This document shows, in pieces, positions 1 through 64,000 of a stretch of 64,000 nucleotides of DNA. The stretch's first letter is position 1. The number at the start of each line of letters is the position of its first letter. Below the pieces are notes generated by a model. That model was not told the DNA's origin. It searched no databases and saw only the letters and a list, made by a program, of their open reading frames with translations. The DNA comes from Rhodohalobacter sulfatireducens (GTDB taxonomy: Bacteria; Bacteroidota; Rhodothermia; Balneolales; Balneolaceae), in the NCBI RefSeq assembly GCF_022012475.1, contig NZ_JAKLWS010000005.1, positions 62,001 to 126,000 on the forward strand. The letters run 5' to 3'. The position numbers and the translations under genes were made by a program.

Positions 1-111
1 TTTCTTGGGCATGCAAATCTAGCATCGACCCAAATTTATACACACACCAGTGTAGAACGTTTACAAAGAATATACAGTCAAGCCCACCCAAGGGCAGAAA
101 ATAAATCCTAA
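1..111 (+). CDS. Tyrosine recombinase XerC/XerD family, C-terminal end (partial)
   Basis: The first 36 codons of the window read in frame 1 to a TAA at 109-111. The peptide starts [15 protein letters not shown], which is the C-terminal block of XerC/XerD-type tyrosine recombinases: the LGH motif carries the conserved active-site His, and the Tyr in QIYTH is the DNA-cleaving nucleophile. The family resolves chromosome dimers at dif with FtsK. The 5' part lies outside the window, so XerC, XerD and another integrase cannot be separated. The gene ends 11 bp before hpf and probably shares its transcript. The short tail after the nucleophile fits a housekeeping Xer protein. Confidence 0.8.
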
Positions 112-122
112 AGGAGGAAACT

Positions 123-422
123 ATGAAGACTACATTCACAGCAAGGCATTTCCAAAGCAGTCCGGATTTAAAGGAATATTGCTTAAGCGCAGTAGAAAAG
201 CTTGACCAGTTTTTCGATAAGATTATTGTCTGCGATATTATACTTAAACCCGGACATGATGATGATAACCCCTCAATTGCTGAACTGAATGTAAAAGTAC
301 CAGGAACATTAATTAATTTGTCGGAAGCGGCGCCCAGTTACGAACAAGCAATGGGTGCTGCAGTTGACAACGCTGTAAGACAAATTAGAAAATACAAAAC
401 CAAACATTTCGAACATCAATAA
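123..422 (+). CDS. hpf: Ribosome hibernation-promoting factor (short HPF/YfiA type)
   Basis: The 99-residue protein has the beta-alpha-beta-beta-beta-alpha pattern of the HPF/RaiA family. It contains an early ARHF segment, the SAVEKLDQFFDKI helix and a basic C-terminal helix (AVRQIRKYKTKH). The family binds the 30S decoding channel and inactivates ribosomes in stationary phase. The length matches short HPF, with no long-form dimerisation domain. A strong AAAGGAGG ribosome-binding site lies 5 bp before the ATG, which is notable because most genes here have weak sites. The gene is followed by a terminator-like hairpin and then hprK, a neighbour order I recall from related phyla. Confidence 0.9.
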   Translation: MKTTFTARHFQSSPDLKEYCLSAVEKLDQFFDKIIVCDIILKPGHDDDNPSIAELNVKVPGTLINLSEAAPSYEQAMGAAVDNAVRQIRKYKTKHFEHQ

Positions 423-439
423 AGTCTGTAACATTATTT

Positions 440-497
440 CCCGTACGGTGAATCATGCATCAATAGTAATGCAGTTGTCGTGCGGGATTTTTTTATT
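440..497 (+). terminator. Terminator-like hairpin after hpf
   Basis: CCCGTAC at 440-446 pairs with GTGCGGG at 480-486 (one G-U pair). A nested TGCAT/ATGCA stem sits inside the loop, and ATTTTTTTATT follows. The large two-tier loop is less typical than a simple terminator, but the U-tract and the position after the hpf stop support termination. Confidence 0.6.
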
Positions 498-534
498 GTA
501 AATTTCGAATAATTCTGAACCATAACTTAAACCA

Positions 535-1563
535 ATGTCTTTAGAAAACCAGGAAGCCATACCGATACGTGAAGATATCGAAGTATCTTACCTGATCGAG
601 AAACTGAAAGAGCGTACTCAAATTGATATTGAAGCTTATGCGGGAAAGGATTATTCGAAAAAGAAGTTGGTCACTGAAGCCGATCTTCATCGTCCCGGTT
701 TGGCATTAGCCGGCTATACCGACCTTTTTACCTATCAACGTATTCAGGTAATCGGAAATACGGAGTGTAATTTCCTGAGAAATTTATCCGAAAGTGAACG
801 AACTAAATCGTTTGAAAAATTAGTTTCATTCGATCTGCCGGTCATCTTTATAACCAGCGGGAATGAACTTAGCAACGATCTTTTAAAAAAAGCTGAAAAT
901 AGAGGAATTCCTGTCTATCGTACGGAGTTGGAAACCACAAAATTCATGTACCTTCTCCGCGATTTTCTTGAAGATTATTTTGCCCTACAAACCATGCTGC
1001 ATGGAACCATGGTAGATGTTTATGGAATTGGGATTCTGATCAGCGGAAAATCTGGGTTGGGTAAAAGCGAAGTAGCACTGGACCTCGTTGAAAGAGGACA
1101 TCGGCTTGTTTCTGATGATGTTGTAATGCTTACCAAAAAAAGTAATGTATTACTGGCATCCGCTACAGAGATGAACAAGCATTTTATGGAGATCCGCGGA
1201 CTGGGTATTATTGATGTGATGTCGATGTTTGGGATTCGCTCCATACGCTATCAAAAAAGACTTGAAGTTATCCTGGAACTTTCACTTTGGGAAGATACAG
1301 AAAACCTGAACCGCACAGGGCTCGACCACGATACTGTTGAAATTTTGGGAACAAAAATCCCCTTAATCCATTTACCTATTACTCCCGGCAAAAATATTAC
1401 TGTAATTGCCGAAGTCATTGCAATGAACTATCTGCTCAAACATTACGGCTATGATGCAGCTGAAGAGTTTCAGAAAAAAATCAAAAAGCATATAGCAGAT
1501 AAGAAAAATCGGCACGATATGCCAAGACGAGCTGTTGAATATTTTGAAGGGGATTTCGAGTAG
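535..1563 (+). CDS. hprK: HPr kinase/phosphorylase
   Basis: This 342-residue protein has the HprK two-domain layout: an N-terminal MurF-like domain (about 1-140) and a C-terminal kinase domain. The P-loop GKSGLGKS lies at about 171-178, the family signature EIRGLGIIDV at about 219-228, and the TPGKN loop near 285. The upstream HG motif (about residue 155) matches the HprK catalytic region. The enzyme phosphorylates and dephosphorylates a Ser of HPr. No PTS gene is visible here, so its partner would be an HPr/NPr encoded elsewhere. The ATG is used; the next gene starts 85 bp downstream. Confidence 0.93.
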   Translation: MSLENQEAIPIREDIEVSYLIEKLKERTQIDIEAYAGKDYSKKKLVTEADLHRPGLALAGYTDLFTYQRIQVIGNTECNFLRNLSESERTKSFEKLVSFDLPVIFITSGNELSNDLLKKAENRGIPVYRTELETTKFMYLLRDFLEDYFALQTMLHGTMVDVYGIGILISGKSGLGKSEVALDLVERGHRLVSDDVVMLTKKSNVLLASATEMNKHFMEIRGLGIIDVMSMFGIRSIRYQKRLEVILELSLWEDTENLNRTGLDHDTVEILGTKIPLIHLPITPGKNITVIAEVIAMNYLLKHYGYDAAEEFQKKIKKHIADKKNRHDMPRRAVEYFEGDFE

Positions 1564-1648
1564 TTTATTGGACATTCCTCATTTTTATTTTACACCCTAA
1601 AAGTGTACCTTTTTGAATCTAACTTGATCTCTTTGTTGTTTATTTTCT

Positions 1649-2635
1649 ATGACAAGAAAAAACCATTTTTATTATGACTCAGACCGTTGCGAGTTTGTTC
1701 CTATAGAATACGATCTGAAAAAAAAGCTCATACACTCATTCTCTTTTTGGCTCATAAATGGAATTGTTTTGGCAGCGTTTGGTATTGCTTTACTTTCCAA
1801 TTATGTGGGTACTCCTGCCGAAATTATGCTTAAAGATGAGAATCAAGCACTTGTGGAGCAGCTAAAATTAGCTGAAACATCAATCACAGATATTGAGAAC
1901 CAGCTTGAATCTATTTCACAGCTTGATAATGAAATGTACCGTACAATTTTAGGACTCGACCCCGTTACTGAAGATCTTAGAATGGCGGGTACCGGCGGGT
2001 CTGATGCATACTCTGAATATGACTACTACAGTGAAGATACTGCCGCTATTTTAAGAAGTACTGCATCTAAACTTGACCGACTGGAACGAAGACTCGGAGT
2101 TCAAAAAGTATCATTTGCTGAAGTAAAAAAATACTATTCTACAAATAGAGAGAGATTGAAGAGCATTCCTGCTATTCGTCCGGTTAATGGAATCATTATA
2201 AGTGGTTATGGTATGAGAATTCATCCTGTATTACGATATAAGCGAATGCATGAAGGAATTGATTTCCGCGCTGACATTGCCACAGACGTCTATGCCACCG
2301 GAGATGGCGTGATTAAGTTTGCAGGGCGAAATGGGACCTTTGGCAACCTCATTGAGATCGACCATGGCTTTGGATTTGTAACTCGTTACGCCCATTTATC
2401 AAGTTTTGTGAATAATCTTAAAGTCGGACAAGAGGTTAAGCGAGGAGAACTAATTGGATTTACCGGTAATTCAGGTTTAACTGAAGGACCTCATTTGCAT
2501 TACGAAGTGCTTGTTAATAACCGGCCAATCGATCCTTTAAATTACCTAATTGCAGATGTTACCCCGGAAGAATATTTACTTTTCAAAAGAAATGGTTCCA
2601 CTTCAACCAATGAGCCTCTCTCCTACATCAACTAA
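1649..2635 (+). CDS. M23 family metallopeptidase, membrane-anchored murein endopeptidase
   Basis: The 328-residue protein has a cytoplasmic N-terminus of about 30 residues, one membrane helix (about 31-52), a coiled-coil-like segment (about 62-95) and a C-terminal LytM/M23 domain. The zinc motif is complete: H201 and D205 (HxxxD) with H282 and H284 (HLH in GPHLHYE). The enzyme should cleave peptide cross-links of peptidoglycan in the periplasm, or act as a LytM regulator; intact ligands favour activity. It is followed by a convergent response regulator. The exact cell-cycle role cannot be told from sequence. Confidence 0.88.
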   Translation: MTRKNHFYYDSDRCEFVPIEYDLKKKLIHSFSFWLINGIVLAAFGIALLSNYVGTPAEIMLKDENQALVEQLKLAETSITDIENQLESISQLDNEMYRTILGLDPVTEDLRMAGTGGSDAYSEYDYYSEDTAAILRSTASKLDRLERRLGVQKVSFAEVKKYYSTNRERLKSIPAIRPVNGIIISGYGMRIHPVLRYKRMHEGIDFRADIATDVYATGDGVIKFAGRNGTFGNLIEIDHGFGFVTRYAHLSSFVNNLKVGQEVKRGELIGFTGNSGLTEGPHLHYEVLVNNRPIDPLNYLIADVTPEEYLLFKRNGSTSTNEPLSYIN

Positions 2636-2700
2636 TTTTTACTGATTTTTTTCTTTTTACTGATTAATCCCGTTGTAACCCGGCAGATTCTTTGAACTAA

Positions 2701-3414
2701 TTAATCAAGATCATCTTTTGGACCACATACGGCTTTGAAGCCTTTCTTCCGTATCGTTCGAATATATTGAAAGTCTGAATGTTTCCTTATCTTCTTCCTC
2801 AAATAGCTTATGTAAACATTGATATAGTTCGTTTGGGTATTAAAATCGATGCCCCATACCTTTTCTGCTAACTCTTCTTGAGATACTGTTCTGCCGGAAT
2901 TACGAACCAGGTACACCAAAAGGTTGAACTCGCTGTTTGTGAGTTTAACCTCAGCGCCGTTTATTATCATTTTCCTTTCTATGAGATTAATTTTCATCTC
3001 ATGACATTCCAACTCGCTTTCGGAACTGTTATGTGAATTTGTTCTCCTGTGAATCGCCTCAATCCGTGCTAAAAGTTCTTCCACACTGAAGGGTTTTGTG
3101 AGGTAGTCATCAGCTCCAACATTTAGAACTCTTACTTTCATGTTGGTTTCCTGTTCGGCGGATAAGACTAAAATCGGAGTTGTTACATCATTTTCACGCA
3201 GATCTACACAGACATCATATCCGGTACCGTCCGGCAGTCGTAAATCAAGAACAATCATGTCGTAATCGTTCTTCATAGCTTTCTCTTTACCGGCTTTAGC
3301 AGAGTCTGCCTCAGCAATAATCCCTCCGTTATTTTCAAGAGCTTTTTTTACGAGTAGCCGAACAGTTGGATCATCTTCAACTACGAGAAACTTTAATCCT
3401 TCTAATTTTTCCAT
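2701..3414 (-). CDS. OmpR-family response regulator
   Basis: This 237-residue protein has a receiver domain (1-125) and a winged-helix DNA-binding domain (about 140-230). Acidic pocket residues D14 and D15, phosphoacceptor D57 (in VLDLRLPDG), S85 and K107 (LTKPF) are all present. The output domain shows the NSEFNLLVYLV and YINVYISYLRKKI helices of OmpR/PhoB proteins. No histidine kinase is adjacent, so it is an orphan whose partner lies elsewhere. Unlike many OmpR proteins it starts with a short extra MEKLEG segment. Confidence 0.9.
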   Translation of the reverse strand: MEKLEGLKFLVVEDDPTVRLLVKKALENNGGIIAEADSAKAGKEKAMKNDYDMIVLDLRLPDGTGYDVCVDLRENDVTTPILVLSAEQETNMKVRVLNVGADDYLTKPFSVEELLARIEAIHRRTNSHNSSESELECHEMKINLIERKMIINGAEVKLTNSEFNLLVYLVRNSGRTVSQEELAEKVWGIDFNTQTNYINVYISYLRKKIRKHSDFQYIRTIRKKGFKAVCGPKDDLD

Positions 3415-3459
3415 ATAATCATTGATGTTTTTATAGCACTGATGAACAGATTAGTTTAT

Positions 3460-4188
3460 CTATTTGATTGTGTTGAAAAGTCTATAGTTTTTGTTACTTA
3501 GCCATTCACAAATCAAACTGATGAACTCATCATTAAATCTATGTTTTTGGTCGATTAGTTTAAATTCTGCTGAAACATTGTGATTAATAAGCCTTTTAAT
3601 TTCGTTTCTTTGAGGCTGATAATCAACTAATTTATCGTGTTCCCCATGTAAAGCAAGTATATTTAAATGGGATATTAATTCCCATTTCTCTTCTAAAATT
3701 TCTGTTTTTATTCTCGCACCTGCAACAATTAATTCATTCACGAGTCTTGGTCTTGTTAATGAATAATATCCTGCAAGGTATCCCCCCATGGAATACCCAA
3801 TTAAGCAAGTTCTTTCAACTTTAATTGAGTTTTTGATTTCTTTAAGGATTTTATCAATAAAAACGGATGTCTGTTCAAGCGAACTCAGAAACTGTTCCTG
3901 TTCACCATCATACAGATACCAGGATGCTCCCCAGTCTTTAACTTTCTTTTTGCTTCGTCTGTCATAGATAGGATAAGGGCCCTGGATGAAAAGATGATAA
4001 GCTTCAACTTTATCAACTATTTCTGAGCATCTTTCACTAAATACTTCAAGATTATCTTTAAATCCATGCAGATAAAGGACAAGGGGTTTTTCTATTTTTT
4101 CAGTTCCAGTTTCATGTACTCTAAATGGAACATCATAGCAAAATGAGGATTTTCCTGAAATAAGAAATTCATCATTATTATCATTCAT
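3460..4188 (-). CDS. Alpha/beta-hydrolase, esterase-like
   Basis: The 242-residue protein has an alpha/beta-hydrolase core: the oxyanion strand LYLHGFKDN at about 38-46, the nucleophile elbow GYSMGG with Ser133, an acid in HGEHD (about D185) and His216 in QKHRF. The pattern resembles small carboxylesterases, dienelactone hydrolases and PHB-depolymerase-like esterases. No signal peptide is visible, so it is probably cytoplasmic. The substrate cannot be assigned. It lies 45 bp upstream of the response regulator gene on the same strand and may be co-transcribed with it. Confidence 0.75.
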   Translation of the reverse strand: MNDNNDEFLISGKSSFCYDVPFRVHETGTEKIEKPLVLYLHGFKDNLEVFSERCSEIVDKVEAYHLFIQGPYPIYDRRSKKKVKDWGASWYLYDGEQEQFLSSLEQTSVFIDKILKEIKNSIKVERTCLIGYSMGGYLAGYYSLTRPRLVNELIVAGARIKTEILEEKWELISHLNILALHGEHDKLVDYQPQRNEIKRLINHNVSAEFKLIDQKHRFNDEFISLICEWLSNKNYRLFNTIK

Positions 4189-4216
4189 TCTAAGTACAGT
4201 TATTTTGAAGAGGAGT

Positions 4217-4236
4217 GAATATTATTGATAATATTC
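4217..4236. repeat. Perfect palindrome upstream of the hydrolase gene
   Basis: GAATATTAT and ATAATATTC are separated by TG, giving a perfect 9+9 bp palindrome 28 bp upstream of the hydrolase start. It could be an operator or an mRNA hairpin. No T-tract follows on either strand, so it is not an obvious terminator. Confidence 0.45.
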
Positions 4237-4342
4237 TTCGTCAATGCAACTAACCTACAGTTTATAAAATCTATTTTCCATACAAATATGAAAACACTAC
4301 ATACAGAACGGGAAACTTTCAAGAATGAAAAGAAACTGTAGC

Positions 4343-5077
4343 TTAGTAATTGACTTTGGTAAGGGTGAGTCCTTTTGCCGGAGCTGCATGACCTTTCTGA
4401 TCAGTTTTTGCTCCGGATAGCAGGTCACGGAATTTTTCTATCGGAAGCGTTCCATCGGAAATCCGTATCATGGTACCCACCAATCGGCGTACAAGGTGCC
4501 TCAAAAACCGATTTCCTTCGATTTCGTAAATCAATTTATATTCTCTTTTTTCCCACCGGCTTCTTGTAATAGTAGAAGTGGTTGTCATACCCCTTTCAGC
4601 CGGCGGGATACAGAAATTTATAAAATCATGCTCACCGGTAATCTCTTCAGCACATTCTTCTAACAGCTCAAAGGAAATAGGTTTGAAGGAATGCCAGGCA
4701 AAATTTCTCAATAGCGGGGAGGGTCTCTCAATAACAAGGTATTCATACTCTCTTGATGTCGCATGAAACCGAGCATGGAAGTCATCAGCGACCATCTTTG
4801 CATCAATGAGTGCTACATCTTTTGGAAGAAGTCCACTTAATGCCCTGTGAAGCCGAGAAATACTATATGAGTCCGGCAAATTGGTATGGGCGACCTGTTC
4901 CCTGGCGTGAACACCTGCATCTGTTCTGCCTTGCCCAACAATATTTATATCATCTTGATAAAATGTTGACAAAGCCTGTTCAATGACACCCTGGACTGTT
5001 CGGCCTTCCGGTTGCTTTTGCCAACCATTAAAATTTGTCCCGTCATATTCAAACGTCAGTTTATAACGGTTGCTCAT
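4343..5077 (-). CDS. truA: tRNA pseudouridine synthase A
   Basis: The enzyme modifies U38-U40 of tRNA anticodon stems. From the start MSNRYKLTFEYDG the protein is 244 residues. Its catalytic motif GRTDAGVHA contains the nucleophilic Asp53, preceded by GWQKQP and TVQGVIEQAL. The C-terminal FLRHLVRRLVGT block is also present. The frame is open 11 codons further upstream, but that extension would reach into the preceding gene, and family N-termini begin close to MSNRYK, so the start at 5077 is preferred. Confidence 0.93.
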   Translation of the reverse strand: MSNRYKLTFEYDGTNFNGWQKQPEGRTVQGVIEQALSTFYQDDINIVGQGRTDAGVHAREQVAHTNLPDSYSISRLHRALSGLLPKDVALIDAKMVADDFHARFHATSREYEYLVIERPSPLLRNFAWHSFKPISFELLEECAEEITGEHDFINFCIPPAERGMTTTSTITRSRWEKREYKLIYEIEGNRFLRHLVRRLVGTMIRISDGTLPIEKFRDLLSGAKTDQKGHAAPAKGLTLTKVNY

Positions 5078-5090
5078 TTTAGATATCCCA

Positions 5091-5747
5091 TCAAAATTGC
5101 AGATTAACACGTGCTACAATCCCAAGTTCATCAGATGAAACAGAAATAGGCATAATGTTCAATTCCGGTTGATATGTTTGTTTTTTTGCACGGTTGTATG
5201 AACTAATAGCACTTAAAACTCTATTTACAACCATTAAACCAAGAATTGCTGGAAGTTGATTTTTAACGCGATCAACATCCGACTTTAAGTTATTATAGTT
5301 ATCACGGTCCACTTCAGATTCCCATTTCCATTGGTTAACAGATTCAACTTCATAGAGGCGATTCCAATTTCTGCTTCTCAGTTGAAAATTGTTGTATTCT
5401 TCAATGGAATTAAAATCACCAACTGCTAACCTAAATGTTCGGCTCCGGTCTGAAATATCAACACCCGCTTTCAGAGAAGCTAAAGTCTCGTACTGGTCTT
5501 TGAGATTTCCCGCCCGTAATCTAAAGCCAAAGTATGAAGCGATCAGTGCAACTTCTGTACCCAAGTGTATTTGGCCTCTCCTCCACTGATCGGAATTTAC
5601 GTAATAATGGCCCCAACCCGGTAGAATCAAGGATCGGACGAAAGCAGCTTCCGGTTTTACCCTATTCTGTGCCTGACATAAAGAATATGCTGAAGCAGTG
5701 AATAAGGTACTTAACATGCCAATGATCAGTATTCGATAAATCATCAC
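5091..5747 (-). CDS. DUF5683-like membrane/periplasmic protein
   Basis: The 218-residue protein has an N-terminal signal or membrane segment (about 5-25). The conserved block RSLILPGWGHYYV is followed by a hydrophobic helix (about 65-80). I recognise this as resembling the DUF5683 family of Bacteroidota-type bacteria, whose function is not known to me. A second hydrophobic stretch (PAILGLMVVNRVLSAI) lies near 170. It lies 13 bp upstream of truA on the same strand. It is followed on the upstream side by the terminator of the pnp operon. Confidence 0.6.
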   Translation of the reverse strand: MMIYRILIIGMLSTLFTASAYSLCQAQNRVKPEAAFVRSLILPGWGHYYVNSDQWRRGQIHLGTEVALIASYFGFRLRAGNLKDQYETLASLKAGVDISDRSRTFRLAVGDFNSIEEYNNFQLRSRNWNRLYEVESVNQWKWESEVDRDNYNNLKSDVDRVKNQLPAILGLMVVNRVLSAISSYNRAKKQTYQPELNIMPISVSSDELGIVARVNLQF

Positions 5748-5780
5748 TTAAGTAAGTCAGTTTGAGTCACTGCTCTAAAA

Positions 5781-5812
5781 TAAAAAAAGCGACTCCAATT
5801 AATGAAGTCGCT
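5781..5812 (-). terminator. Rho-independent terminator after pnp
   Basis: AGCGACT (5788-5794) pairs with AGTCGCT (5806-5812). On the minus strand the stem is followed by seven Us. It lies 29 bp past the pnp stop and closes the rimP-to-pnp gene series. Confidence 0.85.
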
Positions 5813-5840
5813 TTGAAATGATTTTTACTTTAAGAAAGAA

Positions 5841-7955
5841 CTACTCTCCATCTTTCGGAAGCAATGCTTTCCTGGAAAGTCGAAGTTTTCCTCCATGTTC
5901 AACTTTCAGAAGTTTCACTTTTACAGTATCACCAACTGAAAGAATGTCTTCTACACTTTTCACATGGCTGTGGTTCAACTCAGATATATGAAGCAATCCT
6001 TCTTTTCCGGGCACGATTTCAACAAATGCCCCGTACTCCTTAATCGCTTTCACTGTGCCTTCGTAGGTTGCGCCTTCATCTAGCTGACCAGCTATGGCTT
6101 GAATTCGTTTCTTGGCATTTTCAGCTTTCTCAAGACTGTCAGCTGAAATAGTGATCTGACCCTTGCCCTGATCATCCTCTTCAATCCAGATTTCCGTATC
6201 GGTTTCCTTCTGAAGAGTCTGAATCACTTTGCCGCCAGGACCAATCACAGCGCCAATACTGTCGCCGTCAATCGTCATGTTGATAAACTGGGGTGCGTAT
6301 TCTGACAAGGTTTCTCTGCCCGTTGAGATGGTTTCAGCCATTTTCTCAAGTATATGCAATCGGCCGGTTCTGGCTTGTTCAAGAGCTTCTTCAAGTATTT
6401 CAAAGCTGATTCCCTGAACTTTCATATCCATCTGAGTGGCAGTAATACCGTCTGCTGTACCTGCGGTTTTGAAATCCATGTCTCCCATGAAATCTTCCTC
6501 ACCACGAATGTCAGAAAGAACAACGGTGTTATTTTCACCAACAATCATACCCATTGCAATTCCGGCAACCGGTTTAGGCATCGGAACTCCGGCATCCATA
6601 AGCGCCATAGAACCACCACAAACTGATGCCATTGAAGATGAGCCGTTAGATTCTAAAATGTCGGATCTAACACGAATTACATATCCAAAATCTTCAAATT
6701 TCGGAAGAACCATCTTTAAAGCACGTTCAGCAAGATGACCATGACCAATTTCACGACGTCCCGGTCCTCGCATAAATCCAGCTTCACCTACGCAGAATGG
6801 AGGGAAGTTATAGTGCAGGTAGAAGGTTTTGTCCTCTTCAAAATAAAGAGTGTCAACTGATTGAGCATCTTGTTTGGTTCCGAGAGTTACTGAAACTAAA
6901 GACTGGGTTTCTCCGCGCGTAAAGATTGCTGAACCGTGAGCCCGGGGTAAATAACCAACTTGAGTCCAGATGTCGCGAATATCTTCAGGTGATCGGCCAT
7001 CAATTCGGCGTTTCTTCTCAAGAATCATATTTCGGAGTTCTCGTTTCTCAATCTTGCTCAGCAGATCAGAGATTTCATCACCCGCTTCTTCATAATCCTC
7101 GGTAGCCGTCAATTCTTCAAGAACAGCGTCTTTAACTTCTTTTAGACGGCCATTGTACTCTTCTTTTCCAAGACCAATATTTACGATCTCTTTAATTTGC
7201 TCAGCAGCTTTCTCTTCAACTGCGGATTTTAAATTTTCATCGGCGGATTCCGCCTCAAATTCTCGTTTTTCAACACCAAATTCTTCACGAAGCTCTTCCT
7301 GAAATTCACAGAGTTTGACGATTGCCTTATGACCTTCTTTGACGGCTGCAAGCATTTCAGCTTCGCTCATTTCATCCATCTCTCCTTCAATCATAATAAC
7401 GCTTTCGGCAGTACCGGCAACGATAAGATCCATATCGCTTACTTTCAGCTCATCGATAGTGGGATTAATAATAAACTCACCATCAATTCGGCCAACTTTA
7501 ACCTGAGCCATCGGTCCTGCAAAAGGAATATCTGAAATGTGAATTGCAGCAGACGCTCCAAGCGCACCTAATACATCAGCTTCATTTTGTCCATCTGATG
7601 AGAATACCTGGCAAATAACTTGTGTGTCATTGTAATATCCTTCAGGGAAAAGTGGCCGTAAACTCCGGTCGATTAATCGGCTGGCGAGAGTCTCACCGTC
7701 TGATGGGCGACCTTCCCGCTTGATAAAACCACCCGGAAATTTTCCGCCTGCTGAAAAACTTTCTCGTAAATCTACAACCAGCGGGAAAAAGTCTTGTCCG
7801 GGTTTTGGCTCCTTGGCACTAACCACGGTACATAAGACCATCGTATCCCCCATGCGAACGGTTACGGCACCATCAGCTAACTTTGCAAGTCTCCCCGTTT
7901 CTACGGATAGCGTTTTTCCCGGTGCAAACTCAACACTTTTAAAATCTTCTTTCAT
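5841..7955 (-). CDS. pnp: Polynucleotide phosphorylase
   Basis: The 704-residue protein matches PNPase in length and order: first RNase PH domain (about 10-140), helical linker, second RNase PH domain (about 310-540, with FPPFCVGE and SNGSSSMASVCGG), KH domain (about 555-615, with IGPGGKVIQTL) and S1 domain (about 625-695, with YEGTVKAIKEYGAFVEI). The enzyme degrades RNA 3'-to-5' by phosphorolysis and forms part of the degradosome. It follows rpsO, the classic rpsO-pnp pair, although a terminator-like hairpin lies between the two genes. Confidence 0.97.
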   Translation of the reverse strand: MKEDFKSVEFAPGKTLSVETGRLAKLADGAVTVRMGDTMVLCTVVSAKEPKPGQDFFPLVVDLRESFSAGGKFPGGFIKREGRPSDGETLASRLIDRSLRPLFPEGYYNDTQVICQVFSSDGQNEADVLGALGASAAIHISDIPFAGPMAQVKVGRIDGEFIINPTIDELKVSDMDLIVAGTAESVIMIEGEMDEMSEAEMLAAVKEGHKAIVKLCEFQEELREEFGVEKREFEAESADENLKSAVEEKAAEQIKEIVNIGLGKEEYNGRLKEVKDAVLEELTATEDYEEAGDEISDLLSKIEKRELRNMILEKKRRIDGRSPEDIRDIWTQVGYLPRAHGSAIFTRGETQSLVSVTLGTKQDAQSVDTLYFEEDKTFYLHYNFPPFCVGEAGFMRGPGRREIGHGHLAERALKMVLPKFEDFGYVIRVRSDILESNGSSSMASVCGGSMALMDAGVPMPKPVAGIAMGMIVGENNTVVLSDIRGEEDFMGDMDFKTAGTADGITATQMDMKVQGISFEILEEALEQARTGRLHILEKMAETISTGRETLSEYAPQFINMTIDGDSIGAVIGPGGKVIQTLQKETDTEIWIEEDDQGKGQITISADSLEKAENAKKRIQAIAGQLDEGATYEGTVKAIKEYGAFVEIVPGKEGLLHISELNHSHVKSVEDILSVGDTVKVKLLKVEHGGKLRLSRKALLPKDGE

Positions 7956-8055
7956 AAAATCTATTTTTTCTTTCGTCTAAATTGTCAAATGTAATAATCC
8001 TTTTTTCAAGCAAATCAAACAAATACTCTGTGGTAAGCGATTGGTATTTGAGGAT

Positions 8056-8081
8056 AAAAAAAAGGCACGAATGAACGTGCC
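8056..8081 (-). terminator. Terminator hairpin between rpsO and pnp
   Basis: GGCACG (8064-8069) pairs with CGTGCC (8076-8081). On the minus strand it is followed by a run of eight Us. It would end or attenuate transcription after rpsO, so pnp may depend on readthrough or on its own promoter in the 100 bp downstream. Confidence 0.75.
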
Positions 8082-8094
8082 AAAATGGAGATGC

Positions 8095-8364
8095 TTATTT
8101 TCTTATACCTAGATCTTTAATCAATTCGCGATATTTAATAATATCACTTTCTTTCAGGTAATTGAGAAGTCGCCTTCTTTTACCAACCATTTTTAACAGA
8201 CCGCGTCTTGACGAGTGATCCAGTTTATTCTCACTCAAGTGCTCAGTTAGATCGTTAATTCGAGCAGTCAGAATAGCAATCTGTGCCTCTGTTGACCCCG
8301 TGTTATCTTCGGCGCCACCATAGTTTTCAATAATTTCTTGTTTCTTTTCTTTCGTTATACTCAT
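8095..8364 (-). CDS. rpsO: 30S ribosomal protein S15
   Basis: The 89-residue protein has the full S15 length and pattern. It includes the [15 protein letters not shown] helix, the [20 protein letters not shown] rRNA-binding block and the [21 protein letters not shown] tail. S15 binds the central domain of 16S rRNA. The gene lies between ribF and pnp in the translation cluster. Confidence 0.97.
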
Positions 8365-8413
8365 TTCAAATTTCTAAAATTTACTTTATCTGATATAGCT
8401 ACTTAAAATAATG

Positions 8414-9376
8414 TTATTTCATATGTTTTGCAATGTTAGGTGAGCTATTCCCTAAAACAGATTTAACTTCTTCTTTATCTTTATTCAACTGATTCTTCAA
8501 TTCCTCTAGGCCATTAAACTGTTTTTCATCCCGAATTCTTTTTACAAATTGTAATTGAACATCTTTGCCGTAGATTTCAGTGTTGAAGTCAAGAATATGT
8601 ACCTCAAGAGTTATTGCGTCGCCATTGAATGTAGGACGTTCTCCAATATTCATCATGCCCTTGTAGTAAGATTCTTCATAGCGAACCCAAACAGCGTAAA
8701 CACCTTTTTTGGGAATAACTTTTTTTTCGTTCTGAGGCTTTATATTAGCAGTTGGAAACCCAATTTTTTTCCCTCTTTTATCTCCATGGACCACCGTTCC
8801 ATTAAGAATGTAGTACTTCTCGAGAAGTGAAGCCGCAAGTTCCATATCCCCATCTTCATGCAGGGCATTCCTGATGGCTGTACTACTCACAGTTTTATCC
8901 CCCACTTCTTGTTTTGAGACCACGTAAGTTTTGAAACCCAGCTCTCTGCCTAACTCTTCCACGGTTTCAATGGTGCCCTCACGATTTCTGCCAAACTGGT
9001 GATCATACCCGATTACAAATGAAGACACACCAATTTTTTTCCAAATGACATCTCTCACAAACTCCTCCGATGTTAACAGTGAAAAATCACGATCAAAAGG
9101 AATCACTACCATCTCATCCACTCCAAGGTCAGCCAGTAATTCACTTCTCTCATCAAGCGAACTCAGTAATTTAATGCCTGCCTGTCCGGGATTGATGATA
9201 TCCCTGGGATGTGGATCAAACGTAACAATAACGCTTCTTGCATCTTCTTCCTTGGCCAGATCAATTACACGGTTTACAAGTACTTTATGGCCTGCGTGAA
9301 CACCGTCGAATGTACCGACTGTTAACACAGTTTTGAGGTTTCTTTTTACATCATCAAGAAATACGATATCAGCCAT
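8414..9376 (-). CDS. ribF: Bifunctional riboflavin kinase / FMN adenylyltransferase
   Basis: The 320-residue protein makes FMN and FAD from riboflavin. The N-terminal FAD synthetase domain shows GTFDGVHAGH at about 22-31 and the VTFDPHP block. The C-terminal riboflavin kinase domain shows GDKRGKKIGFPTANI at about 200-214, followed by the KGVYAVWV and MNIGERPTF blocks. Its start overlaps the end of truB by 8 bp, which suggests translational coupling. The position between truB and rpsO is common in bacteria. Confidence 0.95.
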   Translation of the reverse strand: MADIVFLDDVKRNLKTVLTVGTFDGVHAGHKVLVNRVIDLAKEEDARSVIVTFDPHPRDIINPGQAGIKLLSSLDERSELLADLGVDEMVVIPFDRDFSLLTSEEFVRDVIWKKIGVSSFVIGYDHQFGRNREGTIETVEELGRELGFKTYVVSKQEVGDKTVSSTAIRNALHEDGDMELAASLLEKYYILNGTVVHGDKRGKKIGFPTANIKPQNEKKVIPKKGVYAVWVRYEESYYKGMMNIGERPTFNGDAITLEVHILDFNTEIYGKDVQLQFVKRIRDEKQFNGLEELKNQLNKDKEEVKSVLGNSSPNIAKHMK

Positions 9377-10118
9377 CTTTCTTTGATTTTATTCGTTCAT
9401 CAAATTCTTCAGGAGTTAATGCATTGTCAACAGAGAAGTGACCCGTATCAATCCTTCTCAGTGACGTTAAGTGAGCGCGGCTCTCCAATTCAATTCCTAA
9501 ATCGTGGGCCAAGGAACGAATATAAGTGCCTTTACCACAATGAACCCGGACTGTAATTTCAGGAAGTGAAAAATCTTCAATTTCTATTGAATGTATGGTA
9601 ATCTGCCTTGGGTATAACTCAACATCCTCTCCTCTTCTGGCTTTTTTATAGAGCCGCTGTCCTTTTACACGGATTGCCGAGTATGCGGGGGGTACCTGGG
9701 AAATAGTACCTGTAAACTTATTTCTAATTGCTTTTCGAACGGCTTCCTCTGAAATATGGGTCCATTCCACCTCTTTATCGGGCTTCGTTTCAGCATCGTA
9801 ACTTGGAGTTGATGACCCAAACTTAATGTTAGCAATATAAGTTTTTGGGAGTGCCTGGATTTGCGAGACCGTTCGTGTGGCTTTGCCTGAACACAATATC
9901 AACAGCCCGGTAGCCAATGGATCCAGAGTACCGGCATGGCCAACCTTTTTTGCAGGTATACGCCTTCGAATATATCTAACCACATCAAAACTGCTCCAGT
10001 GAATGGGTTTGTCCATTAATATGGCTGCTCCACGTTTATATATCTCTGAGTTTGTAATTTGATCGTTTTGCTTATCAATCACTGGCAAATCAGAAAGAGG
10101 AATTATGCTTTTTGCCAT
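9369..10118 (-). CDS. truB: tRNA pseudouridine synthase B
   Basis: The 249-residue enzyme makes pseudouridine 55 in the T loop of tRNA. The catalytic motif HAGTLDPLATG contains Asp66, preceded by DKPIHWSSFDVV. The QVPPAYSAIRVKG and GTYIRSLAHDLG blocks are also present. A PUA domain is not evident, as in short TruB forms. The gene lies 15 bp after rbfA and overlaps ribF. A roughly 28-residue N-terminal extension precedes the conserved start, so an internal start is possible. Confidence 0.95.
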   Translation of the reverse strand: MAKSIIPLSDLPVIDKQNDQITNSEIYKRGAAILMDKPIHWSSFDVVRYIRRRIPAKKVGHAGTLDPLATGLLILCSGKATRTVSQIQALPKTYIANIKFGSSTPSYDAETKPDKEVEWTHISEEAVRKAIRNKFTGTISQVPPAYSAIRVKGQRLYKKARRGEDVELYPRQITIHSIEIEDFSLPEITVRVHCGKGTYIRSLAHDLGIELESRAHLTSLRRIDTGHFSVDNALTPEEFDERIKSKKDG

Positions 10119-10133
10119 AGATAGTCACCCTTA

Positions 10134-10523
10134 TTAGGATGGATCATTCTCAGAGCTCGAGTCCTCATCATAATCTCCGCGCCCTTCTCTTGCTTTTTTA
10201 AACAGGCGCTCCATTTTATTTACATATTCGGCTGTATCATCCTCATAGAAAAGAAGCTCTGGAATCCGCCGAACCTGGTTTTTAATTTTTGATGCGAGCT
10301 GATATCGAATCTCATCCTGTGCATCATCAATTGCTTTGTAAATGGCCTTAACATCACGGTCAGGTGAAAATATACTCAGGTAAACTTTGGCAATTGAAAG
10401 GTCCTGAGTCATTCGAACCTGGGTTACTGTAATAAATGTACCGGTTGGCTGATAATCTTGCTGAAGAATCTTGCCGATATCTTTTTGAATAACAGAACTA
10501 AGCCTTTCTGTTCTAATACTCAT
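10134..10523 (-). CDS. rbfA: Ribosome-binding factor A
   Basis: The 129-residue protein has the RbfA KH-like fold signature. This includes the RTERLSSVIQKDIGKIL opening, the ITVTQVRMTQDLSIAKVYLSIF strand pair and the KIKNQVRRIPELLFYEDD motif. RbfA acts in 30S maturation and 16S 5'-end processing. It sits in the conserved infB-rbfA-truB order. The tail is acidic (about the last 15 residues). Confidence 0.95.
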   Translation of the reverse strand: MSIRTERLSSVIQKDIGKILQQDYQPTGTFITVTQVRMTQDLSIAKVYLSIFSPDRDVKAIYKAIDDAQDEIRYQLASKIKNQVRRIPELLFYEDDTAEYVNKMERLFKKAREGRGDYDEDSSSENDPS

Positions 10524-10586
10524 AATTCTCCAATTTTTTGTATGAGTTTTACTTCCAATTCTTCAAGAAAGGAATGTTTCCGGTAA

Positions 10587-13490
10587 TTATCGCGCATCCT
10601 CAAGCTTACGTTTCTCTTCAACAACTTCGTAACTCTCGAATTCATCGCCTACTTTAATGTCGTTGAAGTTTTCGATACTTATACCACATTCGTAACCGGC
10701 CTGCACTTCTTTAACATCATCCTTGAAGCGTTTGAGCGTATCAATCTCACCATCATAAATCACTACTCCATCACGTATAATCCGTATTGGGTTGTTGCGA
10801 TTTATTTTGCCTTCGTTAACATAACAGCCGGCAATAGTTCCTACACGAGAAATTTTGAAGATCTCACGAACTGTCACAAGTCCTTTCATCTCTTCTTTGA
10901 TTTCCGGACTAAGCATACCCTCCAGGGCATCATGAACTTCATCAACCGCATCGTAAATAACACTAAACAACCGAATATCAATACTTTCATTTTCGGCAAG
11001 CTTACGTGCTGTTGATGTTGGTCGAACCTGGAATCCAATAATAATCGCATCAGATGCAGATGCAAGTAACACGTCACTTTCTGTTATTGCACCCGACCCT
11101 GTATGAATGATATTTACAGACACCTCTTCTGTGCTAAGTTTCTGCAGTGCACCGGAAAGGGCTTCAATAGAACCATCCACATCGGCTTTTATGATGATGT
11201 TCAGTTCAGAAACTTCACCCAGAGCCATTCTTCTGGAAAGATCATCGAGCGTAAGATGCTTGGTTTGTCTAAGTGATTGCTCTCTACGAATTTGCTGTCG
11301 CTGATTAGCAATTTCTTTAGCTGCTTTCTCCTCTTTCGGAACAATCAATCGATCACCGGCCTGTGGAGTATCATCAAACCCTGTTAACTGAATAGGGGTT
11401 GATGGCCCGGCTGCTTCTAACCGTTCTCCATGTTCGTTTTCCATCGCTCGTACACGGCCAAAAACCGGGCCGGCAACAAATGGATCACCCACTTTTAAGG
11501 TTCCGTTCTGTATAAGAATATTTGCAACAGTTCCTTTTCCTTTATCAATCCTGGATTCCAATACAATTCCCTGGGCAAGTCGGTCTGGATTAGCCTGCAA
11601 CTCCATTAGTTCAGCTTCAATCAACACTTTTTCTAAAAGTTCGTCGATTCCTTCACCTGTATGAGCAGAAACTTCTGCAACCTGGTTCTTTCCGCCATAC
11701 TCTTCAACGATTACACCGTGCTCAGAAAGCTGACTCTTAATCTTATCCGGGTTTGCGCCTGCTTTATCCATCTTGTTGATGGCTACTACCATTGGTACAC
11801 CGGCTGCTTTGGAGTGATTAATCGCCTCAATTGTTTGAGGCATCACAGCATCATCGGCAGCTACAACAAGAATCACAATATCTGTTGCCTGTGCACCTCG
11901 GCTCCTCATTGCAGTAAATGCCTCGTGGCCGGGTGTATCAAGGAATGTAATTTTCTTACCAGAATCAGTTTCAACTTCGTAGGCACCTACGTGCTGAGTA
12001 ATTCCTCCGGCTTCACCTGCAGCAACTTTTGCTTTACGGATATAATCAAGAAGTGATGTTTTACCGTGATCGACGTGCCCCATTACGGTAATTATTGGTG
12101 ATCTTGGTTCGAGATCTTCGGGATCATCTTCTTCAACCTCGATTTCATCTTCGATCATCTCTTCCGCATCGACAAATTCTACATCGTAGCCGTACTCTTC
12201 AGCTACCAATTCGATCGTTGCGGCATCCAATCGCTGATTGATGGACACCATCATACCGAGCGACATACATGTTGTAATAACATCATTGGATTTCACTCCC
12301 ATCAAATCAGCAAGATCACTTACTGTGATAAATTCAGTGACTTCGAGAGTTGTCTCTTCAAGTTCTTCGAGTTCCTCCTGCTGTGCCCGCTCTTCTTCTC
12401 TCTCTTCTCTTCTTTGTTTACGACGTTTTTGTCGTTTACTTCCAACAGTTTCACCCTCCTTAATTCTCTGGAGAGTTTCTTTCATTTTCTTCTCTACATC
12501 CTCTTCATCAACTCTGCTGCTTCTGCGTGATCGTTTCTTTTTAGATTTCTTCGAGGACTTGGCGGAGCTGTCGTCATCCTTTTTAGTTTTCTTTTTCTTG
12601 TCTTTTCTGGATGATCTTTCATCGGGATCGAGGCGATCTTTTCTGCGTTTTCTCTTTTTCCTCTTTTTCCTGTTTTCGCGTGAAAACTCAACCTTACCAA
12701 GAACTTTTGTACCACTCAGTCGGCCAGCACGCCCGCGGACAACATCTTCATCTTCTTCATCTTCTTCTTCGTCTTCTCCATCCTCTTCATCTTTTTCTTC
12801 TTCTTCCTCATCCTCATCTTCATCTTCATATTCTTCCTCATCCTCATGATCATGATCATCATCTTCTTCTTCCTCTTCCTCTTGGTCTTCAGAACCTTCT
12901 TCTATTTTTGTTTCTTGTTCTTCTTCAGGCTCTTTTTCTTTCTCAGCTTCTACTTCTTCAGATTTTTCTGCAACCTCTTCATCTTCATCTTTTTCTTCTA
13001 CTTCAGCAGTTACCTCTTCTTCATCATCTGCTTCTGCTGCTACTTCTTCCTCTTCCTTATCTTCAGTAACCTCTTCAGGTTCCTCCGTAACTTCTTCTTT
13101 TTCTTCCTCTTTCTCTTTTTTCTCTTTGTCTGATGATTGATCATCTACAGGTTCAAGCTCTGCTTCAGGCCCCGAATCTTCCTCCGGTTCCAAAGGGAGA
13201 TCATCCATCGGTTCGAGATGGCTTTCAATCGTCACGCTTTCATTTCGGCTCGACATGATTTGGTTTCGGCGGCTTTCATATTCCTCACGCGCTCTCTCAT
13301 GTTCAATACTTTTCTCTTTGTCATCACCATACACACCCTCAAGCACCTCGTACATCTCCGCGGTGATGCTGGAGTTCGGACGATTGGTTACATCGAACCC
13401 ATTCTCACTCAATGTATCTACAATTGATTGAGTGGCAACATTGAATTCAGATGCTACCTTAAATAGCTTTTTAGGTTTTTGCTTCGTCAT
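10587..13490 (-). CDS. infB: Translation initiation factor IF-2 with a long acidic/basic low-complexity region
   Basis: The 967-residue protein delivers initiator tRNA to the 30S subunit. The G domain has [10 protein letters not shown] at about 470-479, DTPGHE near 517 and NKMD near 571, followed by the beta-barrel domain, IF2 domain 3 and the C-terminal domain. An N-terminal IF2N-like segment (about 1-55) precedes a Glu/Asp-rich stretch (about 85-265) and a Lys/Arg/Ser-rich stretch (about 265-375). A second IF2N-like domain occurs near 390-450. The long charged linker is extreme in composition and reflects CTTCTTC-type nucleotide repeats. It overlaps no other feature and keeps a single frame. 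Confidence 0.97.
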
Positions 13491-13555
13491 AAATGGGTGT
13501 TACGTGTTTATCTATCTATAAAAAGTGAAAAATCTTTTAGAATCTAAAGGTACGA

Positions 13556-14815
13556 TCAATCTTCTTCGTCCTCAAATTCATATGCTATGATATCGATGAT
13601 TCTCTCAGCTTCCTCTTCTGTGATTCTGCCGTCGGTTCTTCGAACCAACTCATCTTCATCCAACTCAAGAACGGCACGAGCACTGTCGCAGCCAATCTCT
13701 CTTAGGATATCAATTGTTTCGGCACCAAAATCAATTTCAAATTCAGCAATGTCAATGTCGTCTTCCTCTTCAACTTCGCGGAATACATCAATTTCTGCAT
13801 CTACAAGTTTAGATGCCAGACGTATGTTCACTCCCCCTTTCCCAATTGCTTTAGAAACCTCATCTGCGGGAACTAAAACACTGGCCCGGGAACCATCTTC
13901 ATTTAGTTCAACTTTTAAAACTTTAGCAGGCTGGAGTGCACGTTTAATGAATTCGATCTTATCATCACTGTAATTAATGACATCGATATTTTCATTTTGA
14001 AGCTCTCGAACTACAGCGTGTATTCGGATTCCCTTCATTCCAACGCAAGCGCCAACAGGATCCACACGCTCATCATGGGAGATCACGGCAACCTTTGAGC
14101 GGTCACCCGGCTCACGCGCAATCCTTTTCAATTCAATGATTCCATCAAATACTTCAGGAATCTCGTTTTCAAATAATCTTTCAAGGAAAAGTGGCGATGT
14201 TCTTGATATAATAACGGTTGGATTTCCGCTGTAGCGTTTTACTTCTACCACTACGGCCCGTATCGTATCCCCTTTTCGGAATCGATCCTTATAAATCTGC
14301 TCATTTTTGGGAAGCAGCAATTCTACACCGTTATGATTCACCAGTATATCTTTATTATTTCGAACCTGGTAAACATCACCGAGAACTATCTCGCCAACTC
14401 GGTCGGAATAATCCTCAAATATATTATCTTTTTCAATCTCACGAATTCTCTGAGCCAACTGCTGCCGAGCCATCGTTACAGCTCTGCGCCCAAAATCCTG
14501 GATTGAAATTTCCTGTGCGTACTCATCGTAAAGTTCAAGATCAGGGTCATGCTTTTGAGCCTCCTCCAGTGCAATCTCCGTAACTTCATCTGTGAGCTCA
14601 TCTGCGGGTACAACCTCGCGAATGTGCAAAATCTGAATTTCTCCTCTGTCTGCATTAAGAATCACTTCAAAAGCATCATCTGACTCATATTTCTTTCGGA
14701 TCATAGTCCTGAAAACATCTTCAAGAATAGACAGCAGCAGATCTTTATCAATTCCTTTGTCTTTTGCAATTTCAGCAAAAGACTGAATAATGAGCTTCGA
14801 AATATCGTCTTGCAT
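13556..14815 (-). CDS. nusA: Transcription termination/antitermination factor NusA
   Basis: The 419-residue protein has the NusA N-terminal RNA-polymerase-binding domain (about 1-130), an S1 domain (about 140-205, with VGEIVLGDVYQV) and tandem KH domains (about 210-350, with DPVGACVGMKGIRI and SKAIGKGGVNIRLA). A short acidic C-terminal region follows. It lacks the paired C-terminal acidic repeats of the E. coli protein, as is usual outside Proteobacteria. It is the second gene of the rimP-nusA-infB cluster, which NusA itself can regulate in other bacteria. Confidence 0.96.
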   Translation of the reverse strand: MQDDISKLIIQSFAEIAKDKGIDKDLLLSILEDVFRTMIRKKYESDDAFEVILNADRGEIQILHIREVVPADELTDEVTEIALEEAQKHDPDLELYDEYAQEISIQDFGRRAVTMARQQLAQRIREIEKDNIFEDYSDRVGEIVLGDVYQVRNNKDILVNHNGVELLLPKNEQIYKDRFRKGDTIRAVVVEVKRYSGNPTVIISRTSPLFLERLFENEIPEVFDGIIELKRIAREPGDRSKVAVISHDERVDPVGACVGMKGIRIHAVVRELQNENIDVINYSDDKIEFIKRALQPAKVLKVELNEDGSRASVLVPADEVSKAIGKGGVNIRLASKLVDAEIDVFREVEEEDDIDIAEFEIDFGAETIDILREIGCDSARAVLELDEDELVRRTDGRITEEEAERIIDIIAYEFEDEED

Positions 14816-14841
14816 CAGATAATTACTTTAAAAGTTAACAA

Positions 14842-15300
14842 CTAAATTTTGGGTACAATCTTTGTTTCCACAATACTATCGAATGAGATATCCTTCACGC
14901 CATTCTCATTCGTTTTTAATGAGATCTTATCCTCATCTACCTGCTCAATAACGCCTTCCAGCTTGTAATATTGATCATCTTCCCTGAACTTAACCTTTGC
15001 TGTACGCCCTTTGTTTTTTGCATATTGGCGTTTGTCAGACAATGGCCTGGACAATCCGGGAGACGATACATTAAGCCTGTACTGATTGGGAAAAATATCT
15101 TCCCTGTCCAGTACATCTCCAATTTTTTTGCTTAATGCCGAATATGTATCTAACGATACATTGTTGCTTTCAGAATCAACCAGTACCCAAACTTCTGGCA
15201 CTTTATGATGCTTAATCTCCACATCAACAAGAAATGTATCCCCTTGATCTACAATGGGATACGCTATTTCTTTAATTTTTTTTATTGACTCGTTTTGCAT
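14842..15300 (-). CDS. rimP: Ribosome maturation factor RimP
   Basis: From MQNESIKKI the protein is 152 residues. It shows the RimP N-terminal alpha/beta domain with the VSSPGLSRPLSDKRQYAKNKG signature and a C-terminal Sm-like barrel (VKFREDDQYYKLEGVIEQV). RimP helps 30S maturation. The frame is open 8 codons further upstream to 15324, but that start would lie within the U-tract of a leader hairpin, and family alignment begins near MQNES, so 15300 is chosen. It is first in the rimP-nusA-infB series. Confidence 0.9.
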   Translation of the reverse strand: MQNESIKKIKEIAYPIVDQGDTFLVDVEIKHHKVPEVWVLVDSESNNVSLDTYSALSKKIGDVLDREDIFPNQYRLNVSSPGLSRPLSDKRQYAKNKGRTAKVKFREDDQYYKLEGVIEQVDEDKISLKTNENGVKDISFDSIVETKIVPKI

Positions 15301-15320
15301 CCGTATCACTACATATAAGT

Positions 15321-15353
15321 ACAAAAAAAAGTGAGAACCTTTCGGTGCTCACT
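15321..15353 (-). terminator. Terminator-like hairpin in the rimP leader (possible attenuator)
   Basis: AGTGAGAACC (15330-15339) pairs with GGTGCTCACT (15344-15353), with one mismatch and a TTTC loop. On the minus strand it is followed by about nine Us. The gene to the right points away, so this terminator can only act on transcripts entering rimP. A CAACT/AGTTG pairing upstream in the leader could compete with it, but this was not tested by folding. Confidence 0.6.
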
Positions 15354-15481
15354 TCGCAGACTTGAAAAATAACCTAAAATGTAGAAAATTACAACTTAAC
15401 TGGTTCGCTAATAGTTGGTAGAAACATTACGATTGTACTCTGCTTGCTACACTGTAAAATACTTTAACTTTTATTTATTTG

Positions 15482-15991
15482 ATGAAAAGATATTCCTTAT
15501 TTCTCTATATAAACCTAATGGTTTTTACTTTTTTATTTATCTCATCTTGTGGTGGCAACAACCACCAATCTGAAAATCAGGTTGATGAAAATGGACGAGA
15601 ATTAGAATTCATAGCAGAAGTTTCTTTTGTAAAAAATGAAGCCGATACGATTTCATCGATAGAAGTTGCTGTTGCCGATGACAATCAATCCCGAAGCGAA
15701 GGTTTAATGAACGTTACAGAATTACCTTCAGATTCCGGAATGCTCTTCATTTTCACAAATAATCAACCAAGAAGTTTCTGGATGGCAAATACGCCCCTCC
15801 CTCTCGATATTATGTTTGTGAACTCCGAATTGGAGATTGTTCGAATTCACAGAAATACTCAACCATATTCACAAGAAAGTATTCAATCTGAAGTTCCGGC
15901 TCGTTTCGTGGTTGAAGTAAATGCGGGATATACACTTGAACACGACATTCGAGAAGGCATGAAAATCGCTATTGAGGGTGTAGATTTTTAA
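15482..15991 (+). CDS. DUF192 family lipoprotein
   Basis: The 169-residue protein begins with a lipoprotein signal (hydrophobic 5-20, then ISSC with Cys23). A DUF192 domain follows (about 55-165), with the RSEGLMNV, GMLFIF, FWMANTPLPLDIMFV and VEVNAGY blocks. The family is widespread and of unknown function, probably periplasmic or membrane-associated. The frame also allows a TTG one codon earlier; the ATG is preferred. It converges with coaE and the two stops overlap. Confidence 0.85.
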   Translation: MKRYSLFLYINLMVFTFLFISSCGGNNHQSENQVDENGRELEFIAEVSFVKNEADTISSIEVAVADDNQSRSEGLMNVTELPSDSGMLFIFTNNQPRSFWMANTPLPLDIMFVNSELEIVRIHRNTQPYSQESIQSEVPARFVVEVNAGYTLEHDIREGMKIAIEGVDF

Positions 15992-16611
15992 AATACTCCA
16001 GAGTTTTTCTCCCCTCCATACTCTTGAATAATTTTGTGATACAGTTGGATAGATTTTTTCCTCAAATCTTCGAGTGTACCATTATTCTCAATCGTATAAT
16101 CTGCAAGATGGGTGAGTTTATTAAAGTCGGGTTGATTCTCATCCCTGTCCATCACTTTTTTCTTTGACACAGAATCTCTTTTGGAAACACGTTCCAGGCG
16201 ATCCTCTCGATCACTTCTGACGATTACAACCAGGTCCAAATTTTCAGGCCTGCCATTGTTCAGGAGTAGTGCAGCTTCCTCTACAACCATCTCTTCACCG
16301 GCTTGTTTGGCTTCATTGCTAATCTCGACAAACTTTCGGGCTACCGCTGGATGTACAAGCTGGTTTAACTCTTCAACTCTACCCTCTTCAAAAGCTTGAT
16401 GTATTAAATGGGGACGATTTAAACGGCCATCCGGATGATATGTGTCCTCGCCAAAGGCCTCGATTAAAGATTCTCTGAGCCGGTCGTCTGTAACCATCAA
16501 CTCTTTGGCGAGATCGTCGGCATAGACCACGTTGGCACCCAGTTTTTCCCACTCTTTACAAACTGTGGTTTTTCCCGAGCCTATGCCTCCCGTAACGCCG
16601 ACGGTAATCAT
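15988..16611 (-). CDS. coaE: Dephospho-CoA kinase
   Basis: The 207-residue enzyme performs the last step of CoA synthesis. It begins with VTGGIGSGKTTVCKEW, whose P-loop is at about 8-15. The NVVYADDLAKEL and RPHLIHQAFEEG blocks, VEEAALL and the VIVRSDREDRLERV LID region match the family. The ATG overlaps the prfB stop by 4 bp, so it is likely translationally coupled. Its 3' end overlaps the convergent DUF192 gene by 4 bp. Confidence 0.93.
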   Translation of the reverse strand: MITVGVTGGIGSGKTTVCKEWEKLGANVVYADDLAKELMVTDDRLRESLIEAFGEDTYHPDGRLNRPHLIHQAFEEGRVEELNQLVHPAVARKFVEISNEAKQAGEEMVVEEAALLLNNGRPENLDLVVIVRSDREDRLERVSKRDSVSKKKVMDRDENQPDFNKLTHLADYTIENNGTLEDLRKKSIQLYHKIIQEYGGEKNSGVF

Positions 16612-17733
16612 GTTGAAACAGTTGCCGTATTCATGAGCAGGTATGCTTTCATGAATTCATCCAGATCTCCATCCATCACGCCCTGAACATCTCCGGTTTC
16701 GTGATTCGTCCTGTGGTCTTTCACCATGTTATATGGATGGAAAACATACGACCGGATCTGTGAACCCCACTCGTTGCTACTCTTAGAATCCTCAAGCTTC
16801 TGCTTTTCTCTTTCTTTGATGTTTTTCTCCAACTCGTACACTTTGGATTTTAACATCGTCATCGCTTTTTCCCGATTTTGCATTTGTGAACGCTCCTGCT
16901 GGCATTCAGCCACAACTCGTTCCTCACTACCATCAGATAAATTACCTGTCCAGATCAGGCGAACGCCTGTTTCAACCTTATTTACATTCTGTCCACCAGC
17001 CCCACTGGCATGAAATCGCTGAAGTTCAATATCAGAATCATTCAGATTTATTTCGATTGTATCATCCACGATGGGTGAGACAAATACCGAACAAAATGAG
17101 GTGTGCCGTCGAGAATTACTGTCAAATGGCGAGATTCGAACCAATCGATGAACGCCGCTCTCAGATTTCAAAAACCCGTAGGCATTAGAGCCCTTCACTT
17201 CAATCGTGGCACTTTTCAAACCGGCTACATCACCATCCTGGTATTCAATCACTGATACATCGAAACCTTTTTTCTCTGCCCAACGACTGTACATCCTATA
17301 GAGCATGACTCCCCAATCCTGGCTTTCAGTTCCACCGGCACCTGGATTAAAAGTAATAATAGCGTCCCGGTGATCGTCCTGATCGCTGAGCATATTTTGC
17401 AACTCTAAATCCTTCAGCTTCTCCCGAAAGCGGGAAACCTCTTCTTCAATTTCGTCCGTTACATCTTCACCTTCATCCAGGAATTGCTTATAAACCCGGA
17501 TACTATCCCGTAACTCATCGAGCTCATCCCATTTTCCAACGATCTGTTTTTCAAAATCCAGATCACGCATCACCTGCTGGGCTTTTTCAGGATCATCCCA
17601 AAAGCTGGGATCCTGAGTTCGCTCTTGTAATTCTATGATTCGAACGTTGCGTTTCTCATAGTCAAAGATACCCCCTGAGCGCATCAAGGCGCTCAAAGAG
17701 TTCTTTGACTTTGTCAAATTGTATCTGACTCAT
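16608..17733 (-). CDS. prfB: Peptide chain release factor 2, expressed by programmed +1 frameshift
   Basis: RF2 releases peptides at UGA and UAA. The zero frame starts at ATG 17733, reads 23 codons (opening MSQIQFDKVKEL) and stops at a UGA at 17662-17664. A +1 slip on CTT TGA C continues into LDYEKRNV, giving 374 residues. The slip site has the standard AGGGGG TAT CTT TGA C context. The SPF anticodon-like tripeptide (RISPFDSN) and the GGQ loop (SGAGGQNVNK) are present. An uninterrupted reading frame covers only the portion downstream of the slip, so simple annotation would truncate the N-terminus. Its stop overlaps the coaE start. Confidence 0.97.
17661..17676 (-). promoter_or_regulatory. prfB: prfB programmed +1 frameshift site
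   Basis: On the minus strand the site reads AGG GGG TAT CTT TGA C. An internal Shine-Dalgarno-like AGGGGG sits three bases before the CTT slippery codon and the in-frame UGA. This is the autoregulatory RF2 site known in many bacteria: low RF2 promotes the slip, high RF2 terminates. Confidence 0.95.
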
Positions 17734-17739
17734 CAATCT

Positions 17740-17991
17740 TTATCTGTTAAACAGTTTCGCAATGGCAAAACCTAAGAGTAACCCTCCGGCTAATGCAACT
17801 CCAACACCCGTTTCAGGATTTTTTTCTACATATTCGCGGGCATGAGAGTACTCTTTTTGGAGCTCTCCCTGGAGCCGGTCACCTTCAGATTTCAATTTTT
17901 TTCGAATTTCTGCGTAAGTATCCTTCAATTCTTTTCTTTCTTTCTCAAGAGTTTCTTTCAACTCCTCTTCTTTTGCTTTTAAATCAGCCAT
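17740..17991 (-). CDS. Small coiled-coil protein with C-terminal membrane anchor (DUF883/YtxH-like)
   Basis: The 83-residue protein is a charged, heptad-like helix (about 1-55) followed by NPETGVGVALAGGLLLGFAIAKLF, a glycine-rich membrane helix. This resembles ElaB/YqjD (DUF883) and YtxH proteins, which are stress-induced membrane or ribosome-associated proteins in other bacteria. A strong AAGGAGG site lies just upstream of the ATG. It sits 6 bp before the prfB start and downstream of an ABC exporter gene. Function here is unassigned. Confidence 0.65.
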   Translation of the reverse strand: MADLKAKEEELKETLEKERKELKDTYAEIRKKLKSEGDRLQGELQKEYSHAREYVEKNPETGVGVALAGGLLLGFAIAKLFNR

Positions 17992-18021
17992 GTTTTCCTC
18001 CTTATTATTTAATTAGTGCGT

Positions 18022-19809
18022 TCAAGCAATTGATTTTGAATTAATAGCCTGGTCTCTGTACTGTAACTCGTATAATTTTCGATAAATTCCACCTTCCTTT
18101 TGTATCAATTCACGGTGATTTCCGCATTCCCTGATCTGACCTTTGTGCATCACCAGAATTTTGTCTGCACCCTGAATGGTCGACAACCGGTGCGCAATAA
18201 CTATGGACGTTCGGCCCTGCATCATTTTTTTACAGGCGAGGGAAACAAGTTCTTCCGTTTCAGAATCAACACTCGAAGTTGCCTCATCTAAAATTAAAAT
18301 TTTTGGATCATAAACCATAGCCCTTACAAAACAAATTAACTGTCTCTGTCCCATAGATAACGATGCTCCACGTTCCTGAAGTACAAAATCGTAAGTTCCG
18401 GGTAATTTTTTTATAAATTGATGCGCTTCTACCTCTTTTGCAGCTTCAATAACCTGTTCTCGCGTAATCTCTTCGTGGCCGAGTGTAATATTCTCAAGAA
18501 CAGTACCTGAAAAGAGAGCGTTATCCTGTAACACGAGAGCAAATTGAGATCGTAAATTCTTTAAAGATACATCTTTAATATTTGTTCCATCGAGCAATAT
18601 TTTACCTTCCTGGATATCATAAAATCGCAACAAAAGATTTATAAGCGTAGTCTTTCCGGCACCGGTAGCTCCAACAACTGCAAGCAGTTCACCCGGTTCT
18701 ACATCAAAGGATACATCATTAATAATCAATTCTTCATCGGCATTATACCGGAAGGATACATTTTGGAATTCGATCTTCCCTTTTGGATTCTTCAGAGATT
18801 TTCCTTCAGAACTTTCAAGTACTTTCTTGGGTGTATCCAACACATTGAATATTCGTTCGGATGAAGCCAATGCCGACTGAAGTGTATTGTATTTTTCGGA
18901 AAGCCCCCGAATTGGATTGAAAAACTGACGTACATACTGGATAAATGCAAGTAGCACCCCAAATGTTACATCTCCCATAAGTGCCCGGCCCCCGCCATAC
19001 CAAACAACCAATGCCATGGCAAGGCTTGCAAATACCTCAACCAGCGGCCAGAAAATTGAAAAATAGAAAATGGTTTTTATATGAGCTTTACGGTGATCGG
19101 CATTGATATCAACAAACTTCTCCTTTTCTTTCTTCTCGCGATTGAAGAGCTGAACTACCGACATTCCATTAATATGCTCTTGTACAAAAGAGTTCAGCCG
19201 GGCAATCTGGTCTCGAACTTCGAGATAGGCGATGCGAACTTTTCCCTTGAACCAGAAAGTTGCGTAAAAAAGCATGGGCAGGACAAGTACCGAGACAACG
19301 GTCAACTCCCAACTCATACTGAGCATAAAGTAGAGAATGAAAAAGATCCTGAAGAGATCTCCGATCATGTTTACAATTCCATCAGACAAAAGTTCACTCA
19401 GGGCTTCAATATCACTTGTGGTTCTTGTGATTAATCGGCCGATGGGGTTTTTGTCGAAAAATTGAACGTGCAGAGATTGGATTTTTTCAAAAACAGCATT
19501 CCGAATTCTGAAGAGAACTCCCTGTCCAAACCATCTCGTTACATAAGTATTGATGATGAGTACCACAAACTCACCAACCAAGGCGAGTACAAGAAGTGTG
19601 ATTATCCAGAGGAGCCCATCTACATCACCAATTGCAATATGGTCGTCAACGGCTATCTGGGTCAGTTTTGGCCGTATTGTTCCCAGGTAAGACGCTGAAA
19701 GTGTGAGAAATATGGCAAACAGTGCCCACCAGCGATAAGGTTTGAAAAAATAGTAAAGCCGCCGAATCAATTCAGAATCGACGGCTTCAGTTTCACGTTT
19801 AGATTTCAA
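18022..19809 (-). CDS. ABC exporter half-transporter with canonical catalytic site
   Basis: The 595-residue protein has six membrane helices (about 25-330) and a C-terminal nucleotide-binding domain. Walker A is GATGAGKTT (about 382), the Q-loop is in LVLQDNALF, the signature is LSMGQ, Walker B is ILILDEATSS with catalytic Glu, and the switch His is in IAHRLST. It resembles MdlB/LmrD/TM288-type exporters. The half-transporter at 21112-22914 has a degenerate Walker B, so the two probably form a heterodimer with one active site. Substrate is unknown, with lipids or drugs usual. Confidence 0.88.
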   Translation of the reverse strand: MKSKRETEAVDSELIRRLYYFFKPYRWWALFAIFLTLSASYLGTIRPKLTQIAVDDHIAIGDVDGLLWIITLLVLALVGEFVVLIINTYVTRWFGQGVLFRIRNAVFEKIQSLHVQFFDKNPIGRLITRTTSDIEALSELLSDGIVNMIGDLFRIFFILYFMLSMSWELTVVSVLVLPMLFYATFWFKGKVRIAYLEVRDQIARLNSFVQEHINGMSVVQLFNREKKEKEKFVDINADHRKAHIKTIFYFSIFWPLVEVFASLAMALVVWYGGGRALMGDVTFGVLLAFIQYVRQFFNPIRGLSEKYNTLQSALASSERIFNVLDTPKKVLESSEGKSLKNPKGKIEFQNVSFRYNADEELIINDVSFDVEPGELLAVVGATGAGKTTLINLLLRFYDIQEGKILLDGTNIKDVSLKNLRSQFALVLQDNALFSGTVLENITLGHEEITREQVIEAAKEVEAHQFIKKLPGTYDFVLQERGASLSMGQRQLICFVRAMVYDPKILILDEATSSVDSETEELVSLACKKMMQGRTSIVIAHRLSTIQGADKILVMHKGQIRECGNHRELIQKEGGIYRKLYELQYRDQAINSKSIA

Positions 19810-19822
19810 AACACAGTTCTAA

Positions 19823-21046
19823 TTAGAAACGGTCAAAATTGTCGAAAGGTGTTCGCGGCGTAATATGTTTAGGTGGCCGAGATGAACCCTGGTTGTCGTT
19901 ATTGTCGTTTTTTCGGCTTCGTTCAGGCCGTCTGCGTTTACGTTCGCTTGAGGAACTACTGCTTCGACTTCGTTTTTTTCTATCGGAAGATGAACTCTTA
20001 CGCTTTCTAAAACGCTTTTTGCTACTATCAGATTTGCGGCTTCGTTTCTTGCTTTTTCCTCCACCACCACCTGACTTGTCGTTTGCCTCTTTTATATAGA
20101 CTTTTTGCTGTACGATGCCTTTCTCTTGCGAAGGATTTGTAAATATGGGGCGCAATTCGGTGGCCAGCCATGCCGGAAAGAATTTGTCCCTCGCTTCTCG
20201 TAACAATACAAATGGGTTTGTATACCGGGCTGAAAAGTGACCAATTACCAATAATTTGGTTTGTGCCTCATTGGCAACCCGTGCGGCATCTGCTGACGTT
20301 GAATGCCCGGTTTCCACAGCTTTGTCAGCCAATGATTCACTGAATGTTGCCTCGTGATACAAGATATTTGTATTCATGGCAAGCTTCACAGCGTTGGGGC
20401 AATATTTTGTATCAGTAACGTAAGCAAAGCTGTCTCCGGGTCGCGGATGCCCCACAATATCGTACGATTTGACAATAGTGCCGTCTTCCAGCTCTACATC
20501 TTCACCGGCTTTCAATGCCTTATACTGAGCGTCTTCGGTGATGCCCATAGCTTCGGCCTTCTCGGCATCTACTTTCCCGGGTTTGTCTTTTTCCTGGAAA
20601 CGATACCCAATACAGAATGTAGAATGATTCAGAGGCCGTGCTTCTACATAATATTCATCTTCATCTACGACCCGCTCCTCTTCAAAACCTTCTTCTACTT
20701 CAACAAAACTGATTTCGAAATTGAGATCTACATTTGCAAAGTTCAGGTTCCACTCAACATACTCTTTGACCCCTTTAGGACCAATGATTTTCAGAGATTT
20801 ATCTCGTCGTTGTAGTTGCAGAGTGGAAAGAAGTCCTATAATTCCTGAGAAGTGATCTACATCGAAGTGGGTGATGAAGATGTTTTCGATCTTGGACCGT
20901 TTGAGCCCGGCCTGTAACATCCTCATTTGAGCGTTTTCACCACAATCGAAAAGGTGTACATCTCCTTCTCTCCAAAGTGCAACGGATGGTAAGTGTCTGG
21001 TTGCAGTTGGCGTTGCAGAGGCAACACCTAAGGGTACAATAATCAT
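19823..21046 (-). CDS. rnz: Ribonuclease Z-like metallo-beta-lactamase with an RS/KR-rich tail
   Basis: The 407-residue protein matches RNase Z over about 1-320: LPSVALWREGD, FDCGENAQMRML, the metal motif THFDVDH at 59-65, PLNHSTFCIGYR, YVTDT, LYHEATF, GHSTSADAA and IGHFSARY. RNase Z cuts the 3' trailer of tRNA precursors. The canonical HxHxDH motif reads HFDVDH, so the second His is Asp (D62). The last 75 residues are a Ser/Arg/Lys-rich tail that may bind RNA. It lies between two half-transporter genes that probably work together. Confidence 0.85.
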   Translation of the reverse strand: MIIVPLGVASATPTATRHLPSVALWREGDVHLFDCGENAQMRMLQAGLKRSKIENIFITHFDVDHFSGIIGLLSTLQLQRRDKSLKIIGPKGVKEYVEWNLNFANVDLNFEISFVEVEEGFEEERVVDEDEYYVEARPLNHSTFCIGYRFQEKDKPGKVDAEKAEAMGITEDAQYKALKAGEDVELEDGTIVKSYDIVGHPRPGDSFAYVTDTKYCPNAVKLAMNTNILYHEATFSESLADKAVETGHSTSADAARVANEAQTKLLVIGHFSARYTNPFVLLREARDKFFPAWLATELRPIFTNPSQEKGIVQQKVYIKEANDKSGGGGGKSKKRSRKSDSSKKRFRKRKSSSSDRKKRSRSSSSSSERKRRRPERSRKNDNNDNQGSSRPPKHITPRTPFDNFDRF

Positions 21047-21111
21047 TGTTTATCTCCCGTATGTTTTTGTGGGCTTTTGCCGTTCAAACAAAAGGTCCCC
21101 GTTTTTGTGTT

Positions 21112-22914
21112 TTATATTTGAGCCAATTCTTGTTCAAGTAGTTGTTTACGGTACATGTCTGAGTAACGTCCTTCTACTTCTATTAATTCATCATGAGTAC
21201 CGGATTCTATAATTGAACCATTTTGAATATAAAAAATTGTATCGGCGTTTTTAACTGTAGAAATTCTGTGCGATATCATAACCGTAGTAACGTGTGCAAG
21301 TTCCACCCTAAGATGCTCCAATATGGCATCTTCTGTTTTTGTATCAACGGCGCTGAGCGAATCATCAAAAATTACGATACCGGGTTTTTTTATAATTGCC
21401 CGGGCGATTGCTGTCCTTTGTTTTTGTCCGCCTGAAAGAGTAATTCCCCTTTCTCCCACAAGTGTCTCAAATTTTTTCTCAAAATCCAAAATATTCTGCA
21501 ACACCTGTGCACTGTCAGCCGCTTCTTCAATCTGTTTCATTGATGCATCTTCAGCACCAAATGCAATATTTTCTTTAACCGTTGTTGAAAATAAGAAAGT
21601 TTCCTGCGGAACATAACCAATCACTTTTCTGAGATTCCGCAATCTCCATTCTTTAATATTGACCCCATCAATTCGAATTTCGCCCTCTGTTGGATCAAAT
21701 AACCGCGGAATTAAATTTACTAGTGTTGTCTTACCAGCTCCGGTTCTGCCTACGATAGCAACGTTACTACCGGCGGTAATTTTCATATTCAGATCTTTTA
21801 TAGCGTATTCATCTGAACCCGGATATTTAAAACTAACATTCCGGAACTCAATTTCTCCTTTTATCTCAGAAAGTGGTTTTGCAAACGATCCTTCTTTATC
21901 ACGAATTTCAATCGGTTCTGAGAGCAGATTGTTGATACGTTCCCAGGATGCCAGTGATTTTTGCAATGTATTCACCGTATACCCTAAAGCAGCTACCGGC
22001 CAGGTTAAATAAGCTACATAAATAACAAATTCAGCGATATTTCCTATTGTTATGGCATCGTCAATCACCATCATTCCACCTTTCCAAACTACAATTACAA
22101 CGGAAAGGCCAATCAAAAGATTAAGAGTTGGATGAAAAAGTGATTCAACTAAGTCGAGGCGAAGCTTTTTTACTCGGTAATCATCACTCTCTTTTTCAAA
22201 CTTTTGCTGTTCATATGCCTGCCGATTGTACGCTTTAATCAGACGGATACTGCTGAAAGCTTCATTTGCCTTACCCGCAATCCTGGAGTACTGTTCCTGG
22301 ATGATTACCTGGTATTTATTGATGTAACCGCTCACCCAATAGGCAAAGGCAGATAAAAAAGGTAGTGGAAGCAACGCCCAAAAAGTGAGTGTGGGATTTA
22401 CAATGATCATCATACCAATGATAAAACCGGCACGTGTAAATGTATTGATGGTATACATCAATACGGGGCCAAAATATTCACGAACACGTGCTACATCTTC
22501 GGTAGACCGTGTATAAATTTCTCCTGATGAGTTCGCTGCAAAATATCGCTGAGGAAGCACCAGAAGTTTGTCCATCACACGATTACGAATATCAAACTCA
22601 ATTTTTCGTGAACTTACAATCAAAGTTTGGCGTGTTGCGAAAAGAAGAATCCCATACAAAAGTACGGTTCCAACCAGCAGTAAAGAATTATAGGCAAGAA
22701 TTTCTCCAGCTTCGCTCGAAAAGAGTATGTTCATCATTGAATCAAACTCGCCAGCACGTTCAGCTCCCAGCTGTTCAATACGATCCATCGTTCGACGGAT
22801 CAGCACCGGAATCCAGATAAGAAAAAAATTGGATCCGGTTAGAAAAAGTGCTCCAAGAAGGAGAATCCACTTATATTTTTTTAAATAACGGTTAAGTTTT
22901 TTGAAAGAATCCAA
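21112..22914 (-). CDS. ABC exporter half-transporter with degenerate Walker B
   Basis: The 600-residue protein has six membrane helices (about 15-320) and a nucleotide-binding domain. Walker A is GRTGAGKTT, the Q-loop is GYVPQETF, the signature is LSGGQ and the switch His is in ISHRIST. Walker B reads IVIFDDSLSA, with Asp in place of the catalytic Glu. This is the hallmark of the inactive half of heterodimeric exporters (MdlA, LmrC, TM287 types). The likely partner is the gene at 18022-19809, two genes downstream. Substrate is unassigned. Confidence 0.88.
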   Translation of the reverse strand: MDSFKKLNRYLKKYKWILLLGALFLTGSNFFLIWIPVLIRRTMDRIEQLGAERAGEFDSMMNILFSSEAGEILAYNSLLLVGTVLLYGILLFATRQTLIVSSRKIEFDIRNRVMDKLLVLPQRYFAANSSGEIYTRSTEDVARVREYFGPVLMYTINTFTRAGFIIGMMIIVNPTLTFWALLPLPFLSAFAYWVSGYINKYQVIIQEQYSRIAGKANEAFSSIRLIKAYNRQAYEQQKFEKESDDYRVKKLRLDLVESLFHPTLNLLIGLSVVIVVWKGGMMVIDDAITIGNIAEFVIYVAYLTWPVAALGYTVNTLQKSLASWERINNLLSEPIEIRDKEGSFAKPLSEIKGEIEFRNVSFKYPGSDEYAIKDLNMKITAGSNVAIVGRTGAGKTTLVNLIPRLFDPTEGEIRIDGVNIKEWRLRNLRKVIGYVPQETFLFSTTVKENIAFGAEDASMKQIEEAADSAQVLQNILDFEKKFETLVGERGITLSGGQKQRTAIARAIIKKPGIVIFDDSLSAVDTKTEDAILEHLRVELAHVTTVMISHRISTVKNADTIFYIQNGSIIESGTHDELIEVEGRYSDMYRKQLLEQELAQI

Positions 22915-22983
22915 ATCAGGGGTTGTTTACAAGTCCTTTCGCTTTTTTTCATATTTGGAAAACGAACCTGTTTGTAATTTCAT

Positions 22984-24012
22984 TCAGAATTTATTGGCCC
23001 AGTCATTCGCCAACAAATATCCTGAACGGTAGCCATCATCAACTGTATTACCACCCAGGTAATCACCAATAAGAGCAAGGGGTGCATCTTCATCTTCCAG
23101 CTCCAAATAGGGTCTGTTGATTACTTTTTGAGCACGGCTGTATCGCCAGAAATGTAACTGCTGCCACTTAGGGTTGGAAGCCCATCCTCCGGAAATTTTT
23201 GCAAATTCTCCCAACATTTTTTTAGTGACTATTTCCTCATCACTGGTTCGATGTTCTCTTGCAAAATCAGCGGTTGAATGAAGAACAAATGATGTTTCCT
23301 GGGTATCTCGTTTTAATTTTTCATTGGAAATAAATTCAAGCGAACTATTTCTGCAAATCAGCCCTTCCCACTCCGGTACTTCTTCATCTCCGTATCCCGC
23401 CATCAAGGAAAATGAGGGCTGGTAAGAAACCTCGTCAATCTGACGAACAATCTTCAGTGTATTGGTTTCATCGATCGTTGATGAGATTATTCCATATGCC
23501 TGTGGTGCGGGAAGTGCAATAATCACGGCATCAGCTTCAAAGGTATCACTGGATGTGAGATTCATCATCCATGATCTTTTTTTGGATCGATTCGTTCCAA
23601 AGTAGGTTAGACCCCCCACTTTCGTATTCGTACGGATATCGACCCACCGGCTCAGATATTTTCCAATTTGATTCATTCCCACTGTAGAGGTATAAAGTGC
23701 CTCAGTGGATTGATTTGGAGCTGAATCGAGAATTTTTTCCCCATCGTAGGCTGCGAAATTATCTCCCCATGTTTGAATCAATCCCTTATCTAATAGCTCA
23801 GCCGTGAATTCCCGAAATTCATTGGATTTTACGCCAAAGTATGAGAGTCCATGATCCACTTTTGATGCCAGATTTTTGCCGGCATATCGAGTTGCCATTC
23901 TGCCACCATATCCCCTGCTTTTTTCAAAAATTGTTACTTCGTGCCCCGCTTTTGCTAAAATTCGGCCGGCCGTCAAACCGGAAAGTCCCGCTCCGATAAT
24001 TCCAATAACCAT
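22984..24012 (-). CDS. FAD-dependent amine-oxidase-like (renalase-type) oxidoreductase
   Basis: The 342-residue protein starts with the dinucleotide fold GIIGAGLSGLTAGRIL (GxGxxG at about 7-12), followed by EKSRGYGGRMATRY, the flavin-binding pattern of renalase-like and amine-oxidase-like enzymes. The C-terminal LALIGDYLGGNTVDDGYRSG block is the second FAD-contact motif. No signal peptide is seen. Substrate is unknown. It stands alone on the minus strand between the ABC exporter and the AtuA-like gene. Confidence 0.8.
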   Translation of the reverse strand: MVIGIIGAGLSGLTAGRILAKAGHEVTIFEKSRGYGGRMATRYAGKNLASKVDHGLSYFGVKSNEFREFTAELLDKGLIQTWGDNFAAYDGEKILDSAPNQSTEALYTSTVGMNQIGKYLSRWVDIRTNTKVGGLTYFGTNRSKKRSWMMNLTSSDTFEADAVIIALPAPQAYGIISSTIDETNTLKIVRQIDEVSYQPSFSLMAGYGDEEVPEWEGLICRNSSLEFISNEKLKRDTQETSFVLHSTADFAREHRTSDEEIVTKKMLGEFAKISGGWASNPKWQQLHFWRYSRAQKVINRPYLELEDEDAPLALIGDYLGGNTVDDGYRSGYLLANDWANKF

Positions 24013-24144
24013 ACTTTATGCTAAATTCTTTTTGGATGAAATTAGATTTAATACTGTGGTGCGGAAGTTAATGAATGATTCACTCTACTTCTTATCTTTT
24101 TTGATTCATATATCTTTTCTAAAATCTTTCCAGCTGTTTAAAGT

Positions 24145-25512
24145 CTATACCTCGTATAATTTTACTTGAGGCTCGACAGCCTCTTTTGATAGAAGTGCCG
24201 GCCAGTAGGCAACAACTTCACTTGCTTTTGGCCGTCCGCCTGCAAAGCCAGTTACACCGCTTGGCCCCGTTAATATTAACGGGGCGATCTCTTTTCCAAA
24301 CCGATCCAAATCTTCTTTAGAATCTCCATGAACAGATATTCGCAACTGAACCTCATTCAAATCAGATTGATCTTTATTAAACTCAGACACATCCTCACTG
24401 CATGCATTCACACCTATAAAATCAACATTTGTAGCTCTGAATTTTAAATCGAGATTTTCAGCACGTTTTAGAAGAATCTCACCAGCTTTTTGAGCTTTCT
24501 TGAGAGCATCCGGCCAACTGTATACCAACGTAGATGAAAGTTTATATCCATCCGTATAACTTGCCGAAATTTTATATGTTGGTGTTTCAGGACGTCCTTT
24601 AATCCCCCAAACCTTTACTCGATCTTTACCATCTTGTTTAATCTGTATGCTGGTGAAATCTGCTATACAATCTGGTGTGATATACTCTTTTGGATCACCA
24701 ATTTCATATAATAGCTGTTCTTTTACTGTCATTTCTGAGATAAGCCCACCGGTTCCTGCGTGCTTGGTTACAAAAAACGACCCATCCGGCCTTGCCTCAA
24801 TGATCGGAAATCCGATATTTACCAGATCATCCACTGTTTCCCAATCTGTAAAATTTCCACCACTTACTTGTGCTCCACATTCAATGATATGTCCGGCAAC
24901 CGTTCCTGCTGCCATCAGATCATTATTTTTAAGATCCCAATCGAATTCATACACCATTGGAGCCAGTGTTAAACCGGTATCCGTAACACGCCCCGTAACT
25001 ACAATATCCGCCCCCTCTTTCAGAGCTTCTACAATCGGGCGACACCCAAAATAAACATTTGCACTGAGAAGGTCTTCCTTGATAGTTTTGATTAACTTTC
25101 CTGTCTCCATGTTCTTTAGCTGATGACCAGCTTCAATCAAATTATCCAGGTTAGGAAGAATATCGTCTCCATCCACAACTGCAATCTTTAAGCCACTGAG
25201 CCCGACCTTTTCAGCAACTTCCAGAATAGCATCTTTGCACGCATTTGGATTCACGCCGCCCGCGTTGGAGATGACCTTGACCCCTTCATGTTTTATCTCC
25301 TGAAGTGTTGCTTCAATCACATCTACAAAATCTCGGGCATAGCCATATTTCTCATTTCTCATCCGCTGCTTTTGCATGATAGACATCGTTACTTCCGCAA
25401 GGTAATCCATCACCAGGTAATCAATCTCTCCTCTTTTAACCTGGTGGATTGGTGCATTCGGTAAATCGCCCCAAAAGCCCTGTCCTGATGCAATTTTGAT
25501 CTTTTCTTTCAT
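24145..25512 (-). CDS. AtuA-like protein (DUF1446, acyclic terpene utilisation)
   Basis: From MKEKIKIASGQGFWGD the protein is 455 residues. The GQGFWGD opening, the ISNAGGVNPNAC motif, VTGRVTDTGLTLAPM and the GAQVSGGNFTDW block are DUF1446/AtuA hallmarks. AtuA is encoded with geranyl/citronellyl-CoA degradation genes in Pseudomonas, but its activity is not established. The frame is open 28 codons further, but that extension encodes repeat-derived Thr/Asn-rich sequence, so 25512 is preferred. An acyl-CoA carboxylase beta gene lies 6.4 kb away, separated by other genes. Confidence 0.8.
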   Translation of the reverse strand: MKEKIKIASGQGFWGDLPNAPIHQVKRGEIDYLVMDYLAEVTMSIMQKQRMRNEKYGYARDFVDVIEATLQEIKHEGVKVISNAGGVNPNACKDAILEVAEKVGLSGLKIAVVDGDDILPNLDNLIEAGHQLKNMETGKLIKTIKEDLLSANVYFGCRPIVEALKEGADIVVTGRVTDTGLTLAPMVYEFDWDLKNNDLMAAGTVAGHIIECGAQVSGGNFTDWETVDDLVNIGFPIIEARPDGSFFVTKHAGTGGLISEMTVKEQLLYEIGDPKEYITPDCIADFTSIQIKQDGKDRVKVWGIKGRPETPTYKISASYTDGYKLSSTLVYSWPDALKKAQKAGEILLKRAENLDLKFRATNVDFIGVNACSEDVSEFNKDQSDLNEVQLRISVHGDSKEDLDRFGKEIAPLILTGPSGVTGFAGGRPKASEVVAYWPALLSKEAVEPQVKLYEV

Positions 25513-25519
25513 ACTCAAT

Positions 25520-25745
25520 TTGTTTGTTGTGTGTGGTTCGTTGTTTGTGGTTTGTGTTTTGATGTTCTGTGTTGATCGAATATTGTGCTGGAGCAAGCGT
25601 CCTTGGTCAACGAAGCTTAAGCATAGTTGACTCTCTAGTGCCCTTTATCGAAGGTCACAAGTCTGAAGACTTGCGCCAGCTGGGGTTTATTCACATTTTT
25701 TTTTCAATTCAACTGACAACTAACAACAACCCACAAACAGTAACT
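25520..25745. repeat. Composite intergenic repeat with GT-rich and AC-rich outer arms
   Basis: A G/T-only-like tract (25520-25575) and an A/C-rich tract (25705-25745) are imperfect inverted copies; TTGTTTGTGG at 25541-25550 matches CCACAAACAG at 25731-25740 with one mismatch. They flank a smaller inverted-repeat element at 25587-25680. The arrangement resembles a BIME-like composite. No open frame is evident in it. Confidence 0.5.
25587..25680. repeat. REP-like inverted-repeat element, 94 bp
   Basis: The ends are GCTGGAGCAAG (25587-25597) and CTTGCGCCAGC (25670-25680), inverted with one mismatch. Inside are two further perfect palindromes: CAAGTCT/AGACTTG with a 2-bp loop (25658-25673) and GTCAAC/GTTGAC around GAAGCTTAAGC. 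This nested structure is typical of REP/BIME sequences mobilised by RAYT transposases. No RAYT gene is in the window. Confidence 0.6.
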
Positions 25746-25821
25746 GAATTATAAGGTGAATTTTACCTGATTTATAATGATTTTCAGCCAGCTGATTAAT
25801 TTAAAATAATGATTATCTACA

Positions 25822-27072
25822 ATGCTATTTCCAGTTGCTGCGCTGATTACAAACGATGCTGTTATATTTGGAATCTTGATGGCTATTCTTGCCATTATTT
25901 TTATCACTTCTCACAGCGACCATCCATTCTGGCAAAAATTTTACACATTTGTTCCCGCACTGCTTCTCTGCTATTTCATTCCGTCGTTATTAACCACTTT
26001 TGGAATAGTAAATGAAGCCGAATCGAATCTTTACTTTGTTGCTTCCCGGTATCTGTTGCCGGCATGTTTGGTTCTCCTGACTTTGAGTATCGATTTCAAA
26101 GGGATTTTAAATTTGGGGCCGAAAGCAATCATTATGTTTGTAACGGGTACTGTAGGAATTTTAATTGGTGGTCCGCTGGCCATTATTATTGTTGGTTTTT
26201 TTAATCCCGAAGTAGTTGGCGGTGCCGGCCCCGAAGCCGTTTGGCGGGGCCTTTCAACTGTTGCAGGAAGCTGGATTGGCGGTGGAGCGAACCAGGCGGC
26301 CATGTACGAAATTTTCGATCCCAGTGATGAACTCTTCGGTGCCATGGTTACCGTCGATATCATCGTTGCGAATATATGGATGGCTTTTTTACTCTACGGC
26401 GCTGGAATGTCTGACCGGGTAGACAGTTGGTTCAAAGCAGATTCTACTGCCATCACCGAGTTAAAAAACAGTATTGAAGAGTACAGGGCAAGTATTGCGA
26501 GAGTACCTACCTTTTTAGACCTGGTAAAATTGGGAGCGATTGCGTTTGTTATTACTGCATTGGGACATCTTGCCGGTGATATCATAGCTCCCTGGATAAG
26601 GGAAAATGCCCCGCTTCTCAGGCAGTTTAGCCTCGATTCAGCTTTCTTCTGGATCATTGTCGTTGCCACCACGGGTGGGCTGATTGCCTCTTTTACAAAA
26701 GTTCGGGAATTGGAAGGGGCCGGAGCCTCAAAAATTGGGAGTATTTTTATCTACATTTTGGTGATGACCATCGGCATGAAGATGGATATCTCATCCATGC
26801 TTGATGCCCCCGGATTTTTCGTGATTGGTGCTGTTTGGATTCTTATTCATATAATCCTTCTTCTCTCCGTTGGAAAACTTATCAAAGCCCCCTTCTTCTT
26901 CACTGCCGTTGGCAGCCAGGCAAACATTGGTGGAGCCGCTTCGGCACCCATTGTGGCTTCTGCGTTTCATCCGGCTCTCGCTCCAGTTGGAGTTCTGCTT
27001 GCTGTCTTAGGATATGCTTTGGGTACATATGCTGCGTACTTTTGTGCATTATTGATGCAGTCGGTGAGTTGA
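25822..27072 (+). CDS. DUF819 family membrane protein
   Basis: The 416-residue protein is almost entirely hydrophobic with about ten to twelve predicted membrane helices. It contains the glycine-rich GSWIGGGANQAAMYEIF and GSQANIGGAASAPIVAS motifs, which I associate with the DUF819 (YjcL-like) family. These two repeats suggest an inverted-repeat carrier fold. Transport function is likely but the substrate is unknown. A 97-bp-type element (27081-27176) starts 8 bp after the stop. Confidence 0.75.
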   Translation: MLFPVAALITNDAVIFGILMAILAIIFITSHSDHPFWQKFYTFVPALLLCYFIPSLLTTFGIVNEAESNLYFVASRYLLPACLVLLTLSIDFKGILNLGPKAIIMFVTGTVGILIGGPLAIIIVGFFNPEVVGGAGPEAVWRGLSTVAGSWIGGGANQAAMYEIFDPSDELFGAMVTVDIIVANIWMAFLLYGAGMSDRVDSWFKADSTAITELKNSIEEYRASIARVPTFLDLVKLGAIAFVITALGHLAGDIIAPWIRENAPLLRQFSLDSAFFWIIVVATTGGLIASFTKVRELEGAGASKIGSIFIYILVMTIGMKMDISSMLDAPGFFVIGAVWILIHIILLLSVGKLIKAPFFFTAVGSQANIGGAASAPIVASAFHPALAPVGVLLAVLGYALGTYAAYFCALLMQSVS

Positions 27073-27080
27073 GCAGAAAA

Positions 27081-27176
27081 AGACATGGTATTTTTCTTGC
27101 CCTTCTAAAGACCTTTTTCAGTTGTGCATTAAAATCAAAAAGAAATGCTGTGCTAATAAGAAAAAATACCATGTCT
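27081..27176. repeat. Inverted-end element, copy 1 (96 bp)
   Basis: The left arm is AGACATGGTATTTTTCTT (27081-27098). The right arm (27158-27176) is its reverse complement with one extra A. The 59-bp interior does not match the other copies. It starts 8 bp after the DUF819 stop. No flanking target duplication is visible. Confidence 0.75.
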
Positions 27177-27189
27177 CGAATACATTGAT

Positions 27190-27315
27190 TTAGATATTCA
27201 ATAATTCAGAGTCCTGACGTAAATCCCAAAATCGAAGAACTATTATTCTGTTCGATTCAGCTCTATAGAAAAGTTTGAACTGCTTATCTATTAAATGGAA
27301 TCTGATGGATTTTAT
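27190..27315 (-). pseudogene. Remnant of a RelE/ParE-type toxin gene
   Basis: A 41-residue open stretch reads IKSIRFHLIDKQFKLFYRAE and then SNRIIVLRFWDLRQDSELLNI before TAA at 27190-27192. The FYRAE..RIIVLRFWDLRQD pattern resembles the C-terminal half of RelE/ParE toxins. The frame is closed upstream by a stop, and the next frame offers only a short MTTEERKEKLL peptide, so the N-terminal half and a clear antitoxin are missing. It lies between copies 1 and 2 of the inverted-end element. Short length makes the assignment tentative. Confidence 0.4.
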
Positions 27316-27431
27316 TCAGTAATTTCTCTTTCCTTTCTTCAGTTGTCATGACCGATCATTTTGTTTGAAAGCTTTTAAAATTATAACAAAACGGATTCAG
27401 TGCTCAAATATTCATCGATAAGGCAAGTAAA

Positions 27432-27528
27432 AGACATGGTATTTTTCTTTCTGGTTCAGAACTCCTTTTAATTTCCAGACTCACGTTCAAGATTAAACTT
27501 TCTGCTGGCAAGAAAAAATACCATGTCT
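27432..27528. repeat. Inverted-end element, copy 2 (97 bp)
   Basis: The left arm AGACATGGTATTTTTCTT (27432-27449) pairs with the right arm at 27510-27528, which is preceded by CTGGC as in copy 3. The right end is 8 bp from the stop of the minus-strand amidohydrolase gene. The interior is unrelated to copy 1. Confidence 0.75.
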
Positions 27529-27536
27529 AATACGAA

Positions 27537-28850
27537 TTACCGATTCACCGCATCCCGATCTAAAAACTGCTCAAAGAGTTGATCGTGGCGGCTGGTCATT
27601 GGGATTTTGTAGCCATTAATGAATACATGTTCGATCTTTGTCAGTGCTTCAAACGGATCACCGTCAGCAATAAACAGGTTGGCTTTTTTGCCCTCTTCAA
27701 TACTTCCAAGCTCATCTGCCACACCAAAAGCTTCAGCCGGATGAATTGTCACTGCTTTCAGCGCTTCTTCTTTACCCATTCCATACGTTGCAGCATATCC
27801 GGCATGAAATCCAACATTTCTTACGTTCTCGACGCCCTCACCGGTAGAGATCATCACTTTCACTCCGGCTTCTGCCATTAAACCGGCATTTTGATAAGGC
27901 CGCTGGTAATTATCATAATCGCGGGTAATATTGTACAGGCTTGTAGTAACAACCGGTATTTCGGCCTCAGCCAACTCTTCGGCTACCCTCCATCCTTCAT
28001 TTACACCTGTAAATATGAAATGAATCTCCTCTTTATCGTTTGTCCATTCAAGCGCATTTTTGATGTTTTTTTCATGATTCACGGAAATAATTACCGGAAC
28101 CTCACCATTCACAACTTCCCGCATCGCTTCCATTTTAATGTTTTTATCAGGTTGCTTCCGGCCTTCCGGATCGAGGTCATATTGTCGCCACATTTCATTA
28201 TAGAACACTGCTTCTTTCCAAAATTCGTTTAGTTCTTTTAGTTCCTCTTCGTACTCTTTTTGAACCTCTTCATCGGATCTGTCATCCCAAAAACCGCCTT
28301 TAAGCGCTGACGGCCATTCGATATGAAGTCCCGCTGATCGCTCCATCGCCATATCATCTGGCGTATAACCCCAGAGATCAAGCAATGCTGCTTTCCCTGC
28401 AATCCCACCAGACGATGGAATTGAAACAACATTCGTGATGCCATTGACACGTGTAACTGGAATGGCTACTGAATTGGGGTTCACAGCAGTAAATGCCATC
28501 ATATGTGGATTAAAATCACCTACTTCGTTAAAATCCTGTGTAAGGTCAATGGATCCAACTTCTTCAAGTCCAAGGCGGGTGTTGGCATCAAAAAAACCCG
28601 GATAAACATGCTTACCGGATGCATCAATCACTTGATAATCAGTTGGGATCTTAACGTTTTCGCCTACCATGGTAATGGTGTGATCCTCAATCAAAACTAT
28701 GCCCCCTTCAATTGTGCCGTTAGTTACGGTGTGAATTGTGGCATTCGTGATGGCAAATTTTCCAAATTCAGGTTTTTCTGTGATCTGGGCGAATAATATT
28801 TGAACGCCCATGCATAAAAATGTAATCGTTACTAGAACTGCTTTTTTCAT
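27537..28850 (-). CDS. Secreted amidohydrolase-family protein lacking the HxH metal motif
   Basis: The 437-residue protein has a signal peptide (MKKAVLVTITFLCMG to about FAQ at 22) and an amidohydrolase/imidazolonepropionase-like fold: VIDASGKHVYPGFFDANTRLGL near 70-90 and the C-terminal VTIHPAEAFGVADELGSIEEGKKANLFI block. Where active enzymes have HxH after the PGFFD strand, this reads DANTR, and the late Asp strand reads MISTGEG. It may be inactive or use a different site. It is last of three tandem related genes, 8 bp after the middle one. Confidence 0.8.
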   Translation of the reverse strand: MKKAVLVTITFLCMGVQILFAQITEKPEFGKFAITNATIHTVTNGTIEGGIVLIEDHTITMVGENVKIPTDYQVIDASGKHVYPGFFDANTRLGLEEVGSIDLTQDFNEVGDFNPHMMAFTAVNPNSVAIPVTRVNGITNVVSIPSSGGIAGKAALLDLWGYTPDDMAMERSAGLHIEWPSALKGGFWDDRSDEEVQKEYEEELKELNEFWKEAVFYNEMWRQYDLDPEGRKQPDKNIKMEAMREVVNGEVPVIISVNHEKNIKNALEWTNDKEEIHFIFTGVNEGWRVAEELAEAEIPVVTTSLYNITRDYDNYQRPYQNAGLMAEAGVKVMISTGEGVENVRNVGFHAGYAATYGMGKEEALKAVTIHPAEAFGVADELGSIEEGKKANLFIADGDPFEALTKIEHVFINGYKIPMTSRHDQLFEQFLDRDAVNR

Positions 28851-28858
28851 TGAACTGG

Positions 28859-30340
28859 TTATTTAGTATGATTGTGGAATTCCTGTTGAAGTGCCTGCCG
28901 GTTTTCCTGCGAATCAAAAAGCATAAACAGATCTTGCATGCAGGCATCTGTATCTCTTCCATCTGAGTTATGTATCTCCACGGATCGTGTATCCTCGTAA
29001 TCTTCAGTGGCATTGATAGCACGATCTAACCTCATATCATCGGCGTCATTTTCACGATCGAAATACACTTTTCCATCAATAAGAGTCATTTCATTAACAC
29101 TGTAAATGCTTAATGGATGGCCACTCCATATGGAGATATCACCATGTTTTCCTTCTTCAATAGAGCCGACATGCTCATCAATTCCGAGCTGAATAGCCGG
29201 ATTAATTGTAATCATTTTTAATGCATCACTTTCTGAACTATTGCCATATCGAATGGTCTTTGCAGCTTCGTGATTCAGGTGTCGAATCAATTCATCAGAG
29301 TCGGAATTTATACTCGTCACCACGCCATTTTCATTCAAAATAGATGCGTTGTAAGCTGTGCTGTAATAGACTTCAAATTTGTATGCCCACCAATCGGAAA
29401 AAACGGATGCATGAGCGCCATATTCGGCAAGTTCGGGCGCTACCTTAAAGGCTTCGTTAGCGTGTTGGAACGTATAATTCTCCACACCATAATCCTCGAA
29501 TACACGCGCGAGCATCAGGATTTCATCGGACCTGTAAGAGTGGCAGTGAACCAAAATATCACCCTCAATTATATCGGCTAGAACCTCAAGCCTCAGATTT
29601 TTTGCAACAGGTATGGGGGGAACTCCTTCGCCTGTTCGGTCATATTCTTCTTTAGCGGCGAGGTATTCAGTCCGGTTTCTTCGATAGTCGATGGCAGCAT
29701 CAAAATACTCCCGAATCACCATTTCAACTCCCATTCGGGTACTTGGATGAATTCCGGAACCCTCACCGTGCACACGCATCGGATTCTCACCAAGTGCGAA
29801 TTTTATGGTTTGAGGTGCATCTTCAAACATCAATCCCTTTTGATCTTGTCCATACCGCAATTTCAGCGTTGCATTTCGTCCTCCAATAACGTTAGCTGAT
29901 CCATGCATCAAGTTGATGGTGGTCACTCCACCGGCCAATGCAGCATAGATCCTTACTTCGTTTGGATCGATCGATTCCTTCATGGTTACTTGTGGAGTTG
30001 CCGGAGCCGTTGCTTCATTGATATTTACACCATTCAGATGAGAGTGCGCATCGATGATTCCGGGCATCACATATTTGCCGCTTGCATCAATTCGGTTGAC
30101 TCCCCGCGGCGCATCTATGTTATCACCAATTTCTGTGATGATTCCATCTTGAATCAAAACATCCGTGTTTTCAAGATTTTCTCCGGTAATGGTAATCACC
30201 GTTCCGTTTTCAATCAGAACCGAATCTGTTTCCTGAGCAGCAGCCTTATCAAATTGGCCGCTCACAAAAACAACCATGAAACTGAACAGTCCGATTACTG
30301 TTTTCAATCTGTTCCAATAAATAGATTTTCGTTCAAACAT
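28859..30340 (-). CDS. Secreted amidohydrolase with intact metal motif
   Basis: From MFERKSIYWNRLK the protein is 493 residues with a signal peptide ending near AAAQ. The metal-binding HxH is present in GIIDAHSHLNG. Further His residues occur in VHCHSY and FQHANE, and the late Asp in NSDSDEL. The C-terminal ITINPAIQLGIDEHVGSIEEGKHGD block is typical. It may be a dipeptidase or imidazolonepropionase-like hydrolase; the substrate is unknown. Earlier in-frame starts at 30373 and 30385 would overlap the upstream gene; 30340 gives the more typical signal peptide but is uncertain. Confidence 0.82.
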   Translation of the reverse strand: MFERKSIYWNRLKTVIGLFSFMVVFVSGQFDKAAAQETDSVLIENGTVITITGENLENTDVLIQDGIITEIGDNIDAPRGVNRIDASGKYVMPGIIDAHSHLNGVNINEATAPATPQVTMKESIDPNEVRIYAALAGGVTTINLMHGSANVIGGRNATLKLRYGQDQKGLMFEDAPQTIKFALGENPMRVHGEGSGIHPSTRMGVEMVIREYFDAAIDYRRNRTEYLAAKEEYDRTGEGVPPIPVAKNLRLEVLADIIEGDILVHCHSYRSDEILMLARVFEDYGVENYTFQHANEAFKVAPELAEYGAHASVFSDWWAYKFEVYYSTAYNASILNENGVVTSINSDSDELIRHLNHEAAKTIRYGNSSESDALKMITINPAIQLGIDEHVGSIEEGKHGDISIWSGHPLSIYSVNEMTLIDGKVYFDRENDADDMRLDRAINATEDYEDTRSVEIHNSDGRDTDACMQDLFMLFDSQENRQALQQEFHNHTK

Positions 30341-30362
30341 TGTATCCGATAAAATATTCTGT

Positions 30363-31688
30363 TTAAAATTCATGAACCTCTCCATTTGAGATGACCATTT
30401 TCACAGCTGATTCCTCTTCCAAAAACGGTGAATTAAATACTGCAAAACTTGCATTAAAGCCTATATCCAACTGACCAAGTGTTTCACTGATCTCCAGAAT
30501 TTCTGCGGTATTTACGGTTAGAAGCTGAAGAATTTCATCTTCACTAAGGCCTCCCTCCTCTTTCAATGCGCGAAGATGTTCATGCAATTTATCTGCATCG
30601 AGCCCTGCACTTGCAAATCCAACGCTTACCTCTTCGTCGAGCAGAGTTCGAATATTTTCAGCCGCAGCTTTATATGCTTCAGCCTGGCGTTCTCTGTATC
30701 GCTCCTCTTCCTCAGATCCAGGTTCATTGGTATCGCTGTCTTCATCCTCCTTCATCCAGTCGGGTTTTTCGGGGAGTTCAATGGAAGCCAATACCGGAAT
30801 CCCCATCTCACCAAGTTCATCCGCTTTGTAATGCACCGATTTACCAGATATAATGATTACATTCAGGCCGAACTCATTATTCAGAATCATAACTCGCTCA
30901 AAACCTTCAGGTGAATCTACACTGGCGTAAAGATGAGCATCGCCATTTATTAAAGGAAAAAGAGATTCTAAAACCCCATCTCTTTTAGGAGGTTGAATAG
31001 TTCCGTCAGCGTCTGCAAAATATTGGATGTGATCTTGCAGAGCTGTTGCATCGTACATGAGCTGACGAAACTGGGCCATTACCCCCATAGTTGTCGAAGG
31101 GTACGCTCGGCTTAACCACCCTCCGGCAGCTCCCTCCAATGCAAATTGATAGCCGGTTGATTCTTTTAACAGATGATCCGGAGTACCCTCGCCATTTAAA
31201 AAATATAGATCCGGCTGGCCAGCTAGCATAAATCCTTTCAGACCAAGGTTTGCCGAAGTGATACCTGTTTTCATTACATCTGTGAAAGTATTCCCCGAGG
31301 CGTCCAGGTGATCTCCCGCAGATCGGTCGGGTTGAATTCCTGCACGATCGTACCCCGGATTGCCGGGATCATCAGGTTGCTCAGGGCGTTCCGGCGGCTC
31401 CGGGCTTCCCCAGGTTCCGAGTCCGTCAATAAATCCCGGGTAAACGTGGAGTGAATCTCCACCATCGATGACGGAATAGGCATCAAATGGTATTTCAATA
31501 TCTGAACCGACAGATTCAATGATTCCATCACGCCAAATAATTGTGCCCGAATCAATAACCGATCCGTCACTTTTATGAATTGTTACATTTTCCAAAGCGT
31601 AAGCTGGTGGGCTTTGGGCAAAAATTGATTCCGGCAGCGATAAGCAACTTATAACGAGTGCCACCGACAAGTAGTAGATCATTTTCAT
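30363..31688 (-). CDS. Secreted amidohydrolase-family protein lacking the HxH metal motif
   Basis: From MKMIYYLSVALVISCL the protein is 441 residues with a signal peptide ending near IFAQ. The amidohydrolase frame is visible in SLHVYPGFIDGLGTWGS and in the C-terminal LLTVNTAEILEISETLGQLD block. The HxH position reads DGLGT and the region has a proline/acidic insertion (about EPPERPEQPDDP). It is first of the three-gene series and lies just upstream of the middle gene. Frame is open 10 codons further, but the signal peptide favours 31688. Confidence 0.78.
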   Translation of the reverse strand: MKMIYYLSVALVISCLSLPESIFAQSPPAYALENVTIHKSDGSVIDSGTIIWRDGIIESVGSDIEIPFDAYSVIDGGDSLHVYPGFIDGLGTWGSPEPPERPEQPDDPGNPGYDRAGIQPDRSAGDHLDASGNTFTDVMKTGITSANLGLKGFMLAGQPDLYFLNGEGTPDHLLKESTGYQFALEGAAGGWLSRAYPSTTMGVMAQFRQLMYDATALQDHIQYFADADGTIQPPKRDGVLESLFPLINGDAHLYASVDSPEGFERVMILNNEFGLNVIIISGKSVHYKADELGEMGIPVLASIELPEKPDWMKEDEDSDTNEPGSEEEERYRERQAEAYKAAAENIRTLLDEEVSVGFASAGLDADKLHEHLRALKEEGGLSEDEILQLLTVNTAEILEISETLGQLDIGFNASFAVFNSPFLEEESAVKMVISNGEVHEF

Positions 31689-31794
31689 AGAAACATGTTT
31701 CGGTTTTAAGTTTGGCACGAATTATGAAAAGATTTGTACAGGTTCAAGGAAAAAACGTAAAAAATTTGTAAATAGAGCCACGAACTATTCTTTA

Positions 31795-31892
31795 AGACAT
31801 GGTATTTTTTAGTACTAGCTAAAAGTATGTTGCTATAACTATATACGAAAACAGCAACAAATTCCTGACTGGCAAGAAAAAATACTATGTCT
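31795..31892. repeat. Inverted-end element, copy 3 (98 bp)
   Basis: Left arm AGACATGGTATTTTTT starts at 31795; the right arm (31874-31892) differs from perfect complementarity at one base. An internal TGTTGCT/AGCAACA stem is present in the loop. The right end is 8 bp from the stop of the carboxylase beta gene. Confidence 0.72.
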
Positions 31893-31900
31893 CTCTTATC

Positions 31901-33511
31901 CTATACCTGAATCACTCCGGTCTTAAATTCAGGGATATCAGGGTTGTGATTGGCGTATTCAATCGCATTTGAAATTTTCTTACGAGTCTCTTGAGGTGTG
32001 ATGATATCATCGACCCAAAGCCGGGCTGCGGCGTACTTAAAATCCGTCTGTTTATCATAGCGATCTTTAATTTCTTTAAGAATTTCGGCTTTTTCATCAT
32101 CCGTAATCTCCTCTCCCCTCTTTTCAAGTGATGAGATCTTTATTTGGGTCAACACTTTGGCCGCTTGGGTTCCGCCCATCACGGCAATTTGAGCTGTGGG
32201 CCATGCGTAGATAAATCGTGGATCATAAGCTTTGCCGCACATTGCATAATTTCCGGCACCGTAACTGTTCCCGATTATTACTGTAATCTTAGGCACGGTG
32301 GAATTTGCAACGGCATTGACCATTTTTGCCCCGTCTTTGATGATTCCGCCGTGCTCACTTCGTTTGCCAATCATAAAACCTGTTACATCCTGCAAAAAAA
32401 GTATTGGGATCTTTTTCTGATTGCAGTTCATTACAAAACGGGCGGCTTTGTCAGCACTATCGGAGTATATAACTCCACCTATCTGCATCTCTCCGGTTTT
32501 ACTCTTCACGATTTTTCTTTGATTTGCCACAATTCCCACACTCCAGCCATCAATTCGTGCATAGCCGGTGATGAGTGTTTGACCATATCCTTTCTTAAAC
32601 TCCGTGAAACTGTTCGCATCTACCACCGACTTGATGATCGGTATTATATCATACGGCTTGCTTCTGTCTTGCGGAAAACCAGACAATGCATCTTCCATTT
32701 TAAATTCAGGTTGAACAGCATCTTTTCTATTAAAATCAGCGTTTTCATACGGTCCAAGCTTACTTATCAAATCACGAATTGTAAGAATGCATTCCGAGTC
32801 ATCTTCCATTTTATAATCTGTCACACCACTGATTTCTGTGTGGGTTGTAGCACCCCCAAGTGTTTCATTCTCGACATCTTCACCAATGGCTGCTTTTACA
32901 AGGTAACTGCCGGCCAGGAATACACTACCCGTTCCATCCACAATCAATGCTTCATCACTCATAATTGGCAGGTAAGCGCCACCTGCCACACAACTCCCCA
33001 TTATTGCTGCAATTTGTGGAATTCCTTTCGCACTCAGCTGAGCATTATTTCTAAAAATTCGTCCGAAATGCTCTTTGTCCGGGAAAATCTCATCCTGCAT
33101 GGGCAGATAAACTCCGGCAGAATCCACCAGGTAGATAATTGGCAGATGATTTTCGAGGGCAATCTCCTGGGCTCTCAAATTCTTCTTGGCGGTCATAGGA
33201 AACCAGGCACCGGCCTTTACTGTTGCATCGTTCGCAACAATCATACATTTCCTTCCGCTCACCGATCCAATTCCTGTCACAACTCCTGCCGAGGGACAAC
33301 CTCCCTCCTCTTCATACATCTCATAAGCGGCCCAAATACCGAGTTCATCGAACTGAGAAATATCATCCAGCAATAAGTTGATGCGCTCTCTTGCCGTCAT
33401 TTTTCCCTTTTTATGCTCTTTCTCAATGCGTTCAGGGCCACCTCCTTTCTCAATTTTTTCTTTCTCTTTTTCTAATGTATTGATAAGCTCCGGGAACCAA
33501 TCTTCTTTCAT
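31901..33511 (-). CDS. Acyl-CoA carboxylase beta subunit (carboxyltransferase)
   Basis: The 536-residue protein matches the biotin-dependent carboxyltransferase beta chain of methylcrotonyl-, geranyl- or propionyl-CoA carboxylases. Key blocks are KMTARERINLLLD, the GSCVAGGAYLPIMSDE oxyanion region, FLQDVTGFMIGKRSEHGGIIKDGAKM and the GNSYGAGNYAMCG region. The long FMIGKRSEHGGIIKDGA segment favours the methylcrotonyl/geranyl type. No biotin carboxylase or biotin carrier gene is nearby, so the alpha subunit must be elsewhere. With the AtuA-like gene at 24145 it hints at leucine or terpenoid acid breakdown. Confidence 0.9.
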   Translation of the reverse strand: MKEDWFPELINTLEKEKEKIEKGGGPERIEKEHKKGKMTARERINLLLDDISQFDELGIWAAYEMYEEEGGCPSAGVVTGIGSVSGRKCMIVANDATVKAGAWFPMTAKKNLRAQEIALENHLPIIYLVDSAGVYLPMQDEIFPDKEHFGRIFRNNAQLSAKGIPQIAAIMGSCVAGGAYLPIMSDEALIVDGTGSVFLAGSYLVKAAIGEDVENETLGGATTHTEISGVTDYKMEDDSECILTIRDLISKLGPYENADFNRKDAVQPEFKMEDALSGFPQDRSKPYDIIPIIKSVVDANSFTEFKKGYGQTLITGYARIDGWSVGIVANQRKIVKSKTGEMQIGGVIYSDSADKAARFVMNCNQKKIPILFLQDVTGFMIGKRSEHGGIIKDGAKMVNAVANSTVPKITVIIGNSYGAGNYAMCGKAYDPRFIYAWPTAQIAVMGGTQAAKVLTQIKISSLEKRGEEITDDEKAEILKEIKDRYDKQTDFKYAAARLWVDDIITPQETRKKISNAIEYANHNPDIPEFKTGVIQV

Positions 33512-33639
33512 TATGCTTGATATTAGATTACTTTTATGAGTTGATTATACCGATTGTGCAAAACACGTTCCAATGTGGTAAAATAAAAACTGCTGAATGC
33601 GTTATAAATGAAGTATATCATTACACAAAACTATTTAAA

Positions 33640-35073
33640 ATGATAAAACAAATATCTACCCTGGTCCTGCTTCTTTGCCTGCTAACATCAAGCCTTTACG
33701 GACAACAACGTCAAGATCAGCGACGAAACACCGCTTATCAAGCATTATTGATGCGAACGGATAGGCCACATTCCTATTTCGATCATGTTTCCTTTCCGGT
33801 TAGTGACAGTACTTCTCAATTTGCCTTTCTGTTCCGCATAGACTACGACTCTGTGCCATTTATGAAAGCTGGCATAAATACGGAAAAACCAACTTCTGAT
33901 GCTGAGTACTATGCTGACATCCAAATTGGACTTGAGATTTTTGAAGGACCAGCTTCAAAATCAAGGAATTCGTCACAGATACCCATATCTGTACTCAGAG
34001 ATAACTGGCAAGATACTCTTTGGGTTGATTCTTACGAAAAAACCCAATCGAGAACTGATTACTTCCAGGGTATGATGAGCACTCCCTTGAGTACCGGTCA
34101 ATATCATTATGAACTGCAAATTCCTCGCCCGGAATTACCGGTTGCTCAGGGAAACAGGTCCTCAAGACAAGACAGGCCAAACCCCAGAAGAAATCTAACT
34201 GTGAATGGAGTTGACGGTACTGAAGATCCGGATTTCATCTTGTTAAAATCATTTCAAAGCGGCCAATCTTCGTTTTCTGCCACTTTTTTGAATTATGGGG
34301 ATAATATTCTTTATGGAGAAGATTACAGCGTTTTGATTCAAATCCCCTCTGACGCTGAACCGAATCAGCTAAGTTTGAACCTATATCGATTAACCGGAGG
34401 TGCTAATGCAGATTCAGAAGAACTCCGGCATTCTGTAGAAATTTCTTCAGAAAATATCATACAACTCAATAATGTTAATTTTAGAAATGAAAATGGAGAA
34501 ATAGGTTTTCGGGCTGAGATTTCCGGTGAGGGCAGCAGTTACGCATATGTTCAGATTCCAAACAGAGATTTCGAAAACTCTATTTATAAACTTGCACTTG
34601 AGAATAATAACTCGGATGAGGTGATTGGTGAAAAGAGAATTCGGTCTCAGTGGTTGGATATGCCGGTTAGCCTTTACAACCTGGATGTTGCCATTGATAT
34701 GCTTCGTTTTATTGTAAATGATGAACAGCTTCGGGAACTAAATTCAGGTTCCAACTCGGCACGTGAAAGAAAATTCAGGGAGTTCTGGGCACAACGAGAT
34801 CCTACCCCGGATACTGAATTTAATGAGTTGATGACCGAATATTATAATCGGATCGATCATGCATATGAGGAGTTCTCGTCACTGCAGGTTCCGGGTTATA
34901 ATACCGATCAGGGAAGAGCTTACATATTATACGGTCCCCCGGATCAAGTCGACCGGCGAATGCCTACCAATGCCCCAACCCGCGAAATTTGGGAGTACCC
35001 GGATAAAACACTCATTTTTGAAGCAACAACCGGATTTGGAGATTTTAAACTGATTTCAGAGCAGCAGTCGTAG
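33640..35073 (+). CDS. GWxTD domain-containing exported protein
   Basis: From MIKQISTLVLLLCLLTS the protein is 477 residues with a signal peptide ending near LYGQ. The C-terminal FREFWAQRDPTPDTEFNELM and GRAYILYGPPDQVDRR blocks are the GWxTD domain signature of Bacteroidota-type bacteria. The middle part is beta-rich. Function is unknown. The frame is open to 33517, but only the internal ATG gives a clean signal peptide. Copy 4 of the inverted-end element follows 15 bp after the stop. Confidence 0.82.
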   Translation: MIKQISTLVLLLCLLTSSLYGQQRQDQRRNTAYQALLMRTDRPHSYFDHVSFPVSDSTSQFAFLFRIDYDSVPFMKAGINTEKPTSDAEYYADIQIGLEIFEGPASKSRNSSQIPISVLRDNWQDTLWVDSYEKTQSRTDYFQGMMSTPLSTGQYHYELQIPRPELPVAQGNRSSRQDRPNPRRNLTVNGVDGTEDPDFILLKSFQSGQSSFSATFLNYGDNILYGEDYSVLIQIPSDAEPNQLSLNLYRLTGGANADSEELRHSVEISSENIIQLNNVNFRNENGEIGFRAEISGEGSSYAYVQIPNRDFENSIYKLALENNNSDEVIGEKRIRSQWLDMPVSLYNLDVAIDMLRFIVNDEQLRELNSGSNSARERKFREFWAQRDPTPDTEFNELMTEYYNRIDHAYEEFSSLQVPGYNTDQGRAYILYGPPDQVDRRMPTNAPTREIWEYPDKTLIFEATTGFGDFKLISEQQS

Positions 35074-35088
35074 ATTAGAACACTTATC

Positions 35089-35185
35089 AGACATTGGATT
35101 TTTAATACCATTCATATCTTAAAATCTGAACTGAAGTTATTTTATACGAAGACATGTCTTGATGATTTGAAAAAATACAATGTCT
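35089..35185. repeat. Inverted-end element, copy 4 (97 bp)
   Basis: The left end is AGACATTGGATTTTTA. The right end (35170-35185) reverse-complements to AGACATTGTATTTTTT. Both arms carry T at position 7, where copies 1, 2 and 5 carry G, so the change is compensated. The interior carries its own GACATGTC palindrome. It lies between GWxTD and pdxA. Confidence 0.65.
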
Positions 35186-35244
35186 CATTCTCAGCTATCG
35201 GCAAAATATTTTTTCCTGACCGTTGATCTTTCTATTATTCGGCC

Positions 35245-36243
35245 ATGAAAAAACCGGTAATTGCCATAAGTATGGGAGACCCCAATGGAATTGGTCCGGA
35301 GGTTATTCTGAAATTTTTAAAGCAATATGACCTCTCAAATTCAATTCCTGTACTGGTCGGGAGTGGTAAAGTTGTGGAATATTACTCTGAAATCTGTGAT
35401 ATACATTTGCCAATCAGAAGATTTTCAGAAAAGGATTCACTCGAAAATGGAAATGTTTACCTGTTGGATCTGAATGAGAGTTCAAATTTTGAGATTAATC
35501 CCGGTGAAATCTCAAATCTAGCCGGAAAAATGGCCATGAAAGCAGTTGAAAAGGGGATTGAGCTTTGTATGAATAAACAGGCAGATGCGCTGGTAACCGC
35601 CCCAATCTCAAAAGAGTCGATCAATTTAGCGGGATACAATATCCCCGGGCATACTGAATTTCTTGCTGAAAAAACCAAAACTGAAGAAGTAGTGATGGTT
35701 TTAGCCAGCGAAATTCTGCGTGTGGCATTGGCAACGATCCACATTCCATTAAAAGATGTTTCCAGATCGATTACAAAGGGTATTATTCAGCGTAACCTGA
35801 GAATCCTTCAAAAAAGTTTGAAAGTAGATTTTGGCATCTATGAACCCAAAATTGCTGTCTTGGGGTTGAATCCTCATGCCGGAGATGGTGGTGTGATTGG
35901 AAAAGAGGAGATTGATATTATCCGCCCCGCCCTTGATGAATTATCTTCCGAGGGCCTCAATGTTGTGGGCCCTTATGCAGCCGATGGATATTTTGGAAAT
36001 GGAATGCACGAACATTTTGACGCAACATTTGCTATGTATCACGACCAGGGATTAATACCTTTCAAAACACTTACATTTGGCGAGGGTGTTAATTTTACAG
36101 CAGGTTTACCGATTATACGCACTTCACCCGATCATGGAACGGCTTTTGACATTGCCGGCAAAAATATTGCCGATATGCATTCGTTTCAGTCAGCGTACCA
36201 AATGGCTGCAATGATGGCACAAAATCGAATTCGAAAATCATAA
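35245..36243 (+). CDS. pdxA: 4-hydroxythreonine-4-phosphate dehydrogenase
   Basis: The 332-residue enzyme acts in vitamin B6 synthesis with NAD. The ISMGDPNGIGPEV opening, ALVTAPISKESIN, IPGHTEFLAE, LNPHAGDGG, MYHDQGLIPFKTL and RTSPDHGTAFDIAGK blocks cover the metal and substrate sites of PdxA. It is followed directly by a methyltransferase gene (stop and start adjoin) and then by ftsE, so the three are likely one transcript. Confidence 0.95.
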   Translation: MKKPVIAISMGDPNGIGPEVILKFLKQYDLSNSIPVLVGSGKVVEYYSEICDIHLPIRRFSEKDSLENGNVYLLDLNESSNFEINPGEISNLAGKMAMKAVEKGIELCMNKQADALVTAPISKESINLAGYNIPGHTEFLAEKTKTEEVVMVLASEILRVALATIHIPLKDVSRSITKGIIQRNLRILQKSLKVDFGIYEPKIAVLGLNPHAGDGGVIGKEEIDIIRPALDELSSEGLNVVGPYAADGYFGNGMHEHFDATFAMYHDQGLIPFKTLTFGEGVNFTAGLPIIRTSPDHGTAFDIAGKNIADMHSFQSAYQMAAMMAQNRIRKS

Positions 36244-37020
36244 ATGACGCTTACATTAAAAGAAAAACCAACCTATTCCGTCCTTGCCGATATTTATGAT
36301 ATCGTTATGGCGGATGTGGACTACGAAACCTGGGCTGATTACATCGACGAGATTATCCTGATGCATCAACCAACCGCCCGCTCTATTCTTGAACTGGCCT
36401 GTGGAACCGGTACGATTGCACTTTCACTCGAAGAACTCGATTGTTATGAAATTTCTGCAACTGATGGCTCACCCGACATGATCCGCATTGCCAGGCAGAA
36501 AGCAGCCAAGGCCAATTCCGAGATCAATTTTCAGACCATGAATTTTCTGAATCTTTCCTTTGAGAGATCCTTTGACGTGATCTATATGGTGTTCGACAGT
36601 CTCAATTACCTCCACACCAAAGAAGATATCATACAACTTCATAAAGAAGTGAAGAACATATTGAATCCCGGAGGAATCTTTGTTTACGATTTTACCACTC
36701 CGCGAAATTCGCGCAAAGCCATTCGCTTCCTAAATAATGAGTCAAAAACGATTGATGGTGAATATCGATATCACCGGGAAAGTTCGTTTAACGCCAAGGA
36801 ACGTATTCACACCAACCGTTTCCATATCGAAAAACTGGATGAAACCAACGGAGATATCATTGAAAAATTTGAAGAGCAGCATCAGCAAAAGATTTATACT
36901 CTCGATGATATTCAGTCAATCATAAAAAAAACTGATTTTGAAGTTGTCCAGGCTTATGATGGTTTTGAACTAAAACCAGCTCACAAAAAAAGTTTAAGAG
37001 TTACAATGGTGCTGAAATGA
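36244..37020 (+). CDS. Class I SAM-dependent methyltransferase
   Basis: The 258-residue protein has a Rossmann methyltransferase fold. The SAM motif is ILELACGTGTIALSL (about 46-60), followed by the acidic ATDGSPDMI strand end and the FDVIYMVFDSLNYL motif. The substrate is unknown. It starts directly after the pdxA stop and overlaps the ftsE start by 4 bp, so it is translationally coupled. No link to pyridoxal synthesis is known to me. Confidence 0.8.
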   Translation: MTLTLKEKPTYSVLADIYDIVMADVDYETWADYIDEIILMHQPTARSILELACGTGTIALSLEELDCYEISATDGSPDMIRIARQKAAKANSEINFQTMNFLNLSFERSFDVIYMVFDSLNYLHTKEDIIQLHKEVKNILNPGGIFVYDFTTPRNSRKAIRFLNNESKTIDGEYRYHRESSFNAKERIHTNRFHIEKLDETNGDIIEKFEEQHQQKIYTLDDIQSIIKKTDFEVVQAYDGFELKPAHKKSLRVTMVLK

Positions 37021-37691
37021 GCAACGAAGTAATACAGATGACGGATGTGTCGGTGGCTTATAACGGGACACCGGTATTAGATAGCATTAACTTTTCGCTT
37101 GACGTGGGGGAGTTTTGCTACGTGATTGGCAGAACTGGTGCCGGAAAAAGCTCGTTTCTCAAGCTGATTTATAAAGATGTAAACCCGACAAAAGGATTGG
37201 TTAAAGTGGCTGATTTCGATCTTTCGAATCTGGCTGATAAGAAAATTCCATATCTCAGGCGCAGACTCGGGGTTGTTTTCCAGGATTTTCAATTATTACC
37301 CGACCGAAACGTATTTGATAATGTAGCATTTGCTCTTCGGGTAACCGGCCAAAAAAAACGATTCATCAAACAGCGGGTAATTGAAGTTTTGGGCTTAGTG
37401 GGATTGAGCCACAAAAGGAAAGCGATGCCTGATGATCTCTCCGGTGGAGAAAAGCAGCGTGTTGTTATTGCAAGAGCATTGGCAAACGAACCGAGACTTC
37501 TCTTAGCAGACGAACCGACCGGAAATCTGGATCCCGAGGCCAGTGCGTCCATCATGGAACTACTTCATCAAATAAACAACCGTGGGATGAGTGTGTTGAT
37601 GGTGACACATGATTATGAGGTGATTCGAAAATTCCCAAATCGTACCGTTCAGATTGAAAATGGCAGTTTGCAGGATATCAAAGTACTGTAA
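37017..37691 (+). CDS. ftsE: Cell-division ATP-binding protein FtsE
   Basis: The 224-residue ATPase has Walker A GRTGAGKSS, the Q-loop VVFQDFQLL, the LSGGEKQRVVIARAL signature and the LLADEPTGNLD Walker B block characteristic of FtsE among MacB/LolD-like proteins. With FtsX it regulates septal peptidoglycan hydrolases. No ftsX follows in this window. Its ATG overlaps the methyltransferase stop. LolD-type function cannot be excluded from sequence alone. Confidence 0.83.
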   Translation: MSNEVIQMTDVSVAYNGTPVLDSINFSLDVGEFCYVIGRTGAGKSSFLKLIYKDVNPTKGLVKVADFDLSNLADKKIPYLRRRLGVVFQDFQLLPDRNVFDNVAFALRVTGQKKRFIKQRVIEVLGLVGLSHKRKAMPDDLSGGEKQRVVIARALANEPRLLLADEPTGNLDPEASASIMELLHQINNRGMSVLMVTHDYEVIRKFPNRTVQIENGSLQDIKVL

Positions 37692-37766
37692 AACTGCTTT
37701 TTATCTTGCAAAATTTATAATGGTTCACTTTTTTGTTGGTTCGAATATTAAAATAACTCATTCATC

Positions 37767-37979
37767 ATGTTTGATTTTATTCTTGAAATTTTTCTGGACC
37801 TGTCACTTATAAGTGGTGTTATACTCCTGTTGATAAGTCCTTTCAAAAAGTTTAAAGAACACAGGAAGATATTGGTTCCGATGGCAATTCTGTTTATTGT
37901 CATTTCAATTGCATTTATTGATTGGAATGCAGTTGGTGAAGCTTATTGGGAAGGTTATCACTTTGCCAAAAATTTGTAG
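37767..37979 (+). CDS. Small hypothetical membrane protein
   Basis: The 70-residue product has two hydrophobic segments (about 5-25 and 38-55) separated by a basic loop, with a WNAVGEAYWEGYHFAKN tail. I do not recognise a family. It lies 75 bp after ftsE on the same strand. Its compact two-helix layout makes a real small protein plausible, but there is no clear ribosome-binding site. Confidence 0.45.
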   Translation: MFDFILEIFLDLSLISGVILLLISPFKKFKEHRKILVPMAILFIVISIAFIDWNAVGEAYWEGYHFAKNL

Positions 37980-38022
37980 CTTTAGTTCTCTCCTAAAATT
38001 AATCCCAAAGTAGTTCTACACC

Positions 38023-38045
38023 TGATCAAAAAGGAAAATTGATCA
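38023..38045. repeat. Inverted repeat upstream of vapB
   Basis: TGATCAA (38023-38029) and TTGATCA (38039-38045) are perfect inverted copies about 80 bp upstream of the antitoxin start. This could be an operator or a weak terminator for the upstream gene. Confidence 0.4.
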
Positions 38046-38097
38046 CCTTTCTCCAGGAAATAGATCAAATACTCTTTTCGGACTTCTTATTTTGCAT

Positions 38098-38123
38098 TAA
38101 TATGTATATATGTTAATATGTAT
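38098..38123 (+). promoter_or_regulatory. Direct repeat before vapB, candidate autoregulatory operator
   Basis: TTAATATGTAT occurs at 38098-38108 and again at 38113-38123, two base pairs before the vapB ATG. Direct or inverted repeats at this position are typical VapB/VapBC operator sites. Assignment is by position only. Confidence 0.45.
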
Positions 38124-38125
38124 TT

Positions 38126-38401
38126 ATGCGAACGACGATTGATTTACCGGATGAAATTTTGAAAAAAGCCAAAATGAAGGCTATCCAGGAGAATATTACT
38201 CTGAAAGAGCTCTTCATTCGAAGTCTCGAAAATGAATTTGACAGTGCCACTTCTGCACCGAAAATATCCAAAGCTCCCTGGGAAAAGTTGCGAGGAAAAG
38301 GTTCTGCTTCTAACCTCTCCCCCTCCGATTCCGGTTTCGAGGGATATTCCGGACCCGATTGGAATCATTCTATTGGTGTGAATGAACCCAAAAAGGATTG
38401 A
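38126..38401 (+). CDS. Ribbon-helix-helix antitoxin, VapB-like
   Basis: The 91-residue protein starts with RTTIDLPDEILKKAKMKA, a ribbon-helix-helix DNA-binding fold (about 1-40). The C-terminal half is unstructured and acidic/polar, as expected for the toxin-wrapping tail. It overlaps the downstream PIN-domain gene by 4 bp and is preceded by repeats suited to an operator. Together they form a type II toxin-antitoxin pair. Confidence 0.82.
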   Translation: MRTTIDLPDEILKKAKMKAIQENITLKELFIRSLENEFDSATSAPKISKAPWEKLRGKGSASNLSPSDSGFEGYSGPDWNHSIGVNEPKKD

Positions 38402-38796
38402 TTTTGCTGGATACACATATCTGGCTTTGGTGGTTATTGGGGGATGGAAATTTGTCATCACAAGAAATGAAAGGACTCGATATTAAAGCTTCTAAACAGG
38501 AACTTTCAATTTCATGGGTAACGATTTGGGAGACGGAAATGCTTGAAAGAAAACAACGAATATCTCTTCAGCCGAACTTTCAAACATGGATTCGCGAAGC
38601 CACCAACCCGTTATTTATAAGTATCTTACCAGTAGATATCGACGTTGTACTTGCACAACGAAATTTACCGACTGACTTTCCTGCTGATCCGGCCGATAGA
38701 CTGATTACCGCTACTTCACTCCTGGCAAAATATCCTCTTGCCACGCATGATCGCAGGATACTTGAATCCCAGCCATGTGAAATTTGGGAGGTTTAG
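38398..38796 (+). CDS. PIN-domain ribonuclease toxin, VapC-like
   Basis: The 132-residue protein has the PIN-domain acidic set: Asp5 in LLDTHIW, Glu in TIWETEML, Asp in DPADRLI and Asp in THDRRI. VapC toxins cleave tRNA or rRNA. The start is TTG at 38398, overlapping the antitoxin stop (TTGA), which enforces coupled translation. Copy 5 of the inverted-end element begins 7 bp after the stop. Confidence 0.85.
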   Translation: MILLDTHIWLWWLLGDGNLSSQEMKGLDIKASKQELSISWVTIWETEMLERKQRISLQPNFQTWIREATNPLFISILPVDIDVVLAQRNLPTDFPADPADRLITATSLLAKYPLATHDRRILESQPCEIWEV

Positions 38797-38803
38797 GCAT
38801 GAA

Positions 38804-38900
38804 AAACATGGTATGTCTCTTGCTAAAATGAATTACAGGTTAGACTACTAAATGATTGATCCGATCTGTTTCAGAGGCTTTATCCAGACATACCATGTTT
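38804..38900. repeat. Inverted-end element, copy 5 (97 bp)
   Basis: Both arms read AAACATGGTATGTCT (38804-38818; complement at 38886-38900), a perfect 15-bp match. Relative to the other copies the arms differ at several bases, but identically, so pairing is kept. It lies 7 bp after the vapC stop and 4 bp before the convergent Dph6-like gene's stop. Confidence 0.7.
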
Positions 38901-38904
38901 AGAC

Positions 38905-39615
38905 TTAACCAAGAACCAAATCACAAAATCGAAAAACCATCTTCCCCTCTCCTTTTGGTGATGGATACTCCTTATCCTCAATCTTTCCTTTTTGATGTGG
39001 AATTGATTCAGAAAAAATTGGTCCGCCAAACACAAATGTGTGGAATTCTCCATTTTCACCACATGGATCGATCTCTGCGGTCATTTCATCCAAAAACTCT
39101 TTTGAATATGTCTCACCTACATAATCAGAAACTGACTTTTTTTTTTCGACACAGGCAAAAATAGCTTTGAATCCGTCGTCAATAAATGAGTGAGCAAGCT
39201 TATCGGTATCTTCTCCCCAAATTGGAAAAAGTGCGTTCATTCCAACCTTTTCTAAATTCTTCTCTCTGTACTTCTTTAGGTCTTCCAAGAAAATATCTCC
39301 GAATGCGCAATGAGTGAAACCCTCTTCCATTAAGTTGTGCATCTGCTTTTCCATCAGGGAATTGTACTCATCCATTGATGGACTTGCAGAAAGCTTCAGG
39401 TAAGTGATTGGTATACCGAGAATCTCAGCCTGCCTCTCGATCAATTCCACGCGAACGCCATGCATTGAAACACGTTTTGTTGATTCATTCACTGAAACTA
39501 ACAACCGTTCAACAGAATACTGATTATTCTTCAACAATCTTTGATGAGTAATCGCACTGTCTTTTCCGCCGCTCCAGCTTAGAATCGTTTTATATTTGGA
39601 TGAACTAATGTTCAA
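38905..39615 (-). CDS. Dph6-related ATP pyrophosphatase (diphthine-ammonia-ligase family)
   Basis: The 236-residue protein has the PP-loop SGGKDS at 15-20, the MHGVRVELIERQAEILGIP and GDIFLEDLKKYRE blocks and the IDPCGENGEFHTFVF motif of Dph6-type ATP pyrophosphatases. Diphthamide does not exist in bacteria, so the true substrate here is not diphthine. It follows btuB on the same strand behind a cobalamin riboswitch, which suggests a cobamide-related amidation. The start is TTG; no upstream ATG fits. A strong palindrome lies between it and btuB. Confidence 0.8.
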   Translation of the reverse strand: MNISSSKYKTILSWSGGKDSAITHQRLLKNNQYSVERLLVSVNESTKRVSMHGVRVELIERQAEILGIPITYLKLSASPSMDEYNSLMEKQMHNLMEEGFTHCAFGDIFLEDLKKYREKNLEKVGMNALFPIWGEDTDKLAHSFIDDGFKAIFACVEKKKSVSDYVGETYSKEFLDEMTAEIDPCGENGEFHTFVFGGPIFSESIPHQKGKIEDKEYPSPKGEGKMVFRFCDLVLG

Positions 39616-39635
39616 ACATTCTCTAGTTAAAGTTT

Positions 39636-39670
39636 AAGATCCGCGAAGTATCTGAAACTTCGCGGATCTT
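39636..39670 (-). terminator. Strong palindrome between btuB and the Dph6-like gene
   Basis: AAGATCCGCGAAGT (39636-39649) pairs with ACTTCGCGGATCTT (39657-39670), a perfect 14-bp stem with a short loop. On the minus strand it is followed by AAACTTTAACT, a poor U-tract. It may be a weak terminator, an mRNA-processing stem or a REP-like sequence. Confidence 0.5.
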
Positions 39671-39675
39671 AGAAA

Positions 39676-41583
39676 TTACAATGTAAACCGAACTCCTGCC
39701 CTAGCATGTAGTCCCATGGTGTTATACCCATAGACTTCAGTAAAGTCTGAATCAATCAGGTTTCGAACAGTTCCAAAAATTGTAAATGAACGATCAAAAA
39801 CCGCATACTCGGCATATAAATTTGCAATCACATATGAATCCAAACTTACCTCCTCGGAGGTATAATTGTTGGCGGGGTTGAAAAACAGATCGGTCCGATC
39901 ACCGGCAAACTCTCCATCAATTTTAACCAACAATCCATTTTCAAAACGATACGATGCATTCAGGCCAAAATTATGATTTGGCAATCGAATCAAACCAATA
40001 CTGGACTGTTCAGCGCCCGCATCATTCAGTGTAATTGTTTCTCCATCCAAGTAGTTATAAAAAGCGCCAAGCGTTAAATCATTTGTAGCAAGCCAGTTTG
40101 TTCGAATTTCAACCCCTTGGGTTTCCACTCGATCCCGGTTGATATATCCGTTTGAAGTGAATGCAATTAGATTGTCAATCTCACGATCAAAGTAATGAGT
40201 CTCGATTTTTAAACTTTGATCTAACAGGTAAGTCTCAAATCCCACCTGGATGCTTCGGCTCTCTTCCGGCTCCAGGTCCGGATTTGCACCAAACTGACCA
40301 AAAAGCTGATCTATTGTTGGCGCTTTAAAGCCGGTACCGATCGAAGCAAAAAGTTTAAAACTATTATTGATCTGGTACGACGGGGAAAAACTGTAGGTTG
40401 AATTTGTACCATACTCGGAATGGATATTCGCCCTGTATCCGGCTTCAGCACGTAATCCATTACCCGCGTCTAAGAGTAGAGTGCCATAGGGACTGGTAAA
40501 CGAAGTGGAGATTTCTGAGATTTGATTCTCTTCATCTTCCGGTCTCAGCCCCTCCTGCCAGTTTATCCCGGCCATGATATTCAGGGTTGGATTAAAACGG
40601 TAATTCAAGAATGTGTCGAAATTTTGAAAGCGCCCGTCAAGTGCTGTCTCACCAAATTCACTCGAAAAAATGCGCTCGGTCTCTGTAATCAAATAGGTTG
40701 AGTTGATATTGAAATCACCACTTTCAAAAATTGCCTGTAATCCGGGATTCCACATGTTATTTGTAAATGTATTGGAAGCATCCACAAAGGCGTCTGCGTC
40801 GTAATCTCCTTCAAAATCTGAATACTTTACAAATGGTTTGATTTTCAATCCTTCTACCGGCTCAATCGCCACATTCACATAGAAGGAATTTTGTGAATAC
40901 CCATCGTTTTGAAAAGTGTCTGAACCTTTGGGTGTAGCCGCCGCACTGATACCATCGCTCGATTTATGATTGTATCCTAACGAATAACTAAGCACATCAT
41001 TCACAGATCCGCTGATATCACCCGCTCCTTTAAACGAATTATAGGCTCCGTATTCAACAGTCCCAGAGGGTTGAAAGGTGCTTTCTGAAGTGCTTTTGGT
41101 GATAATGTTGATCACCCCGGCAAGAGCACTAGAGCCATATAAAGTGGATTGATTTCCTTTCAAAATTTCAATCCGCTCTACATTTTGAAGCGGCAAAAGT
41201 CGCAAATCAATGGCACCGCCAATCCCGGACGCATCACTGACCGCTACGCCATCCAATAAAATTAACGTATACTCCGTACTGGCACCTTGTAAAAAAAGGT
41301 CTTGGTTATTTGCCGGTGAGCCCTGCGAATTATTGATTCGTATACCACTCTGCTCATGCAGCAATTGTGCAAGATTACTTCCCGAACTTTCCTCTATCTC
41401 TTTCCGGTCGATAATTGTAACAGGACGTGATGTTTCCCGGGGTGAAATGGGAAGTTTAGAAGCTTGGATTACGATCTCCTCAAATTGAAGAGTTGTATCC
41501 GCTTGTTGAGATGTGGTTTGTGCTTGAAGTGAAGAGGCACACAAAAAAGCCCCAATTACTAGAGTTATGAACTGTTTGCTCAT
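39676..41583 (-). CDS. btuB: TonB-dependent receptor, BtuB-like vitamin B12 transporter
   Basis: The 635-residue protein has a signal peptide (MSKQFITLVIGAFLCASSLQAQ), a plug domain (about 45-150, with SRPVTIIDRKEIEES and LILLDGVAVSD) and a C-terminal beta-barrel ending in aromatic ARAGVRFTL. The EEIVIQASK stretch may be the TonB box. A cobalamin riboswitch directly upstream makes B12 the probable substrate. TonB and the BtuCDF pump are not in this window. Confidence 0.9.
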   Translation of the reverse strand: MSKQFITLVIGAFLCASSLQAQTTSQQADTTLQFEEIVIQASKLPISPRETSRPVTIIDRKEIEESSGSNLAQLLHEQSGIRINNSQGSPANNQDLFLQGASTEYTLILLDGVAVSDASGIGGAIDLRLLPLQNVERIEILKGNQSTLYGSSALAGVINIITKSTSESTFQPSGTVEYGAYNSFKGAGDISGSVNDVLSYSLGYNHKSSDGISAAATPKGSDTFQNDGYSQNSFYVNVAIEPVEGLKIKPFVKYSDFEGDYDADAFVDASNTFTNNMWNPGLQAIFESGDFNINSTYLITETERIFSSEFGETALDGRFQNFDTFLNYRFNPTLNIMAGINWQEGLRPEDEENQISEISTSFTSPYGTLLLDAGNGLRAEAGYRANIHSEYGTNSTYSFSPSYQINNSFKLFASIGTGFKAPTIDQLFGQFGANPDLEPEESRSIQVGFETYLLDQSLKIETHYFDREIDNLIAFTSNGYINRDRVETQGVEIRTNWLATNDLTLGAFYNYLDGETITLNDAGAEQSSIGLIRLPNHNFGLNASYRFENGLLVKIDGEFAGDRTDLFFNPANNYTSEEVSLDSYVIANLYAEYAVFDRSFTIFGTVRNLIDSDFTEVYGYNTMGLHARAGVRFTL

Positions 41584-41711
41584 GGTTTTTTATAAATGTA
41601 TTTAAAATTAAACCGATGAGCTTCCGATGAAAAAAGGTTGGGGATATATAGAATCTTCATACATGATTCTCTATTCCCGGCTCTTCCTCCGAAAGCCTGA
41701 ATAATTAAAGG

Positions 41712-41925
41712 CAAACAGGCAGGTCTTCTGACTTACTCAATGCTGGCTGCCTTCCCGTCCCGAACCGCCTGGACAGTGGCATCGTAAGGCCAGCAATAAT
41801 TGAGCTTACAGCTACGGGGATAGTTCCGGATTTCCCATCCTTCTCCGTCAGCCGACGGATTCAGAAGACAAGGCACCGGATTCCCTTTTCAACCCGATCA
41901 TAAATCGGGTACCTGTTGCTAAACT
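41712..41925 (-). promoter_or_regulatory. Cobalamin riboswitch upstream of btuB
   Basis: On the minus strand the leader has the conserved elements of the class: GGGAATCCGGTGC, a CCCCGTAGCTGTAAG stretch, the B12-box core GCCACTG (41774-41780), GGGAAGGC and AGTCAGAAGACCTGCC (41718-41733). Cobalamin binding represses btuB-type genes in known cases. Edges are approximate. It lies about 130 bp before the btuB start. Confidence 0.95.
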
Positions 41926-42108
41926 CATGGTAAGCTGATTATTAGCGGAAGTCAACAATACTTTTTGACTGTTTTCTTTTTGATTTTCGTTTATTTAGTA
42001 GGCATCATTGAAACAAGTCATCTGATGAGTACACAGGTCAAAGTTTACACATGAAAGCTTTCTGACTCATCGGATGATTTCTCAATTTTAAACGATAAAG
42101 CATCAACG

Positions 42109-43434
42109 ATGGACCCGAAACAACAGGCTATTCAGTTTTTTAAATCAGTCTTGAAGAATGTAAATCCAAGAGAATTTCTTCCTGATGTTGTTCAGTGGAA
42201 TAAAGAAAGCAGAGTACTTTCTGTATATGATGAAAAGTTTGAGTTGAATGATGATCAGAAAATTTATGTGATCGGGACCGGAAAAGCTTCTCCTACAATG
42301 GCATTAGCTATAGAACAAATTTTAGGGCCGGATCTTGAGAAAGGTTTCATTATTGCTCCGCCTGGTACAGAAACATCACCCTCGAAAATTGAGATGATGG
42401 AGGGCTCGCACCCTCTGCCGGATGAGGATAGCGAAAATGCCACAAAAAGATTGCTCTCTCTGATCAAAGAAATCCCCTACGATTCGATTGTGATCAATCT
42501 GCTTTCCGGTGGAACTTCTGCACTGCTTTGCAAACCCAATGATGATTTAAGTATCGAGGATTTTCAGAAAACCTATAAAATATTGCTTGAGTCCGGTGCA
42601 GACATCCATGAAGTGAACACCGTTCGAAAAACTCTTTCTGATGTTAAAGGGGGGCGATTACTTTCTTATTTTAATGATGTCACACTGTTGGATCTTGTTA
42701 TATCTGATGTTCCGAATGACGAACTCGCCTCAATCGGAAGCGGACCAACCACGCCGCAAGAGATCTCTTACGACAAAGCTTTCAAAGTCCTGAAAAAATA
42801 TATGGTCTGGAATGATCTGCCCCATGAGGTCAGAAATCATTTGGCAGACAAAATGGACGCCGAGGCACAAAATGGAAGATCACTTCAAACAGAAGATCTT
42901 CGAAATCATCAACAGTGGATAGTTTCTTCTGCTTCGAAGGTAGCTCATCAAACCAAAGAGATGTTGATTCAAGATGGATATAAAACCACATTGATTGAAC
43001 CGACATGGTCGGGTTTGGTTGATGAATTTGAAGATCACATTATGAATCAACTTGAAAAAAAGCTCAAGGATAATTCAGGAAAAAAAGCACTCATATTTTT
43101 TGGTGAAAGTACGGTAAAAGTCACCGGAGATGGACTTGGCGGACGAAACCAGGAGATTGCTCTTCGAATGGCGAAACAACTCAAAGAATTTAACCAATCG
43201 ATCGTATTCCTGAGCGCCGGTACGGATGGAATTGACGGACCCACAGATATGGCAGGAGCAGTGGTTGATCAGAATAGTTATCAAGACGCAAAATCAAATG
43301 GAATAGATCCTGACCAATTCATTGACAATAACAACAGTTATCACTTTTTCGAAAAAGCTGGCGGACATATCAAAACTGGCCCCACCGGAAATAATGTGAT
43401 GGATATTCAGCTTTTGTTGATTGAGGAGGGATAA
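42109..43434 (+). CDS. Glycerate 2-kinase (DUF4147/MOFRL family)
   Basis: The 441-residue protein has the GckA/TtuD-type blocks: VIGTGKASPTMALAIE, GSHPLPDEDSENAT, the glycine-rich LLSGGTSALLCKP, the IGSGPTTP motif and the C-terminal LSAGTDGIDGPTDMAGAVVD of the MOFRL domain. It phosphorylates D-glycerate at carbon 2. No serine-cycle or glyoxylate gene neighbours are seen. Copy 6 of the inverted-end element begins at the last base of its stop codon. Confidence 0.9.
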   Translation: MDPKQQAIQFFKSVLKNVNPREFLPDVVQWNKESRVLSVYDEKFELNDDQKIYVIGTGKASPTMALAIEQILGPDLEKGFIIAPPGTETSPSKIEMMEGSHPLPDEDSENATKRLLSLIKEIPYDSIVINLLSGGTSALLCKPNDDLSIEDFQKTYKILLESGADIHEVNTVRKTLSDVKGGRLLSYFNDVTLLDLVISDVPNDELASIGSGPTTPQEISYDKAFKVLKKYMVWNDLPHEVRNHLADKMDAEAQNGRSLQTEDLRNHQQWIVSSASKVAHQTKEMLIQDGYKTTLIEPTWSGLVDEFEDHIMNQLEKKLKDNSGKKALIFFGESTVKVTGDGLGGRNQEIALRMAKQLKEFNQSIVFLSAGTDGIDGPTDMAGAVVDQNSYQDAKSNGIDPDQFIDNNNSYHFFEKAGGHIKTGPTGNNVMDIQLLLIEEG

Positions 43435-43530
43435 GACATTGTATTTTTTCCAGTAGATTGAAAGATCAAATATATTCAGAAACTATTGTCGGTAACGATT
43501 CTTTTCAGTGGTAAGAAAAATAAAATGTCT
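43434..43530. repeat. Inverted-end element, copy 6 (97 bp)
   Basis: Left arm AGACATTGTATTTTTT begins at the last base of the glycerate-kinase stop codon. The right arm (43513-43530) reverse-complements to AGACATTTTATTTTTCTT. Position 7 is T in both arms, as in copy 4. The interior is unrelated to the other copies. Confidence 0.68.
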
Positions 43531-43623
43531 CTTCGGTAATAGTTTTAAATTCCACCTTCACCCTTCCGTAAGTTTTCGTAGTTTTACACACTTCAGAAGT
43601 CAATACGAAGCTACATACATTTC

Positions 43624-45915
43624 ATGCAAAAATTTACGCTACAGCCGGAGTCATCTAAACCAAAATCACCGCCGGATTTTCTTAAGGATTTAAATGAACA
43701 ACAGAGGCGAGCCGCATCTCATACCCATGGTCCACTCTTGATTGTTGCCGGTGCCGGTAGCGGGAAGACTCGAGTCTTGACATACCGTATTGCATATCTC
43801 CTGCAGCAGCACCATGCTCTGCCAAAACAGATTTTAGCCCTGACTTTTACAAATAAGGCCGCTCGGGAAATGCAGGAGCGAATTCAGAACCTGATTGGTG
43901 AAAAAGCTTCCGGTTTATGGATGGGGACGTTTCACTCCATCTTTTCTAAAATTCTCCGGTTTGAGGCTGAAAAAATTGGCTTTGATTCCAACTTCTCAAT
44001 CTATGATACGACTGATTCACAGAACGCTATCAAACTCATTTTAAAAGAGTTGAATTATGATCCGAGGGAGATCAAACCGAAAACCATTCATCGTAAAATC
44101 AGCGATGCTAAAAATCAACTGATTCTGCCCGGTGCTTATCAGTCACGATTTGTTCACAGTACGCTGGATGATATCACCGCAAAAATTTATGAGATCTACC
44201 AGATCCGGTTGATGCAGGCCAATGCGATGGATTTTGATGATCTGTTGATTCGCCCGGTTCAGCTTTTCCAGGAACATCCGGATGTGTTGGAGAAGTACCA
44301 GGATCGCTTCAAACATATCTTAATTGACGAGTATCAAGATACCAATCATGCCCAATATAAAGTGACAAAGCTGTTAGCGGATAAATATGAAAATATTTGT
44401 GTAGTTGGCGATGATGCACAAAGTATTTATTCATTCCGCGGGGCCGATATTGCCAATATTCTAAATTTTAAGAATGATTATGAAGATGCTACAGAGGTAC
44501 CATTAGAGCAAAACTATCGATCTACAAAGTATATCCTGCAATGCGCCGATTCAGTTATAAAACAAAATGAGAAACAGATCGAAAAAACACTCTGGACGGA
44601 TAACGATGAAGGTGACACTGTAACTCTTCTTGAAAATTTTGATGAACGTGATGAAGCAAATAGGGTTGTTAATCACATCAATAACCTGAAGCTCCAACAC
44701 GGTTATCAAAACAACGATTTTGCAATTTTATATCGCACGAATTACCAGAGCAGGATTTTTGAAGAGGCACTTCGGCGAAAAGGAATTGCTTATCAGTTAG
44801 TGGGTGGACTTTCCTTCTATCAGAGAAAAGAGATTAAGGATGTACTCTCATACCTCACGCTCCTTGTGAATCCTGAAGATGAACAGGCGTTATTGAGAAT
44901 TATCAATGAACCGAGCCGGGGAATTGGAAACAAAACACTGAATGATATCCTCAAAAAAGCCAGGAAAGAGCGTCGAAAAGTGTGGAATATCATTCAAAAT
45001 GTTGAAGAGGCTGATCTATACAAGCCGGCAAAAGCAAAAATTGGCGAGTTCGTTGAAATGATTAATAACCTGAGAAATGAACTCGAATCAGGCACATCAA
45101 TCCTGCAAGTGACGAAAAAAATGATGGAACAGAGCGGGTATATGAAAGCCCTGGTTGAAGAAAATAGTGCACAAGCATTAACTCGAAGAGACAATGTGCT
45201 CGAACTTCAGAATGCTATTGCCTATTTCCAACAAAATAACAGTAATCCAAATCTTGCTAACTTTCTGCAGGAAATCAGCTTAATTACAGATACGGATAAA
45301 TATGATGAGGATAAACCGGCTGTGACCTTGATGACTGTCCACGCCTCTAAGGGACTGGAATTTCCAGCTGTATTCATTGTGGGATTAGAAGAGAACCTTT
45401 TCCCAATGGGTCCGCGAGATGGTGAAGAAGCCAATACCGAAGAGGAACGACGGTTGTTTTATGTGGCAATCACACGGGCTGAAAAGCACCTGTTTTTCAG
45501 TTTCAGTAAAATGAGGTACCGCTTCGGGGAAGAGCATCGACAGGCACGATCTCGTTTTTTGGATGAAGTAGATCCGGGAATTGTTCGAACCGAATCCGGT
45601 TCTACTATTCGACAAAAAGATCGTAAGAATTCGTCAACGAATGAGTCATCATCTTACGATCAAAAAATTGAATATGATTGGAAGCAACCCCTACAGTCTA
45701 AGAATTCTAAATCCTCCACCGGCGATTTTCAATATGAATATGATGATGATCCCTTTCATGCGGGGACTCATGTGATGCATCCAACTTTCGGTCCCGGAAA
45801 AATAATTCGCAGAAGCGGAACAGGAAAAGACTCGAGAGTTGTTGTATTTTTTAAGAACAGGGGACAAAAAACCCTGATGCTTCGCGCTGCCAAGTTACAA
45901 GTCCTCAACCAATAG
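43624..45915 (+). CDS. UvrD/PcrA-type ATP-dependent 3'-5' DNA helicase
   Basis: The 763-residue SF1A helicase has Walker A VAGAGSGKTRVL (near residue 42), ALTFTNKAAREMQER, the DEYQDTN Walker B, VVGDDAQSIYSFRGAD (motif III) and LMTVHASKGLEF, YVAITRAEKHLF toward the C-terminus. It is of PcrA/UvrD size. It acts in repair and replication-fork maintenance. The C-terminal 130 residues are less conserved, with a TFGPGKIIRRSG motif often seen at PcrA ends. The ATG at 43624 gives a short leader before the core. Confidence 0.93.
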   Translation: MQKFTLQPESSKPKSPPDFLKDLNEQQRRAASHTHGPLLIVAGAGSGKTRVLTYRIAYLLQQHHALPKQILALTFTNKAAREMQERIQNLIGEKASGLWMGTFHSIFSKILRFEAEKIGFDSNFSIYDTTDSQNAIKLILKELNYDPREIKPKTIHRKISDAKNQLILPGAYQSRFVHSTLDDITAKIYEIYQIRLMQANAMDFDDLLIRPVQLFQEHPDVLEKYQDRFKHILIDEYQDTNHAQYKVTKLLADKYENICVVGDDAQSIYSFRGADIANILNFKNDYEDATEVPLEQNYRSTKYILQCADSVIKQNEKQIEKTLWTDNDEGDTVTLLENFDERDEANRVVNHINNLKLQHGYQNNDFAILYRTNYQSRIFEEALRRKGIAYQLVGGLSFYQRKEIKDVLSYLTLLVNPEDEQALLRIINEPSRGIGNKTLNDILKKARKERRKVWNIIQNVEEADLYKPAKAKIGEFVEMINNLRNELESGTSILQVTKKMMEQSGYMKALVEENSAQALTRRDNVLELQNAIAYFQQNNSNPNLANFLQEISLITDTDKYDEDKPAVTLMTVHASKGLEFPAVFIVGLEENLFPMGPRDGEEANTEEERRLFYVAITRAEKHLFFSFSKMRYRFGEEHRQARSRFLDEVDPGIVRTESGSTIRQKDRKNSSTNESSSYDQKIEYDWKQPLQSKNSKSSTGDFQYEYDDDPFHAGTHVMHPTFGPGKIIRRSGTGKDSRVVVFFKNRGQKTLMLRAAKLQVLNQ

Positions 45916-45925
45916 GGATTTCCGA

Positions 45926-47461
45926 GTGCTGATCCTGCAAAAAAAGTACATTTTTTTATTTCTTTTACTACTATTTGTGTTTGTGATCCCAAAATCCTCT
46001 CACTCACAAATTTCTCTGACAACCGAGAATATGGCACTTGGAGGTGGTGGTACGGCTTACTTAACAGGATTTGAGTCTCTGTTTGTGAACCCTGCAAACC
46101 TGTATATCCAGGAGAAAACATATCGGATTCAAATCTCACTTCTCCAGGGTGGACTCTATCACGATACATTACTCCCTGTTTCAAACTCAATGGATCGTTG
46201 GGACAACTTCCAGAATCAAACCAGTTTCTTTGATAGTGAGTCAACCGTGACGGATTTGGGACCGGGGGATTTTGAAACTCTCCTCGATCGAAATTATCCA
46301 AGGAATAGCACAAGCCGGGAATTTTTAACTGAAGCTGATTTTTACTGGCTGGGTCTGAAGTGGGTACGACCCGAACGAAGTTATGCCGTTGCCTTACGCA
46401 CGCGCTATGCATCTCGTTATGAACTCGGTCGTGGCCTTTTTTCACTGACACCGGTTGAAAAAGATACGGATATGATACTAGACCGGTCCTTTTTCCAAAA
46501 ATCACAAGTATTTCATGAATTCTCTTTTGGATATGCTGAATCTTTCACCTTTCTGAATGGCCTCCTGCCCCAGCTATCAGAGTTTATCATTGGCATTGCA
46601 CCGAAAATAGTGGTGTCAGGGGCTTCGATGGATGCCGGTTTTAAAAATTACTATACGAAGAATTCCGAATCATCATCCTGGGCTCATCAGCTCGAATACA
46701 CTCAGCAAACTTCTGGAGTTTTATCGAATTATGGCAGGCAATTTTTAAATAACGGCATACTTCCATCTCAATCAAACGATGCATTCCGTGATTTAATGAA
46801 ACCAGCCGGGATCGGATTTGGCCTGGATATCGGTGTGACTTATCTCATTACGTTTGGTGACGATCTTTCCATTCTAAGACAACAAAATCAACCTACTGAG
46901 AAATCTCTTCGAATTGGACTCTCCATCACCGATTTGGGAGCTGTATATCAGTATAAAAAGCCCTTTGCGTTCAATTCGGAATCCATAGAACGTTCCACTT
47001 CGGAATTCGGTCCTCTTTCAGAAACAGGGTTTAATGGTGCTTTGAATGAACACTATTTCTTCCTCTCTCAGTTTGATCAATTCTCAAACCTGACTGAGTC
47101 ATCTCAAAATGAAAATCCTTATGAGGTGCTTCTTCCTACGTCCATCCAGGCTGGTGCGCTTTTTCAATATCAGCGAATAAAATTGATGGGCGATTTTAGC
47201 TACTCACTCTCGGAAACACCTTTTAACCATTCTGGTTTAGCAAGCTATTTAGGCATCGAGTTGCGACCTTTTCCTTTTCTGCCTATTCGCGGCGGAACCC
47301 GGTTCGCTCAAAATATGTCTGGCTACTATAGCTTCGGTACCGGTTTGGAAACAAAACACATCGATCTGAATATGTCAGTCCTGCTTAAAAGCCGGAATGC
47401 AGGCCCTACCTCTGAAGTTTTAGGAATGTCTTTCTTGGGGCTGAAATTCTATTTACAATAA
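45926..47461 (+). CDS. Exported beta-rich outer-membrane-like protein (possibly DUF5723)
   Basis: The 511-residue product has a signal peptide (about 1-28, KYIFLFLLLLFVFVIPKSS). It has an ALGGGGTAYLTGFESLFVNPANLY block typical of FadL/PorV-like or DUF5723 outer-membrane proteins of Bacteroidota, and a C-terminal LKFYLQ end. The start is GTG; no better ATG lies in frame. It follows the helicase by 10 bp and may share its transcript. Function is unknown; a barrel is inferred from alternating hydrophobic strands. Confidence 0.62.
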   Translation: MLILQKKYIFLFLLLLFVFVIPKSSHSQISLTTENMALGGGGTAYLTGFESLFVNPANLYIQEKTYRIQISLLQGGLYHDTLLPVSNSMDRWDNFQNQTSFFDSESTVTDLGPGDFETLLDRNYPRNSTSREFLTEADFYWLGLKWVRPERSYAVALRTRYASRYELGRGLFSLTPVEKDTDMILDRSFFQKSQVFHEFSFGYAESFTFLNGLLPQLSEFIIGIAPKIVVSGASMDAGFKNYYTKNSESSSWAHQLEYTQQTSGVLSNYGRQFLNNGILPSQSNDAFRDLMKPAGIGFGLDIGVTYLITFGDDLSILRQQNQPTEKSLRIGLSITDLGAVYQYKKPFAFNSESIERSTSEFGPLSETGFNGALNEHYFFLSQFDQFSNLTESSQNENPYEVLLPTSIQAGALFQYQRIKLMGDFSYSLSETPFNHSGLASYLGIELRPFPFLPIRGGTRFAQNMSGYYSFGTGLETKHIDLNMSVLLKSRNAGPTSEVLGMSFLGLKFYLQ

Positions 47462-47616
47462 ACAGTACTGTCCAACTGTCATAAAAAAAGTAAGCACTCA
47501 CAAATTGGCAGAACCCTTAAGTAACTTCTGACGTTCTGGTACCAATAGAATTTTTGGCTTTCATTTTGCCGATATAGGAATAGATAAGAAAAAAATATTA
47601 ATCCACTCAACTTTAT

Positions 47617-50157
47617 ATGTTTGAACAACGAAATAGATTTCAGACGGCATTTGAAGACAAAAACGAAGGCTTTGACGATTTTGAACAGGCAATCCCTCTG
47701 ATGAGTGAAGAGGAGGAAAAGAAACTGACTGAATCTGAAATTCCGGATAGTCTTCCAATTCTTCCTCTCAAAAACACTGTACTGTTTCCTGGGGTAGTCG
47801 TTCCAATCACAGTTGGAAGAGATCGTTCGCTTGCATTGGTGAAGGAAGCGTACGAAAATGATAAAACGATCGGTGTTGTCGCTCAGAAAGATGAATCGGT
47901 TGAAGACCCCGATCCCCAGGATCTTTATCAACTCGGGACGGTTGCTCAGATTCTGAAACTGATTAAAATGCCGGATGGCAGCAAAAGTATTGTCATCCAG
48001 GGAAAAAGCACATTTGAAATTGAGCAGTTCACTCAATCAGATCCATTTTTTAAAGCTGATGTGAAGCCGGTACAACAAAATATGGATCTCAGCGGGATTG
48101 AGCGGGATGCTTCGATGCGCTCTGTGAAGGAGACTGCTTCCAAGATTGTAAACCTCTCACCGAATATTCCGTCTGAGGCCTCGATTGCTATCAACAATAT
48201 TTCGAGTCCCACATTCTTGTTGAACTTTATATCTTCAAACCTGCAGGTATCACTCGCCGAGAAACAAGACCTGTTAGAGATCATAAATTTCTCTGACCGT
48301 CTTGACAAGGTGATGGAACACCTTAACAAAGAACTCCAGGTTCTTAACTTAAGTGAAGAGATCCGTTCCAAGGTAAAAACGGATATCGACGATCAACAAC
48401 GCGATTTTTACCTTCGCCAGCAGATGAAGGCGATCCAGGAAGCTCTTGGCGAAGACAGCGAGCAGCAGGATATTGCTAAACTTCGCAACCGCCTTGAAGC
48501 CAAGAAAAACATACCTGATGAGGTTGTTGAGGAAGCTGAGAAAGAGATTCAGCGTCTTGAAATGACTCCGAACTCTTCCCCGAACTATGGAATAATCCAC
48601 AGTTACGTGGAATGGATTTTGGATCTTCCATGGGGAGACTATTCTGATGACAAGCTTGATCTGAAAAGAGCTAAAAAAATTCTTAATGAAGATCATTACG
48701 GTCTCGAGAAGGTTAAAAAAAGAATCATTGAGTACCTGGCTGTCCTCAAATTGAAAGAGGATATGAAGGCTCCAATTCTGTGCTTCTATGGCCCTCCCGG
48801 TGTGGGTAAGACCTCTTTAGGTAAGTCTATTGCCCGAGCTATGGATCGGGAGTTTGAACGATTTAGCCTCGGCGGTATACACGATGAAGCAGAAATTCGC
48901 GGCCACCGGCGTACATACATCGGTGCGCTTCCAGGCCGTATTCTGCGTGCGATGAAAAAAGCAGGTAAAGGCAACCCGGTCATGATGCTTGACGAGATCG
49001 ATAAGGTTGGCTCTGACTTTAGGGGTGATCCTACATCTGCTCTTCTGGAGGTTCTCGATCCTGAACAAAATGATTCGTTTACGGATAATTATCTAGAACT
49101 GGAGTATGATCTTTCCAAGGTGATGTTCATCGCCACGGCTAACTCGCTGGAGACCATTCCCGCACCACTCCGAGACCGAATGGAGATTATCAATATCAGT
49201 GGTTACACGCAGGAAGAGAAGATCGAGATTGCTAGAAAATACCTGATTCCGAAGCAGATTGAAGAAAATGGTTTGACGAAAGATCAAATCAAAATTTCCA
49301 AAGCTGCCATTGAGAAAATTATCGATGAATACACTCGTGAATCCGGCGTTCGTAATCTTGAACGCAGGATTGCAGGTGTCTGTCGAAACGTAGCAGCACA
49401 AATAGCCAAGGATGATATTGAAAAAATGAGTGTCGGCGTAAACGATGTTCAGGATATCCTCGGCAAGCAGAAATTCTTCTCAGAAATTGCCGAACGCACA
49501 ACTGTTCCCGGTGTAGCTACCGGCCTTGCATGGACGCCATACGGCGGAGATATCCTCTTTATTGAGGCGAGCGTTAGTAAAGGGAGTGGAAAACTCCATA
49601 TTACAGGCCAACTTGGTGATGTGATGAAAGAATCTGCCATGCTTGCACTTTCTTACCTGAAGGCACATTCCGAAAGATTGAACATCCCTGAAGATGCATT
49701 CAAATACTGGGACCTTCATATTCACGTGCCGAAAGGCGCCGTACCAAAAGATGGACCCTCCGCAGGTGTCTCGATCTTCTCGGCTATTGCATCCATCTTT
49801 ACACAGCGTAAAGTGAAGGGAACCTTAGCAATGACCGGTGAAATAACACTGCGTGGCCTGGTACTTCCCGTTGGTGGAATTAAAGAGAAAGTGCTGGCAG
49901 CCAAACGATCGGGTATTAAAAAAGTACTCCTTCCAAAGAAAAATGAGAAAGATGTTGATGAGATTGAAACCGACATTCTGGGGGATTTGGAGATTCAGTA
50001 TCTCGAACGAATGGATCCACTACTGGATATTGTACTGGATGATGAACCTGTATCAGATCCTCATGAACGTTTTAATGTCTCTGACAAATATAAATCTCAA
50101 AATGGATCGTCTGGAGAAACGAAAGACACCAGCAAAGAAAGTCTCGTAATGGAATAA
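47617..50157 (+). CDS. lon: Lon protease
   Basis: The 846-residue ATP-dependent protease has an N-terminal substrate domain (about 45-245, with LPILPLKNTVLFPG), an AAA domain (Walker A GPPGVGKTSLGKS near 392, Walker B MLDEIDKVG) and a protease domain with catalytic Ser715 (DGPSAG) and Lys758 (GGIKEK). The acidic C-terminal tail of about 50 residues is longer than in E. coli Lon. It degrades misfolded and regulatory proteins. The gene ends at a strong terminator and precedes the opsin gene. Confidence 0.97.
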   Translation: MFEQRNRFQTAFEDKNEGFDDFEQAIPLMSEEEEKKLTESEIPDSLPILPLKNTVLFPGVVVPITVGRDRSLALVKEAYENDKTIGVVAQKDESVEDPDPQDLYQLGTVAQILKLIKMPDGSKSIVIQGKSTFEIEQFTQSDPFFKADVKPVQQNMDLSGIERDASMRSVKETASKIVNLSPNIPSEASIAINNISSPTFLLNFISSNLQVSLAEKQDLLEIINFSDRLDKVMEHLNKELQVLNLSEEIRSKVKTDIDDQQRDFYLRQQMKAIQEALGEDSEQQDIAKLRNRLEAKKNIPDEVVEEAEKEIQRLEMTPNSSPNYGIIHSYVEWILDLPWGDYSDDKLDLKRAKKILNEDHYGLEKVKKRIIEYLAVLKLKEDMKAPILCFYGPPGVGKTSLGKSIARAMDREFERFSLGGIHDEAEIRGHRRTYIGALPGRILRAMKKAGKGNPVMMLDEIDKVGSDFRGDPTSALLEVLDPEQNDSFTDNYLELEYDLSKVMFIATANSLETIPAPLRDRMEIINISGYTQEEKIEIARKYLIPKQIEENGLTKDQIKISKAAIEKIIDEYTRESGVRNLERRIAGVCRNVAAQIAKDDIEKMSVGVNDVQDILGKQKFFSEIAERTTVPGVATGLAWTPYGGDILFIEASVSKGSGKLHITGQLGDVMKESAMLALSYLKAHSERLNIPEDAFKYWDLHIHVPKGAVPKDGPSAGVSIFSAIASIFTQRKVKGTLAMTGEITLRGLVLPVGGIKEKVLAAKRSGIKKVLLPKKNEKDVDEIETDILGDLEIQYLERMDPLLDIVLDDEPVSDPHERFNVSDKYKSQNGSSGETKDTSKESLVME

Positions 50158-50172
50158 AAAAATAAAAAAGAA

Positions 50173-50199
50173 AGCCCCTTCTGACAGGGGCTTTTTTTT
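50173..50199 (+). terminator. Rho-independent terminator after lon
   Basis: AGCCCCT (50173-50179) pairs with AGGGGCT (50186-50192), followed by eight Ts. It insulates lon from the opsin gene. Confidence 0.92.
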
Positions 50200-50283
50200 G
50201 ATCCTCAACATGTATCAAATACAAATATTTTGAGGATTCATTAACTCCAAAACTTCTCACAACACACACTAAGCCGCAAATAA

Positions 50284-50324
50284 TTCCAAATTTCATAATT
50301 TTCAATTTTTTTTGAAATTTGGAA
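50284..50324. promoter_or_regulatory. 12-bp inverted repeat in the opsin upstream region
   Basis: TTCCAAATTTCA (50284-50295) and TGAAATTTGGAA (50313-50324) are perfect inverted copies 17 bp apart, 80 bp upstream of the opsin start. It may be an operator or a leader hairpin. No T-tract follows it. Confidence 0.5.
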
Positions 50325-50404
50325 CGCAAGCTATGCTCGCACGGTTTTTGAGCCAAATAGTAACATTATGTTGCTTCAAATTCTCATTAAACTAACGAGT
50401 AATT

Positions 50405-51184
50405 ATGGAATTATCTTCTCTTACTTTCGGAGAGTATTCACTGGTATACAATATGCTCTCCTTTACAATTGCATCGATGTTAGCTGCAGGTTTATTCTTT
50501 ATCCTGGCGCAACATCGAGTAGCTCCGAAATACAGGATATCGCTAATTGTATCTACGCTGGTTGTGGGTATTGCAGCTTACCATTACTTTAGGATTACAG
50601 GAAGCTGGGCAGACGCATTTATGATTTCAGAAACCGGAAATTATGTGGCCAGCGGTAAACCTTTCAACGATGCATACAGGTATGTTGATTGGCTACTGAC
50701 GGTACCCCTCCTATTGGTTGAGCTTGTATTGGTTTTAAACCTATCGCGCGAAAAAAGTGGACCGATGCTTACAAAGCTTGTTATTGCGGCTACACTCATG
50801 ATTGGCTTAGGATACCCCGGCGAATTACTTGGGGCCGAAAGCATGTTTTCAGAAAGAGGACTTTGGGGATTCCTCAGTACAATTCCGTTTATTTATATTC
50901 TCTGGATTCTTTTCGGTGAATTAGGCAAAGCTATGGAGGGACAACCCGAAAGAGTTCGTGTTCTCTTCAGAAATATTCGTTTATTATTAATTTTTACCTG
51001 GGGCTTCTATCCGATTGTTTATATGGCTCCATTTTTCGGACTCACAGGTAGCGAATCTATAGTTGCCATTCAGGTTGGTTACACCATTGCCGACGTTCTT
51101 GCCAAAGCAGGATATGGTGTTATGATTTACGCCATTGCCCGTGAGAAATCTATAAATGAAGGCTATCAGCTTTCAGCTGCGTAA
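50405..51184 (+). CDS. Xanthorhodopsin-like light-driven proton pump
   Basis: The 259-residue protein has seven membrane helices. Helix C carries D95 (proton acceptor), T99 and E106 (donor), the DTE motif of outward proton pumps. L103 at the colour-tuning site suggests green absorption. H60 matches the His that pairs with the acceptor in proteorhodopsins. K234 binds retinal, with counter-ion D230. Helix E has LWGFLSTIPF; by motif alignment G155 fits the glycine that opens the carotenoid antenna site in xanthorhodopsin. The gene is followed 56 bp later by blh, which makes retinal. Confidence 0.95.
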   Translation: MELSSLTFGEYSLVYNMLSFTIASMLAAGLFFILAQHRVAPKYRISLIVSTLVVGIAAYHYFRITGSWADAFMISETGNYVASGKPFNDAYRYVDWLLTVPLLLVELVLVLNLSREKSGPMLTKLVIAATLMIGLGYPGELLGAESMFSERGLWGFLSTIPFIYILWILFGELGKAMEGQPERVRVLFRNIRLLLIFTWGFYPIVYMAPFFGLTGSESIVAIQVGYTIADVLAKAGYGVMIYAIAREKSINEGYQLSAA

Positions 51185-51205
51185 CAAAAAGATCCCTTAA
51201 AAATT

Positions 51206-51239
51206 ATCACCCGCTTTCCAATGCGGGTGATATTTTATT
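51206..51239 (+). terminator. Intercistronic hairpin between opsin and blh
   Basis: ATCACCCGC (51206-51214) pairs perfectly with GCGGGTGAT (51223-51231) around an 8-base loop, followed by ATTTTATT and then the blh ATG. It resembles a leaky terminator that could lower blh expression relative to the opsin. Confidence 0.65.
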
Positions 51240-52178
51240 ATGAAAGATAAACGAACAACTTTAAGAGCAGTTGCCATTACAGCTGCAATCCTATCGATTA
51301 TTCTGGAACTTACATATCCGGCTTACTCCGATAGTGTCAAGTACCCTGTTCTGGGTCTATGTCTTCTTTTAATTGGAATTCCACATGGCGCCATCGATCA
51401 TATTGTAACTTCGAAACTGTATAATTTATCACAGACCATTTCCGATCAAGCTAAATTTTATATCTATTATTTGGTCATGATGACTATTATGACATCAATA
51501 TGGATAATAAATCCATTGTCAGGTTTTCTCGTATTTGCGTTTTTAACCATTTATCATTTTGGTCAGGCAGACCTCGAACATTTAGATATTAATAAGAACA
51601 TTAAGAGATTATTGTTTCTATCCCGTGGGAGTATGATAATGGGTCTAATAATTATCAGTGATCTTCAGTACACTTCACCCATTCTTTTAGATTTAACAGG
51701 TATCAATATCCTTGAACAAATCTCCGGTGCTTCAATCCATAATACCCTACTTGCAGTTCTGCCTCTGCAGTACCTGGTAATACAAACTGCTACGCTGATG
51801 TATTATAAGTTTCAGGCAAGTGATATTATCTACATTTTGTTTGATGCATTCATAGTGGCTGCACTCTTTTTGATTGTGAACCCCATACTTGCCTTTGCAA
51901 TTTATTTCGGCCTGTGGCATTCAGCCGGTCATGTCAAAGAAATGATGTCCTATTTTGAGAAAACTGGAATAAAAATGAATTTAAAATCATTTTATTTAAA
52001 AGCCCTCCCTCTCAATCTAATAACACTTATAGGTATTGGCTTGATATATTGGATAAGCCAAACTTACCAGTTCGAGCTTCAAATTGTCTCATTACTGTTT
52101 ATCATTATAAGTGTGTTAACACTCCCTCACATGCTTATTGTTGAAAAAATGTATTCCAGATCGAGTAGTTTAGGATAA
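51240..52178 (+). CDS. blh: Beta-carotene 15,15'-dioxygenase, Brp/Blh family
   Basis: The 312-residue membrane protein has the Blh motifs GIPHGAIDH (46-54), IYHFGQADLEHLD (about 101-113) and WHSAGHVKEMM (near 220), which carry the iron-binding His residues. The enzyme cleaves beta-carotene into two retinals for the opsin. About eight hydrophobic helices are visible. It lies directly behind the opsin gene. No carotenoid synthesis genes are in the window. Confidence 0.93.
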   Translation: MKDKRTTLRAVAITAAILSIILELTYPAYSDSVKYPVLGLCLLLIGIPHGAIDHIVTSKLYNLSQTISDQAKFYIYYLVMMTIMTSIWIINPLSGFLVFAFLTIYHFGQADLEHLDINKNIKRLLFLSRGSMIMGLIIISDLQYTSPILLDLTGINILEQISGASIHNTLLAVLPLQYLVIQTATLMYYKFQASDIIYILFDAFIVAALFLIVNPILAFAIYFGLWHSAGHVKEMMSYFEKTGIKMNLKSFYLKALPLNLITLIGIGLIYWISQTYQFELQIVSLLFIIISVLTLPHMLIVEKMYSRSSSLG

Positions 52179-52299
52179 TTAATCCTACGATTTTGAAAAT
52201 ACATTCAAAGACTTTGTACGAATTGCTCGATAACGCAAATCTAAATTGTAAATAAAGCCCTCGGTTTACTTTTTAATTAAGACTATCATCCTTTAACTT

Positions 52300-52307
52300 T
52301 AATTTTG
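52300..52307 (+). promoter_or_regulatory. Candidate Bacteroidota-type -7 element before rsgA
   Basis: TAATTTTG fits the TAnnTTTG -7 consensus 26 bp before the rsgA start. A clear -33 TTG was not seen at the ideal distance, so it is tentative. Confidence 0.35.
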
Positions 52308-52333
52308 CTACTGTCAACTACACGTTAAACTTA

Positions 52334-53248
52334 TTGAAAGAAGGACGAGTTATACAATCAACCGGTAAGTGGTATAAAATTACTGCTGATGATAACACCA
52401 TCGAAGCCCGGTTACCCGGAAAGTTTCGGCTCGACGCCAAAGAGGTTACCAATCCCATAGCAGTTGGTGATTATGTGGATTTTGAAACGGAAAACGACGG
52501 AACGGGAATCATCCGCGAAATCAAAGAGAGGAAGAATTATATACCAAGAGAGGCTACACATGGCCGCCGAGGTGAACAGATACTTGTCTCAAATGTGGAT
52601 AGAGCCTGGGTTGTGCAAAGCATAAGAAAACCAAGACTCAATACAGGCTTTATTGACCGGTTCCTGGTGACCTGCGAGGCATATGAAGTACCGGCAGGTA
52701 TTATTATCAACAAAAAAGATTTAGCCAATCAAAAAGATCTGCGATTACTTGAAGATAAAAGTGAGCTCTATGAAAATTTAGGCTATGAATTTTTGAGCAC
52801 TTCTATTCATGATAAAGAATCCCTGCTGCAGCTAGCAGATCAACTCAAAAATCAAACATCAGTTTTTATTGGTCCCTCTGGAGTGGGAAAAACAAGTTTA
52901 CTCAATGCCATAGATCCGGATATCGACCTTAAAGTTAATGAGATTTCAAGCTATTCAAACAAAGGAAAGCATACCACAACCTTTGCCAAGCTCATTGCAT
53001 TATCATCTGGCGGATACATTGTAGACACTCCGGGCATTCGCGAATTTGGAATTGTTAACATCAAAAAAAGTGAGTTATCGCTGTATTTTCCTGAAATGAG
53101 AGAACCCAGAGAGCATTGTAAATATTATAACTGTACCCACTTTCACGAACCAAAATGCGGTGTAGTAGAGGCTTTTGAGGAGGGCAAAATCGATCCAGAC
53201 AGATATCACTCCTATCTCAATATTTTGGAAACACTTCCTGATTACTGA
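52334..53248 (+). CDS. rsgA: Ribosome small-subunit-dependent GTPase RsgA
   Basis: The 304-residue protein has an OB domain (about 1-75), a circularly permuted GTPase (NKKD G4 near 119-122, GPSGVGKTSLLN G1 near 180-190, DTPGIREFG G3) and a C-terminal zinc knuckle (HCKYYNCTHFHEPKCGV). It helps final 30S assembly. The start is TTG at 52334, since no ATG precedes the conserved GRVIQSTGKWY opening. A candidate -7 promoter element lies just upstream. Confidence 0.94.
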   Translation: MKEGRVIQSTGKWYKITADDNTIEARLPGKFRLDAKEVTNPIAVGDYVDFETENDGTGIIREIKERKNYIPREATHGRRGEQILVSNVDRAWVVQSIRKPRLNTGFIDRFLVTCEAYEVPAGIIINKKDLANQKDLRLLEDKSELYENLGYEFLSTSIHDKESLLQLADQLKNQTSVFIGPSGVGKTSLLNAIDPDIDLKVNEISSYSNKGKHTTTFAKLIALSSGGYIVDTPGIREFGIVNIKKSELSLYFPEMREPREHCKYYNCTHFHEPKCGVVEAFEEGKIDPDRYHSYLNILETLPDY

Positions 53249-53296
53249 ACTATAAGAAATTAATTCGAACAGCTTTTTTAATTTCTTTCTGTAACT

Positions 53297-54427
53297 ATGA
53301 ATTGTAAATCCATTTTAAGCAGGTTCAAAATCAAGAGCGGTTTAGAACGAGTATACATTTTTTTGCTTCCCTTGACATTCCTGATTTATAATCCGGCCTA
53401 CTCTCAGGTTGACAATGCAGGTGAAATTCTTCGTGCGGGATCGGAAGATGCAGAAGTATTATTGACTGAGTACCTAAAACCTTTCGGCAGTGGTTTTGGA
53501 GCTGATTTGAATTCCGGTTGGTTTACATCTGCACGACCTTTAAAAACATTTGGTTTTGATCTCCGAGTTTCTGTCTCAGCTTCATTTGTGCCGGTTTATG
53601 ATCGTTCGTTTGATGTATCAACTCTCAATTTGAACGCTGTGCAATTGCTTGACGGCCCCTCGGAAACCCCAACAGTATTCGGTGATGATACAGCAACAAG
53701 CAGACTCGGCAGTACCGACTTCAACGACTCGAACCAACTGAATGAAGAGATATTTTCATTTAATATGCCCAAAGGCAGTGGTTACCATCTTGTTCCGGCT
53801 CCTATGGCACAATTTAGCCTTGGACTTCCCGGTCATACGCAGGCCACACTCAGATATTCACCGGAATTGGTAATTGATAATGACTACAGTGTGCGAATAT
53901 TCGGTATTGGTGGTTTAATAGGTTTGAACCAACTTTTATTTAATGATCGACTTCCTTTTGATTTGTCCATCCAGGCCGGCATGATGGACTTAAGTGCAAA
54001 TGCTAAATTCGAAGTTTTACCCCCAGAAGATGATCATATCCAAAATGATTATCCGGATTCGGAATGGGAAGGACAAGCCATAAACTTTGATACAAACACA
54101 TTTACCACCAACCTGGTTATTGGAAAAAGATTCTCTATTCTATCCCTTTTTGGTGGAGTTGGGTATCAGCATTCATCAACAGATATTTCAACGAAAGGCC
54201 CCTATCCAGTTGTTATCCCCCATCCTGATGGTACTAATCCCGGTGGTACCACACACCAAATACAAAGTTTATCAGTGCCTATTAACATTACATTAGATGG
54301 TGCAAATGAAATTCATGGTTTGGGCGGACTACGATTAAAGTTGGGTTTTATATCCATCTCAACCAGTTATACAGTAGCCGAATATTCTACATTAAGGGCA
54401 AGTGTTGGTATTATGATCAGATCCTGA
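53297..54427 (+). CDS. Exported DUF6588-like protein
   Basis: The 376-residue protein has a signal peptide (about 18-37, ending near AYSQ) and the block LTEYLKPFGSGFGADLNSGWF, which I associate with DUF6588 of Bacteroidota. The rest is beta-rich with glycine-containing strands, suggesting an outer-membrane barrel. Function is unknown to me. It lies 48 bp after rsgA. Confidence 0.62.
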   Translation: MNCKSILSRFKIKSGLERVYIFLLPLTFLIYNPAYSQVDNAGEILRAGSEDAEVLLTEYLKPFGSGFGADLNSGWFTSARPLKTFGFDLRVSVSASFVPVYDRSFDVSTLNLNAVQLLDGPSETPTVFGDDTATSRLGSTDFNDSNQLNEEIFSFNMPKGSGYHLVPAPMAQFSLGLPGHTQATLRYSPELVIDNDYSVRIFGIGGLIGLNQLLFNDRLPFDLSIQAGMMDLSANAKFEVLPPEDDHIQNDYPDSEWEGQAINFDTNTFTTNLVIGKRFSILSLFGGVGYQHSSTDISTKGPYPVVIPHPDGTNPGGTTHQIQSLSVPINITLDGANEIHGLGGLRLKLGFISISTSYTVAEYSTLRASVGIMIRS

Positions 54428-54933
54428 TAAAACCATGAAGAATTGAAAGGTTATTCAGACCTGCTCAAAGTGTTTTCTCATTGCCTGCATTGAGATTTTT
54501 TCGCCTCTCACAACTTCGACTCAAACCTTCAATTATAGAGAGATTTTTAGGCAGTTTTCCCCTTTCAAATATTGGCTGGATTAGAAAAATGCCCCATTTC
54601 ACTGAGACATTTTTGTCTTTTTGCTCAACTATTTCTTTCCAATTTTTGGTGTAATCAAAATTTTACAATAATCAATACAGTAACTTCAGTCACCCAAAAA
54701 TCGACAACAAAACCAATATTTATAAAATCAACATTTAATAGCATGTTGAGTAAAGTTCAATAAATTTTGCAATTAGTCAACTATCTATAAAAAAGTTAAC
54801 ACGAATCTACTTTTTATTGATTATAATTGCTTTATAGATTCATGTTCAATATTTAACCCATAAGCTATTATTAGCTTTAAACTATTTTAATTATAATTTC
54901 TATCCATTATCCAACAATTTAAAGAAGGAGACT
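54428..54933. other. 506-bp gap without a supported gene
   Basis: No coding frame here resembles a protein. A weak terminator-like AGACA/TGTCT stem followed by Ts lies at 54605-54622 and may end the DUF6588-like transcript. A small AAGCTA/TAGCTT stem lies at 54862-54877 in the STAS gene leader. The stretch is very AT-rich, and the STAS ribosome-binding site (AAAGAAGGAG) lies at its end. Confidence 0.5.
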
Positions 54934-55272
54934 ATGAATTATAGTATTTCTGAAAAGTACAACTGCGTAGTTATCGATCTGAAAGGAAGAATTATGGGCG
55001 GTCCTGACGCCGAAACATTTTCAAACGAAATTCATAAGCTTATTGATGAGGGGAAAAAACAGATCATCATTAACCTGGAGCAGGTAAAATTTATGAACTC
55101 TTCAGGACTTGGGATTCTAATCGGAGGGTTGAATACCGTCCGAAAAAATGATGGTGATATCAAACTTTGCAATGCCGATAAACGAATTTCCAGTCTGCTG
55201 ATGGTTTCTCAACTGAATACAGTGTTTGATCATTATACGAGCCTTGATGAAGCTCTAGAAGCTTACAATTAG
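54934..55272 (+). CDS. STAS-domain anti-sigma-factor antagonist
   Basis: The 112-residue protein has a single STAS domain with VVIDLKGRIMGGPDAE and the phosphorylatable serine pair in KFMNSSGLGILIGG (about 50-63). SpoIIAA/RsbV proteins bind anti-sigma kinases and release sigma factors. No kinase or sigma gene is adjacent, so the partner lies elsewhere. A strong AAAGAAGGAG site precedes the ATG. It may be transcribed with the pentapeptide gene 109 bp downstream. Confidence 0.88.
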   Translation: MNYSISEKYNCVVIDLKGRIMGGPDAETFSNEIHKLIDEGKKQIIINLEQVKFMNSSGLGILIGGLNTVRKNDGDIKLCNADKRISSLLMVSQLNTVFDHYTSLDEALEAYN

Positions 55273-55381
55273 TGTAATATACATCTACAACTGTTTGAAT
55301 CAATTAGAAAGTTGAGCAAGACTCAACCGGCTGTTAAGGAGATGGCTCTGAAAGGTCTTGGTTGACTTTCTATGACCTCGT

Positions 55382-55942
55382 ATGGCAAAATCATACTTTT
55401 CAGATCTGGTTTTTAAAAGAATCGAATCACTTGAAAACGGTGATTATGAAAATTGTAGGTTTGTAAATTGCATTTTACCGAACTGCGATCTCTCAGGGAT
55501 CAACTTTATAGAATGTGAGTTTGAGAATTGTGATTTCAGTACGTCCAAACTCTATGATACCTCTTTTAAGACTGCCTCATTTGCTAAATCAAAACTCGTG
55601 GGATTACGCTTTGAAGATTGTAATGAATTTCTCTTCTCAATCGATTTTCAAGATTGTAACCTTAACCTCTCCTCTTTTTACCAGGTAAATCCCCAAAACC
55701 TATCATTCGAGAACTGTAATCTCAAAGAGGTTGATTTTACGGAAGCAGTGTTGAATGAAGTAAGTTTTGATAATTGTGATCTTGATTCGGCGATCTTCAA
55801 AAACACGAACCTTGAAAAAGCTGACCTCAGAACTTCTTATAATTTTTTGATAGATCCTGAAACGAATAATATTAAAGAATCAAAGTTTTTACTTCAAGAC
55901 TTGCCCGGTTTGTTACATAAGTACAATATTCATATTGAATAA
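55382..55942 (+). CDS. Pentapeptide-repeat protein
   Basis: The 186-residue protein is built of pentapeptide repeats (A(D/N)LXX type): CRFVNCILPNCDLSGINF, CEFENCDFST, CNLNLSSFYQ, NLSFENCNLKEVDF and further repeats to about 160. Such proteins form right-handed beta-helices; some protect gyrase, most are uncharacterised. No signal peptide is seen. It is followed closely by a frameshifted DUF3303 gene. Confidence 0.82.
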   Translation: MAKSYFSDLVFKRIESLENGDYENCRFVNCILPNCDLSGINFIECEFENCDFSTSKLYDTSFKTASFAKSKLVGLRFEDCNEFLFSIDFQDCNLNLSSFYQVNPQNLSFENCNLKEVDFTEAVLNEVSFDNCDLDSAIFKNTNLEKADLRTSYNFLIDPETNNIKESKFLLQDLPGLLHKYNIHIE

Positions 55943-55960
55943 CCTTAGTGGAGATTCATC

Positions 55961-56228
55961 ATGACATATATGATTATTGAGACGTTTAACACACGGAAAA
56001 GTAAAACAGATTTACAGGCGCCTTGAAGAAAAGGGACGCATGCAACCGGAGGGGCTCACCTATATCAACAGCTGGATTGATGAAAACATGAACAGATGCT
56101 ACCAGGTGATGGAAACCGACTCTATCGAAAACATCCACGAATGGATCTCAAATTGGGATGATGTGATGGAGTTCGAGATTGTGCCGGTTATTTCATCTAC
56201 TGAGGCGAAGGACAAAGCTTTGACATAG
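55961..56228 (+). pseudogene. DUF3303-like gene broken by a frameshift near its 5' end
   Basis: From ATG 55961 the frame reads MTYMIIETFNTRK, as in DUF3303 openings, then runs into a different frame. The next frame carries on with GKVKQIYRRLEEKGRM and the family core (PEGLTYINSWIDENMNRCYQ, MEFEIVPVIS) to TGA at 56226-56228. The frames join around the ACACAC tract near 55991-55998, where one base too many is present. This is a decayed gene, a sequencing error or, less likely, a programmed slip. Confidence 0.72.
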
Positions 56229-56250
56229 ATCTCATGTGGCCACAAAAACC

Positions 56251-59004
56251 CTAATGCGCCTGTAACCAATTCTCACCAATACCGGCTTCTACCTTCAGTG
56301 GTACATCCAGCTCGAAAGCTGATTCCATTAATTCAACGATTTTGTCAGGCACACTATCCAATTCACTTTCATGGATTTCGAAAATCAATTCATCATGCAC
56401 CTGTAAAAGCATACGGCTCTGTTTGTTGTTCTCTTTGAGCCAGTGGTGAATATTAATCATCGCCAATTTAATGATATCCGCTGCCGTACCCTGTATCGGC
56501 ATGTTTATCGCCGTCCGTTCTGCAAATCCTCGAACATTCCAGTTTCCTGATTTGATATCCGGAATGTAACGCCGTCGTCCCATTAGCGTTTTCACATAGC
56601 CATGCTCCCGGGCAAACGCTTTGGTGTCATTGATGTAATTCAGAATATTCGGAAAGCGCTCAAAATACTGGTCAATCATATCCTTGCCTTCGCTGTTTTC
56701 AATGCCCAGCCGTGATGCCAACCCATACGCACTCACACCATAAGGTATGCCGAAATTTACTTCCTTCGCTTTTCGCCGGTGATCCGGTGTAGCGTCATCA
56801 ATCGATTCTAAATCGAATATCTCTTTTGCCGTTCTTGAGTGGATATCTTCATCATTCAAAAACGACTCAATCATCGCTTGGTCTTTCGCTATATGTGCAA
56901 TCACCCGAAGCTCTACCTGGGAGTAATCGGCAGACATGAGCTTAAATCCACCTTCAGCGACAAATGCTTTCCGAATTTCACGCCCGCGTTCTGTTCGTAT
57001 TGGAATATTCTGCAGGTTCGGGTTAGATGATGCGAGGCGCCCGGTTGCTGCTACGCTCTGGTTAAACTCAGTATGAATGCGCCCCGTATCCGGGTTAATA
57101 AGAGCCGGCAGTGCATCTACATAGGTTGATTTCAGTTTTTTTAGCTGACGATAATCCAATATCAAACTTGGCATTTCGTACTTTGCCGCGAGTTTTGTCA
57201 GTACTGATTCAGCTGTAGAATATTGCCCCGTTTTTGTTTTCTTACCGGCGGGTAAATCAAGCTTCTCAAACAGAATCACTCCAAGCTGTTGCGGTGAGTT
57301 GATGTTGAACTCCTCACCTGCCTTTTCATAAATTTCCACTTCCAATTTTTTCAAGTCGTTTTCCAGCTCTTTGGAGAGTTCGGCCAGCATCTCCTGATCC
57401 AGTTTCACACCTTTATACTCCATATCAGCCAGAACTTCCATCAGCGGGTAATCTACCTTATAGGCTATCTCTTCGAGTTCATCTTTTTTCAGCTGTTCAT
57501 TCAATATCTCATATAATCGAAGGGTAATATCCGCATCTTCACAGGCGTACAGGTAAACATCCCCGGGTTCCAAATCTGCCATCGATTTTTGCTTTTTCCC
57601 CTTCCCGATCAGATCTTCTATCGGAACCGGTTTATAGTTCAGGAGTCCTTTAGAAAGCTCATCCATTTTCAATTTCTGGTTAGCATCTACCAAGTACGCT
57701 GCCACCATCGTATCAAACGGTTTTCCTTTGATCTCAATGCCCGATTTCATCAGCATCATGTAATCAAACTTGTAATTGTGTGCAATCTTGGTTGAATCAG
57801 GATTCTCAAAAATGGGCCTAATAAGCTCGATTACTTTATCCTGATGTAATCCACCCTCAATGTTAACCGGAACATAGTATCCTGAACCTGCCATTGTAGA
57901 AAATGATATTCCTACAAGACCGGCTGAAACCGGATCGGGGCTGTCGGTTTCCGTATCAAAACAGATCTCTTTTTTATTTCGGAGTACCTCAACGACCTTT
58001 TCAAGGTGGTCAATAGTCTTCACTAACTCATAGTTCACACTCTCTTCATTTAGCTCTTGCTTGGGAGCTTCCTCTTTGAATGAACCGAACAGATCTACCT
58101 GGTCACCACTTTTCTCAGCAACGGGGCCTTCTTCACCCAAATATTTTCTCGTGAGTGTGCGGAATTCCATTCGTTTGAAAAAGAGGCCCAGTTCTTTCTT
58201 ATCAGGTCCACTCCATTCCAGGTCTTCCCAATCCTGTACATCCGGTACATCCGTTTTGATGGTCACCATCCTCTTTGCCTGCATCGCCTGATCACCAAAT
58301 TCGGTTAATCCCTCTCGGGCTCTTTTTCCTGATATGTTTGGTGCATCTTCAATTGCAGCTTCCAGCGAGCCATACTTTTTGACAAGTTTAGGAGCCCCTT
58401 TCTTACCGATGCCCGGTACACCCGGAATGTTATCGGAAGTATCCCCGATCATCGCTAACACATCAATCACTTTCTCCGGGTAAACACCAAAATAATCCTT
58501 TACTCCTTCTCGATCGATGATGTTAAATCCACCATTCTTGTTATCCGGTTTCATCATCCGGATATGGTCATGAACCAGTTGCATGAAATCTTTGTCGGGG
58601 GTAACAAGCATTACATCCACATCATCCGCGTTTGCCCCATCGGCGATCGTTCCGATGATATCATCCGCTTCGTACCCATCCTGCTCGATATTTGGAATTC
58701 CCCATGCCTTCAGCATCTGTTTCATCAGTGGTATACCAACTTTCAGTTCTTCAGGCTGGGGCGGGCGATTGGCTTTGTACTCCTCATCTATTTCGTGACG
58801 AAATGTAGGTTCGTGCGTATCCCAAGCTACCGCGATATGCGTGGGTTTATCCTCCTCAAGCATTTTTTCAACCGTATTGGCAAACCCGAGTATAGGACCG
58901 GTTGGAATTCCCTCAGAATTTTTCAGGCGACTGTTTATAAATGCAAAATGCGCCCGGTATGCAAGGGCCATTCCATCAAGTAAAAAAAGCTTTTTCTTTG
59001 ACAT
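56251..59004 (-). CDS. polA: DNA polymerase I
   Basis: The 917-residue enzyme has three domains: 5'-3' exonuclease (about 1-290), 3'-5' exonuclease (about 330-510) and polymerase (about 520-917). The proofreading motifs are intact: CFDTETD (Exo I), HNYKFDY (Exo II) and YACEDAD (Exo III). Polymerase motifs A (SADYSQVELR), B (RRKAKEVNFGIPYG) and C (QVHDEL) are present. It acts in repair and Okazaki-fragment processing. Confidence 0.97.
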   Translation of the reverse strand: MSKKKLFLLDGMALAYRAHFAFINSRLKNSEGIPTGPILGFANTVEKMLEEDKPTHIAVAWDTHEPTFRHEIDEEYKANRPPQPEELKVGIPLMKQMLKAWGIPNIEQDGYEADDIIGTIADGANADDVDVMLVTPDKDFMQLVHDHIRMMKPDNKNGGFNIIDREGVKDYFGVYPEKVIDVLAMIGDTSDNIPGVPGIGKKGAPKLVKKYGSLEAAIEDAPNISGKRAREGLTEFGDQAMQAKRMVTIKTDVPDVQDWEDLEWSGPDKKELGLFFKRMEFRTLTRKYLGEEGPVAEKSGDQVDLFGSFKEEAPKQELNEESVNYELVKTIDHLEKVVEVLRNKKEICFDTETDSPDPVSAGLVGISFSTMAGSGYYVPVNIEGGLHQDKVIELIRPIFENPDSTKIAHNYKFDYMMLMKSGIEIKGKPFDTMVAAYLVDANQKLKMDELSKGLLNYKPVPIEDLIGKGKKQKSMADLEPGDVYLYACEDADITLRLYEILNEQLKKDELEEIAYKVDYPLMEVLADMEYKGVKLDQEMLAELSKELENDLKKLEVEIYEKAGEEFNINSPQQLGVILFEKLDLPAGKKTKTGQYSTAESVLTKLAAKYEMPSLILDYRQLKKLKSTYVDALPALINPDTGRIHTEFNQSVAATGRLASSNPNLQNIPIRTERGREIRKAFVAEGGFKLMSADYSQVELRVIAHIAKDQAMIESFLNDEDIHSRTAKEIFDLESIDDATPDHRRKAKEVNFGIPYGVSAYGLASRLGIENSEGKDMIDQYFERFPNILNYINDTKAFAREHGYVKTLMGRRRYIPDIKSGNWNVRGFAERTAINMPIQGTAADIIKLAMINIHHWLKENNKQSRMLLQVHDELIFEIHESELDSVPDKIVELMESAFELDVPLKVEAGIGENWLQAH

Positions 59005-59051
59005 ATTTGTCTGTTAACTATTGATTTAACTCAAATTCAATTTCACAAGAC

Positions 59052-59156
59052 CTGACAGAGTGTTTACGATTTTTTGAAAACTCCTGTCAGAGTCTGGTAT
59101 TTCTACCTAATTTTTACAACTCCGGCAAAATCTACACTCCTCATGAACTCTGCCGG
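59052..59156. repeat. Pair of palindromic stems between polA and nfo
   Basis: CTGACAG (59052-59058) pairs with CTGTCAG (59084-59090); CCGGCA (59122-59127) pairs with TGCCGG (59151-59156). Neither is followed by a T-tract. They may be REP-like sequences or weak terminators for nfo on the minus strand. Confidence 0.45.
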
Positions 59157-59173
59157 ATTGTTATAAATTTGTT

Positions 59174-60040
59174 TTACGATTCTACTTTATCTTCCACCAA
59201 GCCGGCCCACTGCTTCAGTTGATGGATCTCCTCAGCCCAGCGTTCTGTATTTGGTGTTTCCAGTATCAATGGAATTTCATCAAATCGAGAGTCCTCCATA
59301 ATCAATTTGAATGGAGTCCAGCCTATCAGGCCATCGCCCAGGCTTTCATGCCTGTCTACCTTCGATCCGAGCTCTTTTTTTGAATCGTTCAGGTGCATGC
59401 CCATCAATTTCCTGAATCCAACAATGAGATCAAACTGTGCAAAGGTTTCTTCAAATCCAACTTCGCTGGATAGATCATAACCCGCAGCATATGCATGAGC
59501 CGTATCAATGCAGACACCTACGCGATCTTTTTGCTCAACTTTCTCAATCATCGCCGCAATGTGTTCGAAACGAAATCCCATATTTGTGCCCTGCCCGGCA
59601 GTATTTTCAATAACAGCTTTTACAAATTCGGTTTGATCGAGTGCAAGGTTAATCGACTCAGCTATCACCGTAATACAATCCTCTTCACTGTGTTTATTCA
59701 GATGACTCCCGGGATGAAAATTCAATTTTTGAATTCCGAGTTGTTCACAACGCTGTAGTTCATCCAAAAACGCATCTCTTGATTTTTTAAGTCCCTCCTT
59801 TTCCGGATGCCCAAGATTAATCAGGTAACTGTCATGCGGCATGATCGCTTCCACAGGGAAATCAAACCTTTGGCATTGTTCTTTGAAACCGGCAATATTT
59901 TCCTCAGACAGTGGTTTTGCTTTCCAGCGTCGTTGATTTTTTGTAAAAAGTGCAAATCCGGTGGCTCCAATTTCATTTGCACGACCCGGTGAATTTTCAA
60001 CCCCACCGGCTGCGCTTACGTGTGCTCCTATATACTTCAT
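59174..60040 (-). CDS. nfo: Endonuclease IV (AP endonuclease)
   Basis: The 288-residue TIM-barrel enzyme incises DNA at abasic sites. The [10 protein letters not shown] opening, [35 protein letters not shown] and [23 protein letters not shown] blocks carry the zinc ligands. It lies upstream of polA on the same strand. The two stems at 59052-59156 separate it from polA. Confidence 0.96.
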
Positions 60041-60164
60041 TTAAATCTTTTTAAACTTATCATTCGCCGTCAAAATACAAATCAATTTGATGGACATGAA
60101 GCGATATTTAATTGATTCTCCTGATATATGACAGTAGCTTGTTAATTGAAATAAATCTTAAAAA

Positions 60165-61253
60165 ATGACTATGATTCGAAAGACGCTCCACATTCTGTTG
60201 ATAGTACTTCTCATTGGCATGAACAGCATTGCTTGTTCACAATCTGTCAGTACTCCTCCTGAGAATAACGATACAGCTGAGATCTTTAATTCAACGGATC
60301 CATTTGTTGTTAACAGATCTCTGGGGGCGGGGGTAAATCTTGGAAATGCTCTTGAAGCACCAAATGAAGGTGATTGGGGAATGATTATCCGGGAAGAGTA
60401 CCTGCAATATATTGCAGATGCAGGCTTTCAATCGGTTCGAATACCAATTCGATGGAATGCTCACGCCGATAAAGAACCACCGTATGAGATCAATGATTCT
60501 TTCTTTCAAAGAGTTGACAAGATCCTTCACTGGGCTTTAAAAAATGACTTGAAAGTGATTATCAATATTCATCACTATAACGAGTTAATGGATGCACCCT
60601 CTGAGCATAAAAATAGGTTTATAGGCCTTTGGGCTCAAATAGCAGAACATTATCAAGAATACTCTAATCGCGATCTGTTATTTGAGATTTTGAACGAGCC
60701 TCACGGAAAAATGGATGCGGCTATTTGGAATAATTACCTGAAAAATGCTCTGTCTGTTATTCGGAAAACTAATAAGAATCGAATTGTGATGATTGGTACC
60801 GCTCCATGGGGAGGTTTTGGTGGTCTAAACGATCTTGAATTACCGGGAAACGACCAACAAATAATTGTAACGGTTCATTATTACAATCCATTTCAGTTTA
60901 CTCACCAGGGAGCAGGCTGGGTTGGCGATGAATCCGAACAATGGCTGGGAACAACATGGACGGGAACTCCAAGTCAAAAATCAGAAATTGATGATGCCTT
61001 TAACCGTGTACGAGATTGGTCGAAAGTAAACAACAGACCCATTCATTTGGGTGAATTTGGAGCGTATGAACGAGCACCTCTGGAATCAAGGATTATATGG
61101 AACGATTATGTTCGAAAATCAGCAGAACAGAGAGATTTCAGTTGGGCATATTGGGAATTTGGCGCCGGATTTGGAATTTACGATCGGGATAGTTCTGAGT
61201 GGAAAGATGGCCTTTTAAAAGCATTAATTCCTGATACTCCGATTGTCGATTAA
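60165..61253 (+). CDS. Secreted lipoprotein glycoside hydrolase family 5 (cellulase-like)
   Basis: The 362-residue protein has a lipoprotein-type signal (SIAC near 24). It has a GH5-type (beta/alpha)8 barrel with GVNLGNALEAP, IPIRWNAHAD, acid/base Glu in LFEILNEPHG and nucleophile Glu in IHLGEFGAYE. Substrate could be cellulose or other beta-1,4-glucans or mannans. It is unaccompanied by other polysaccharide genes here. Confidence 0.88.
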   Translation: MTMIRKTLHILLIVLLIGMNSIACSQSVSTPPENNDTAEIFNSTDPFVVNRSLGAGVNLGNALEAPNEGDWGMIIREEYLQYIADAGFQSVRIPIRWNAHADKEPPYEINDSFFQRVDKILHWALKNDLKVIINIHHYNELMDAPSEHKNRFIGLWAQIAEHYQEYSNRDLLFEILNEPHGKMDAAIWNNYLKNALSVIRKTNKNRIVMIGTAPWGGFGGLNDLELPGNDQQIIVTVHYYNPFQFTHQGAGWVGDESEQWLGTTWTGTPSQKSEIDDAFNRVRDWSKVNNRPIHLGEFGAYERAPLESRIIWNDYVRKSAEQRDFSWAYWEFGAGFGIYDRDSSEWKDGLLKALIPDTPIVD

Positions 61254-61417
61254 TTTCTTAACCTAAGTGGGTTTTTCAGAACGCTTAAACAGTTAGATGA
61301 ATCCTTATAAAACCGATTATTCTTTGAAAAACAATTATCAGGAATTTGCAAATCATATAAAAAGAATCTACTATGATTATTGCTGATTCGATATCCGGTT
61401 AAGACAGATCTAATAGT

Positions 61418-62044
61418 ATGAGTACAAAAAACAGTGATATCTCACCGCGTCGTACAAAGATAATTGATGTACTCGAAGAAGCAGGAGAGGAACTCCAGAT
61501 TCGGGAAATCGTAGAAAGAACGGACCTCGATTATAATAATGCCCGCAGTGCCCTTTCTGAAATGACCTCTATGGGACTAATTGAGAGAGTTCAAAGAGGA
61601 GTATATGACCTACCTGAGCGAGTTCAAAAAAAGGAGATGGAAAATCCTGATCATCCCATCCAAAAGATCTTGCAAAACCAACAGATTCTTAAAGTTCTGT
61701 TAAATACGGTAATAACAAACAAAGCATTGATGGAAGCCCTGCTACTCGGTCAACAGGAGATTATCCAGGCGCTTCGAACATTGAGCACAAAGAATGAGGA
61801 AGACGAAGAGGCCATTAAAAACCTCGAAGAAGTTTTTGCCAAACGAATTGAATGGCATTTCGATGTAGCAGCAGAACAAGTTACGGCACAATACACTAAG
61901 CTCCCTGAAGAAGTGTTTGATGTTTTAGTGGCTCCCCTCACACGGGATAAAGATTCCAAAAACAAAATTTTGGATCCATTAAAAACCAATGATTTCAAGA
62001 AGAAAAAGAAAGAACAAAAGAAGAAATCTGACACATCTGAATAA
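61418..62044 (+). CDS. Winged-helix DNA-binding protein with a long helical tail
   Basis: The 208-residue protein starts with a winged-helix domain (about 10-65), with IREIVERTDLDYNNARSAL and MGLIERVQRGVYDL. A helical region (about 80-150) and a Lys-rich end (KKKKKEQKKK) follow. The domain resembles type IV restriction or toxin-antitoxin regulators, but I do not recognise the whole protein. No target operon is visible. Confidence 0.55.
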   Translation: MSTKNSDISPRRTKIIDVLEEAGEELQIREIVERTDLDYNNARSALSEMTSMGLIERVQRGVYDLPERVQKKEMENPDHPIQKILQNQQILKVLLNTVITNKALMEALLLGQQEIIQALRTLSTKNEEDEEAIKNLEEVFAKRIEWHFDVAAEQVTAQYTKLPEEVFDVLVAPLTRDKDSKNKILDPLKTNDFKKKKKEQKKKSDTSE

Positions 62045-62146
62045 GTTTCATCACGGGTAAAACTTGAGAAATTCACCCCCCTCCTGTTTTTTTGATACTT
62101 AAATTGTATCATGTTTTGAGAATTTTTAACGAATCCTTCTAACTTC

Positions 62147-63517
62147 TTGAAAATAAAAGTACCACACACACTTGCACTTCTGTTTTTGTTGATGGTTGCA
62201 GCCCTTATACTTACATGGATTGTACCTTCAGGTGAATTTGAAACTACCGTAAATGAAGCCGGACGCGAAGTTGTAGTTCCGGGTTCATTCGAAACTATTC
62301 CTGAAAAGGAGTACCTGTCGGTCACAGCTCTTTTTACTGCCATTCCAAGAGCTTTTGCAGACGCACAAGGAATTATTTTCTTTGTACTAATTATCGGTGG
62401 CTCATTAGCCGTCATTCGGGAAACAGGCGCGATTGATGCCCTGCTCGGCAAAATACTTAACTCATATGGAAATCAGCCCGGTCCCCTGCTTTTTTTGATG
62501 ATGATGGCTTTTGCCGTTGCTTCCGCCACGTTGGGAATGGCAGAGGAATATATCCCCTTTGCAATTATTCTTGTATCGCTATGTATTGCTTTAAATTTGG
62601 ATGCAATCACCGCAATAGGCACCATGGTAGTTGGCTATGGAATCGGGTACGGTGTTGCTATCCTCAATCCCTTTACTCTCTTGATTGCACAGGATATTGC
62701 AGAACTTCAACCTGCTTCAGGAATGTGGTATCGTTTGATTCTTGCAGTCCCTTTGCTGGCGGTTGGTTTTCATCATGTTTGGTCGTATGCAAAACGGGTC
62801 AAAAATGATCCTGAATCAAGCTTGATGAAAGACATTGAGCAGGACGAACATGAAACAATTGAGTATCCCCATATGGATCTGAAAAAAATCATTGTCCTGG
62901 GAATGACTCTAATTGCTCTGATTTTTTTAATCGTTGGAATCTGGCAATGGCATTGGTATATCATTGAGTTAGGTGCAATCTTCTTTGCCCTGGCAATTCT
63001 TGCCGGGCTTTTTGGTGGATTGGGGGTCAATAATACAGCTTCCACATTCTCGAAAGGAGCTGCAGAATTGACCGGAACAGCTCTGTTGATTGGCTTTGCC
63101 CGGTGTATCGCCCTTTTGATGGAAGATGGGGAGATCCTGCATACCGTTGTCAATGGCCTGGCCACCCCACTTTCTTATGCCGGTTCAGAAATTGCCGGCG
63201 TTGGCATGCTTGGTGTACAGAGTATTCTGAATTTTTTCATCCCATCCGGCAGCGGACAGGCATTTGTTACCATGCCACTCATGGCCCCTATTGGTGACAT
63301 CGTAGGTGTCTCCCGCCAAGTGGCTGTTTTATGTTTCCAGCTTGGTGATGGTCTCATGAACATGATTGTCCCAACCAATGCCGTTTTGATGGGAATCCTC
63401 GGCCTGGCAAACATCCCCTATGAACGATGGTTTAAGTTTATCTATCCGCTTATCATTAAATTGCTGATGATCTGTGCAATCGCCATCGCCGTAGCTGTTT
63501 GGATTGGGTATTCGTGA
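62147..63517 (+). CDS. YfcC-family membrane transporter (C4-dicarboxylate/basic amino-acid carrier type)
   Basis: The 456-residue protein has about eleven membrane helices. The LTWIVPSGEFE opening, ATLGMAEEYIPFAIIL, GYGIGYGVAILNPFTLLIAQ and IPSGSGQAFVTMPLMAPIGD blocks fit the YfcC/DcuC superfamily. Substrate is uncertain. The start is TTG at 62147, needed for the KVPHTLALL opening. It lies next to a tricorn-like peptidase on the opposite strand. Confidence 0.8.
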   Translation: MKIKVPHTLALLFLLMVAALILTWIVPSGEFETTVNEAGREVVVPGSFETIPEKEYLSVTALFTAIPRAFADAQGIIFFVLIIGGSLAVIRETGAIDALLGKILNSYGNQPGPLLFLMMMAFAVASATLGMAEEYIPFAIILVSLCIALNLDAITAIGTMVVGYGIGYGVAILNPFTLLIAQDIAELQPASGMWYRLILAVPLLAVGFHHVWSYAKRVKNDPESSLMKDIEQDEHETIEYPHMDLKKIIVLGMTLIALIFLIVGIWQWHWYIIELGAIFFALAILAGLFGGLGVNNTASTFSKGAAELTGTALLIGFARCIALLMEDGEILHTVVNGLATPLSYAGSEIAGVGMLGVQSILNFFIPSGSGQAFVTMPLMAPIGDIVGVSRQVAVLCFQLGDGLMNMIVPTNAVLMGILGLANIPYERWFKFIYPLIIKLLMICAIAIAVAVWIGYS

Positions 63518-63554
63518 TGCCTACTCTATCCAACTCACCCGGTAACAGTAAAAA

Positions 63555-64000
63555 TCACTGATTATCTTCATCTAGCTGTTCGAGAAGTATTTCGACAGCT
63601 TTTTTGAGTTGAAGATCTTCGCCGGTTCTATAGTCGGGAGTATTATGGACTTCATAATCAGGCACGGCACCGCCGAAGTCCATATTCTTGTCTGTGTTTT
63701 TCACATACCAGCCACGGAATGGCAATCGAATTAATGACCCGTCAATCAATCTTGCTCCGCCTGTTGATATCACCGCTCCAAACGTCTCTACTCCTACAAG
63801 TGATCCAATCCCAAGGTTTTTGTAAGCATGAGAAAAAATCTCTGCATTTGAATAACTGCTTTCATTTGCCAGTGCTATGGATGGTTTGGTCCATGCAGAC
63901 AAAGGCAGACGTTCTGAATAAGGGTAATAATCTCTGAACTCTTGTTTATTTTTACTTAAATCTCCACTTGCGCCTCTTGGAATCGTATATGCATGCTGCT
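63555..64000 (-). CDS. Tricorn-like S41 peptidase, C-terminal part (partial)
   Basis: The frame is open from the window edge to TGA at 63555-63557 and encodes at least 148 residues. The LANESSYSNAEIFSHA stretch holds the probable nucleophilic Ser, and VGVETFGAVISTGGARLIDGS and DFGGAVPDYEV fit the C-terminal domain of tricorn-type proteases. The 5' part is outside the window, so domain order and signal peptide cannot be seen. These enzymes degrade oligopeptides. Confidence 0.8.
   Translation of the reverse strand, partial: QHAYTIPRGASGDLSKNKQEFRDYYPYSERLPLSAWTKPSIALANESSYSNAEIFSHAYKNLGIGSLVGVETFGAVISTGGARLIDGSLIRLPFRGWYVKNTDKNMDFGGAVPDYEVHNTPDYRTGEDLQLKKAVEILLEQLDEDNQ

Follow-up and report, generated by a model that had tools for sequence, protein, structure and literature searches.

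A DUF71-B12 gene behind a riboswitch-led btuB-like receptor gene in Rhodohalobacter sulfatireducens and its possible work on imported corrinoid

Bacterial DUF71 proteins resemble Dph6, the diphthine-ammonia ligase, and diphthamide is absent from bacteria (PMC3541065; here and below, the accessible part of its text). In 2012, de Crecy-Lagard et al. proposed that bacterial DUF71 acts in B12 salvage, and the role of these Dph6 look-alikes was left open (PMC3541065). The motif of Dph6 is EGGE/DxE, whose Glu is thought to be catalytic, and neither btuB nor a riboswitch occurs in the accessible 2012 text on DUF71 (PMC3541065). Our literature search found no biochemistry on the DUF71-B12 subgroup. 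Many DUF71 relatives are still labelled diphthine-ammonia ligase in plasmid records. A possible counterpart is BtuX (BT_1949) of Bacteroides thetaiotaomicron, which is, in the accessible text, the sole newly named btu-operon gene without a lipoprotein prediction, its protein being 5.8-fold more abundant with methionine than with B12 (PMC12751083).

The window analysed here is a stretch of 64,000 nucleotides of the R. sulfatireducens genome. On its minus strand a cobalamin riboswitch is followed by a gene for a btuB-like receptor, and this in turn by a PF01902 gene (Table 1). A sequence-only reading had described just this arrangement, with the Dph6-related gene on the same strand 60 nt past btuB (gap 39616-39675), and profile searches bear it out: the riboswitch exceeds the RF00174 gathering score of 31.5 and is the sole Rfam match at gathering threshold within the window. 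The receptor has the TonB plug and barrel domains in a Pfam search. Its best NCBIfam model is TIGR01779 (TonB-B12 receptor; E 5.6e-75), at 253.1 bits against an equivalog cut-off of 599.7, and it is called btuB-like because of its riboswitch leader.

Table 1. Features of the locus within the window
Feature	Position	Strand	Evidence or remark
Cobalamin riboswitch, leader of btuB-like gene	41701..41931	-	RF00174 110.6 bits, E 7.8e-27, full model 1-189
btuB-like TonB-dependent B12 receptor, 635 aa	39676..41583	-	PF00593 + PF07715; riboswitch leader
Hairpin past the stop codon of btuB, member of a dispersed hairpin family	39636..39670		terminator-like, without strong U tract
PP-loop ATPase of the DUF71-B12 subgroup, predicted Dph6 fold; TTG start, 236 aa	38905..39615	-	PF01902 122.5 bits, E 2.4e-35

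Judged by its sequence, the product of the PF01902 gene belongs among the PP-loop ATP pyrophosphatases, in their DUF71-B12 subgroup. The curated PF01902 cut-off of 23.2 is far exceeded, the ATP site is intact (W-SGGKDS at residues 14-20), and GENGEFHTF at residues 186-194, which aligns with GEGGEFETF of 3rjz, corresponds to the ENGEF/YH motif of the subgroup. Bearing GENGEFH, the window protein adds one member to a subgroup whose role in B12 salvage has been in print as a prediction since 2012. An AlphaFold2 model (pLDDT 96.1) has its best PDB matches in 2d13, 3rjz and 3rk1 (PH1257, PF0828), with TM scores by query length of 0.74 to 2d13_A and 0.73 to 3rk1_A and an identity of 20-23% in the structural matches.

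Relatives were collected from two sources. The phylum draw comprised 198 genomes, 50 of them with DUF71, at 52 sites including the window; G140, whose match lies below the family cut-off, was excluded, and the frameshifted L064 was dropped, leaving 51 proteins. Another 80 loci, the best 80 of at least 593 matches, come from a search with the pattern CGE[NYH]GE[FY]H; motif conservation was therefore counted only on the 51 phylum-draw proteins, which the Pfam model, rather than the motif, had recovered. S15, K18, D19, E187 and H192 are conserved in all 51, the window's protein included.

It is very probable that the DUF71 gene belongs to the cell's uptake and use of B12. A cobalamin riboswitch is no more than 8 kb away at 18 of the 52 phylum-draw sites, where about 0.4 such sites would be expected from a rounded estimate of 1.7 riboswitches per 3.6 Mb. 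A riboswitch profile matched 46 of 131 loci (the duplicates L086 and L124 still counted) and none in a reversed control; 14 of the 46 had contributed sequences to the profile, themselves found by RF00174, and Rfam confirmed the riboswitch in 9 of 9 loci submitted. The co-occurrence with riboswitches and the B12 link that the sequence-only reading had drawn from shared context thus hold beyond the window locus. In three relatives (L041, L114, L120) an Rfam-confirmed riboswitch stands directly ahead of DUF71, and the lineages with this arrangement include two Flavobacterium species. The neighbours of DUF71 vary, being BtuB, BtuF, BtuC/BtuD, DUF6580, SIR2, DUF5074 or a mutase with MeaB. Labels in the survey of all loci come from single-sequence phmmer, where the 'BtuD' query also picks up the window's ftsE and genes distant from DUF71 may be labelled wrongly. 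B12 context is scattered over the DUF71 gene tree, with 15 changes among 129 rows (L064 dropped together with L086 and L124, which duplicate L040 and L048). Against the B12 link, among 9 regions read out of 24 matched records of plasmid and phage collections, a single one has a riboswitch, which lies on the opposite strand (L196). No annotated B12 gene was found beside DUF71 in Meiothermus, Cetobacterium, Allomeiothermus or Aureibacter. DUF71 is missing from most genomes of the phylum draw (present in 50 of 198) despite near-universal cobalamin riboswitches (194 of 198 among the matches listed, under stricter filters), hence its step is dispensable.

By its gene content, the host appears to import B12 and to consume it. 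Its genome has a PduO-type adenosyltransferase, B12-dependent NrdJ, methylmalonyl-CoA mutase and a further mutase-family frame of 1159 residues, IcmF-like in length; its one cobalamin riboswitch lies ahead of the receptor, and no match for CbiB, CbiZ or CobS was found in it. Across the 50 DUF71 genomes, a profile search found no CbiB, and CobS is missing in 41; the searches of these genomes for B12 genes covered CbiB, CbiZ, CobS and PduO. These genomes are without the later genes of the published idea, which points to an enzyme acting on whole imported B12. Cobamide precursors, which the sequence-only reading had named as the substrate, fit poorly, because the search of the host genome yielded neither a CobS nor a CbiB to complete them.

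As an overall explanation, we favor an ATP-dependent reaction of the DUF71-B12 enzyme on the whole imported corrinoid, perhaps its re-amidation, with a probability of roughly 0.4; this suits the genomes better than the published mechanism. The enzyme would act on an imported, essentially complete corrinoid and not on a precursor. Most likely it would use ATP to activate a side-chain carboxylate of the corrinoid, just as Dph6 activates diphthine, and would turn the activated carboxylate into an amide, so that cobamides that lost a side-chain amide are restored. With its ATP loop intact, the enzyme is more readily understood as an ATP-driven ligase than as a hydrolase. The amidation chemistry on the corrinoid side chain is the least certain step and is offered tentatively, as somewhat unlikely; the putative catalytic Glu of Dph6 is His in the window protein, hence the chemistry may differ. 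A limited literature search found neither a natural substrate for the proposed amide repair nor an enzyme with a cobamide amide-repair role. The narrower claim that group A DUF71-B12 is a cobamide repair ligase of import-only bacteria, riboswitch-controlled in some lineages, is decidedly unlikely as it stands.

An unlikely but possible alternative is that the protein handles cobamides without amidating them, for instance by stripping or swapping the cobalt ligand, by aiding loading, or by chaperoning them, at the expense of ATP, between uptake, adenosyltransferase and mutases. C185, present in 48 of the 51 proteins, and the invariant H192 align with Ala and Glu of the PDB Dph6 chain, and by their conservation the two residues could bind cobalt. 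Against it, C185 is replaced by Ala in L059, although this locus is a riboswitch-btuB-DUF71 run. In favor of cobamide handling, DUF71 comes after a mutase-MeaB fusion at two Pfam-typed loci (L083, L031); in the tree, eight rows are labelled as mutase fusions by frame length or locus, of which only these two are Pfam-typed. The 1139-aa neighbour in L104 is a helicase by Pfam and was not counted. PduO is present in 49 of the 50 DUF71 genomes (counted by eye from the match list), and DUF71 therefore does not replace that adenosyltransferase, the type that the search covered. A tie to the B12-dependent ribonucleotide reductase was likewise rejected, because NrdJ occurs irrespective of DUF71, in 45 of 49 class-level genomes. 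A defence role found no PADLOC match.

According to the 2012 proposal, DUF71 would instead cleave unsuitable cobamides such as pseudo-B12 in the manner of CbiZ, yielding cobyric acid that is rebuilt via CbiB and the nucleotide-loop enzymes. This is improbable for the genomes studied here. Published support consists of an anti-correlation with CbiZ and, for 18 of 102 cases, of a place next to cbiB (PMC3541065), and group B DUF71 does lie within cobU-DUF71-cobT-cobS-cobC clusters at two loci (L032 and L043; cobU, cobT and cobC of L032 typed by Pfam, the other members by phmmer). CbiZ is found in none of the 50 DUF71 genomes, as expected, but only 7 of the 198 genomes have it and the exclusion does not reach significance (Fisher p 0.19; genomes compared without kinship correction, and the handles behind the CbiB and CbiZ counts and the Fisher values transcribed by hand). 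The want of CbiB and CobS described above weighs against the proposal, as cobyric acid would be a dead end in the window's own genome. The 38 CbiB genomes divide into 7 with CbiZ, none with DUF71 and 31 with neither, contrary to the published rule, a claim on distribution and function and not on sequence, that CbiB genomes carry CbiZ or DUF71-B12; the disjointness of CbiB and DUF71 is not statistically independent because 34 of the 38 belong to one family. An intact ATP loop would also be odd in a hydrolase, a point likewise made by one of the 2012 paper's reviewers (PMC3541065).

Modification of a protein, as Dph6 acts on EF-2, has a small probability. Its target might be a mutase that depends on B12 or a component of the uptake system, which would agree with the Dph6 fold of the predicted model and with the mutase-fusion adjacency in part of the tree. 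However, the partners differ by lineage, with B12 as their common denominator, and mutase-family genes occur in 49 of 49 class-level genomes, DUF71 present or not.

Equally small is the probability that the gene is unrelated to B12 and stands behind btuB by chance, with a promoter of its own. The hairpin between the two genes is in its favor. As minus-strand RNA it has a folding energy of -24.7 kcal/mol, equalled by none of 200 shuffles; its family has 11 sites in the same genome at up to 3 mismatches (none for the backward pattern), the copies show compensatory pairs, and 6 of 9 inspected ones lie 8-15 nt past a stop codon. In the sister species a different hairpin, with a T run, separates btuB from DUF71; a same-genus genome (L178) is without DUF71 at the corresponding place; and 31 of the 51 usable phylum-draw loci have no labelled B12 neighbour. 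A scan of the 60-nt gap for sigma-70 promoters, the one type covered, found none. The palindrome had already been read as a caution against an operon, rightly so: a dispersed hairpin found mostly right behind stop codons makes co-transcription of btuB and DUF71 at the window locus doubtful. Chance is opposed by the riboswitch positions given above and by 13 distinct loci in which btuB lies directly ahead of DUF71 on the same strand. The gap, measured to the longest open frame, is 0-28 nt in seven (L033, L040, L051, L102, L113, L126, L132) and 60-237 nt in five, window included, and the genes overlap in L095. Operon calls were made without L061, L068, L069, L072, L078 and L079 (6 of 132 loci), so that 46 of the 52 phylum-draw sites were called. 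The operon claim is well supported in several other lineages and not supported in the window's genus. Among Balneolaceae without DUF71, no enzyme resembling a substitute was found behind btuB; in several, the place is taken by a DUF5074 protein followed by NrdJ.

That the gene encodes a true diphthine-ammonia ligase can be dismissed, as had been supposed: despite the shared fold of the model and the name 'diphthine--ammonia ligase' given to some relatives in databases, the protein scores 75.3 bits against the TIGR03679 (Dph6_archaeal) cut-off of 197.3, has ENGEFH in place of EGGE/DxE, and comes from a domain of life without diphthamide (PMC3541065).

For the DUF71 genomes of the phylum draw, the distribution removes the favored idea of feeding CbiB and narrows the reaction to something of use to a B12-importing cell. 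Compared with known systems, the protein shares with Dph6 (PF0828, structures 3rk1 and 3rjz; PH1257, structure 2d13) the fold, by its predicted model, and the SGGKDS loop, and differs in having His where Dph6 has the Glu of its catalytic motif. BtuX might be a DUF71 protein; a check on whether BtuX is the DUF71 of Bacteroides found PF01902 in none of 67 genomes of one family (f18, two genera only), nor in the control Bacteroides ihuae. CbiZ (adenosylcobinamide amidohydrolase) and CbiR (cobamide-remodelling hydrolase) likewise serve B12 salvage or remodelling, some of them beside transport genes (PMC7733943, accessible part). Both families are unrelated to DUF71. They are not known to use ATP, and the rebuilding of cobamides requires CobS and, for CbiZ, also CbiB, whereas the host has no match for either. 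With the DUF71-B12 subgroup (COG2102) the window gene shares PF01902, the PP loop, ENGEF/YH and a B12-transport neighbour; the accessible 2012 text names BtuCDF and cbiB, whereas the partner here is a riboswitch-controlled btuB, in a genome whose gene content contradicts the published co-distribution (PMC3541065).

The riboswitch, the btuB-like gene and the DUF71 gene follow one another on the minus strand, and the last two are separated by 60 nt (see table). This arrangement on one strand, as the sequence-only reading had it, is borne out by Rfam, open reading frame and Pfam evidence. Past the DUF71 gene, the opposite strand carries a gene with a PIN domain, a small gene, and then an ABC-ATPase gene that we take to resemble ftsE. 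The small gene (91 aa, without a Pfam match) overlaps the PIN-domain gene, and the two, which are convergent with the DUF71 gene, look like a VapBC-type toxin-antitoxin pair. A perfect inverted repeat of 15 nt, its arms 67 nt apart, lies between the PIN-domain gene and the end of the DUF71 gene, and could act as a shared terminator or mark the boundary of an inserted module.

Features of the DUF71 locus in the window
Feature	Position	Strand	Evidence
Cobalamin riboswitch, full length	41701-41931	-	Rfam match
btuB-like TonB-dependent receptor	39676-41583	-	ORF, Pfam, NCBIfam
Hairpin between the btuB-like and DUF71 genes	39636-39670		
PF01902 (DUF71) protein, 236 residues	38905-39615	-	ORF, Pfam
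Inverted repeat, two arms	38804-38818 and 38886-38900		
Small gene and PIN-domain gene	38126-38796	+	PF01850, 35.7 bits (PIN-domain gene)

The window protein has the predicted fold of Dph6 and, judged by its sequence, is a member of the published DUF71-B12 subgroup. This assignment follows from structure matches, motif and cut-off results. The AlphaFold2 model (mean pLDDT 96.1; alignment of 37 sequences) finds its best solved-structure matches in archaeal 2d13, 3rjz, and 3rk1. The PP-loop motif SGGKDS is kept, and GENGEFHTF lies near the C terminus. De Crecy-Lagard and colleagues in 2012 divided DUF71 into Dph6, with EGGE/DxE, and DUF71-B12, with ENGEF/YH (PMC3541065); the window protein has the sequence features of the latter. 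It lacks the Dph6 motif and scores 75.3 against a TIGR03679 cut-off of 197.3, which rejects it as Dph6 and upholds the earlier suggestion of a different function. Among the 51 proteins of the phylum draw, K18 and D19 of the ATP loop are kept in all and G17 in 50; D107, D183, E187, and H192 are invariant, and C185 occurs in 48. Most proteins, including the window's, form group A (~240 residues, with SMHGVR and FGDIFLEDLR). Group B (loci L032, L033, and L043) is shorter (~215 residues, with SRSHGIP and FGDIDL), and two of its members sit in cobU-DUF71-cobT-cobS-cobC clusters. Both groups occur together in the genomes G057 and G084, and the proteins of L069, L080, and L081, which lack a labelled B12 neighbour, fit neither well.

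The phylum draw held 198 genomes of completeness ≥90, and PF01902 exceeded its cut-off in 50 of them. Approximately 8 kb per side was taken around 51 sites (shorter at contig ends), with the window as the 52nd. A cobalamin riboswitch lies within 8 kb of 18 of these 52 sites, in 8 family groups, where ~0.4 would be expected; the co-occurrence predicted from the window alone is thus found across genomes. A riboswitch profile built from 15 sequences matched 46 of 131 loci (the 51 phylum loci plus the best 80 of at least 593 relatives), 14 of the 46 being themselves profile sources found earlier by RF00174 in whole genomes, and it matched none of the same sequences reversed. Rfam upheld the riboswitch in all nine loci submitted, which were selected as weak or important. 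The riboswitch stands at or near the head of DUF71's same-strand run in 28 of the 126 loci with an operon call (132 in total); 13 of the 28 belong to the phylum draw, and L086 duplicates L040. It directly precedes DUF71, with no intervening gene, in L041, L114 (Flavobacterium rakeshii), and L120 (F. beibuense).

The partners of DUF71 differ by lineage: btuB alone; btuB with DUF6580, BtuF, and SIR2; btuFCD; a DUF5074 protein, presumably BtuG-like; or a methylmalonyl-CoA-mutase-family fusion that includes a MeaB domain. In a 129-protein tree, B12 context changes at least 15 times and is interspersed with loci lacking it. Given these varied partners and changes, a common B12 role with changing neighbours explains the data better than one frozen gene order. 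Counting against the B12 link, 31 of the 51 usable phylum loci have no labelled B12 neighbour. Among nine regions from plasmid and phage-collection records, a riboswitch occurs only in L196, on the opposite strand, and four annotated regions show no B12 gene. In L196, a human faecal scaffold with an unverified 'bacteriophage' label that is probably bacterial DNA, the riboswitch (2693-2876, minus strand) is just upstream of a DUF71 gene with GENGEYH (3100-4230, plus strand).

Several other neighbourhoods recur. A SIR2-family gene is beside or near DUF71 in six riboswitch-btuB loci (L056, L058, and L059, labelled by Pfam; L062, L133, and L143, by phmmer). In 12 loci, mostly of Flavobacteriaceae (L055, L093, L106, L107, L109, L118, L122, L130, L131, L140, L156, and L157), DUF71 comes after a 475-511-aa gene, which in L118 is an S41 peptidase; 2.7-4.1 kb further, the opposite strand has a cobalamin riboswitch, and a btuB label is near in 11 of the 12. 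Small cysteine-rich ORFs (CxxC...FxC...CxC) lie no more than 1 kb upstream of DUF71 in L032, L043, L091, L097, L116, L150, and L152 (the pattern has 10 matches in 132 loci, the other three distant from DUF71), and a DUF5522 gene is directly behind DUF71 on an Aureibacter plasmid (L198, 5636-6001); either may be a DUF71 partner. Three MAGs labelled Candidatus Omnitrophota (L110, L132, and L147) have a DUF71 like the window's, adjoining btuB in two, by either transfer or mis-binning. In the protein tree, the window is nearest to the rows of a same-genus genome and of a MAG labelled Balneolaceae. The riboswitch and btuB are also present in genome G119, which belongs to the window's genus and carries no DUF71 either there (L178) or at any other site.

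The hairpin between btuB and DUF71 (15-pair stem, −24.7 kcal/mol) is a dispersed one. Its family, GATCCGCGAAGT-loop-ACTTCGCGGATC, has 11 sites in the window's own genome at up to 3 mismatches, the window's included (none in the backward control), and one additional copy with a longer loop; paired, compensatory changes preserve the stem. It begins 8-15 nt past a stop codon at six of nine inspected sites, counting the window's, and not at the other three. Despite its poor U tract, it is probably a terminator. The corresponding gap of the sister species (L067) contains a different hairpin and then a T run; this hairpin is only moderately more stable than shuffled sequences (z −2.8, 2/200 as good). 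These hairpins bear out the earlier caution that the palindrome weakens the operon claim here. In the 13 distinct loci where btuB is the gene immediately before DUF71 and shares its strand, the gap is 0-28 nt in seven and 60-237 nt in five, with an overlap in one. From this spread and the hairpins in the window and L067, it appears that co-transcription varies across the family: it is likely in part of it and doubtful in the window's genus.

Most plausibly, DUF71-B12 would activate a corrinoid carboxylate with ATP and then amidate it, thereby mending cobamides that have lost a side-chain amide. From the observed ATP motif and B12 context we infer the substrate, the ligation, and the repair, because the ATP site of amide ligases is kept, the context is one of B12 uptake, and the cells need whole cobamide. 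DUF71-B12 has a Cys-His pair where the aligned Dph6 chain has Ala-Glu, which would be compatible with another reaction, either at the cobalt or the carboxylate. Another explanation is precursor salvage: in the 2012 proposal, DUF71-B12 stands in for CbiZ and supplies CbiB with cobyric acid, and 75 of 102 members adjoin B12 transporter genes and 18 adjoin cbiB (PMC3541065). This version is contradicted for the window's genome since CobS and CbiB, like CbiZ, have no match there. The genome does have matches for PduO, NrdJ, methylmalonyl-CoA mutase, and a 1159-aa mutase-family frame, and one riboswitch match among the matches listed. By these markers the host is a B12 consumer unable to rebuild cobamide from cobyric acid or cobinamide, so CbiZ-like cleavage there would waste the vitamin. 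In the phylum draw, DUF71 is found in none of 38 genomes with CbiB and none of seven with CbiZ; this CbiB/DUF71 disjointness is weak as statistics, as 34 of the 38 belong to one family, and the lack of CbiB and CobS in DUF71 genomes (CobS occurs in 9 of 50 and is absent from 41) is the stronger argument. The salvage idea first read from the sequence is partly supported: its B12 link stands and its precursor version does not hold for this genome, the idea having been largely in print since 2012. DUF71 does not replace PduO, which is present in 49 of the 50 DUF71 genomes.

In 13 Balneolaceae-family riboswitch loci (L162-L170, L174-L176, and L180), NrdJ (PF08471 match; Pfam for L162) comes after the receptor gene, often past a DUF5074 protein. 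In L173, L177, and L179, the riboswitch is directly ahead of genes of 327-328 and 815-841 aa, which Pfam identifies in L173 as the small and large chains of class I ribonucleotide reductase, a B12-independent counterpart of NrdJ.

Among the open-licence papers listed, and in passages of PMC8305020, PMC5041015, and PMC5481537, no experiments on the DUF71-B12 subgroup came up; a table of a 2016 review enters it as 'function unknown, B12 salvage' (PMC5041015). A further lead is BtuX (BT_1949) of Bacteroides thetaiotaomicron, which might be a DUF71 protein. Encoded in a riboswitch-controlled btu operon, it is not a predicted lipoprotein and is 5.8-fold higher in methionine than in B12 (PMC12751083). 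The window protein is a further member of a known, functionally unsolved subgroup, and its distribution narrows what DUF71-B12 can do.
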